Positions 1 to 30,936 of a DNA stretch of 30,936 nt are shown piece after piece. How positions within the stretch are numbered: the stretch's first letter is position 1; every line of letters starts with the position of its first letter. The translations under genes and the position numbers were made by a program. The notes under the pieces were generated by a model. The model ran no database searches, was not told the DNA's origin, and saw only the letters and a list, made by a program, of their open reading frames with translations. The stretch spans positions 1-30,936 of IMG/VR virus record IMGVR_UViG_3300020433_000032. One strand, 5' to 3'. The stretch comes from a virus.

Positions 1-53
1 GTTAAATCTGTGGTTGTTAGATCTGCTTTTTTATTTATAAAACTATTAGCCAT
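1..53 (-). CDS. Small tail/neck-type protein, cut by window edge (N-terminus only)
   Basis: Only the first 17 or so codons are inside the window. The ATG at 53 overlaps the TAA of the preceding gene as TAATG, the same translational-coupling arrangement seen at 217 and 345. The visible start (MANSFINKK, followed by a Thr-rich stretch) resembles short beta-rich virion proteins that I associate with marine phage tail modules, and it loosely echoes the 92-aa protein at 11858-12136. The position at the end of the tail operon fits a structural role. Function cannot be established from this fragment. Confidence 0.6.
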   Translation of the reverse strand, partial: MANSFINKKADLTTTDL

Positions 54-217
54 TAATTTAAAAAGAAGTTTTGAGCTTCTACTTCATCCTTTAACTCTTG
101 TTGATATGTAGTATTAAGTTTTTGTATAATACCATCTAAGTCCCTTACCTGAGCCTCTGCTATAGTGTAATCGTATTCTTGTGATGGTCTAGTTATAATC
201 TGTGTTATCTTTGCCAT
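53..217 (-). CDS. Small conserved-type phage protein, 54 aa, unknown function
   Basis: A 54-codon ORF reads from ATG at 217 to TAA at 53. It overlaps its neighbours at both ends by TAATG junctions, which strongly supports translation. The protein is mixed charged and helical in appearance, with an N-terminus MAKITQIITRPSQEYDYT and a Gln/Glu-rich amphipathic second half. There are no Cys residues and no membrane segment. It lies between the small basic 42-aa protein and a beta-type protein at the end of the tail module. A short virion assembly or chaperone-like role is possible, but I do not recognise a named family. Confidence 0.65.
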   Translation of the reverse strand: MAKITQIITRPSQEYDYTIAEAQVRDLDGIIQKLNTTYQQELKDEVEAQNFFLN

Positions 218-345
218 TATTTTTTCTTAACTCCTTTAATTTTTTTCTTATTTAAAGTTGCATAAAATACTTGTTCACCTCTTTTTTTACCGTATTGTTT
301 TTTCATAGACTTCATTATTTTTTTACCTTTTTTATTTAGTGGCAT
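217..345 (-). CDS. Small Lys-rich phage protein, 42 aa
   Basis: This 42-codon ORF begins at ATG 345, overlapping the stop of the 728-aa virion protein (TAATG), and ends in TAA at 217-219, which overlaps the next ATG. It is very basic: nearly half of its residues are Lys or Arg, with a central YGKKRGEQVFYATL segment. Short proteins of this type, beginning MPLNKKGKK and carrying a V-F-Y-A motif, are familiar to me from uncultured marine phages, always without a known role. Base composition matches its neighbours. It may bind nucleic acid or help assemble tail parts, but this is inference. Confidence 0.7.
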   Translation of the reverse strand: MPLNKKGKKIMKSMKKQYGKKRGEQVFYATLNKKKIKGVKKK

Positions 346-2531
346 TATCTTCTCCCATCTGGTTGTATGTCTAATCTAAATGTGCCTAGTTTCCAACTTT
401 GGTCAGCAGCTGTATTTTCTATTTTTAATGAAATTGCTCTGGCTCTTGCACGTGTGTCTACTTTAGTTGTAGACGAAGTAATATCAAATGGCCCAAGTGA
501 TGAACTAGATCTTGAGTCATTTGGAAAGTTTCTTAAATTTAACGTAACTCTTGTTGTGCCTGTTTGTGAAACAAAGTCTGGTATAAATCTTCTTACTTTC
601 ATTATAAACTCACCATCGCCTCTAAGATCAGGCATACCAGTTTGAGCTCCTCTTAAAACTCTTTGAGTTATGTCAAAATCACCTGACGAGATGTTTGATA
701 CCACCGCAGTTATCGTACCGTTTTTATTTTGGTCTGTCCCTGTTTCATGTTCATAGTATGATGTTCTACCCTCTGTATTACCAACAACATCAAAAGATGT
801 ATCTGTTGCGGCATCGTATTCTAATGCGTGTGGTTTACCAAATACAGAGGAGTCTTTCCACATAGTTCTAGCTAATGTTCCAACTGTCCATACAGGTCTT
901 TTTAATAATGTAGAATCAAAGTAGTTGTACGCTACCATTTTATTAACCACATCCGATGTGTTTGATGGGTAAAACCATATAACTTCACCAAATAAATTAT
1001 TTAAACCTGCAGAAACCATTTGATTACCAGATGCTAAATTTATATCGTCGTATACAAAATCTTCTACTAAACATGGTAGTGATTCTAATTTACCACCATA
1101 TCTAAAGAAACCATTCTCTGACATCCAGTATGCAGCATCATCAACTTCAACAGCTGCGTTCTGTCCAACAAGTCCACAGTTAGTTCCAACCTGTGCAAAC
1201 GCAAAGGTAAATGGTTGACCAACAAAACGCATTGTAAATAACGCTGTGTCAGTCCAAACAAGAATTGAATCTCTACCTCTTATAGCTCCCATGATTTTAG
1301 ATCCGTCAGCAAGTCTTTGTGTACCTGCTGTATTGGTTGCTGTTGGTGTGTATGAATTTATATTCTCTTGATCAGAGAATCTAATAAACATGTCGTCTTG
1401 TGTTGTGCTATCTCCAATAGTTGTCTCTGTTCCAAAAAATACTAAGTGACGATCCGGTGTTGATACAACCATGTGTCTTGATGCTGTAGGTGCACCAGAT
1501 ATAATAGTTGCTCGTGTTTCAGTAGCATTACCTAAACTAGAGTCCCAAGAAAAAACAGGACCATCATGAATTAAACAAATAGCTTTGTCACCAAAATTAT
1601 CTAATGACCACATACCTGGATCTAAAGCTAAACCTTCCTGTGTTTGTTCGTTCCATGCACTATAGTCTGTACCATTTGTAACAGTTGCACCATCACTGTG
1701 AGACGCAGCAGTTGTCCCTCTAGTTCCTCTTGTTACTCCTGTTAAAGTGTTACCGCTTATACCTGTGTATTGTATCATTTCTGTTCCGATTAAAACAAAG
1801 CTAGTTCCTGTTGATGGAAACTGTGCTGCGTTTGTTAAAACTATAGTTGTTGTACTAGCGTCTATTGCTCCATTTAAAGTCGTCGTAACAGCTCCTGTAT
1901 CTTCACCTCCATAAGAACCTAAACCCCAACCATAACCTTTTTCTTGGACAGCTGTTCCAACAGGATAATAATGCTGTACCCTAATACCCCCTGATGTCGT
2001 TGCCCCGGACCCCGATTCATTAGAAGGCATTGTAACTGTAAGGGTTGTAGCTGTTGGGACAGAGGTCACCATAAATTTTTTATTATCAAAATCAGATGAT
2101 CCAAAATTAGAACCAGTAATGGTTGTAAAATTATCTAATAAAATAATGTCATTTGGATTTATATTGTGTGCAGTTGAAAAAGTTATTGTAACTGTTGGTG
2201 ATCCATTTACTGTGCTAAATGCATTTGTAAGAGTTGTTGTAGTTTTTATAGGGTGTATATCATAAAAGACATCTCCAGAAAAAGCATACAATATTCTATT
2301 AGTTCCAATGATAGCATATCTTCTTCCAGCGGTATTTAAGAAATGATGAAGTCCTCTACCAGCACCTGTTAATTCATTAGAATTTAGACCCCCTAATTGA
2401 TTCCAGCCACCTATTTTTTCAGGCACACCATACCTAAACCTAACATTATCACAGTCAACCCACTGGCTTTCTGCCCCGGTTTCTGTGATTTGTTTATTAA
2501 TACCTGGTTGAAATACTATTTTTTGTAGCAT
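345..2531 (-). CDS. Large virion/tail structural protein (728 aa) with inserted Ig/beta modules
   Basis: The N-terminus (about residues 19-45) has the pattern E-x-x-W-V-D-C-D-N-V-R-F-R-Y-G-x-P-E-K-I-G-G-W, typical of large phage neck or tail proteins that I have seen in marine podovirus-like genomes. Residues 98-190 form a beta-rich module with S-P-T-V-T-I-T-F followed by H-N-I-N-P-N-D. Residues 216-286 form a second module with the A-S-T-T-T-I-V-L-T and I-Q-Y-T-G-I-S-G-N-T-L-T-G pattern found in many phage tail proteins. The remainder is rich in aromatic and beta residues and lacks membrane segments. A P22 gp10-like stabilisation or tail-tube role is plausible from position, but sequence alone does not prove it. 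Confidence 0.7.
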   Translation of the reverse strand: MLQKIVFQPGINKQITETGAESQWVDCDNVRFRYGVPEKIGGWNQLGGLNSNELTGAGRGLHHFLNTAGRRYAIIGTNRILYAFSGDVFYDIHPIKTTTTLTNAFSTVNGSPTVTITFSTAHNINPNDIILLDNFTTITGSNFGSSDFDNKKFMVTSVPTATTLTVTMPSNESGSGATTSGGIRVQHYYPVGTAVQEKGYGWGLGSYGGEDTGAVTTTLNGAIDASTTTIVLTNAAQFPSTGTSFVLIGTEMIQYTGISGNTLTGVTRGTRGTTAASHSDGATVTNGTDYSAWNEQTQEGLALDPGMWSLDNFGDKAICLIHDGPVFSWDSSLGNATETRATIISGAPTASRHMVVSTPDRHLVFFGTETTIGDSTTQDDMFIRFSDQENINSYTPTATNTAGTQRLADGSKIMGAIRGRDSILVWTDTALFTMRFVGQPFTFAFAQVGTNCGLVGQNAAVEVDDAAYWMSENGFFRYGGKLESLPCLVEDFVYDDINLASGNQMVSAGLNNLFGEVIWFYPSNTSDVVNKMVAYNYFDSTLLKRPVWTVGTLARTMWKDSSVFGKPHALEYDAATDTSFDVVGNTEGRTSYYEHETGTDQNKNGTITAVVSNISSGDFDITQRVLRGAQTGMPDLRGDGEFIMKVRRFIPDFVSQTGTTRVTLNLRNFPNDSRSSSSLGPFDITSSTTKVDTRARARAISLKIENTAADQSWKLGTFRLDIQPDGRR

Positions 2532-2581
2532 GTAAAATCCTGTTTATCAGGTATTATATCAGATTATGCTCAATTTCAAGA

Positions 2582-3139
2582 TCAAATAAAAGTAGCTACT
2601 AGAGCAATTCTTGCTCCAAACTTAGGGTACTCTTGATAGTGTGGTAAATTTTCAAAGCAAGCTCCTTTGCCTGCTTTATAGGGTATCTTTTTTAATACGT
2701 TGTTATTTTTATCAACAATAAAAGTATCGCCGCTTGAATCATTTAAATAAATAATAATTTGTTTGTGGTTATATTCATGGTCTAAATGAACACCACATGT
2801 TTTATTTTTATTAGGTATTGTAATATTGTAAGCAATCCGTGTATAAAAATTTGGTTTCTCTCCTATCTTCTTACAAAAATTATTTAAAATATCTAAGGTA
2901 TTTGTATAAACTAAATCATCAGTATTTATAGCATCTTTAAGATTTTGAGTTTGTTCTAGTCTTTTTAAAACAACATGGCAAAACATAACATCTTTAGGTC
3001 TATCATTAATTGTACCTGGCAAAAGTGTAATGCCTTGTTGAAAAAATACTGGAAAATTTTTTCCGTAAACTACTTCTTCAATAAATTTTTTATTTTCTTT
3101 AGTTAAAAAATTTTGTTTTTCTTTAAAAAATAGTTTCAT
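2582..3139 (-). CDS. 2-oxoglutarate/Fe(II)-dependent oxygenase-like protein, copy 1
   Basis: This 185-aa protein has the signature of the Fe(II)/2-oxoglutarate dioxygenase fold. The metal triad is visible as H118-x-D120 in G-V-H-L-D-H-E-Y and the distal H167 in L-P-H-Y-Q-E-Y-P. R177, ten residues later in F-G-A-R-I-A-L, is the expected 2-oxoglutarate carboxylate ligand. Between them is a typical beta segment (I-I-I-Y-L-N-D). The family hydroxylates proteins, nucleic acids or small molecules; the substrate here is unknown. The gene is the last of four consecutive oxygenase genes, 2 bp from the next, and lies upstream of the large virion gene in the same transcription unit. It is the most divergent of the four. 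Confidence 0.7.
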   Translation of the reverse strand: MKLFFKEKQNFLTKENKKFIEEVVYGKNFPVFFQQGITLLPGTINDRPKDVMFCHVVLKRLEQTQNLKDAINTDDLVYTNTLDILNNFCKKIGEKPNFYTRIAYNITIPNKNKTCGVHLDHEYNHKQIIIYLNDSSGDTFIVDKNNNVLKKIPYKAGKGACFENLPHYQEYPKFGARIALVATFI

Positions 3140-3141
3140 AT

Positions 3142-3726
3142 TTATTTATAAACATTAAAATTATATGCCAACGATATTCTTTTCTCATTAGTTAAGTTCT
3201 GACTAACTGAATGAACTAAATTAGAATCAAATATTAACAACAAACCTGGTTGAGGATTTATGCACATATTAGAAAAAGTGTATTCGTTCTCTGGATTAAA
3301 TAAATATACTTCTTTAGAAGGCGAAGGGTTTTTAAAATTTATAGTCCCTGTTTTATGTGATCCTTGTAAAATATATATGGCTGATATATTAAAACCCATG
3401 TGGTCATGAGCTTCTTGATAATCATATTTATTATAAACATTAAACCAGCTTTCTTTACATTGAACACCTAATTTTTCATAACCTATTGTTTTTGAAAATT
3501 CTAAAACATTTGAGAATACAAAATTATTTACATCTTTAAATTTATCATCAGAGTGAATAAGATGTTGACCATAAGTATTATATAACTGTGACTCCCAAAG
3601 TCCTCCTCCTTTCTTTTTTTTATTTTTTAATTTAGTGCAATACTTAACTAAATTTTTTTGTATTTTTTTGTGTTGTTCATTAACAGTTATACCTAATGGT
3701 ATACTGAATATGTTTCTTATTTGCAT
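3142..3726 (-). CDS. 2-oxoglutarate/Fe(II) oxygenase-like protein, TIGR02466-like, copy 2
   Basis: This 194-aa protein resembles the phage/bacterial putative 2OG-Fe(II) oxygenase family described as TIGR02466 (2OG-FeII_Oxy_5). Visible landmarks are S-W-F-N-V-Y (93-98), A-H-D-H-M (106-110), G-L-L-L-I-F-D (161-167), V-H-S-V (171-174) and E-K-R-I-S-L-A-Y-N-F (181-190). Predicted metal ligands are H107 and H172, with H109 where most dioxygenases have Asp, and R183 as 2-oxoglutarate ligand. I recall this family using P-H-x-H in this position, so the His is probably a family trait and not a lesion. It sits 10 bp from copy 3. The substrate is unknown. Confidence 0.7.
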   Translation of the reverse strand: MQIRNIFSIPLGITVNEQHKKIQKNLVKYCTKLKNKKKKGGGLWESQLYNTYGQHLIHSDDKFKDVNNFVFSNVLEFSKTIGYEKLGVQCKESWFNVYNKYDYQEAHDHMGFNISAIYILQGSHKTGTINFKNPSPSKEVYLFNPENEYTFSNMCINPQPGLLLIFDSNLVHSVSQNLTNEKRISLAYNFNVYK

Positions 3727-3736
3727 GTTTCTCCTA

Positions 3737-4321
3737 TCATTTAAAGTTTGATCCTGTACTCCATCCCACTAAAGAATTTCTTTCACCTCTAGTTACAGGA
3801 GTTACCTTGTGTAATATAAAACTAGGAAAAGCTATAATAGTTCCTTGTTTTCTATGGTTAGTAACATCTAATTTTGTTCCTTGACAAAAAACTAAATCTC
3901 CACCTTTATATTTTTTAGGGTTAGTAAGTTGTATTGAGAAAGATAGTTTTCGTGCATTTGGATTACCAAAACCTCTATCTACATGCCAATCGTAAAAATT
4001 ATTTTTTTTATATTTTGTAAATTGAAAGTCTTGTGAAAAACCCTCTAGATCAAATTTAAAGTAATCTCTATTTAAATTGTTTATACAGTTACTAACTCTT
4101 TCGTATATCCATAAAGTTTCATCAGATACAGGTATCCAAGATACTGTGCCTTTTCTTACTTTTTTATAAATTTTTCTTTCTTTTCCAATAGTGGCTTGTT
4201 CAAATAATTGTTTCTCACCTATTTCCATTACAGCCTCACATTCTAATTCATTAAATATATCTTCTTGCCAAGCATAATAATTGACATGATCTGGTATATT
4301 AAATTTCCAATTTGCTGGCAT
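3737..4321 (-). CDS. 2-oxoglutarate/Fe(II) oxygenase, PKHD/prolyl-4-hydroxylase-like, copy 3
   Basis: This 194-aa protein carries the full set of dioxygenase landmarks: W-H113-V-D115 for iron, then S-F-S-I-Q-L-T (127-133), Y-K-G-G-D-L-V-F (138-145), G-T-I-I-A-F-P-S-F (160-168), H171-K-V-T-P-V and R181 in G-E-R-N-S-L, followed by W-S-T-G. This order and spacing match the PKHD-type or prolyl-4-hydroxylase-like branch of the Fe(II)/2OG family. The enzyme should use O2 and 2-oxoglutarate to hydroxylate a substrate, which cannot be read from sequence. It is transcribed between copies 4 and 2, with 4 bp to the former. No signal peptide is visible, so it acts in the infected cell's cytoplasm or in the virion. 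Confidence 0.85.
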   Translation of the reverse strand: MPANWKFNIPDHVNYYAWQEDIFNELECEAVMEIGEKQLFEQATIGKERKIYKKVRKGTVSWIPVSDETLWIYERVSNCINNLNRDYFKFDLEGFSQDFQFTKYKKNNFYDWHVDRGFGNPNARKLSFSIQLTNPKKYKGGDLVFCQGTKLDVTNHRKQGTIIAFPSFILHKVTPVTRGERNSLVGWSTGSNFK

Positions 4322-4325
4322 TATA

Positions 4326-4913
4326 TTATTTCCATCTTGGTCCGGACAAAAAAATAGTAAAAGTCCTTCGCTCTCCTTCCGTCACTGGGGTAACTCTATG
4401 GTTTAAATGTGATTTAAACATTAACATAGCTCCACTTTTAAATTCAGGTATGGCGTAAGGACCTTGATTAAATATTTGAAATTCACCACCACTATATTTT
4501 TTTTCAGAAAGATTAAGTAACACTGTCCATTTTGTATCAAAGACTAATGTTTTAGATTTGTCTATGTGCCATTCATAGTTTGCTTTAGTTTCAGAAGAAT
4601 AAATATTATAGTTTCCACAGTCCATTTTACTGTATTCATTAAAAAGATTGTAAGAAAAATTTAAATTATTTGTATAGTAAATTTGGTCTAAAATAGGATC
4701 AACATATTTACTGCACTTTTTTAACGGTATTAAAAAAGTCTTTACATTTTTAAGAGATTCGCCTTTTTGATTTGTTGCGTGTGAAGTACGAGGCTCAACT
4801 ATTTTACAGTTTTTCTTTAATAAATTATTGAAACTTTTAATTTGTTTAGGAGTAAAATAATTTCTCCATATCCAATAATCATGATCACGATCAGGTGTTG
4901 TTTCTACTTTCAT
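4326..4913 (-). CDS. 2-oxoglutarate/Fe(II) oxygenase, PKHD/prolyl-4-hydroxylase-like, copy 4
   Basis: The longest frame opens at a TTG at 4925, but the ATG at 4913 is the likelier start, giving 195 aa beginning MKVETTPDRDHDYWIW. Numbered from that ATG, the iron triad is H116-x-D118 and H172, and the 2-oxoglutarate ligand is R182 in G-E-R-R-T-F-T. Family landmarks T-V-L-L-N-L-S, Y-S-G-G-E-F and G-A-M-L-M-F-K-S-H-L-N-H-R-V-T-P-V are all present. It is clearly related to copy 3 in the shared H-x-V-T-P-V-T-x-G-E-R block but diverges elsewhere, which fits old duplication or separate recruitment. No strong Shine-Dalgarno is seen at either start. Confidence 0.83.
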   Translation of the reverse strand: MKVETTPDRDHDYWIWRNYFTPKQIKSFNNLLKKNCKIVEPRTSHATNQKGESLKNVKTFLIPLKKCSKYVDPILDQIYYTNNLNFSYNLFNEYSKMDCGNYNIYSSETKANYEWHIDKSKTLVFDTKWTVLLNLSEKKYSGGEFQIFNQGPYAIPEFKSGAMLMFKSHLNHRVTPVTEGERRTFTIFLSGPRWK

Positions 4914-4958
4914 ACTTTTTAACAAAGTATATATCTTTTAAAATGAATTGTAAATAGA

Positions 4959-5393
4959 TTATTCTATGCTTTGGCCGTCTATTAAATCCCAACGCTGCTC
5001 ATCTTCGTTCCAACCATAATACCAATCATTAGTTCCTGCAGTATTTTGAGCTTGTTGTTCTTCAGTTAGCTCTGGAGCATCACCATGAGGTGAAGTCCAT
5101 TTAGGAGCAGTATTTGATATAACCCAACTAGGAAAAGGTTTTTCTGGCATGAAGACTTGACTTATCGGATCCCATGTGCATCCTTTAGTTGCAAAGTTTC
5201 CTCTAAGAGGAGTTCCACCAAGTTTGTGCTCGCCTCCTGCTGTATTGTAAGAAGTTTGTAACCACGTTCCGTCTTTTTTTAAAACGTTTTGTATAAATTC
5301 TTTTCCTGCTTCTTCTGATGTTACTACATCATTGTGAAGAACTATACAGTCTACTACATTATTGTTTTCATCTATTTTTGCAAAATGAGCCAT
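4959..5393 (-). CDS. Conserved marine-phage tail-module protein, 144 aa
   Basis: The protein starts MAHFAKIDENNNVVDCIVL, then has W-L-Q-T-S-Y-N-T (44-51) and later Y-P/F-P-S-W-type motifs (E-K-P-F-P-S-W, 84-90). I recognise this pattern from a widespread small protein of cyanophages and pelagiphages, usually found beside tail-fibre genes and sometimes annotated as structural. The C-terminal third is acidic and Trp-rich (D-W-Y-Y-G-W-N-E-D). Its ATG overlaps the stop of the glycine-rich tail gene (TAATG), so the two are translationally coupled. It may be a fibre-associated virion component or assembly factor. The biochemical role is unknown. Confidence 0.7.
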   Translation of the reverse strand: MAHFAKIDENNNVVDCIVLHNDVVTSEEAGKEFIQNVLKKDGTWLQTSYNTAGGEHKLGGTPLRGNFATKGCTWDPISQVFMPEKPFPSWVISNTAPKWTSPHGDAPELTEEQQAQNTAGTNDWYYGWNEDEQRWDLIDGQSIE

Positions 5394-6310
5394 TATGTTA
5401 CGTAACTCCCTGAACCTGTAAATTTCATTATTGTAAAGTCTCCTACAGTTGTAACAGTTGGAGATCCTGAAGTTGTTCCAGAATAACTAGCTGTTGGCAC
5501 TTTTAATACAACGATACCGCTTCCTCCACTCGATCCGCTATTTCGGCCGCCGCCTCCGCCGCCGCCCGTATTTGCCTGCCCGTCGAATCCGTTTTGTCCG
5601 TTTCCTCCGCCGTTTCCAGCGCCGCCTTGACCGCCTTGCCCGGCTGATTTTGTGCCCCCGCCAGATCCGCCGCCACCGCCAGCGTAATACACTTGAGTTG
5701 TACCATCTACAATATTATTTTGAGCTCCGTCTCCACCTTGGCCTCCGCCCCCGTTTCCAGCCGTTCCCGGTTGAGTAGCTCCTCCGCCTCCACCTCCAGC
5801 GAATTGAGGGTAAGGTAAGTTAGCTCCGTCTCCACCTGGGTTACCTTGACTTGGAGAAGTAGAAGGTGTGTTTCCAGCAGCTCCACCAGGTTGGTATCCA
5901 ACACCGAAATAATTTCCATGGCCGCCTCCGCCGCCTCCGCCAGATCCGCCCGTTTGGCCGACAGCGTTATAATATCCTCCGCCACTGCCTCCACGTGTGC
6001 TAGTAATTGTTGTAAGAGATCCACCAGAAACTGTAGAGTCTCCTTGTGCAGCTCCTACTGTAACTGTTAAAGTTTCTCCAACAGGAATATCTTGTTGGGT
6101 TGAAGTACGGTACCCTCCCGCACCTCCTCCGCCGCCCGTGAATGCGCCCGATCCTCCTCCTGCGACAACCATCATTTGAATTTCATAAGGAGGTTTACTA
6201 CCGCCCGCACCAAATCCTAGGACTTGATATCCAAACATTTTACCTTTTTTTGATTGTGTGTTTTTAGTTCCTTTACCACTAGTGGCTAGGTACTCTGGTA
6301 TTTTTCTCAT
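5393..6310 (-). CDS. Glycine-rich tail-fibre tip / adhesin-like protein
   Basis: This is a 305-aa protein. Residues about 50-270 are dominated by glycine runs separated by short Tyr, Pro, Asn and Ser loops. The segment opens M-M-V-V-A-G-G-G-S-G, as in phage Gly-rich domain proteins, and ends S-G-I-V-V-L-K-V-P before a short beta C-terminus. By analogy with the polyglycine-helix adhesins at T-even fibre tips, it probably forms the receptor-contacting tip, with specificity set by the loops. Because glycine codons are GGN, the gene is a local GC-rich island in an AT-rich genome. It lies between a fibre-like gene and the oxygenase array. Receptor binding is inference. Confidence 0.75.
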   Translation of the reverse strand: MRKIPEYLATSGKGTKNTQSKKGKMFGYQVLGFGAGGSKPPYEIQMMVVAGGGSGAFTGGGGGAGGYRTSTQQDIPVGETLTVTVGAAQGDSTVSGGSLTTITSTRGGSGGGYYNAVGQTGGSGGGGGGGHGNYFGVGYQPGGAAGNTPSTSPSQGNPGGDGANLPYPQFAGGGGGGATQPGTAGNGGGGQGGDGAQNNIVDGTTQVYYAGGGGGSGGGTKSAGQGGQGGAGNGGGNGQNGFDGQANTGGGGGGGRNSGSSGGSGIVVLKVPTASYSGTTSGSPTVTTVGDFTIMKFTGSGSYVT

Positions 6311-6320
6311 ATTCTAATCC

Positions 6321-7562
6321 TTACAGATCGTTAGCTGCATCTGTAGTGAAGAATATTTTAACTCCAAGCACTCTTGCATCAGCAGTAAAAGTATCTCCAC
6401 CAGCATTTGCGTCTCTAAATAATTGGAAGTACGTTAACTCACCTGCTGCAGGAGATCCTGCAACTGTAACAGCACCGCTTTCAGAAGATATTTGTTGGTC
6501 TTCAACTGTACCTATTCCAGCGTCTGTAACGTTTACTGCAGTCCCATATGCAACATCGATAGTGTCACTGTCTGCACACGCAACAGCTTGTAATCCAAAA
6601 ATACAATCACCTGTGTTTGTAGAACCAGGTGTCCAGTATACTTGGTAAGTTAATGTTCCTTCATTCCATGATTTAGGCATAGCTATCGAAAATTGTGCAA
6701 ATTCATCTGTGTCTTTATCAAAGTCTAAAACTTTCATATCAGGTCTTGTTGCTGTTGTTTCGACTTGTTGTGCATCAGCTGGGTTTGTTGTTGCTCCATA
6801 CATCGCTGAAGCTGGAACCCAAATAGTTTCTTTACCAGCTATTTTAACTGCAGACACATTTCCACCACTATCCTCAGCTTGAATTACTCCGCTTCCTTTT
6901 GTTTTTAAAGCTAGACCAATATTTGTATCATCACCTGATGCAGTTAACGTAGGATTATTTCCTGTTGCTGCATTGGCTAATGTTACTTCGTTAACAGCAG
7001 AACCTGTTGCTGTTAAAAGAGCTAATTGATTTCCGTTAGTGTCTAATATTGAAGTTCCTATTGCAGGAGATGTTAAAGTTTTATTTGTTAAAGTCTGTGT
7101 TCCTGTAAGAGTTACATCACCAGCACCAAACTCTAAAGTTATTATATTAGGATTTGTGCCATCATCCGCTGCTGCAAAAACTACAACATCACTTTTATCA
7201 GTAGCTGAAAAAGTAAATGTACTACCTGATCCAGAAACATATTTAAATTGTACTGTGTATGCACCTGATGTTGAATTTCTTAAAAAATAAAAAGTTTGAA
7301 CATCTAAAGGTATAGTTACGATTTGATTTCCTGTAATTGTACCTGTAAATTCAATCATTCTGTGTGCAAGAGTTGCACCAGTTGATCCATCAGAAACAGA
7401 TAGAGTTGTTGTTTGTGCGCCACCGGCTATTGATTGTTGAGTGAATCCACCCGAAATTTGTTCTAAAAGCTGTAAATTTGTATTAGTTTTCGTACCCCAT
7501 GTTCCGGCGTTTTCACCAGTTGCTTGAAGTTCGACTCCTAGTCCCGTGTATGTTGATGCCAT
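6321..7562 (-). CDS. Putative tail-fibre / appendage protein, 413 aa
   Basis: The N-terminus (MASTYTGLGVELQATGENAG, then T-W-G-T-K-T-N-T-N) is the conserved attachment-type start of many phage fibre-like proteins. The middle has T-L-T-G-T-Q-T-L-T-N-K-T-L-T-S-P (151-166), a repeat-like shaft motif common in fibres. The C-terminal third is a different beta-rich domain ending F-F-T-T-D-A-A-N-D-L. There are no membrane segments. It is followed 10 bp later by the glycine-rich tip gene, consistent with a base-shaft-tip series. A tail-fibre or spike role is likely, but oligomeric state and receptor are unknown. Confidence 0.72.
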   Translation of the reverse strand: MASTYTGLGVELQATGENAGTWGTKTNTNLQLLEQISGGFTQQSIAGGAQTTTLSVSDGSTGATLAHRMIEFTGTITGNQIVTIPLDVQTFYFLRNSTSGAYTVQFKYVSGSGSTFTFSATDKSDVVVFAAADDGTNPNIITLEFGAGDVTLTGTQTLTNKTLTSPAIGTSILDTNGNQLALLTATGSAVNEVTLANAATGNNPTLTASGDDTNIGLALKTKGSGVIQAEDSGGNVSAVKIAGKETIWVPASAMYGATTNPADAQQVETTATRPDMKVLDFDKDTDEFAQFSIAMPKSWNEGTLTYQVYWTPGSTNTGDCIFGLQAVACADSDTIDVAYGTAVNVTDAGIGTVEDQQISSESGAVTVAGSPAAGELTYFQLFRDANAGGDTFTADARVLGVKIFFTTDAANDL

Positions 7563-7574
7563 AATTCTTTTCTC

Positions 7575-9461
7575 CTATGCTACGTCACTATATGTTGTAT
7601 TTGAGCCTGTTGCAACATCTGTATACGATGAATTTGAACCTGTGTCAACGTCAGAATATGCTTGAATTCCGAAGCCTGTAGCAGTTCCAAATCCAGCAAC
7701 AGAAACAGTTGCGGATACTCCTGTTAAAGTTATATCAAAAGTACTACTAATTGACAACCCTGTTCCAACACTAGAAGTTAAAGATTGTCCTGTTAGACCC
7801 ATTTCTTGGTCAGAAGGATCTATAGATCCCACACTAGAAGTTAAAGGTAAACCAGTAGGTAATACTATAGGATTTGAATTTACAGATATTCCACCTAAAC
7901 TTATTGTAGAAGATAATCCAGAAACTCCTATTACATCTGCGGGAGATATAGAGCCAACAGAAGATGTAGCTGATTGTCCTGTTGGAACCATAACATCTGT
8001 TGCTATTACAGCACCTACAGAAGAAGTCATTGACTGACCAGTTGGAACAACCGTGACATTACCAATTACTGTAGGTGATCCAATACTAGATGTTGCAGCA
8101 ATTCCTGTAACTCCCATTACATCCGCAGGAGATATTGAACCAACAGAAGATGTAGCTAATTGCCCGTCTAATAATATATCACCTTGAATACCCCAAGCAT
8201 CGTCATCCCAAGCAGCTCTGCCCCAACCAGCATTTATTTCTGCTGTTATTGAAACTGTTCCTACACTTGTTGTTGCACTAATACCTGAAGGAAAAACATC
8301 TATGTTAGCAAGTTCACCCCAGTTATTGTCTCCCCAAGCTTTACCACCCCAACCTTGTTGAGGAACACCCATATTTGTTCCATCACCAACAGATGAAGTT
8401 AAACCAAATCCAGTTAAACTTACTACAGGGTTACTACTTTCACCCCAAGGTTCAGAGTTCCAAGTGTTTCTACCCCAACCATTTGATTGAAATGATAACA
8501 ACCCATCTGCATTTAATGATGTAGTTAATCCAAATCCTGTTAATACAGCACTGTTGTCATTAACTTGACCCCATTCTCCTCTACCGTATGTTTCGCCACC
8601 CCATCCTTTTGAAGGAACAGCCATGTTTGTACCATCACCAACAGAAGAAGTTAGTCCAAAACCTGTTAATGAAATAGTAGTTCCATCTTGTTGGCCCCAA
8701 GAATTTTGACTCCAACTAAACATACTCCAAGTATTAGCTTCAGGAGTGTTAGCCGTCCAACCCATACCTGAGTGATTTGTACAGTAGTAATATAAAGTTG
8801 GTGCAGAGTCCGCTACTATTATTTGAGTGTACGCTCCTGCTTGACCTGGTGTTCCACTGGTTGACACGCCCGTGGTATATTCGCTACCTCCAGAATGTGT
8901 ACCGTTTGCGGTTGTAGAAAATCGTAAAGGGTGACCAGAATTAGAACTGTCTGATTGATCAAAATAATAAGTTCCACTCTCGGCGATATATAAAGTTACG
9001 TCCGCCGTAGCAGTTGAACCATCTATTGCATATTTATTAGCTGAGCCAAAATTATGATAAGGGTGGTTTGCAGGATTACCACCAACTACTGTAACTTCAA
9101 AAACTCTTGTTGTTGTAGAAGCAAGTGTATTTGCTTGTCCACCCATACCTGAGTGAACCTGACAGTAATAGTATAAAGTTGGTGCAGAAGCTGCTACTTC
9201 TATTTGTGTATATGCTCCAGATGATCCTGGGGTTCCATTAGTGGTTACATTAGTTGTATACTCACTTCCTCCAGAATGTGTGCCCCCAGATGTTGTAGAA
9301 AGTCTTAATGGGTGTCCACTGTTTGATGAATCAGATTGGTCAAACCTATATGTTTTTCCCTCTATAAGATTTAGAGTTTTTTGTTGTGAACCATCAATAA
9401 CGTACTTATTACCTGAACCGGTGCTAACAACCGTTACTGTGAAGGTTTGAGTAACGGACAT
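7575..9461 (-). CDS. Repeat-rich tail protein with two N-terminal cupredoxin-like domains
   Basis: This 628-aa protein has three parts. Residues 1-115 and 125-240 are two related cupredoxin-like domains. Each carries G-H-P-L-R (H50; H177) and Y-Y-Y-C-x-x-H-S-G-M (C100, H103, M106; C227, H230, M233), the His-Cys-His-Met ligand order of type 1 copper sites with the C-x2-H-x2-M spacing of amicyanin. Residues 245-425 hold G-W-G/W-G tryptophan repeats alternating with L-T-G-F-G-L-T-S-S-V-G units. Residues 430-590 continue with shorter T-G-x-x-x-T-S-S-V-G units, and the end is a Y-S/T-D-V repeat. It is virion or tail structural by context. Copper binding is predicted, not shown. Confidence 0.8.
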   Translation of the reverse strand: MSVTQTFTVTVVSTGSGNKYVIDGSQQKTLNLIEGKTYRFDQSDSSNSGHPLRLSTTSGGTHSGGSEYTTNVTTNGTPGSSGAYTQIEVAASAPTLYYYCQVHSGMGGQANTLASTTTRVFEVTVVGGNPANHPYHNFGSANKYAIDGSTATADVTLYIAESGTYYFDQSDSSNSGHPLRFSTTANGTHSGGSEYTTGVSTSGTPGQAGAYTQIIVADSAPTLYYYCTNHSGMGWTANTPEANTWSMFSWSQNSWGQQDGTTISLTGFGLTSSVGDGTNMAVPSKGWGGETYGRGEWGQVNDNSAVLTGFGLTTSLNADGLLSFQSNGWGRNTWNSEPWGESSNPVVSLTGFGLTSSVGDGTNMGVPQQGWGGKAWGDNNWGELANIDVFPSGISATTSVGTVSITAEINAGWGRAAWDDDAWGIQGDILLDGQLATSSVGSISPADVMGVTGIAATSSIGSPTVIGNVTVVPTGQSMTSSVGAVIATDVMVPTGQSATSSVGSISPADVIGVSGLSSTISLGGISVNSNPIVLPTGLPLTSSVGSIDPSDQEMGLTGQSLTSSVGTGLSISSTFDITLTGVSATVSVAGFGTATGFGIQAYSDVDTGSNSSYTDVATGSNTTYSDVA

Positions 9462-9475
9462 CCGTCGTTACCTCT

Positions 9476-9907
9476 TTACGCTATTCTGATGATTGCGTTT
9501 GATGCGTCTGCTGTTGGGAATTGTATTGTAAAAGTTCCGCTTGTTACAGTTTTATCAGAACCAAAATCGATTGCACAAACTGCAGGATCACCAGTTGCTG
9601 AGTCATTAAAAATTAAACATCCTCTTGCTGTAAAAGAAGCAGATGTAAAACTTGTGTCGGCAAAATCGCAAACTGCAGTGTCTGTAGATAAAGTTGGAGT
9701 AACACTTGTAAGTGCATTTCCTTTTGCAGTATATCCAGAGCCAGAGACTTCGTTTGAAGTCGTGTAAGCAGTTGTAGATTTATTTAACGTAGCATCACTT
9801 GTATACAATGCTAAGTTAAATGTGTTTCCACTTGATGCAGTGAAATTGTGAGTGCCTGTCAAAATCTCAGTTTTAAAACTGTTACAAATTGCTGATGTTA
9901 TTGCCAT
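9476..9907 (-). CDS. Small phage virion protein, 143 aa, tail-module type
   Basis: The protein opens MAITSAICNSFKTEIL, has an F-N-L-A-L-Y-T-S motif (30-37), and later A-R-G-C-L-I-F-N-D (94-102) and I-D-F-G-S-D-K-T-V (113-121). This combination is typical of a common, mostly beta structural protein found in many phage tail or neck modules. I recall the ALYTS and ARG-LI-N motifs from cyanophage and pelagiphage genomes. It sits between the adaptor-like gene and the cupredoxin tail protein. A structural role is likely but its exact location in the particle is not known. Confidence 0.7.
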   Translation of the reverse strand: MAITSAICNSFKTEILTGTHNFTASSGNTFNLALYTSDATLNKSTTAYTTSNEVSGSGYTAKGNALTSVTPTLSTDTAVCDFADTSFTSASFTARGCLIFNDSATGDPAVCAIDFGSDKTVTSGTFTIQFPTADASNAIIRIA

Positions 9908-9925
9908 AATTTATTCTCCTAATTA

Positions 9926-10633
9926 CTAAGGTGACGGTGAAGGGACTTTTATACGGACAGCTCCGTCAGTGTAGTCATCTCTTCTACGTCTACCAATTTG
10001 CTCTGCAGCAAACTTCTGTACCTCTTGTTTATACTTATTTTCATATAGTGTCAACATATCTATTGGACCTTTTAAAAACCCATATGCTTCTACCAAACAG
10101 GCATATAATAAGCCGTTTGGAAAATTAAGACTAATATAATTAGTTAGATTACTAGAATCTAAAGTAGCTGGCATTTTATTATAATGAACTCTAAATTTAT
10201 ATGTTGCATCTGGAACAGGAGCAAACATCATTCTCCCAGAATTAGTGTCACCATCTCCAGTGCCTCCACCAAACATAGCATAATATTTAGGTTTTCCTCT
10301 TTTAGCTGATTCTGTAGATGAAACATATTCTTGTAAATATGTAACATCTTTTTTCTCTAAAAAAACATTAGCACCAGTTATAGCAGAAGTAGAATCATAC
10401 ACTTGAATAGCCCTAATAAATAAAGCACCACCTGGAGCATTAATTGTTTCTTGACCCACAACTAAATTACCTGTTTGTTGTTTTCTATCGGCATCAATAG
10501 GGATATCTCTCATTATCTTATACTGAGCATTTAAAATAATATTTTCTAATATATCTGTTGTAAGAACATTAGAATCTACTTCTGTGTAGTTTCTAATTTG
10601 TGTAACTAGTGTAGTGTAACTTATTCCTGCCAT
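9926..10633 (-). CDS. Head-tail adaptor / neck protein, SU10-adaptor-like
   Basis: This 235-aa protein starts with a helical segment of the form Y-T-T-L-V-T-Q-I-R-N-Y-T-E-V, then A-Q-Y-K-I-M-R-D-I-P, a beta middle with P-G-G-A-L-F-I-R-A-I, the segment R-G-K-P-K-Y-Y-A-M, and a helical C-terminus ending Q-I-G-R-R-R-R-D-D. These features match neck adaptors such as those of SU10-type podoviruses and related marine phages. Such proteins bridge the portal to the tail. Its start overlaps the stop of the 163-aa gene upstream. The family assignment is from recollection and should be treated as moderate. Confidence 0.6.
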   Translation of the reverse strand: MAGISYTTLVTQIRNYTEVDSNVLTTDILENIILNAQYKIMRDIPIDADRKQQTGNLVVGQETINAPGGALFIRAIQVYDSTSAITGANVFLEKKDVTYLQEYVSSTESAKRGKPKYYAMFGGGTGDGDTNSGRMMFAPVPDATYKFRVHYNKMPATLDSSNLTNYISLNFPNGLLYACLVEAYGFLKGPIDMLTLYENKYKQEVQKFAAEQIGRRRRDDYTDGAVRIKVPSPSP

Positions 10634-11124
10634 TATGGTGTTAGTGTAACTGGACCAGCCGATACACTTCCTCCTCCAATGTTTGTACTTGCAGTTGCTG
10701 TTCCAGCAGCTGTAAATGTATAATTATTAGCATCAACTTTAGTAATTGTAAATCCCGCAGATTTATTTAAATCTGTGCTTGTTAATCCAAGAGAACCCTC
10801 TGCATTTCTAAATCTAACAGTATCACTTGTAGATCTGCCGTGGTTTTCTTCAAATACATTTACTGTTGAAGAACTATTTGTAATTGTAAATGGGTTTAAA
10901 GTTAAAAGTCTAGCCACCTCTGGTTCTGTTCTTGCAGGTCTAGCATTTAACAAACCTTGTGCATCTGCAGAATAAGCTCGTGGTTCTAATTGTGGGTGTT
11001 TGCTTTCAAACTCTGATATATGCACTCTTGCACCATTCCATTCTATAACCATTTCAGAATATGGAAACTCTAGTCCTGATCTATCTGATATAAATTTTGC
11101 AAATTTTCCTGAAGATACTGCCAT
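10633..11124 (-). CDS. Conserved virion protein with C-terminal beta module, 163 aa
   Basis: The first 65 residues have a conserved look: G-K-F-A-K-F-I-S-D-R-S-G-L-E-F-P-Y, then W-N-G-A-R-V, H-P-Q-L-E-P and N-A-R-P-A-R. Residues 77-148 are a separate beta module (F-T-I-T-N-S-S-S-T-V-N-V, then N-H-G-R-S-T-S-D-T-V-R-F) that resembles the module at residues 98-190 of the 728-aa virion protein. The gene overlaps both neighbours by single-base or TAATG junctions within the connector cluster. It is probably a minor virion or neck protein, and the attached module may be a surface-exposed insertion. No enzymatic motif is seen. Confidence 0.65.
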   Translation of the reverse strand: MAVSSGKFAKFISDRSGLEFPYSEMVIEWNGARVHISEFESKHPQLEPRAYSADAQGLLNARPARTEPEVARLLTLNPFTITNSSSTVNVFEENHGRSTSDTVRFRNAEGSLGLTSTDLNKSAGFTITKVDANNYTFTAAGTATASTNIGGGSVSAGPVTLTP

Positions 11125-11849
11125 TATGCCTCCGGATAATAAACTTTAGGACTAATATAAGTACTAGATGATGAGCCATCTTCTGCTAAAGCTCTTTGTA
11201 ATTCATCTTCATACAATAATTTTAATTCTTGAACTCTTTGTGGAGCATTTTTAATAGCAAGATAATAAGCTAGTCCTGCACACATGCATGGAACAAAACG
11301 ATAAGGAACGTCAGTTGCGTTTGTATAATCTCCCACGTCTTGAATTCTTTTAACATAATAATAATTTATAAACTTACCTGCTTGATCTGAACCAGGTGTT
11401 AGATACAAAGTTATTGTAACTCTATCTATTAATCTTTGAACATAATATTGTGTAGGCTGACCTGTGGCGGTCTTATTAGATAACGCTTGATATTGTGATC
11501 TATTTATTTTTGTAAGAGGTGAATCAACATTATTATTTCTAAAAGACGCTTCTAAAACATCATCAACTCCAAATACAGCTGTTGCATCTGATGTGCCATC
11601 GTCAGATGACCTGAACATAGTATAGACAGCTTGGTCTGCAACTAACGTAATATTGTTATTTGCTATTTCCCAATAGTGAAGTCCTCTGTTTGCCCACTCT
11701 TGAAAAAGAATATTAAGAGATCTTCTTGCAGATTTAAGTTGATATCCAGAAACATTTTGCTGTCCGATACGCTCATAAGCTTCTTCTACTATCTCATCGA
11801 TAGCAAAAGTTTTATCGAAAGTTGTTGTTCCCGAGGTAGTGTTAGCCAT
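11124..11849 (-). CDS. P22 gp4-like head-tail connector / tail accessory factor
   Basis: This 241-aa protein begins with a helical region containing D-E-I-V-E-E-A-Y-E-R-I-G, then A-R-R-S-L-N-I-L-F-Q-E-W-A-N-R-G-L-H-Y-W. That layout matches P22 gp4-type tail accessory factors, which attach below the portal ring and stabilise packaged DNA. The middle is beta-rich and the C-terminus is helical (A-P-Q-R-V-Q-E-L-K-L-L-Y-E-D-E-L). P22 gp4 is shorter (about 166 aa), so this is an extended version. Its position between the capsid genes and the tail genes fits. The function is inferred from pattern and context. Confidence 0.65.
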   Translation of the reverse strand: MANTTSGTTTFDKTFAIDEIVEEAYERIGQQNVSGYQLKSARRSLNILFQEWANRGLHYWEIANNNITLVADQAVYTMFRSSDDGTSDATAVFGVDDVLEASFRNNNVDSPLTKINRSQYQALSNKTATGQPTQYYVQRLIDRVTITLYLTPGSDQAGKFINYYYVKRIQDVGDYTNATDVPYRFVPCMCAGLAYYLAIKNAPQRVQELKLLYEDELQRALAEDGSSSSTYISPKVYYPEA

Positions 11850-11857
11850 TTAACCTC

Positions 11858-12136
11858 CTACTTGTCAATCAATACAGTCGCTTCAACGTTAGCACCGATT
11901 GCAGAAGTAGTCATACCACTTTCAAATAAAATTCCATCTTCAGGAATATTGAAAGCAAAAACATCTCCAGCTGGACAGCTTACTAAAAACTGAGTTACTC
12001 CACCTGATTGTAAAGTAATTGATTGAGTATCAGTAGCATGATCATTTTCTAAAATGATACCTCTAAGTCTTGTTCTGCCTGCGAATACTGATCCAGTTCC
12101 TGTGACTCTAACTGCTTTTACATCACTTTTATACAT
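11858..12136 (-). CDS. Small beta-rich virion protein, 92 aa
   Basis: This short protein has V-F-A-G-R-T-R-L-R-G-I-I-L (17-29), a central S-I-T-L-Q-S-G-G (39-46) and an I-P-E-D-G-I-L-F motif (64-71). It resembles small phage proteins found between capsid and connector genes. One Cys and no membrane segments are present. It follows a stable hairpin at 12165-12180, so its expression may differ from that of the 180-aa gene upstream. A head-decoration or neck role is possible. I do not know a named family. Confidence 0.6.
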   Translation of the reverse strand: MYKSDVKAVRVTGTGSVFAGRTRLRGIILENDHATDTQSITLQSGGVTQFLVSCPAGDVFAFNIPEDGILFESGMTTSAIGANVEATVLIDK

Positions 12137-12164
12137 AATATTTTATTCTCCATTAAATTAAGTA

Positions 12165-12180
12165 TGGGCCCGAAGGCCCA
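12165..12180 (-). terminator. Stable hairpin with cUUCGg tetraloop between structural genes
   Basis: On the minus strand the spacer reads TGGGCC-TTCG-GGCCCA, a perfect 6-bp stem capped by the exceptionally stable C(UUCG)G loop. It lies between the stop of the 180-aa gene and the start of the 92-aa gene. No strong run of T follows, so it is more likely a partial terminator, RNA-processing or 3'-end stabilising hairpin than a full intrinsic terminator. Confidence 0.55.
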
Positions 12181-12194
12181 CACTAATTTGATTA

Positions 12195-12737
12195 TTAACT
12201 TACTGCTGCACTAAAAGGTGTAGCTAAATCACCAGTGCCTCCAGATGTAACTTGAACGCCCCATCTGTTTGCACCAATAGCTTTGCAAGTTATGATTGTT
12301 CCAGCTAGTCCACCTGTTGTACTACCGTTTAAAGTAATAGTGTCAGATGCCGCCGCAGTCATAAAACCTTCAGCACTATCAGTTGTGTCTGTGTCAACCA
12401 TTAACGCATTACCAGTCATTGTATCATTAGCGTTAGCAACTTGTAAAATAAAGTCACCAGTTTTATCTGTTCCAATGTAGATCTCAAAAGAAGCACCCAA
12501 ATTGTTTGCTGAGTTTGGATCATTGCCTGGTCCTGCAACACCTGAATCAGATGATGAGTTAATCGCAGGTAAAGTCAAAGTAGCTGCACCAGCAACATTG
12601 TGGTACAACATTCTACCAGCATGTGAATCAACAGTTAAAGAAGTTGCACCGGCTGCAATTGATACAGAGTTTCCAGTTCCAACACCTTGAAAACCATTTA
12701 ACGATTTTACTGGTCCTTGAAATGTAGTTTTTGCCAT
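12195..12737 (-). CDS. Putative virion protein, 180 aa, start of connector/tail unit
   Basis: The protein opens MAKTTFQGPVKSLNGF, then has two beta-rich halves with A-G-R-M-L-Y-H-N (40-47), T-L-T-L-P-A-I (53-59) and C-K-A-I-G-A-N-R-W-G-V (151-161). The start is set by a strong AGGAGG 10 bases upstream of the ATG. It is the first gene after a 160-bp spacer that holds a candidate promoter and a leader hairpin, so it may be well expressed. I have seen similar short proteins in marine phage structural modules, but I cannot assign a precise location such as head decoration or spike. Confidence 0.65.
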   Translation of the reverse strand: MAKTTFQGPVKSLNGFQGVGTGNSVSIAAGATSLTVDSHAGRMLYHNVAGAATLTLPAINSSSDSGVAGPGNDPNSANNLGASFEIYIGTDKTGDFILQVANANDTMTGNALMVDTDTTDSAEGFMTAAASDTITLNGSTTGGLAGTIITCKAIGANRWGVQVTSGGTGDLATPFSAAVS

Positions 12738-12758
12738 AATTATATCCTCCTAGTTTAC

Positions 12759-12799
12759 GAATACTGTCTCTAGGCCGTCGACTATACGCGTCAGTATTC
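12759..12799 (-). promoter_or_regulatory. Leader inverted repeat upstream of the 180-aa virion gene
   Basis: GAATACTG and CAGTATTC form a perfect 8-bp inverted repeat separated by 25 bases. On the minus strand it ends about 11 bases before the AGGAGG Shine-Dalgarno of the gene starting at 12737 and lies downstream of the candidate promoter at 12822-12850. It could fold in the mRNA leader or act as a DNA operator. Confidence 0.4.
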
Positions 12800-12821
12800 T
12801 AATTAATTGTATAGTGATTAA

Positions 12822-12850
12822 TTTATATATTAGATTTTAATAAAGCGCAA
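12822..12850 (-). promoter_or_regulatory. Candidate sigma70-like promoter for connector/tail genes
   Basis: On the minus strand TTGCGC (12850-12845) and TATAAA (12827-12822) are separated by 17 bases. The -10 matches five of six consensus bases, the -35 only three. It lies in the only gap in this part of the operon and faces the gene starting at 12737. The surrounding AT-rich sequence makes chance matches common, so support is modest. Confidence 0.3.
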
Positions 12851-12898
12851 GAGGGCCTGTAATGTGGATTGGATTTTTCCAACGATGTAGCTTTTTTA

Positions 12899-13126
12899 TT
12901 AAGTAGCTACAGAAACTTGAGGAGCCGCATCGTCTATTTTAAGCTGCAGGTCTGCTTTTTCATTTTCTGCTGCTTTGATCTGGCTAATTACTTCTCTGAC
13001 TTTTCTGTCAATCTTAACCATGTCGAGAGTATATCTACCCTCTTTCAGATGCTCCTGCTCCCATTGAAGATCTAGTCCCTTCTTCTGTGTGTAAAGGGTC
13101 TCCAGATGTTGCATTATCGCCTCCAT
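12899..13126 (-). CDS. Small coiled-coil protein, 75 aa, overlapping the upstream gene
   Basis: The open frame extends to an ATG at 13141, but the ATG at 13126 (MEAIMQHLETLY) is preceded at ideal distance by AGGAGG at 13133-13138, so I choose it. A further in-frame ATG at 13114 also has GGAGG before it. The protein is strongly helical and charged (W-E-Q-E-H-L-K-E-G-R, then a long E/K/Q-rich segment with heptad-like I/V/L spacing) and ends A-A-P-Q-V-S-V-A-T. It overlaps the 95-aa gene by about 90 bases in another frame. A capsid-linked coiled-coil or chaperone role is possible; function is unknown. Confidence 0.6.
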   Translation of the reverse strand: MEAIMQHLETLYTQKKGLDLQWEQEHLKEGRYTLDMVKIDRKVREVISQIKAAENEKADLQLKIDDAAPQVSVAT

Positions 13127-13322
13127 CAATAACCTCCTCATAGGTTATTCTTTTTACTCTTGGATCATTCATTTCTCCAAGATGTTCCCATTTTATATCA
13201 CCTTTTCCCAATCTGTCAACTATTGCATTTTCTATATCTGTAGGAGCATCCATACAGTTTATTATAAAATCTGCGTGAAGTTGGTAAGCAAATATTTGGA
13301 CTCTGAAGTTTTTAGGGTGCAT
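13035..13322 (-). CDS. Small phage protein, 95 aa, after major capsid gene
   Basis: This ORF starts MHPKNFRVQIFAYQLHADF and contains A-P-T-D-I-E-N-A-I-V-D-R-L-G-K-G-D (26-42) and W-E-H-L-G-E-M (45-51), which look like conserved secondary structure. The last 30 residues are low-complexity (Gly, Ser, Thr, Glu) and overlap the next gene. An AAAGGA at suitable distance precedes the ATG. It lies between the hairpin after the major capsid gene and the coiled-coil gene. I know similar short proteins next to marine phage capsid genes, but none with known function. Confidence 0.6.
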   Translation of the reverse strand: MHPKNFRVQIFAYQLHADFIINCMDAPTDIENAIVDRLGKGDIKWEHLGEMNDPRVKRITYEEVIDGGDNATSGDPLHTEEGTRSSMGAGASERG

Positions 13323-13343
13323 TTTTCCTTTCTATTTTTGAAA

Positions 13344-13368
13344 TGAGGCGGGATTGTGTCCCGCCTCA
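13344..13368 (-). terminator. Strong hairpin after the major capsid gene
   Basis: TGAGGCGGGA and TCCCGCCTCA form a perfect 10-bp GC-rich stem with a 5-base loop, starting 10 bases after the capsid protein stop on the minus strand. The following bases (TTTCAAAAAT) give only a weak U tract. It probably terminates part of the transcripts or protects the abundant capsid mRNA 3' end, with read-through to the neck genes. Confidence 0.7.
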
Positions 13369-13377
13369 AATTATTTA

Positions 13378-14286
13378 TTAAGCACCTGGTGATGCGTAGA
13401 TTCCTCTAGGATCAGATACGCCAAATACGTATCTTTCTCTAGCTTTGTATCTAACATTGCCAGTATCGAAGTCGCCTTCCATTTTTGTAGTTAATGGAGC
13501 TCTTTCCATATGCTTCATACCATTTGGCACGTCTGTGATAATGTAGAACGCATCTGTGTCTGTTAGGTAGTGATTAATAGAGTATCCTCCAGGAATCATA
13601 CCCATGTTTCTTAGTGCGTTGATGTCATTATCAGCAGTTCCAGTTCTGTTTTGAGATTTCATTAATCTCTCTGCAGTAAACTGAAGTGCAGATGGAACGA
13701 TCATTCTCACAGCTTTCGCAGCGATTTTTAAACCTCTTTCATCAGTAAGAGCAGAGATATCGATCATTGCTTGTTCTAATGAAGTTTCGTTTAAGTCCGC
13801 AGCTGTAGACAACGTATTGCTGAAAGTTCCAGCAACAGTTGGGTGAGACGTGTTGAAAAGAGTTACACCATCACCTGATTTGAAAGTCAAACCTGGTAAA
13901 CCATTGTTTAATGGTGCAGCCGCTTTTACTTGTTTAGTTTGAGCCATAGATCTTGCTAAAGCTTTTGTATATCTAGACGCAAGTCTGTCATACAAATTGT
14001 CCTCAATTGCTTCCTCAGTGATTGCAAACCCAAGAGCTATTGTCTCGTGAGTGTATCTTGCTGTGAAAGTTTCTTGAGCACTTTCGTAAGTTACACCAGA
14101 ACCTTCTGGTTTAACTTGTGCTTGAGCGAAACCTGATAACATTACTTCCTCTTCGAAAGCTCTGTCAGATGACTCAGTTGTGTATATCTGCGTATGCTCA
14201 TTGTCATACTGCTGATATTCCAGGCCGAATAAGGCATTCAAACCTGGCTCTAGTTCTTTGACTAGTTGATTACGTGATATCGCCAT
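13378..14286 (-). CDS. Major capsid protein (HK97-fold, Mu gpT-like)
   Basis: This 302-aa protein has the expected length and composition of a major head subunit. The N-terminal arm contains R-A-F-E-E-E-V-M-L-S-G-F (42-53), followed by F-T-A-R-Y-T-H-E-T-I-A-L-G-F-A-I-T-E-E-A, a long alpha region with A-L-A-R-S-M-A-Q-T-K, the segment L-F-N-T-S-H-P-T, and a C-terminal R-Y-K-A-R-E-R-Y-V-F-G-V-S-D-P-R-G. The L-F-N-T-S-H-P and R-E-R-Y-x-F-G-x-x-D-P-R-G motifs match Mu gpT-type and related marine phage capsid proteins. A strong AAGGAGG precedes the start, and a hairpin follows the stop, as expected for a highly made protein. Confidence 0.85.
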   Translation of the reverse strand: MAISRNQLVKELEPGLNALFGLEYQQYDNEHTQIYTTESSDRAFEEEVMLSGFAQAQVKPEGSGVTYESAQETFTARYTHETIALGFAITEEAIEDNLYDRLASRYTKALARSMAQTKQVKAAAPLNNGLPGLTFKSGDGVTLFNTSHPTVAGTFSNTLSTAADLNETSLEQAMIDISALTDERGLKIAAKAVRMIVPSALQFTAERLMKSQNRTGTADNDINALRNMGMIPGGYSINHYLTDTDAFYIITDVPNGMKHMERAPLTTKMEGDFDTGNVRYKARERYVFGVSDPRGIYASPGA

Positions 14287-14297
14287 AGTTATCCTCC

Positions 14298-14864
14298 TTA
14301 GATACCTGTTGTTTGTTTAAATTGGTGCTCATTTATGTAAACGACTAAGTTAACATTATCAGAACCAGCTTCATTGTTTTCTGGGTCTTTTGAGATACCA
14401 ATTATTCTGAGTTGTGCTGTACCAGTCTTCTGATCAGAAAAATCTAATTCTACTTTAGATACATAATCTGGTGAAGATCCGGCTGCATACACAAAGTCAG
14501 CGTTAAGGCCGACGTCTGCTGCCGCAGTTGCGCCGTCCGATTGTATTTCATACCTTTGATACGGATCATCCGTTACAAACCCTTTGATGTCAGTCGCAGC
14601 GTTTGAAGCGTCTAAGTGATTCGCAAAGGTAGGTTTACTCGTATTTGCGTCAGTGAAGAAAACACCGTTTAGTGAACCCAATATCGTTGCGTCTCCTGCT
14701 GCAGCTACTCCAATTGTTCCAGTAGCTAAAATTTCTACTGGGTCTTGGAAGTAAATCGCTGTAGCACTAGCCGCGATATCGTATTCCGATAAACCGTTGT
14801 TGTCCGCATTCTGACCTATTTTACCGATCGGTTTTAAACCGAACGCAGCATCTTTATTTGCCAT
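14298..14864 (-). CDS. Putative head decoration / capsid-associated protein, 188 aa
   Basis: The protein starts MANKDAAFGLKPIGKIGQ, then continues as a beta-rich chain with Y-F-Q-D-P-V-E (38-44), L-G-S-L-N-G-V-F-F-T-D (62-72) and Y-Q-R-Y-E-I-Q-S-D (103-111). I recognise this start and the F-x-D-P-V pattern from proteins that sit just upstream of the major capsid gene in marine phages, where they are annotated as structural or decoration-like. An AAAGGAGG lies 8 bases before the ATG. Position between scaffold-side genes and the major capsid gene supports a head role. The exact role is inferred. Confidence 0.65.
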   Translation of the reverse strand: MANKDAAFGLKPIGKIGQNADNNGLSEYDIAASATAIYFQDPVEILATGTIGVAAAGDATILGSLNGVFFTDANTSKPTFANHLDASNAATDIKGFVTDDPYQRYEIQSDGATAAADVGLNADFVYAAGSSPDYVSKVELDFSDQKTGTAQLRIIGISKDPENNEAGSDNVNLVVYINEHQFKQTTGI

Positions 14865-14917
14865 AGTAGTGTCCTCCTTTAGACATTTAGTTTATCTTCA
14901 GATGGACTAGAATTCTA

Positions 14918-15415
14918 TTAAGACTTCTTAGAGCCACCGAAGGTTACACGAGTATCTCTATCAACATTGATAGGCATACTCTTATGCTGTTCCTTTGCAA
15001 GATCGGCGTCAATTGCAGCTTGTTGATCCTGTGCCTGATTGGCATAGTATTCAGCTCTTTGCTGCGCGATCTCCTCTGGTACCCTTGTCAGCACAAGGCC
15101 TCCGTGCCCGATCACCCCTGCGTATTTGCCGTCTGTAACTACGGGAAAGTCCTCTTCTGGATATTCGTCAGCTCTTACTAATTCATACCCGGATCTTAAG
15201 CGTCCTTGTATGTTTTTCGTGTCGACAAATCCCAGGATTTCTACCCTGACCCATCTGTGTCTGTAGCCGTTTGGCGCGTTGGGCGTATCTAAGTACGATG
15301 GTGGAGTCCAAACTTTAGGTTGTTGTTTTACTTTAACTTCCTTAGCTCTAGTTTCAACTTTTGTTGAATCGCTTTTGCTAGTTTGGCTCGCACGAGTTTG
15401 GTTCTTCTTTTCCAT
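14918..15415 (-). CDS. Conserved head-module protein, 165 aa, unknown role
   Basis: The first 35 residues are polar and Lys/Ser/Thr-rich. The core has Y-R-H-R-W-V-R-V-E-I-L-G (51-62), N-I-Q-G-R-L-R-S-G-Y-E-L-V-R-A-D-E-Y-P (68-86) and G-H-G-G-L-V-L-T-R-V-P (103-113), followed by a helical region R-A-E-Y-Y-A-N-Q-A. This W-V-R/G-Y-E-x-V core is familiar from marine phage head modules, always beside the scaffold gene. It may be a minor head or maturation protein. No protease motif (Ser-His-Asp) is evident, so it is not called a protease. Confidence 0.65.
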   Translation of the reverse strand: MEKKNQTRASQTSKSDSTKVETRAKEVKVKQQPKVWTPPSYLDTPNAPNGYRHRWVRVEILGFVDTKNIQGRLRSGYELVRADEYPEEDFPVVTDGKYAGVIGHGGLVLTRVPEEIAQQRAEYYANQAQDQQAAIDADLAKEQHKSMPINVDRDTRVTFGGSKKS

Positions 15416-15419
15416 ATGC

Positions 15420-16439
15420 CTATACCTCCTTCGTGTTCATAAGTTGTTTCGCATACTCTTCTAATGGCACTCCTAATTTTTTCGCTATTGCGACCTGTGA
15501 TGAAGTGAGTCTCACAGATTTTCGGCTAGTCTTTGGACTACGCGTTGCAGAGGCAACGGTTTGTGTAGGTTTACTAGCTGGTTTGTCCTTAGATGTATCA
15601 AATTTATGCGGAAATTCAAGTCTTATTCTTTTATCTATTTCCGTATAATATTCGTCAGATCTAGGGTCAATTCCTTCTTCTTCAGTAAGTTTTCTGTGCA
15701 AATCAAATGCTGTATATGTCATTGCACTATCCTTACCAAACCACTCGTTATTTTCAGCCCATTCTTCTGCCTTTGGATCAGGCGGAGTTTGAGCTTGTCT
15801 TTGTGGTTGTTGATATATTGGTTGTTCAACAGTTTTTTCTTTAGCTGCTGTTTCCTGCATTTGATGCTGGGTTTTAAGTTCAGCTAATTTACCCTGTTCA
15901 TAACCAAGTTGAGAAATGGCAGCCAAAGCTTCTGTTTCAGCTTTAGGGTCTTCTGCTTGTCTAGCTGCTCTTAATTTTTCTTGAGCTGCTGCGATAGAAG
16001 AAGTAATTCTTCCTTCCATTTCTGTAACATAATTTTTATCTAGTGAGTCTGCCGTAGTTTTAAACTTATCTCTCTCCTGTTTAACACTATCTGCATAACG
16101 TAAAGCTTCTTCTTTTTGCCTTTCAGCCTCACGCATTCTTTTTGTTAATTTAGCTATTCGCTTTTTAACGCTTTCAGAATACTCTTCAATTTGTTTACTG
16201 TTATCTTGTTGCTTATCACCTTCTTGAACAGCAGGCTGCTCCACAGGTTTCTCAGATGAATCATCGGTGCTACCACCGTCTTCAAGCTTTGTTTCACGTT
16301 CGTTTTCATGTGATTTATCCTCTGCTGGTGTTTTGTCCGTTATTTCTTCTACTTCTTTTGTTTTTTCTTTTGGCAGTTCTACCTCTACATCCGGACCAGA
16401 TGTGTCGATATCAACTGTTTTCTTTTCTTCTTCTTGCAT
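15420..16439 (-). CDS. Capsid scaffolding protein
   Basis: The 339-aa protein is highly charged and mostly helical. Residues 1-80 are acidic and disordered, residues about 82-205 form a long coiled-coil-like segment (I-A-K-L-T-K-R-M-R-E-A-E-R-Q-K), and residues 223-280 hold A-E-E-W-A-E-N-N-E-W-F-G-K-D-S-A-M and A-F-D-L-H-R-K-L. The C-terminus is basic (K-T-S-R-K-S-V-R-L-T-S-S-Q) and helical, as in scaffolds whose tail contacts the coat. It lies two genes upstream of the major capsid gene. Similar W-A-x-x-N-x-W-F-G motifs occur in scaffolds of related phages. No cleavage site is evident. Confidence 0.78.
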   Translation of the reverse strand: MQEEEKKTVDIDTSGPDVEVELPKEKTKEVEEITDKTPAEDKSHENERETKLEDGGSTDDSSEKPVEQPAVQEGDKQQDNSKQIEEYSESVKKRIAKLTKRMREAERQKEEALRYADSVKQERDKFKTTADSLDKNYVTEMEGRITSSIAAAQEKLRAARQAEDPKAETEALAAISQLGYEQGKLAELKTQHQMQETAAKEKTVEQPIYQQPQRQAQTPPDPKAEEWAENNEWFGKDSAMTYTAFDLHRKLTEEEGIDPRSDEYYTEIDKRIRLEFPHKFDTSKDKPASKPTQTVASATRSPKTSRKSVRLTSSQVAIAKKLGVPLEEYAKQLMNTKEV

Positions 16440-16457
16440 AGTTTTTCTCCTCTATGA

Positions 16458-16892
16458 TTAAAATTCGTGGAATATGTCTTCAGGGTTTTCCACGGTCGCT
16501 AAAACTTCATCATCATTGAGAAGTCTTATCTCACCCCCATCTATTTTAATTCGTGATCCAGCGTATCTTGCAAAGATAATCCAATCACCTTTTTTACACC
16601 AAGGACCTTCTGGGTATCTTTCTTTATCATAGCAATGTGGTCCCATTCTTAAAACTAAACCACAAGTTGATGCTACTTGTGATCGTTCTACTGTTTCATC
16701 TGCTAATAATATTCCACCTTTTGTTTTTTCTTTTTGTTTAAAAGGTAAAACTAAAATTCTCCAACCTGTTGGATTAGGAAGCTTTGATGATTCATCAATC
16801 TCTTTTTTATTTGATTTTTTTACACCAACTAATTCTTTATTTGGTGTTATTATCTTTTGGTTTGATACTGATAACTGTTCCTTCGCTGTCAT
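16458..16892 (-). CDS. Phage GroES-like co-chaperonin
   Basis: Residues about 43-137 match the Cpn10 fold: G-W-R-I-L-V-L-P-F at the start, a mobile-loop segment E-K-T-K-G-G-I-L-L-A-D with the G-G-I-x-L pattern that binds GroEL, then V-A-S-T-C-G-L-V-L-R-M-G-P, K-K-G-D-W-I-I-F-A-R-Y, and the final strand D-D-E-V-L-A-T-V. Compared with bacterial GroES (about 97 aa), it has a 40-residue polar N-terminal extension and a longer connecting segment with two Cys. It should cap the host GroEL ring to fold a bulky phage protein, most likely the capsid subunit encoded downstream in the same unit. Host interaction is inference. Confidence 0.82.
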   Translation of the reverse strand: MTAKEQLSVSNQKIITPNKELVGVKKSNKKEIDESSKLPNPTGWRILVLPFKQKEKTKGGILLADETVERSQVASTCGLVLRMGPHCYDKERYPEGPWCKKGDWIIFARYAGSRIKIDGGEIRLLNDDEVLATVENPEDIFHEF

Positions 16893-17070
16893 TTTGCTCC
16901 TTTGTTTTTAGCAGGGTGGATATTTCCTGTAATAAATACTGATATGTTCGTATTTGTCCCAACATATACTGATATTTTTCCATATTGTCAACACTTCCAG
17001 ATGTCATTGCAACTACAACATCATCGTGTCTTAATTTAATTATTTGTCTAATTTTACTAACAAAGTCCAT
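16837..17070 (-). CDS. Small helical phage protein, 77 aa
   Basis: The sequence begins MDFVSKIRQIIKLRHDDV, then has V-A-M-T-S-G-S-V-D-N-M-E-K-Y-Q-Y-M-L-G-Q-I-R-T-Y-type helix content and a polar Lys/Asn/Asp tail. Its ATG overlaps the stop of the 72-aa gene, and its end overlaps the GroES-like gene by 56 bases. The Y-Q-x-x-L-G-Q-I-R motif occurs in short helical proteins of phage head modules. Such proteins sit near terminase or portal genes, so an assembly role is possible. Function is unknown. Confidence 0.65.
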   Translation of the reverse strand: MDFVSKIRQIIKLRHDDVVVAMTSGSVDNMEKYQYMLGQIRTYQYLLQEISTLLKTKEQNDSEGTVISIKPKDNNTK

Positions 17071-17288
17071 TATAATACACCTCCTTTTTCTGGTTCGAAC
17101 TCGTCTAATATATTTAACTTTTCTTTTGCAGATGCTATTTTTTTAATCTGCTTATCTACCTCATCTATGTGTTGAGGATGTTCTCCAATACCAACTGAAT
17201 TAGTTAAATATATATTTGCAGTAGCGTCTGCCTCTGCTATTTCAGCTTCGTATCTACTTCTTAGTGCTTCTAGTATTGCCCTTCGCAT
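17070..17288 (-). CDS. Small helical phage protein, 72 aa
   Basis: The protein opens MRRAILEALRSRYEAEIAEADA and continues N-I-Y-L-T-N-S-V-G-I-G-E-H-P (25-38), then a Lys/Glu-rich helix (V-D-K-Q-I-K-K-I-A-S-A-K-E-K-L). The V-G-I-G-E-H segment between two helices is a pattern I associate with a conserved small phage protein of marine genomes. It overlaps the 98-aa gene by 35 bases and abuts the 77-aa gene. An antiparallel helical pair is likely. The role is unknown; near-portal placement suggests assembly. Confidence 0.68.
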   Translation of the reverse strand: MRRAILEALRSRYEAEIAEADATANIYLTNSVGIGEHPQHIDEVDKQIKKIASAKEKLNILDEFEPEKGGVL

Positions 17289-17550
17289 TTCTTATTGACT
17301 CCTTTCCTTTCTTAAAAATTGCAGCGACTTGTCTTTTACCCATAACCTTGGCACGCTGTTCTCCAACGGTTAGAATTTGAATTTTCCTAGCAAACGGTTT
17401 ATTAATTTTTTTAACTTTCGCCACTGTCTTGCGCGCATCCGTCGGCGTCGCGAACTTAATCCCAACAGTGTCACGCGGGTTTTCATCAGTGTAAAGTCGT
17501 CTACCACTACCTTTAGGTTTTTTACCTGTTCCTGTTTTTGGATCCGCCAC
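17254..17550 (-). CDS. Basic conserved phage protein, 98 aa, GTG start
   Basis: The start codon is GTG at 17550, with AAGGAG six bases upstream. The N-terminus D-P-K-T-G-T-G-K-K-P-K-G-S-G-R-R-L-Y-T-D and the following E-N-P-R-D-T-V-G-I-K-F are strongly conserved in similar marine phage proteins. The rest is Lys/Arg-rich (about one third basic), with a helical C-terminal half ending N-T-R-S-T-K-K. It may bind DNA or RNA, or be an internal head protein, but no fold is evident. It overlaps the 44-aa gene upstream by 29 bases. Confidence 0.72.
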   Translation of the reverse strand: MADPKTGTGKKPKGSGRRLYTDENPRDTVGIKFATPTDARKTVAKVKKINKPFARKIQILTVGEQRAKVMGKRQVAAIFKKGKESIRNAKGNTRSTKK

Positions 17551-17656
17551 GTAAAGCTCCTTGTAACATTTTCTTTTGTTTAGTGTGAGCTTTGACTGCT
17601 TTGCCCAAACCCTTAATCACTTTTTTAATTGCTTTTCTTTTTTTTAACATTTCCAT
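17522..17656 (-). CDS. Very small basic protein, 44 aa
   Basis: The ORF runs from ATG at 17656 (MEMLKKRKAIKKVIKGLG) to TAA at 17522. AAGGA is four bases upstream; a second in-frame ATG at 17650 is also possible. About 40% of residues are Lys or Arg, and the first 25 residues can form a basic amphipathic helix (A-I-K-K-V-I-K-G-L-G-K-A-V-K). It overlaps both neighbours, as is usual in this cluster. It may condense DNA or act as a membrane-active peptide; neither is shown. Confidence 0.6.
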   Translation of the reverse strand: MEMLKKRKAIKKVIKGLGKAVKAHTKQKKMLQGALRGGSKNRNR

Positions 17657-17925
17657 CTTCTCCTTGCTTGACGGATTCGTGAGTTAGGATCATTTCTTGT
17701 TTTAGCTGAAGCTCTTTTGAGCTGACCTAGTGATCTAGCGCAGTATGATTTTCTACGTTTAGCAGCTTTTGATCCTGGCTTCACTTTTCCAGTCACGGCT
17801 GTTTTTAGTTTAGAGCCGGGATTTAGTCTTCTATAAGCAGCGACACCGGCTCGTGTCATGCCCGCTCCAGACTTTGTAGGTCTGAAATTCTTTTTATTTC
17901 TAGCAGGCATAGTACCTTTGCTCAT
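17644..17925 (-). CDS. Basic DUF6321-like phage protein, 93 aa
   Basis: After a short lead, the sequence has the pattern S-G-A-G-M-T-R-A-G-V-A-A-Y-R-R-L-N-P-G-S-K-L-K-T-A-V-T (18-45), then S-K-A-A-K-R-R-K-S-Y-C-A-R-S, and ends N-S-R-I-R-Q-A-R-R-R-W-K-C. This combination matches what I recall of the DUF6321 group, short basic proteins in phages and some large viruses. Two Cys lie at C62 and the C-terminus. Start choice is supported by GGAGG six bases before the ATG, and ATGA overlaps the previous stop. The role is unknown; nucleic-acid binding is plausible. Confidence 0.7.
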   Translation of the reverse strand: MSKGTMPARNKKNFRPTKSGAGMTRAGVAAYRRLNPGSKLKTAVTGKVKPGSKAAKRRKSYCARSLGQLKRASAKTRNDPNSRIRQARRRWKC

Positions 17926-18200
17926 ACTAAACCTCCCATGCTCATGCTTTTTCTTTTTGCAAATGTTTTAACATTTGTAGGTTTACCACCCACACCTTGA
18001 GGCTTAGCTCTTTTCCTTGCAACGGCACTCCGCCTCTGGGATTCTGTCATCCTTGCCGCTTTGGCAGCAGGGACGCACTTTGGGTACTTCCTTTTTGATC
18101 CACTTGCAGACTTTCTTCCACACTTTTGAAATCCACCGCCTTTTTTCTTGGCACCAATATCTACCCAATCTTGTTTGAACCATTCTTTTAGCCCTGCCAT
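17922..18200 (-). CDS. Basic conserved phage protein, 92 aa, related to neighbours
   Basis: The N-terminus L-K-E-W-F-K-Q-D-W-V-D-I-G-A-K-K-K-G-G-G is a recognisable start of small basic phage proteins. It is followed by K-C-G-R-K-S-A, Y-P-K-C-V-P-A-A-K-A-A-R-M-T-E-S-Q-R-R-S-A-V-A-R-K-R (39-64) and a Lys-rich tail ending G-G-L-V. The two Cys (C27, C42) frame a basic loop. It begins two bases from the stop of the 80-aa gene. Composition points to nucleic-acid contact; there is no known catalytic motif. Confidence 0.7.
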   Translation of the reverse strand: MAGLKEWFKQDWVDIGAKKKGGGFQKCGRKSASGSKRKYPKCVPAAKAARMTESQRRSAVARKRAKPQGVGGKPTNVKTFAKRKSMSMGGLV

Positions 18201-18201
18201 T

Positions 18202-18444
18202 TTATTTTCTCAAAATTTTTAAATTCATTCCTTTCTTACAGATTCCACCACCTCTGAAATTTATTCTGCCACCATCTTTTTTTCCAGCAGGTTTAGGTCC
18301 TTTGAAATCTTTTCTCTTTACACCAGAGGGATCTTTAATTTTACCAGCACAAATTTTAGAAGCATATGCATTAGCGTATGCTGACGGATATACCTTAAAT
18401 TTTCTTTTTGCTGCTGCTTTTCCTCTAGGGCAAAGTTTTGTCAT
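18202..18444 (-). CDS. Basic conserved phage protein, 80 aa, GGR-tagged tail
   Basis: The first half, T-K-L-C-P-R-G-K-A-A-A-K-R-K-F-K-V-Y-P-S then A-Y-A-N-A-Y-A-S-K-I-C-A-G-K, is a conserved pattern in marine phage and giant-virus small proteins (DUF5872-like). The second half is Gly/Lys-rich with K-K-D-G-G-R-I-N-F-R-G-G-G (55-67), one of several G-G-R motifs in this region. Its ATG overlaps the TAA of the 44-aa gene before it. Function is unknown; small, basic and packed in a structural operon, it may be a minor internal virion protein. Confidence 0.7.
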   Translation of the reverse strand: MTKLCPRGKAAAKRKFKVYPSAYANAYASKICAGKIKDPSGVKRKDFKGPKPAGKKDGGRINFRGGGICKKGMNLKILRK

Positions 18445-18578
18445 TATCTTTTTCTCGCTGTTTGTTTTGCTCTTGCAAAGTCAGATGCTTTGGGTGCACC
18501 CTTTGCACCCTTTTTTCGCATCTTACCTCCACGCTTTCTTTTAGCGTGAATGTTTGCATATAAACCAGGTCTAGCCAT
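18444..18578 (-). CDS. Very small basic protein, 44 aa (YANI-type)
   Basis: The ORF from ATG 18578 to TAA 18444 begins MARPGLYANIHAKRKRGGK and continues M-R-K-K-G-A-K-G-A-P-K-A-S-D-F-A-R-A. The L-Y-A-N-I-x-x-K-R-K and M-R-K-x-G-x-K-G-x-P motifs are ones I associate with abundant short proteins of marine phages. Both ends overlap neighbours as TAATG, which supports translation despite its size. About 40% of residues are basic. Function is unknown. Confidence 0.72.
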   Translation of the reverse strand: MARPGLYANIHAKRKRGGKMRKKGAKGAPKASDFARAKQTARKR

Positions 18579-18727
18579 TACTTCGCTCTACCACCGTTTT
18601 TCATATAACCCATTTTGTTTCTAACTTTTTTGGGTAATTTTTTTAAACCTTTTTGATTTGGCTTAACAGGCTTTAAAGCCTTTCCACCTTTTTTCATCAT
18701 AGGTCTTTTCATCATTGTTCCAGGCAT
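18578..18727 (-). CDS. Very small Met/Lys-rich protein, 49 aa, with GGR end
   Basis: The ORF runs from ATG 18727, preceded by AAGGAG, to a TAA that overlaps the next ATG. It opens MPGTMMKRPMMKKGGKALKP and ends K-N-G-G-R-A-K. It is Met- and Lys-rich without acidic residues. It shares the G-G-R ending with neighbours at 18202-18444 and 18729-19208. The chain of TAATG junctions links it to two downstream genes. No family is known to me. Confidence 0.68.
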   Translation of the reverse strand: MPGTMMKRPMMKKGGKALKPVKPNQKGLKKLPKKVRNKMGYMKNGGRAK

Positions 18728-18728
18728 T

Positions 18729-19208
18729 TTATTTTCTCCTTTTTTTCATTGCTTTACCAAAACCTTTTTTAGCTACACCACAACCAACACGTCCGCCTTT
18801 TTTAAAACCAAGGTCAAAAGCTCCAGTGTTTAAATCAGGTGATGCCATTATAGATTGTCCAGGTATTCTATTAATACCTATCTGGTTTCTTCTTTGGGTT
18901 CTCATAAAGTCTGCATATTCTTTTTTGCTAGGGAATCTCATATTACCTTTTGTAATACTTCCGTCATCCCCTCTAATTATTGATTTTAAATTTGTATTTG
19001 GTTTAGGTGTTATAATTTCAAAAGGTTTTGTTTTAATCGCTTTAGGTGTTGGAACATCCATTGGCATTTTTGCTGCATCTCTACCACCACCTTCAGGCAT
19101 AATATTAGCGGTTTCCGTACCTCTTCCTCTATTAGATAAAGCTAAACCACCTAATATTGCAGCGGCTGTCGCTAATCTTCTATTTCTTCTTCTAGATTTT
19201 CTACTCAT
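18729..19208 (-). CDS. Basic protein with GGR-Gly-Cys C-terminal tag, 159 aa
   Basis: The N-terminus is Arg-rich (S-R-K-S-R-R-R-N-R-R), followed by a short hydrophobic patch A-T-A-A-A-I-L-G-G-L-A-L. The middle has K-T-K-P-F-E-I-I-T-P-K-P and F-P-S-K-K-E-Y-A-D-F-M. The C-terminus is F-K-K-G-G-R-V-G-C-G-V-A-K-K-G-F-G-K-A-M. This tail is a motif I have seen repeated in several proteins of the same marine phage group. One base separates it from the 49-aa gene. It may be an internal virion protein, with the tail used for targeting or packing, but this is inference. Confidence 0.65.
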   Translation of the reverse strand: MSRKSRRRNRRLATAAAILGGLALSNRGRGTETANIMPEGGGRDAAKMPMDVPTPKAIKTKPFEIITPKPNTNLKSIIRGDDGSITKGNMRFPSKKEYADFMRTQRRNQIGINRIPGQSIMASPDLNTGAFDLGFKKGGRVGCGVAKKGFGKAMKKRRK

Positions 19209-19594
19209 TATTTTTTGCCTCCGTTTCTAAAAATCTGTGTACCCTTTATACCATATATGCTCGCAACTACAAGGATCCAAAGGTTTGTAAACCATGACGG
19301 GAGCTGTGAGAACATCTCGAAGAATAGTTTTACTTTGTCCATAGCAGTTGGGTCATCTGATACGACTGCCCAAGCCAAAATAGCTACGGGCAAACTAAGA
19401 ATTATGAGAACTGCCTCGTCCTTCCAGTCTGACTGTCGGGCCTCTAGCAATTTGCCCTGGTATTGTTCTTCACCTCGGGCCATTTTCTCAGCATGCATGA
19501 GCTGGGCATCTGACATTGCCATTTTCGTTCTCTGCTTATTAGCATAAATTTTACTACCAGCAGAAACGGCTAATTTAATTGCCGATAACCACAT
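19208..19594 (-). CDS. Putative holin (two membrane segments, GTA holin-like)
   Basis: The 128-aa protein has a charged helical N-terminal half and two hydrophobic segments at about residues 61-78 (A-V-L-I-I-L-S-L-P-V-A-I-L-A-W-A) and 101-120 (W-F-T-N-L-W-I-L-V-V-A-S-I-Y-G-I). The D-W-K-D-E-A-V-L-I-I-L-S motif before the first, and the short loop to the second, fit the GTA_holin_3TM-type family I know from marine phages. A holin makes lesions in the inner membrane for lysis. No endolysin is seen nearby, so the name is from topology and pattern. Confidence 0.6.
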   Translation of the reverse strand: MWLSAIKLAVSAGSKIYANKQRTKMAMSDAQLMHAEKMARGEEQYQGKLLEARQSDWKDEAVLIILSLPVAILAWAVVSDDPTAMDKVKLFFEMFSQLPSWFTNLWILVVASIYGIKGTQIFRNGGKK

Positions 19595-19597
19595 AAA

Positions 19598-19789
19598 TTA
19601 ATACCAATCTGCGTCTTTTTTCTTTTCAGACAGCATTCTTTTAGTTCCTCTTACTTGAACAGACTGAGTTGCGTCAGCTTTTGTAGTTTCTATCTCAACT
19701 CCTCCGTTTGGAAAGCCATCTTTGTTCGTAAACATGTCATGATCTACATGAACCATGCCTGCGTGACTTGATTTTTTGTTTTTTTTCAT
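19598..19789 (-). CDS. Small phage protein, 63 aa, unknown function
   Basis: The first ten residues are Lys-rich, then H-A-G-M-V-H-V-D-H-D-M-F-T-N-K-D-G-F-P-N-G-G-V-E-type sequence, with a second half containing S-V-Q-V-R-G-T-K-R-M and ending K-D-A-D-W-Y. The Q-V-R-G-T and C-terminal W-Y are familiar from short proteins that sit next to the portal gene in marine phages. Three His and an Asp are close together, but no metal site is claimed. It is separated by 2 bases from the portal gene. Confidence 0.65.
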   Translation of the reverse strand: MKKNKKSSHAGMVHVDHDMFTNKDGFPNGGVEIETTKADATQSVQVRGTKRMLSEKKKDADWY

Positions 19790-19791
19790 AT

Positions 19792-22299
19792 TTATTCTCC
19801 AGTTTTTCGAATGATTGCAACATTTCCAGGCATTTTATCCGAACTCGGAAGAGTTTTACCTAAAATAGTTTTCTCAATCGATGTATTAGCCCTTAGTTTA
19901 GCTAATTCTTCGTTTTGATCAAGCTTTTCTTCTTGTAAATCTTGATTCATCATCGCTCTTGACTTATCTAGATTCAATCTTGCGTCTGCTTGCATACGTT
20001 TTTGCTCATTATCCATAGCTCTAAGGTCTAATTCTCTTGCTTTTAACTTAGCAACAGGGTCATTTCCAAAATCACCCATAATTTTGTTCTCTTCATCTTT
20101 AAATTCTTGTGTCATATCAGAAATTAATTTAGCTTTTCTTGCTTCAATGGCTAAATTTAACGATAAAAGCTGTTGTTGTATCTCAGGAGACTGTGCCATA
20201 GCTGGATTTGTTTGAGCTAATTGTTGTAGTTGCATTAATTGTTGTATTTCTTCTCTAAATTCTATCTCTAACTGCTCTTGTGCCATTAAAGATATGTGTT
20301 CAAAAATATTTTTTTGTAATGCACCCATAATCATAGGATTATTTTTAACCATATTAGTCGCCATAAAATTTAAATGCGAAGTAATATGTGCTCGGTGGTC
20401 TTGTCCTTTAAATGCTTGAAATGGTTTTCCTGTCATAGCTAATATATTTTCAGCAGCCGGGTCCATGGGCATTGGCTGTTGTGGTGGTGGCAAGATTCTA
20501 TTTACATCTTTAACACCTATTGCAGTATACATATCTCTATACGCTTCGTATAAATTATGCATCTGTGGATTCGACATAGCTAATTGTAATTCTGTTTGAG
20601 CTAAAGTTATTCTTTGTGATTGTGAAAATATATTTGGATCTGCAATAGGAAGTATATCAATCTTATCGTCAAAATCTGAAACTTTAATATTTCTTTGTCC
20701 ACCAACAACATCATATGGATACTCTGGTGGTAAATAAGTTTTAAATACTTCTGCTAATAAAGTGAATTCTTGTTTTAACGCCACATACAATCTTTTATGT
20801 ATGGCTGACATGACCCTGGAGCCACGCTCTAAAAGGGCTATAGTCGTACCAACAGCTGCCTGCTGGTTGCCGTCACCGACCTGCATGTCAGCTATGGCGG
20901 CAAATCGTTGACCTGCTTGAACCACTATTCCCATTAATTGTAATAATGTTGCTGATGGTTCTTTGAAAGGTAAAGGCATAAATGCATCTCTGATGTTTCC
21001 TCCAGGTGCATCTACATCTCTAAACTCTCCAGGTTGGATCGATTGCGCTTCATCTCTAACACGAATACCTCTTTGTTTAAATCCAGCTGGCATATTTGAA
21101 AACGTACCAGCATCTAACAATTGTCTTAGTGCATTCGTTGCAGTTCTTGATAATCCACCAATCATGTGAATTAAGCCAAAACCATAAAAACCTAGTCCTG
21201 GTAAAAATTTAAAATGTGTAAAATATTCAATTTTATTTTTTAATGGGTCTTCAGCTTTATAGTTTCTTCTAACAGATAAAACCTCTCTTGATGATGTATC
21301 GATTGTTACAATGTAAGGAAGTTTTATTCCTGTTGGATTTTGTTCCATGTCTTTATCTTCAAAACCTTCAAGATCTAGGTTTGTGTGAAACTCTAGAATT
21401 GTAAACATTTGTTCATCTCTACTTTTTCTAGTTCCTTCTAACTCTCTTTCTTTTTTCTCTACTTCTGTTTCTTGTGAATAACCTGGTGTAATCTCTACAT
21501 CTCTGTAAAATCCAGATACTTGTTTTTTTCTTAAATCATTTTCTGATATTTTTAAAACGTGCACCACTGCCTCTGCATCTTCTAAAGACGTTGCAGTGTA
21601 TGGAACTATCAGATCATCTGCCGGTACAAATTTAGAAACGGCTCTGTCAAGAAGTTCATCATAATATACTTTCTTGAATGCAGAGCCGCTAAGAGGGAGA
21701 TAAAAAAGTAACTGGTCGAACTCGGGTTCATACTCTTTCATCTTATTCATGAGTTGATAGTTCATGAAATTTTTTACTCTTGTAGCTTGGTCTTCTTTTT
21801 GTTTATTTACTACACCCATAATTTGAGTGTGCACTGGACCATTTGCTGGAAGTAATTCTTTATAAGCATGTGCTTGAAACTGTGTTACCGCTTCAGCTAA
21901 TACAGGGTGAGTTGCACCACTTGCATTTGTAAACGGTTGCGATCTTGTTTGATATTTAAATCCTAATAAGTCTAAACCTTTTGTATAACCATCTTCCCAA
22001 TCTTTTCTAGAGGCTTTGTACTGTGTATAATTTTCGTAAAGATCAGAACCTAATCTACCTAAAACTTCTTCTGGTAATAGATCTGCTAAGTTGTCAAAGT
22101 GTTCGTTGGTGCCAGGTTGATTAATAGCTTCAGGGTCAAAACTAATTGTTGCACCACCGTCTTCTTCTTGTGTCACTTGAATATCTTGTGAACCTTGTGC
22201 TTCTTCTATGTTTGCTTGAGATGCTTCTACAATCTCTTCTTCACTAGGTAATTCTATTTCTTGCTTTACGTTTGGTAAAGACTTGTCTATTTCTGACAT
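19792..22299 (-). CDS. Portal protein (P22-like)
   Basis: This 835-aa protein has the size and features of large P22-type portals. After an acidic N-terminus it has Y-E-N-Y-T-Q-Y-K-A-S-R-K-D-W-E-D-G-Y, the wing-like region with Q-P-F-T-N-A-S-G-A-T-H-P, and Y-L-P-L-S-G-S-A-F-K-K-V. Farther on are G-G-L-S-R-T-A-T-N-A-L-R-Q-L-L-D-A-G-T (crown/stem helix region) and G-T-T-I-A-L-L-E-R-G-S-R-V. The C-terminal 200 residues are helical and Gln-rich, as in a barrel. It forms the dodecameric ring through which DNA is pumped by the terminase encoded upstream. No frameshift is seen. Confidence 0.86.
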   Translation of the reverse strand: MSEIDKSLPNVKQEIELPSEEEIVEASQANIEEAQGSQDIQVTQEEDGGATISFDPEAINQPGTNEHFDNLADLLPEEVLGRLGSDLYENYTQYKASRKDWEDGYTKGLDLLGFKYQTRSQPFTNASGATHPVLAEAVTQFQAHAYKELLPANGPVHTQIMGVVNKQKEDQATRVKNFMNYQLMNKMKEYEPEFDQLLFYLPLSGSAFKKVYYDELLDRAVSKFVPADDLIVPYTATSLEDAEAVVHVLKISENDLRKKQVSGFYRDVEITPGYSQETEVEKKERELEGTRKSRDEQMFTILEFHTNLDLEGFEDKDMEQNPTGIKLPYIVTIDTSSREVLSVRRNYKAEDPLKNKIEYFTHFKFLPGLGFYGFGLIHMIGGLSRTATNALRQLLDAGTFSNMPAGFKQRGIRVRDEAQSIQPGEFRDVDAPGGNIRDAFMPLPFKEPSATLLQLMGIVVQAGQRFAAIADMQVGDGNQQAAVGTTIALLERGSRVMSAIHKRLYVALKQEFTLLAEVFKTYLPPEYPYDVVGGQRNIKVSDFDDKIDILPIADPNIFSQSQRITLAQTELQLAMSNPQMHNLYEAYRDMYTAIGVKDVNRILPPPQQPMPMDPAAENILAMTGKPFQAFKGQDHRAHITSHLNFMATNMVKNNPMIMGALQKNIFEHISLMAQEQLEIEFREEIQQLMQLQQLAQTNPAMAQSPEIQQQLLSLNLAIEARKAKLISDMTQEFKDEENKIMGDFGNDPVAKLKARELDLRAMDNEQKRMQADARLNLDKSRAMMNQDLQEEKLDQNEELAKLRANTSIEKTILGKTLPSSDKMPGNVAIIRKTGE

Positions 22300-22408
22300 T
22301 GTTTTTCTCCGAGTTCGAAACCACTATAGTCTTTTTTCCAGGAACATTCAACCCCTGTGGGTTAGGTCCTCTCTCTGGTGGTATCGTAGTTGTTAGTTTT
22401 TTAATCAT
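22244..22408 (-). CDS. Small Pro/Asn-rich protein, 54 aa, bridging large genes
   Basis: The ORF from ATG 22408 to TAG 22244 overlaps the stop of the 827-aa gene by 8 bases (ATGATTAA) and the portal start by 56 bases. It opens MIKKLTTTIPPERGPNPQG, and the T-I-P-P-x-x-G-P-x-P-Q-G pattern is one I recall from short marine phage proteins. The last 20 residues are Arg/Asn-rich and read through the portal start, so a shorter functional region is possible. Coupling to the gene upstream supports expression. Function is unknown. Confidence 0.5.
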   Translation of the reverse strand: MIKKLTTTIPPERGPNPQGLNVPGKKTIVVSNSEKNNVRNRQVFTKRKARNRIT

Positions 22409-24884
22409 CTTGTAATAGTTTCATTCCTTGTATTCCTAAAGAAGCACCAAATCCAAGTATACCAGCTCGTGATAACACTCTTAAAGCAGCAGGGCTCATG
22501 CCTAATGAAGCAATACCTCTAACTGCTGATGGTAGTCCTCTAGTTAGTTTTGGTGTCTGATCTGCAAATGCAGGGTATAAATAATTTAGTGGATCTGTAG
22601 CCACATCTGAAATTGAATCACCTTCTGATACTTGTCTTGCTAAATCTAATCCAGCCAATGGAGCTAGTAATCCTGGTGAAGCCGCAACACCTAATCCTCT
22701 ACCAAGAACTCTTCCTGCAGTTCTAGCAACCCCTTTTCTTTCAACACCTAATCCTCTTGATCTACTAGCCTTAATTGTTGATGGTGCACTGAGAGCCGTT
22801 GCACCTGCAACTGTTGCACCAAGTGCGGGTAATTGATAATCTAAAATAGCTGGTCTTTCTAAATCTGGTGCAATAGGATTTGTGGCCATATCAACCAACA
22901 TATTTTTTTGTTGGTCTTCGTTTGATAAATAACTTGTTCGATCATCATTTCTAAATTCTTTTACAAAAGCAGTTCCAGCTGCTCCTGCAACACCAGCTAA
23001 AGTAAATCTTTTTACGCCTGGTGATTTTAAAAAATTTAAAAAACCTGTTGCAACTCCTTTAATTCTATTAACACCCTCTGTTTTTAAATTTTGAATTTTG
23101 CCTGCTGTTCCTACCGGATCTTCTTCTAAGGCTGCAGCCATTTGTGCACCACAACCTCTACCACCTTCAGCTAATTTAGCTCCACCAAATATTCTACATA
23201 TTTGATTTGTATCTTTGTCTGCAAATTCAATTAATTTTTTAGAACGATTAATTAAATTAGTAGCAGATTTTTCTCCAAACACTTCTGTAAGTTCTGGTGT
23301 TAATCTACCCGACGCTAATGTTTTTTTAATAAACCCGCCTAACGGAATATTTTTTGCTGCTGATTTTGCAATATCATACTGTGGATCTAATAGCTTAGGT
23401 GCTCCATAATCTATTACATTTATTTTTCCTGTTTTATCAATTGTAAAATCACCTGCTAAGTTTCCAAATAATGTTTGGTTTATGTTTTTTAATTTTTCAA
23501 CTTTTGCAATATTTGCATCTATGTCTGTTCCTTTCATAATAGCTTGTTGAAGATTGTTTAATTTTCTATCTAAACCTAATTTCCATTGATTGACATCTCC
23601 CATAATAGGATTTGTTCTTATGGCTCCCTCTATGTCACCACTTCTTTGTAAAGCTGCAAATGAGATAGGATGATCAAATTGAAAAGCTGCACCTTGTCTA
23701 CCTTTTTTTCCTAACTCAAAAGCGTCAGTTACTCTTTTTCTAATTACTCCATAATCTTTTAATTTTTGTAATGCTCTTTTTTTAAGAGTGGGATTATCTC
23801 TATAAAATTCTTCTACAGTCCCTGCAAAATCTCTTCCAATCTGAGATGGAAAAATATTAAATAATGTTTTAAGAACTACAGGTAGTTGACCAGACTCTAT
23901 GTTTTTAACATTCTTTAAAATGTTTGGTCCTATTGTTTCACCCCTAGATTCTTTTAAAAGTCTACTTGTACCATTTCTATGTGCTTGCACAGCAGCTTTA
24001 GTAATTTCAGAATTACTTAATCCTTTGCCTGCTAGTTTACTAACACCTGCAAATAATTCTTGTTCTGTCCTTATGTCTGGATTTTTCTTTACAAAATCTA
24101 TAACACTAGGGACTAAAGGGTTTCCTATATTTTTAATTGCAGCTGTCTTTGTTATTTTTTCTTGTTTTAATTTTTGAATATTTTCAAAATCAAAATTTTT
24201 AATTGTATTTAATTGTGGTTTAGAAATATCTAATTGATCAAATATATTTTTATATACTTCACCAGTTCCAGTTCCACCAGGTGCAATAGGTGCTTTTCCT
24301 TTTGCATATTGAACTAATCTTCTCCATACATTACCTGCTCTATTATCAAATTTACTTACTTTTAATCCTGCAGCTTTAGCTGCCGCCATAGATTTTTTTC
24401 TAGAAGGAAGATCTAAATAACTTTGTAAATTACCACCACCTGCCTTCCATTCATCAAAACTTTTTAAAAATTCTTTTAGTTTTGGAATTGCTTCTTTTGG
24501 AAATCTAGTTGGTATCGTATATTTTTTACCACCAGAGGTAAATGTTTGTTCAAAACCTCCAGCAGCTACTTTTTCACCTCTTATCTTTTTTACCGATTTT
24601 TCTCTAGATCTTTTAGTTTTTTCTGATTGTGGAAGTTTTACATATTCATCATATGATAGACCTAAAGATTTTGCTATCTTTCCTATTTTACTATTATCTT
24701 TTAATCTTTTTTGTAACTTAGAATCTTTTTGATATTTAAGGGCTGCTGCTTTTGCTTTCGCAGATGTTCCATAATCTTCTTTTAAAAAAGCTTTTTCCTC
24801 ATAATTACCTACTAGCTTATCTCCGTAGCTAAAAAACCAAGAACCACCGGTTCCATATGGTCTAACGTTTCCAAGTAATATCAT
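22401..24884 (-). CDS. Large internal virion / DNA-ejection-type protein, 827 aa
   Basis: The protein is Lys/Ala/Gly-rich and mostly helical. The N-terminus (W-F-F-S-Y-G-D-K-L-V-G-N-Y) precedes a basic helical region. Around 400-445 is F-Q-F-D-H-P-I then N-P-I-M-G-D-V-N-Q-W-K-L. At 562-585 is I-C-R-I-F-G-G-A-K-L-A-E-G-G-R-G-C-G-A-Q, a cysteine-flanked G-G-R motif. The last 200 residues hold hydrophobic Gly/Ala segments (about 626-640, 683-700, 731-747, 808-820) that could enter a membrane. Size, composition and position between terminase and portal fit an ejection protein of a short-tailed phage. This is inference. Confidence 0.55.
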   Translation of the reverse strand: MILLGNVRPYGTGGSWFFSYGDKLVGNYEEKAFLKEDYGTSAKAKAAALKYQKDSKLQKRLKDNSKIGKIAKSLGLSYDEYVKLPQSEKTKRSREKSVKKIRGEKVAAGGFEQTFTSGGKKYTIPTRFPKEAIPKLKEFLKSFDEWKAGGGNLQSYLDLPSRKKSMAAAKAAGLKVSKFDNRAGNVWRRLVQYAKGKAPIAPGGTGTGEVYKNIFDQLDISKPQLNTIKNFDFENIQKLKQEKITKTAAIKNIGNPLVPSVIDFVKKNPDIRTEQELFAGVSKLAGKGLSNSEITKAAVQAHRNGTSRLLKESRGETIGPNILKNVKNIESGQLPVVLKTLFNIFPSQIGRDFAGTVEEFYRDNPTLKKRALQKLKDYGVIRKRVTDAFELGKKGRQGAAFQFDHPISFAALQRSGDIEGAIRTNPIMGDVNQWKLGLDRKLNNLQQAIMKGTDIDANIAKVEKLKNINQTLFGNLAGDFTIDKTGKINVIDYGAPKLLDPQYDIAKSAAKNIPLGGFIKKTLASGRLTPELTEVFGEKSATNLINRSKKLIEFADKDTNQICRIFGGAKLAEGGRGCGAQMAAALEEDPVGTAGKIQNLKTEGVNRIKGVATGFLNFLKSPGVKRFTLAGVAGAAGTAFVKEFRNDDRTSYLSNEDQQKNMLVDMATNPIAPDLERPAILDYQLPALGATVAGATALSAPSTIKASRSRGLGVERKGVARTAGRVLGRGLGVAASPGLLAPLAGLDLARQVSEGDSISDVATDPLNYLYPAFADQTPKLTRGLPSAVRGIASLGMSPAALRVLSRAGILGFGASLGIQGMKLLQDD

Positions 24885-26110
24885 TAAACCTCCAGAATCT
24901 TAGCTAGGCCACCACTTCTAAATCCAATACCTACTTCTATGCCAAGTTGTTTTTGAAGATCTTTAATTGCATCTGGATAATCATCTGGGTTTTTTAAAAC
25001 TTTATTTAATTGTTTAAAGTACATAGTTTTTTCTTTGCCGACTAATTTTTTATCTGTGCCAAGACCTGCAAACAGTCTTGATATATCTTTACCTTCAAAA
25101 CCATATTTACGTAAAGCTTGGAAACCCATTCTTGCAGCACCACCCATGAACATAGGCACTCGTCCACCATCTGCAAATTCAAAATCTTCTGGGTTAACGG
25201 TTCTTGGATCAAACATTCTATCAGTTACAGATCTACCTCTACCATCTTTAACTCTTATAAGTCTTTCTGCAAATTTTTGAATGTCATTTGGATTATCTAT
25301 TTTTGCAATCGCTGTTGCAACTTTTGGTCCAAAATATTTTTGTACCAATAACAGTGGGTCACCTAATCCTGCTCCTCCACCCTCAGTCATAAATCTAAAA
25401 TCATCTGCTTCCATAACTGATGATAAAGTTGGACCGCCTGGAAACTGTGGGTCTTCTAAATCTTTTACTCTATTTAAAAAATCTCTAGCGTTTGCTCTAA
25501 CAGTTGGTTGAGCATTTTTTGTTACACCTGCGTTTAGATAAATTGTATCTACTAATTCATTCACAATTAAATTATTGTTTTGAACATTTTTAATTGACTC
25601 TAAACCTGCACCTGTTGGAGATTTATCAATACCTTCAGCCCTTGCCATATTTCTAAATGTTTCATCTGCTGATTGAGTTGGTGCTGCAATATCGTCTGGT
25701 CCTCCACGTGAACCTGGTGGTGGTAAATCGTCTGCTGCTCTCAAAGACATCAAACCAGCTTTATCTAATCCTCCAGTTCTTGTAGCAAGGTCAACAACAT
25801 TTTTTGGTTCTGCAGGTGGAAAATAAACTTTCTCCATCTTCTTCATGTTAGATAATAATTTGTTTGCTTGAATATCATTTAGTTTACCGGCTACAGCATA
25901 ACCCACTGAACCCGTTAATTCTTCTACTGCTTTTGATTGTGGTAATATAGCTAGAGCTTCTTCGTTGATGTCCATATCTAACATCAGCTCTGGAGACTTA
26001 CCCTTTCCTAAAAAATTTACGTTAGTTTTAGTTCCAAGAACGTCATTAGTGTTACCACCTAACTTTTTATATAATTGAACAATTGTATTTACTAGTTCTC
26101 GTCTAGCCAT
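24884..26110 (-). CDS. Putative internal virion protein, 408 aa, GGR motif
   Basis: The N-terminus (A-R-R-E-L-V-N-T-I-V-Q-L-Y-K-K-L-G-G) leads into a helical, Ala/Asp-rich chain with a Pro/Gly linker (D-D-L-P-P-P-G-S-R-G-G-P-D-D). Later it has F-A-D-G-G-R-V-P-M-F-M-G-G-A-A-R-M-G-F (about 312-330), a G-G-R motif like those in nearby genes. It ends F-R-S-G-G-L-A-K-I-L-E-V. It overlaps the terminase stop by 8 bases and abuts the 827-aa gene by one base. I associate such proteins with the head interior of marine phages. No enzyme motif is visible. Confidence 0.55.
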   Translation of the reverse strand: MARRELVNTIVQLYKKLGGNTNDVLGTKTNVNFLGKGKSPELMLDMDINEEALAILPQSKAVEELTGSVGYAVAGKLNDIQANKLLSNMKKMEKVYFPPAEPKNVVDLATRTGGLDKAGLMSLRAADDLPPPGSRGGPDDIAAPTQSADETFRNMARAEGIDKSPTGAGLESIKNVQNNNLIVNELVDTIYLNAGVTKNAQPTVRANARDFLNRVKDLEDPQFPGGPTLSSVMEADDFRFMTEGGGAGLGDPLLLVQKYFGPKVATAIAKIDNPNDIQKFAERLIRVKDGRGRSVTDRMFDPRTVNPEDFEFADGGRVPMFMGGAARMGFQALRKYGFEGKDISRLFAGLGTDKKLVGKEKTMYFKQLNKVLKNPDDYPDAIKDLQKQLGIEVGIGFRSGGLAKILEV

Positions 26111-27572
26111 AATATTCTATTCTACTCCTATCTGGTAGAGGTTCGTCTTTGTAAGAATCTACGTTACGAATTATTCCACCTTGTTTAATACGCATGATCG
26201 CTTGGGTCATAGAGTCGACATAGTCATCATGTTCTCCAAACGGAAACGCAGCGCATTCTTCTACGACTTCCTGTGCAAAATGTTGATGCATAGGTGCATA
26301 GATCATCCCCGATTCAAATAACGGAGATACTGAATTTACCCTTGAATGTTTATCATTTCCTCGGCTCGGTGTAAAGTTAACAACTGGGATACCCTTATCT
26401 CTTAATTCATGAGTCAAAGGCAATCCTGATGCTTTAGACTCAACGACTACCATGTCAGGCCTCCAGTATAAGTATTCTTCATACGCTACCCGTTTTAATT
26501 CTGGAAACTCATATCTATCTTTAAAAGCATTAAGAAGAATTATCCCTTGTCCCTGGTCCTCGTTTATCTGAAATATTCCCCACGTAGTTATAGCGCTATA
26601 GTCGGCAGATTCTTTTTTAAGAAAAGCTGTATCGTATGATTGTATTATAAAATCACATTTAGGCGGATCATGGTCTTCCCAGTTTTGCCACCACTCTCGT
26701 TTTATTATAGCTCCTTCTTCAGCTGTTGGCTGTTGCATGTATTGAGCGTTCCAGTTGTTTACTGGAATAGATGCTTTAGTCTTTTGTAATTCTTCTTTGG
26801 TCCAGTATTCTGGCCACACGGGTTCACCATCAGGAAGCAGGGCTGGTAGTTCTACAACCTCCCATTGGTCAGAGTCTTCTTCTCCCTGAGCCTTGATCAA
26901 TTGTCCAGTTAGATCTTTATTACTCCAACGTGTCATTACAACAACGATACGACCTCCTGGTTGCAAACGTTGACGTGGACCTGATGTATACCAGTTCCAT
27001 GCTTTCTCGAATGACTTACTATCTTTTTTAATATCTTGCTCTTTGTGTGGATCGTCAATGATTAGCAGATCAGCACCACGACCTGTTATTGCTCCACCAA
27101 CACCGGCAGCGAAGTATTCACCTCCCTGTTCCGTTTTCCATTTACCAGCAGCCTGTGAGTCCTCCATCAGACGTGTGTCGAATAGTTGTTTGTAGTTTTC
27201 TGTATCTACAAGATTCTTTGTCTTACGTCCGAAGTCTATTGCTAGATCAGCCGTGTGTGTTGCTTGAATGATCTTTAACCGGGGATCGAGGCCAACCATC
27301 CATGCCGGGAGTAAGTATGAGGCAAACTCCGACTTTGTGTGTCTTGGCGGCATGTTGATGATCAGACGTTTAATTTTCCCCTCAGCGAGGTCATTAAATT
27401 TTTTATTAATTTTTTTATGGTGTCCGCCTTGGATAAACTCGGGCCAAACATACTTAACAAAACTCAAAAAGTCTTTTTGTATTACTGGCTTAGTTTTATC
27501 TAGCTCCACACTCTTTTCTAGTTCTAGAAGTCGTGCTTTCTCTTCTGATGTCAATCCGTCAAAATTTTTCAT
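26103..27572 (-). CDS. terL: Terminase large subunit (DNA-packaging ATPase/nuclease)
   Basis: The 489-aa protein has both terminase domains. The ATPase part carries a variant Walker A at 75-82 (P-P-R-H-T-K-S-E), a Walker B at 168-174 (D-L-L-I-I-D-D) and a coupling segment V-V-V-M-T-R-W-S (210-217). The nuclease part has the acidic residues D314 (Q-S-Y-D-T-A-F), E378 (V-V-V-E-S-K) and D450/D453 (H-D-D-Y-V-D-S-M). These cut concatemers and pump DNA through the portal encoded downstream. No small terminase is seen before it. No clear Shine-Dalgarno precedes the ATG, and the leader is very AT-rich. Confidence 0.93.
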   Translation of the reverse strand: MKNFDGLTSEEKARLLELEKSVELDKTKPVIQKDFLSFVKYVWPEFIQGGHHKKINKKFNDLAEGKIKRLIINMPPRHTKSEFASYLLPAWMVGLDPRLKIIQATHTADLAIDFGRKTKNLVDTENYKQLFDTRLMEDSQAAGKWKTEQGGEYFAAGVGGAITGRGADLLIIDDPHKEQDIKKDSKSFEKAWNWYTSGPRQRLQPGGRIVVVMTRWSNKDLTGQLIKAQGEEDSDQWEVVELPALLPDGEPVWPEYWTKEELQKTKASIPVNNWNAQYMQQPTAEEGAIIKREWWQNWEDHDPPKCDFIIQSYDTAFLKKESADYSAITTWGIFQINEDQGQGIILLNAFKDRYEFPELKRVAYEEYLYWRPDMVVVESKASGLPLTHELRDKGIPVVNFTPSRGNDKHSRVNSVSPLFESGMIYAPMHQHFAQEVVEECAAFPFGEHDDYVDSMTQAIMRIKQGGIIRNVDSYKDEPLPDRSRIEYYG

Positions 27573-27676
27573 AAAATTTTTTGTAATAAATTTTTTATAA
27601 CCTATTTTTGTAGGATTGGCTATAATCGTCTAAATCTTACATATATGTGTACGTCTGGGACCCCTTTGTGTGTCTA

Positions 27677-27686
27677 GGGTGGGCCC
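27677..27686 (+). repeat. GGGTGGGCCC element, copy 1
   Basis: The 10-base GC-rich word is identical to that at 29939-29948. In both places it is followed by one variable base, CCC and, after about 12 bases, CAAGC. It stands out in an AT-rich spacer. Its function is unknown. Confidence 0.5.
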
Positions 27687-27791
27687 TCCCGTAGTTTCCA
27701 AGCAAAAACGCAAGATGTTGTGGTACCTCTATCGGTACACACTATGCAAGAATTGCAATGCAGTATTTGCATACCCTTATGGGATTTTATA

Positions 27792-27814
27792 GGTTAGGGG
27801 ATTAACCCCTAACC
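27792..27814 (-). terminator. Hairpin downstream of the 85-aa gene
   Basis: GGTTAGGGG and CCCCTAACC form a perfect 9-bp stem with loop ATTAA, starting 15 bases after the stop of the small gene at 27829-28086. No run of T follows on the minus strand (TATAAAATCC), so this may be a processing or weak termination hairpin and not a classical intrinsic terminator. Confidence 0.45.
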
Positions 27815-27828
27815 CACGATGACAAACA

Positions 27829-28086
27829 TCAGAAAGGCATGTCCTCACTTTCTGAATTTTGTTTCACTTCATCTTTTAATACTAATGGTTCTTGTTCCTT
27901 TGTCCAAAGGTCATTAGTATTTACTAAATGAAACGTAATGTCTTTGTTGTCGTTTAGAGTTTCCAAAGCAACTAATTTTGTAAATGCTTTGTCTCTTGTT
28001 AAGTCAGAAAATTTAACTGACCAAACATCTTTCATACCATAGGTATATTTATGTTGTTCAAGTATTAAATATTTTGTATCACTCAT
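27829..28086 (-). CDS. Small protein with SSB-like acidic C-terminal tip, 85 aa
   Basis: The protein has a beta-looking core (Y-L-I-L-E-Q-H-K-Y-T-Y-G, W-S-V-K-F-S-D-L, I-T-F-H-L-V-N-T) and a polar tail that ends S-E-S-E-D-M-P-F. The last residues match the conserved tip of single-stranded DNA-binding proteins (acidic run then x-P-F), which docks onto many replication and repair proteins. It is only 85 aa, shorter than a usual OB-fold SSB (about 110 or more). It could be a compact SSB or a mimic of the SSB tail. It overlaps the upstream 63-aa gene by 4 bases. The core fold is not recognised. Confidence 0.65.
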   Translation of the reverse strand: MSDTKYLILEQHKYTYGMKDVWSVKFSDLTRDKAFTKLVALETLNDNKDITFHLVNTNDLWTKEQEPLVLKDEVKQNSESEDMPF

Positions 28087-28274
28087 AACTTAATACTCCA
28101 ACTATCTGACGCAGTTCTATATCCATCTGCATCTATATCGAAATAAGTCATCAACATTCTGCCAGATTTGGAAATCCAATATCTGCATTTTTCTGTCCAC
28201 AACGCATTTCTTGTTATTGTTTTCTTATCACTTGCTGAATAGTAAGTGATAACAAAAGGTTTATTATTTATCAT
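28083..28274 (-). CDS. Small unknown protein, 63 aa
   Basis: The sequence starts MINNKPFVITYYSASDKKT and contains A-L-W-T-E-K-C-R-Y-W-I-S-K-S-G-R (24-39), then Y-F-D-I-D-A-D-G-Y-R-T-A and ends W-S-I-K-L. It is rich in aromatic residues and could be a small beta fold. It overlaps the 85-aa gene by 4 bases, so the two are coupled. A hairpin lies before its start. I do not recognise a family; it may share a nucleic-acid-linked role with its neighbour. Confidence 0.6.
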   Translation of the reverse strand: MINNKPFVITYYSASDKKTITRNALWTEKCRYWISKSGRMLMTYFDIDADGYRTASDSWSIKL

Positions 28275-28303
28275 TGTTTCTCATCTTTCTATAAGCTATT
28301 TGC

Positions 28304-28333
28304 TTATGGGATTAGAATACACTAATCCCATAA
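28304..28333 (-). terminator. 11-bp stem hairpin between 335-aa and 63-aa genes
   Basis: TTATGGGATTA and TAATCCCATAA form a perfect 11-bp stem around an 8-base loop, 13 bases after the stop of the 335-aa gene. The stem is AT-rich and no T run follows. It may be a weak terminator, an RNA-processing site or an operator for the two small genes downstream. Confidence 0.4.
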
Positions 28334-28345
28334 TTAATCAACAAC

Positions 28346-29353
28346 TTAATTCAAGTTATTAGAATTATTTTGTTGTTGTTGCATATATGCAACACGTTCT
28401 GCTATCTTTTGTTCTCTAGTTTTTTCGGTGTTTTTCATTCCCTTAATTCTTTCAGCAAGATTTTTAGGATTATAAATTACCAAGCCCGTAGAGTTAGTTC
28501 TGATTATTTCGTGGTCTTTGATATCAAGTCCAAGTTCATTTGCTAACTCAACACCCTCATCAAGCCATTTATAACCTTTCAATCCAAGTTTGATTTCTTT
28601 CATTTGTTTTAAAATACTTTCAATCCACTTGTAATGTGAAATAACAAATCGACCTTTTTGTTGTTTCCAAGTTATTAAAAACTTAAACTCATCTTCAGAA
28701 CAAGCAATAGACCTATCACGACAATAATCACGACCAATCAAATCAAGTTGATATTTTTCGTTCCACTCTTTACCATACTTGGTTTCATTATCACGACCAC
28801 CATTCAATCCAAGATATTTATTGTTGTTCTCAACAAACTTTCTTTTGTGTGGATTGTCGTCTTTGTCTTTTTGTTCAATCAAGATGTCGGCATTACAACC
28901 CTCTTGTGAATTGATTTCATCTCGGAATAAAGCAAAACCATATTCACTATCATCTGAATAAGATGAATTGTTTTCAACATCAATAGAACCATTTAATCTA
29001 AAATCAAAGTGTCTTTCTATTGGTACATTTTCTTCAACAACACTTTGTTGTTTTAAATGGTCAAACTTTTCTTTTGTTCCAAGATAGTGAAAATGAAAAC
29101 AACTATCTTTCGCAATAGTTGAAACATTTTCAAACTTGTTTTGTAGGTAGTATGCTTTTGCAACATCATCATCAGTATAATGACGTCTAACTATTTTTTC
29201 AGCAACACTCCAAGCCATATCATTAATATCAACTTGTTGCGCTTTTAGTTTTTCATACTTTCTTTTTTCTTGAGTATCTTCTTGTTGCAAGTGTACTTTT
29301 ATTCTATTTGCAAGTTTATTCCGATACTCGTTGTTTAGTCTTATTCTAGCCAT
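28346..29353 (-). CDS. Unrecognised 335-aa phage protein
   Basis: The N-terminus is basic and helical (A-R-I-R-L-N-N-E-Y-R-N-K-L-A-N-R-I-K-V-H-L-Q), followed by M-A-W-S-V-A-E-K-I-V-R-R-H-Y. A middle region has F-H-F-H-Y-L-G and C-N-A-D-I-L-I-E. The segment L-I-G-R-D-Y-C-R-D-R-S-I-A-C-S (209-223) has two Cys. The C-terminus is Gln/Asn-rich. It is transcribed from the minus-strand half of the divergent promoter at 29397-29424, and so is probably expressed with the plus-strand genes. No catalytic motif is clear, and I know no family. It is a candidate regulatory or nucleic-acid-linked early gene. Confidence 0.7.
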   Translation of the reverse strand: MARIRLNNEYRNKLANRIKVHLQQEDTQEKRKYEKLKAQQVDINDMAWSVAEKIVRRHYTDDDVAKAYYLQNKFENVSTIAKDSCFHFHYLGTKEKFDHLKQQSVVEENVPIERHFDFRLNGSIDVENNSSYSDDSEYGFALFRDEINSQEGCNADILIEQKDKDDNPHKRKFVENNNKYLGLNGGRDNETKYGKEWNEKYQLDLIGRDYCRDRSIACSEDEFKFLITWKQQKGRFVISHYKWIESILKQMKEIKLGLKGYKWLDEGVELANELGLDIKDHEIIRTNSTGLVIYNPKNLAERIKGMKNTEKTREQKIAERVAYMQQQQNNSNNLN

Positions 29354-29396
29354 GTGTCCTCGCTTTCTTTATGTTATTGGTTAATGACATAAAAAA

Positions 29397-29424
29397 GTTA
29401 TAAACTATATTGACAATAAGTCAA
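29397..29424 (-). promoter_or_regulatory. Sigma70-like promoter, leftward, for the 335-aa gene
   Basis: On the minus strand TTGACT (29424-29419) and TATAAC (29402-29397) are 16 bases apart, each matching five of six consensus bases. It lies about 45 bases before the start codon of the 335-aa gene and shares the palindrome TTGAC-N5-GTCAA with the opposing promoter. Confidence 0.6.
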
Positions 29425-29438
29425 TGGGATATTATATT
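29410..29438 (+). promoter_or_regulatory. Strong sigma70 promoter, rightward, for the zinc-finger-like gene
   Basis: TTGACA (29410-29415), an exact -35, is followed after 17 bases by TATATT (29433-29438), five of six for the -10. It drives the plus-strand gene from a start point near 29445. Its -35 lies on one arm of the palindrome TTGAC-AATAA-GTCAA (29410-29424). Confidence 0.75.
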
Positions 29439-29478
29439 AAAATCTGTTATTTACAAAAACTTAACAACAACGAAAGCA

Positions 29479-29519
29479 TTGGGCTGAAAGGTAGTTCTAG
29501 TGTAGAATATTCAGCCCAA
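29479..29519 (+). promoter_or_regulatory. Leader hairpin of the zinc-finger-like gene
   Basis: TTGGGCTGAA (29479-29488) and TTCAGCCCAA (29510-29519) form a perfect 10-bp stem. Inside, TTCTA (29495-29499) pairs with TAGAA (29503-29507). The structure ends a few bases before the Shine-Dalgarno AAAGGA and lies fully within the predicted leader RNA. It may control translation or RNA stability. Confidence 0.55.
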
Positions 29520-29534
29520 GCAGAAAGGACAGAA

Positions 29535-29876
29535 ATGGCATTAAAATATTGCCAAAGTCATAAGTGCCATACTTACGACACAAAGGACAGAAAACGTGGT
29601 TCCAAAGAAAATCGTACAAATCAAACCAGAAGAAGAAGTAATTTCTATTATGGAAAGGGAAATTTTTGCTCATTGAATTGCTATAATGATTGGGCAGACC
29701 AATTTATGGATAGAGCCATAGATAGTATATCTGGTAGATTACACGAACCATTAATCTTGAATGAACAAAATGCGTGGCGAAAAGTTTATAACCATAGATA
29801 TTGGCATGATAGAACTTTACCACGATATGTTGAGGTCAATATGATTTCTGGTCAAGAACGACCTTGTGAACAATAG
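29535..29876 (+). CDS. Small zinc-finger-like phage protein, 113 aa
   Basis: The open frame extends to an ATG at 29424, but that codon lies inside the promoter, so the first usable start is the ATG at 29535, preceded by AAAGGA. The protein has C-Q-S-H-K-C-H-T-Y near its start and F-C-S-L-N-C-Y-N-D-W in the middle, a Cys-x4-Cys ... Cys-x3-Cys layout of a treble-clef or ribbon zinc site. Between them is a basic R-R-R-S segment, with A-W-R-K-V-Y-N-H-R-Y-W-H after the second pair. I recall this protein type from marine phages with no assigned role. Nucleic-acid binding is plausible. Confidence 0.75.
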   Translation: MALKYCQSHKCHTYDTKDRKRGSKENRTNQTRRRSNFYYGKGNFCSLNCYNDWADQFMDRAIDSISGRLHEPLILNEQNAWRKVYNHRYWHDRTLPRYVEVNMISGQERPCEQ

Positions 29877-29897
29877 GTTTCATCTGTCCTTGATGAA

Positions 29898-29938
29898 AGG
29901 GTAGTTTAGAATAATTCTAAACTGCCCTTATTTTTTTT
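29898..29938 (+). terminator. Rho-independent terminator after the zinc-finger-like gene
   Basis: A 14-bp stem (AGGGTAGTTTAGAA with TTCTAAACTGCCCT, one G-T pair) and a TAA loop are followed by TA and eight T. This is a textbook intrinsic terminator on the plus strand, 22 bases after the stop codon. Confidence 0.9.
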
Positions 29939-29948
29939 GGGTGGGCCC
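29939..29948 (+). repeat. GGGTGGGCCC element, copy 2
   Basis: Identical to the word at 27677-27686 and followed likewise by one variable base, CCC and a nearby CAAGC. Together with the next four bases (GCCC) it makes a near-perfect 14-base dyad. It lies directly after the terminator. Confidence 0.5.
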
Positions 29949-30001
29949 GCCCAGTATCTTCAAGCCCACAAGCTGTCAAGAAAATTATTTTTATTTTTAT
30001 C

Positions 30002-30030
30002 TTGATTAAATTTTTAATCTGGGATATTCT
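30002..30030 (+). promoter_or_regulatory. Candidate promoter with AT palindrome for the 131-aa gene
   Basis: TTGATT (30002-30007) and TATTCT (30025-30030) are 17 bases apart, each four of six matches. The -35 overlaps the palindrome GATTAAA-TT-TTTAATC (30004-30019). The gene's AAAGGA and ATG follow about 20 bases later. An upstream terminator makes a new promoter here likely. Confidence 0.4.
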
Positions 30031-30053
30031 GGGTTATTAACGAAAGGAAAAAT

Positions 30054-30449
30054 ATGGGACTAGACCAATACGCTGGACTTCGAGATAGTAAAGGTGAAGT
30101 TCACGATAAATTTTATTGGCGCAAACATGCAAGACTACAGGTGTTCATGTCTAGGCAGTTCAATAAACAAAAAAAGGAACAGGAACATAATACACATGAC
30201 GACCTGCAACATCTAGGGTTTAATGGTGGTCAAGGTGGTGTTACAATTACTGAAGACTTAATCAAGGACTTAGAAGAGGCAATCAAGAATGGTTATTACG
30301 ATTACTTTGCCTCTGATGGTTTCTTCTGGGGACAACAGTTTCAGGAAGAGCAAGTCAACGAATACAAAGCCCAAGATGAAGAGTTTTTAAAATGGGCAAA
30401 AGAACAGGTCAAAGCTGGTCGGCAAATCGGCTACGATTGTTCTTGGTAA
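30054..30449 (+). CDS. Conserved phage protein, MGLDQYA-type, 131 aa
   Basis: The protein begins MGLDQYAGLRDSKGE and continues F-Y-W-R-K-H-A-R-L-Q-V-F-M, then F-N-G-G-Q-G-G-V-T-I-T-E-D-L-I (55-69), D-G-F-F-W-G-Q (88-94) and ends Q-I-G-Y-D-C-S-W. The M-G-L-D-Q-Y-A, Y-W-R-K-H-x-R-L-Q and G-F-F-x-G motifs mark a well-spread small phage protein family with no proven activity. Strong AAAGGA upstream sets the start. It sits alone between a terminator and its own terminator. The C-terminal half is a charged helix. It is not likely to be an enzyme of central metabolism. Confidence 0.78.
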   Translation: MGLDQYAGLRDSKGEVHDKFYWRKHARLQVFMSRQFNKQKKEQEHNTHDDLQHLGFNGGQGGVTITEDLIKDLEEAIKNGYYDYFASDGFFWGQQFQEEQVNEYKAQDEEFLKWAKEQVKAGRQIGYDCSW

Positions 30450-30454
30450 ATAAA

Positions 30455-30483
30455 ATTTGAGGGCGAAAGCCCTCAAATATTTT
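30455..30483 (+). terminator. Rho-independent terminator with GAAA loop
   Basis: ATTTGAGGGC and GCCCTCAAAT form a perfect 10-bp stem capped by a GAAA tetraloop, followed by ATTTT. It starts 6 bases after the stop of the 131-aa gene on the plus strand. Confidence 0.85.
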
Positions 30484-30583
30484 GGGCTATTGGTGAGGAG
30501 TATAAACCTCTACAATCATAGGTTGTGTCGGGGATTCCTTAAACTGATAATGTTACGACTCAGGTGACCTACGAGCCAAGGCC

Positions 30584-30605
30584 CAAGCTATCCAGGTTTC
30601 AAGCT
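30584..30605 (+). repeat. 22-bp imperfect direct repeat, copy 1
   Basis: Pattern CAAGCT-N3-CAGGTT-N-CAAGCT. The second copy at 30681-30702 has the same 18 fixed bases and spacing; only the four N positions differ. It overlaps the left arm of the 12-bp inverted repeat. Confidence 0.7.
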
Positions 30606-30676
30606 GTGGATACACAGACAGGCCAGTTGCCCGGGCTATTAAAATAAAGCACGCAGGCCTCGACCTTGAAACCTGG
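30592..30676 (+). repeat. 12-bp inverted repeat enclosing 61 bases
   Basis: CCAGGTTTCAAG (30592-30603) and CTTGAAACCTGG (30665-30676) are perfect reverse complements. The interior contains CTGTG-GATA-CACAG (30604-30617) and AGGCC/GGCCT (30620-30624, 30656-30660), so an RNA would fold into a closed three-way junction. Confidence 0.75.
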
Positions 30677-30680
30677 GCCA

Positions 30681-30702
30681 CAAGCTTGACAGGTTACAAG
30701 CT
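30681..30702 (+). repeat. 22-bp imperfect direct repeat, copy 2
   Basis: Same CAAGCT-N3-CAGGTT-N-CAAGCT pattern as copy 1, 97 bases downstream and just after the right arm of the inverted repeat. Confidence 0.7.
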
Positions 30703-30785
30703 ATAAGATATTATAGGACCGGACCATCTAGCCCAGACTGTACAGCGATGTGGCAATGGATGGTCCACAGAAAGGATAAAAATTT

Positions 30786-30936
30786 ATGTTAAAAAAAGAA
30801 GCAAGAAAAATTACCGGCGGGCTGTCGAAGCCGTCGAAGATGCCAGGACCAGCGCACAACCTGCCCGCTGTTGCATGTAAGACTGGCGCCAAGCTGGTCA
30901 AGATCCCAGGCTCTGTTTGCGCTGGCTGTTACGCTC
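30786..30936 (+). CDS. GP88-like phage protein, partial (N-terminal 50 aa)
   Basis: The start is the ATG at 30786 with AAAGGA upstream; the frame stays open to the window edge. The visible part, L-K-K-E-A-R-K-I-T-G-G-L-S-K-P-S-K-M-P, then C-K-T-G-A-K-L and I-P-G-S-V-C-A-G-C-Y-A, matches the start of the gene 88 (GP88) family of phages. That family carries conserved Cys residues whose role is unknown to me. Third codon positions here are markedly richer in G and C than in the rest of the window. The product is truncated only by the window end. Confidence 0.75.
   Translation, partial: MLKKEARKITGGLSKPSKMPGPAHNLPAVACKTGAKLVKIPGSVCAGCYA

Follow-up and report, generated by a model that had tools for sequence, protein, structure and literature searches.

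Arrays of 2-oxoglutarate oxygenase genes linked to the tail-tip genes of HTVC023P-type pelagiphages

Introduction

Why would a marine phage keep four 2-oxoglutarate (2OG)/Fe(II) oxygenase genes in a row inside its tail module? Enzymes of this class decarboxylate 2OG and use the reaction to drive hydroxylation or a related oxidation; members with closely similar folds hydroxylate proteins. The row lies in a 30,936-base virus record from IMG/VR, which we analyzed at full length and call the window. TerL of the window is 65.5% identical to the terminase of Pelagibacter phage HTVC027P; this and the synteny of its head and tail genes with HTVC023P-type pelagiphages identify the window as a fragment of a phage of this group. 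Relatives in this group infect SAR11 bacteria, which are very common in the ocean, and at least 600 IMG/VR stretches are related to the window.

Phage 2OG genes are not new. Cyanophages carry many of them, for which a role in 2OG and nitrogen physiology was hypothesized (PMC3037559). In HTVC023P-type phages, the same group studied here, eight non-orthologous 2OG families were reported near each other and beside 'ferrochelatase' genes, but the genes were termed non-adjacent and metabolic (PMC9599517). Here, we describe contiguous arrays of up to 11 genes that are tied to the adhesin side of the tail module.

Results

Four adjacent genes encode divergent predicted 2OG oxygenases

The array consists of four consecutive minus-strand reading frames (Table 1), separated by gaps of 2–10 bp. 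No terminator-like sites were found between positions 2300 and 7700, and a search for a promoter belonging to the array returned promoter-like sites no more commonly than in shuffled sequence.

Table 1. The array and its neighbors in the window. The length of OX4 is counted from an ATG; the mechanically called reading frame begins at a TTG at position 4925.
Feature	Positions	Strand	Length (aa)	Description
STAB	345–2531	-		Stabilization/virion structural protein, phrog_3287; downstream boundary of array
OX1	2582–3139	-	185	Predicted 2OG-Fe(II) oxygenase fold; H118, D120, H167, R177
OX2	3142–3726	-	194	PF13759 (2OG-FeII_Oxy_5); H107, H109, H172, R183
OX3	3737–4321	-	194	PF13640; HVD motif, H113, D115, H171, R181; PKHD/PiuC-like
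OX4	4326–4913	-	195	PF13640; HID motif, H116, D118, H172, R182
g144	4959–5393	-		Small 'MAHFAK' protein, phrog_7759; marker of tail-tip side of module
Gly-rich tail-tip protein	5393–6310	-		PF21722 (Gly_rich_2); probable adhesin
g413	6321–7562	-		Fibre-like protein, phrog_31104; exchange in homologues starts inside this gene
CUPR	7575–9461	-		Tail-fibre-like protein; two cupredoxin-like segments and Trp-rich repeats

Profiles and structural models support the oxygenase identity that the first-pass annotation had proposed for all four proteins. First, OX2 matched PF13759 (E 2e-18; 67 bits against a cut-off of 27, with TIGR02466 slightly under its cut-off at 60.8 versus 62.5), and OX3 and OX4 matched PF13640 (E 1e-14 and 1e-11, respectively). 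Second, OX1 had no Pfam match and was therefore modeled with a 24-sequence alignment (A2) as input. The AlphaFold model (pLDDT 89) found solved 2OG oxygenases as its best Foldseek matches in the PDB (E 7e-7) and aligned in VIA-align with a Z-score of 15.7 to 6n1f and of about 14 to each of PHD2, AlkB, and PiuC, indicating that OX1 is predicted to have a 2OG-oxygenase fold. OX1 also matches phrog_274 (E 2e-22), labeled 'DNA endonuclease V', a label that we reject on the basis of this model. Third, the OX2 model (pLDDT 91) matched 3bvc and 2rg4, which are solved PF13759-type relatives, with Foldseek E-values of ~1e-11 and Z-scores of ~21. A double-stranded beta-helix is thus predicted for OX1 and OX2 by models and for OX3 and OX4 by PF13640 scores above the cut-off.

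The annotation had also assigned the metal-binding triad to every gene. OX1, OX3, and OX4 do contain an HxD/E...H triad, but in OX2 His-x-His replaces His-x-Asp; this H107-x-H109...H172 arrangement was invariant across 30 aligned sequences, and 3bvc and 2rg4 have HxH at the aligned position too. The putative 2OG-binding arginine lies 10–11 residues past the distal histidine in all four proteins. In OX1, R177 was nearly invariant in alignment A2, and H118 and H167 were conserved at 90% or more in alignment A1. A scan for the loose motif H-x-[DEH]...H...[RK] was rejected as proof because it matched ~39% of shuffled array proteins; the motif is therefore weak evidence, and the assignment rests on the profiles and models. 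OX1, OX3, and OX4 are likely to be catalytically active. The fold might instead serve as a binding or chaperone domain in fibre assembly, and a recurring subfamily in related phages lacks the metal ligands (for example, L003:27208-27711, L028:4085-4588, and L083:4948-5499). Most array members and three of the four in the window retain the ligands, however, and H118 and H167 are conserved at 90% or more; a non-catalytic role is very improbable.

Pairwise identities among OX1–OX4 are 21–31%, so these genes are not recent duplicates, as had been noted at first, but old, divergent paralogues.

The nearest solved folds include the protein hydroxylases PHD2, P4H of P. putida (which acts on EF-Tu), and chlorovirus vCPH, but the scores for the folds of PHD2, P4H, and AlkB are similar, and the fold therefore cannot separate a protein substrate from a nucleic acid or small molecule. 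Repair or modification of nucleic acids, either AlkB-like or by base hydroxylation, could be argued from the alignment of OX1 with AlkB (Z ~14.6) and from PHROG labels such as the endonuclease label above. PHD2 and PiuC give about the same Z-scores, however, the sole match to a nucleic-acid-oxygenase family was weak (OX4 to PF09859, 17.6 bits against a cut-off of 26.2), and the array genes are grouped with tail genes rather than replication genes; we regard a nucleic-acid role as highly unlikely. We also rejected a role as a defense system, as PADLOC matches were to generic 2OG domains only.

Arrays of variable size and content are common in relatives

The first-pass annotation considered a row of four unusual, a view that a survey of relatives does not support. 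Using STAB as the seed, we took the best 80 of at least 600 relatives and searched them for 2OG genes with iterated profiles. The 60 complete intervals between the fibre genes and STAB in this sample, window included, contained 0–11 2OG genes (mean 4.25, or 4.5 with the phrog_2954 family counted), figures that derive from the top-scoring IMG/VR contigs, which are often fragments and had their genes called as simple open reading frames, and that may include a few non-2OG proteins drawn in by the iterated profiles. A row of four is therefore close to the mean for the group. In 57 of these 60 relatives, one or more 2OG genes lay between the tail-tip genes and STAB, and most of the 120 array members scanned against Pfam (mostly cluster representatives) were PF13759 or PF13640 proteins.

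The phrog_2954 family often accompanies the arrays, and both PHROGs and published annotation give it the label 'ferrochelatase'. We reject this label, as no similarity to ferrochelatases was found in Pfam or the PDB. The family has an invariant HxD and a distal histidine, and its few matches, all weak, include a Tet-like dioxygenase (0.05) and PF13532, 2OG-FeII_Oxy_2 (0.05). From these sequence features, phrog_2954 is probably a 2OG oxygenase family too, and the reported pairing of oxygenase and ferrochelatase genes (PMC9599517) may therefore describe oxygenases beside oxygenases.

Other enzymes share the arrays: a Trp-halogenase family (PF04820, E 3e-89) at eight loci and eight NodU-type carbamoyltransferase genes, as well as sulfotransferases, methyltransferases, and small JmjC/cupin proteins. 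These partners bear on the main rival to the reading that we favor below, namely that the array acts on the host surface or produces a modified sugar or amino acid, for instance to block superinfection or to stop progeny from re-adsorbing to debris. Halogenases and carbamoyltransferases also suit small-molecule or glycan chemistry, and in cyanophages such as S-SSM6a the same 2OG, halogenase, and carbamoyltransferase classes lie side by side and were interpreted as a system for capsule decoration or secondary metabolites; the accessible text of that report does not note adhesin linkage (PMC7824862). Glycosyltransferases in the host-recognition cluster of pelagimyophages have likewise been interpreted as a means of avoiding coinfection (PMC7029224), and enzymes acting on the host surface would be expected to travel with the adhesin because both concern the same receptor. 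On the other hand, no glycosyltransferase or sugar-nucleotide gene was present among the array gap genes examined (a glycosyltransferase lies beyond STAB in HTVC023P and HTVC027P), and lasting conversion of the host is of less obvious value to phages such as HTVC027P, described as obligately lytic (PMC12753301). We give host-surface or small-molecule modification about one chance in four.

Array content turns over rapidly and can move as a block

Array genes change quickly. At a 50% identity threshold, 54% of array genes were shared between phages whose STAB proteins were at least 95% identical and 11% between those with STAB identities of 85–90%; the window has no array gene in common with any complete relative at this threshold, despite STAB identities of up to 91%. 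Within enzymes, the median dN/dS was 0.19 (83 pairs), which argues that purifying selection keeps them functional.

At least one exchange was en bloc. In loci L006 and L064, a stretch of ~8 kb that starts inside g413 and runs through the whole array is 90–99% identical in DNA sequence, mostly 95–99%, and the flanks are 74–83% identical in STAB and ~77–89% ahead of the block. The transferred block contains the fibre C-terminus, the Gly-rich protein, oxygenases, and a halogenase. Conversely, L005/L006, L043/L064, and L058/L062 have STAB proteins 94–96% identical and unrelated arrays. The block thus behaves like a host-recognition cassette with oxygenases inside it.

We also looked at gene junctions. 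A candidate mechanism in which shared DNA linkers drive shuffling was rejected, as no common linker was found. The top junction k-mers largely corresponded to the 3' end of a widespread PF13759 gene, with the following gene varying among phages.

The array follows the tail-tip side of the module

Several results link the array to the tail tip, as opposed to the STAB side. First, many marine phages have a g144-type gene after their Gly-rich fibre genes, and in a second survey of 80 loci seeded with g144 alone, the downstream genes were mostly 2OG genes in ~78, the usual order being one or more Gly-rich genes, g144, several 2OG genes, and often phrog_2954. The Gly-rich–g144–oxygenase neighborhood also occurs in cyanomyovirus S-RSM4, S-CAM8, and HTVC008M. 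Second, in L099, L100, L129, and L150, CUPR and g413 lie downstream instead of upstream, and the array remains beside the Gly-rich gene and g144. Third, across pooled genomes chosen by g144, 22 2OG genes lay within 6 kb of g144 compared to 3.9 expected from circular shifts (P 4e-5), an enrichment that comes from few, partly related genomes and is mostly not significant in single ones. Fourth, in searches of whole records, HTVC023P, HTVC027P, 023Pt_psg01, and DSL-LC04 hold all detected 2OG genes in the tail-tip region; in myoviruses these genes are partly at g144 and partly elsewhere, and in T4-like relatives some lie at a distance from the tail module, as with those flanked by clamp-loader genes. 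Finally, among 23 loci, array similarity correlated with g144 identity when STAB was controlled (partial r 0.37, Mantel P 0.002) but not with STAB when g144 was controlled (partial r 0.05). The partial correlation with the Gly-rich protein was nil (0.003), which counts against modification of tail-tip proteins, although Gly-rich identity is a noisy measure. The first-pass annotation had named random placement with respect to tail genes as a refuting outcome; placement is non-random, and array content follows the tail-tip-side gene and not the other neighbor.

These results also bear on whether the oxygenases are auxiliary metabolic cargo, serving 2OG, nitrogen, or iron physiology and hitchhiking at a recombination hot spot beside the adhesin. 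Proposals of this kind exist for cyanophages, via NtcA and 2OG levels (PMC3037559), and for gp73 of HTVC027P, via iron uptake (PMC12753301), and because recombination is concentrated at the tail tip, genes would be transferred jointly through physical linkage alone; co-transfer by itself does not prove function. Yet up to 11 divergent enzymes per cassette with near-complete turnover in close relatives are unlike bulk consumption of 2OG, complete HTVC023P-type genomes keep all detected 2OG genes at the tail tip and scatter none, and the array does not track STAB even though STAB is as near to it as g144 is. Metabolic cargo is an unlikely explanation, slightly less probable than the host-surface reading.

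Searches of the PDB with the Gly-rich protein and g144 gave no useful match, and a nucleotide search of the array region against named phages gave none.

Discussion

The array is very probably a hypervariable cassette of tailoring enzymes that forms part of the host-recognition (tail-tip) module in HTVC023P-type pelagiphages and in certain related marine myoviruses. Its location, its joint transfer with tail-tip genes, and the other tailoring enzymes found in it suggest that the substrate is connected with host recognition, and we judge the co-encoded tail-tip proteins the likeliest candidates because an adhesin and its modifiers would need to be imported jointly; taken alone, this choice of substrate falls a little short of an even bet. 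For the explanation as a whole, a cassette of the host-recognition module that most likely modifies co-encoded tail-tip proteins, we estimate a probability of roughly 45%. Host surface or translation factors, which the first-pass annotation listed as alternative targets, may be the substrate instead.

In the mechanism we propose, the array genes would be expressed together with late tail genes. With Fe(II), O2, and 2-oxoglutarate, their products would add hydroxyl groups to side chains of the tail-tip proteins from the neighboring genes; OX2, given its HxH site, would perhaps perform another oxidation. In some relatives, a second enzyme may go on to attach a sulfate, carbamoyl, methyl, or halogen group. 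Modification would alter the stability or receptor binding of the adhesin, and a phage acquiring a new adhesin would therefore have to import the matching enzymes. The swap of enzymes and tail tip as one block suggests, without proving, that the enzymes chemically tailor host recognition. A stronger version, in which an adhesin is exchanged along with its own private combination of oxygenases and subsequent enzymes that modify it, so that chemistry adds to sequence in diversifying receptor recognition, is conceivable but doubtful. The accessible text of the S-SCSM1 report names no 2OG enzyme in the virion proteome (PMC9602691), which fits enzymes that act inside the cell. We found no direct report of hydroxylated phage tail proteins in the open literature; 4-hydroxyproline in viral proteins has been reported (Eriksson 1999, as cited in PMC9301287).

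Pieces of this picture have been described before. In S-SCSM1, the four 2OG genes ORF240-243 form a run that immediately precedes the tail-fibre genes ORF244-245, in a genome credited with 24 2OG genes, but this phage is a T4-like cyanomyovirus, and the accessible text reads the genes as host metabolism and does not discuss tail linkage (PMC9602691). HTVC008M has four 2OG genes and phrog_2954 in a row beside the Gly-rich gene, g144, and neck genes, with a halogenase nearby; it differs in being a myovirus with the array on the opposite strand, and the pelagimyophage study stresses glycosyltransferases (PMC7029224). S-RSM4 has about eight 2OG genes in one region. In metaviromic islands, genes for Fe(II)-dependent oxygenases are among the commonest and are filed under 'host recognition', but the accessible text describes no arrays, co-transfer, or mechanism (PMC3909814). 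The collagen prolyl hydroxylase vCPH of chlorovirus PBCV-1 is a virus-encoded 2OG hydroxylase with the same fold (5c5t), but it is a single enzyme of an algal virus with 10–12% sequence identity. We found no paper in the open literature that describes contiguous arrays exchanged with an adhesin or that tests their substrate. New here are the contiguity and hypervariability of the array, the purifying selection on its enzymes, and its link to the tail-tip side rather than to STAB.

If the array belongs to the host-recognition module, then a large group of genes now counted as 'auxiliary metabolic genes' needs reinterpretation, and the role of phage 2OG oxygenases would become testable by mass spectrometry on cultured virions. 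Modification of the adhesin would then be a way for these phages to diversify host recognition.

Composition and orientation of the oxygenase arrays

In the relatives' arrays of 2OG-Fe(II)-oxygenase-fold genes, we found a recurring subfamily whose members retain the fold profile but lack the metal-binding His and Asp residues, and many of these proteins share a MQKKVLTEQALYFGD-like start. This subfamily is an apparent conserved pseudo-enzyme. The PHROG labels "DNA endonuclease V" (phrog_274, matched by the window gene OX1) and "ferrochelatase" (phrog_2954, a partner family in relatives' arrays) look like mis-annotations of 2OG-oxygenase-like proteins. Genes of the Trp-halogenase family also sit within relatives' arrays, and the neighboring tail-fiber-like protein of the window carries Trp-rich WG repeats and had no Pfam match. 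Outside the array, in L021, L034, and L069, a single 2OG-like gene lies ~10 kb past STAB, the structural gene bounding the array downstream.

Elsewhere in the window, the GroES-like gene has an annotated GroES counterpart at the corresponding place in HTVC023P and HTVC027P, and neither large protein encoded between portal and terminase had a PHROG match.

Features of the window and of related IMG/VR loci (L-numbers)
Feature	Position	Remarks
GroES-like co-chaperonin gene	window 16458-16892	head region
827-aa protein	window 22401-24884	between portal and terminase
408-aa protein	window 24884-26110	between portal and terminase
Tail-fiber-like protein	window 7575-9461	two N-terminal cupredoxin-like CxxHSGMG segments + repeats
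Mislabeled-looking phrog_274/phrog_2954 examples	OX1; L016:7458-8027; HTVC023P gp67	
Ligand-less subfamily	L003:27208-27711; L002:27549-28052; L028:4085-4588; L083:4948-5499; L017:6540-7052	
Trp-halogenase family genes	L005:3601-5025; L006:5607-6992; L064:5607-6992	other loci too
Lone 2OG-like gene	L021:20066-20716; L034:20983; L069:19150	opposite strand

The 3' end of a widespread PF13759 (2OG-FeII_Oxy_5) gene, EPFRFIHWNIQAVPK, recurs in L003, L006, L008, L028, L032, L042, and L053, and what follows it is one of several different array genes, varying by phage, a sign of mix-and-match assembly. In L001, L022, L060, L061, and L081, the entire array runs in the opposite orientation to the structural genes on either side of it, so it is able to move, or be read, independently of them.
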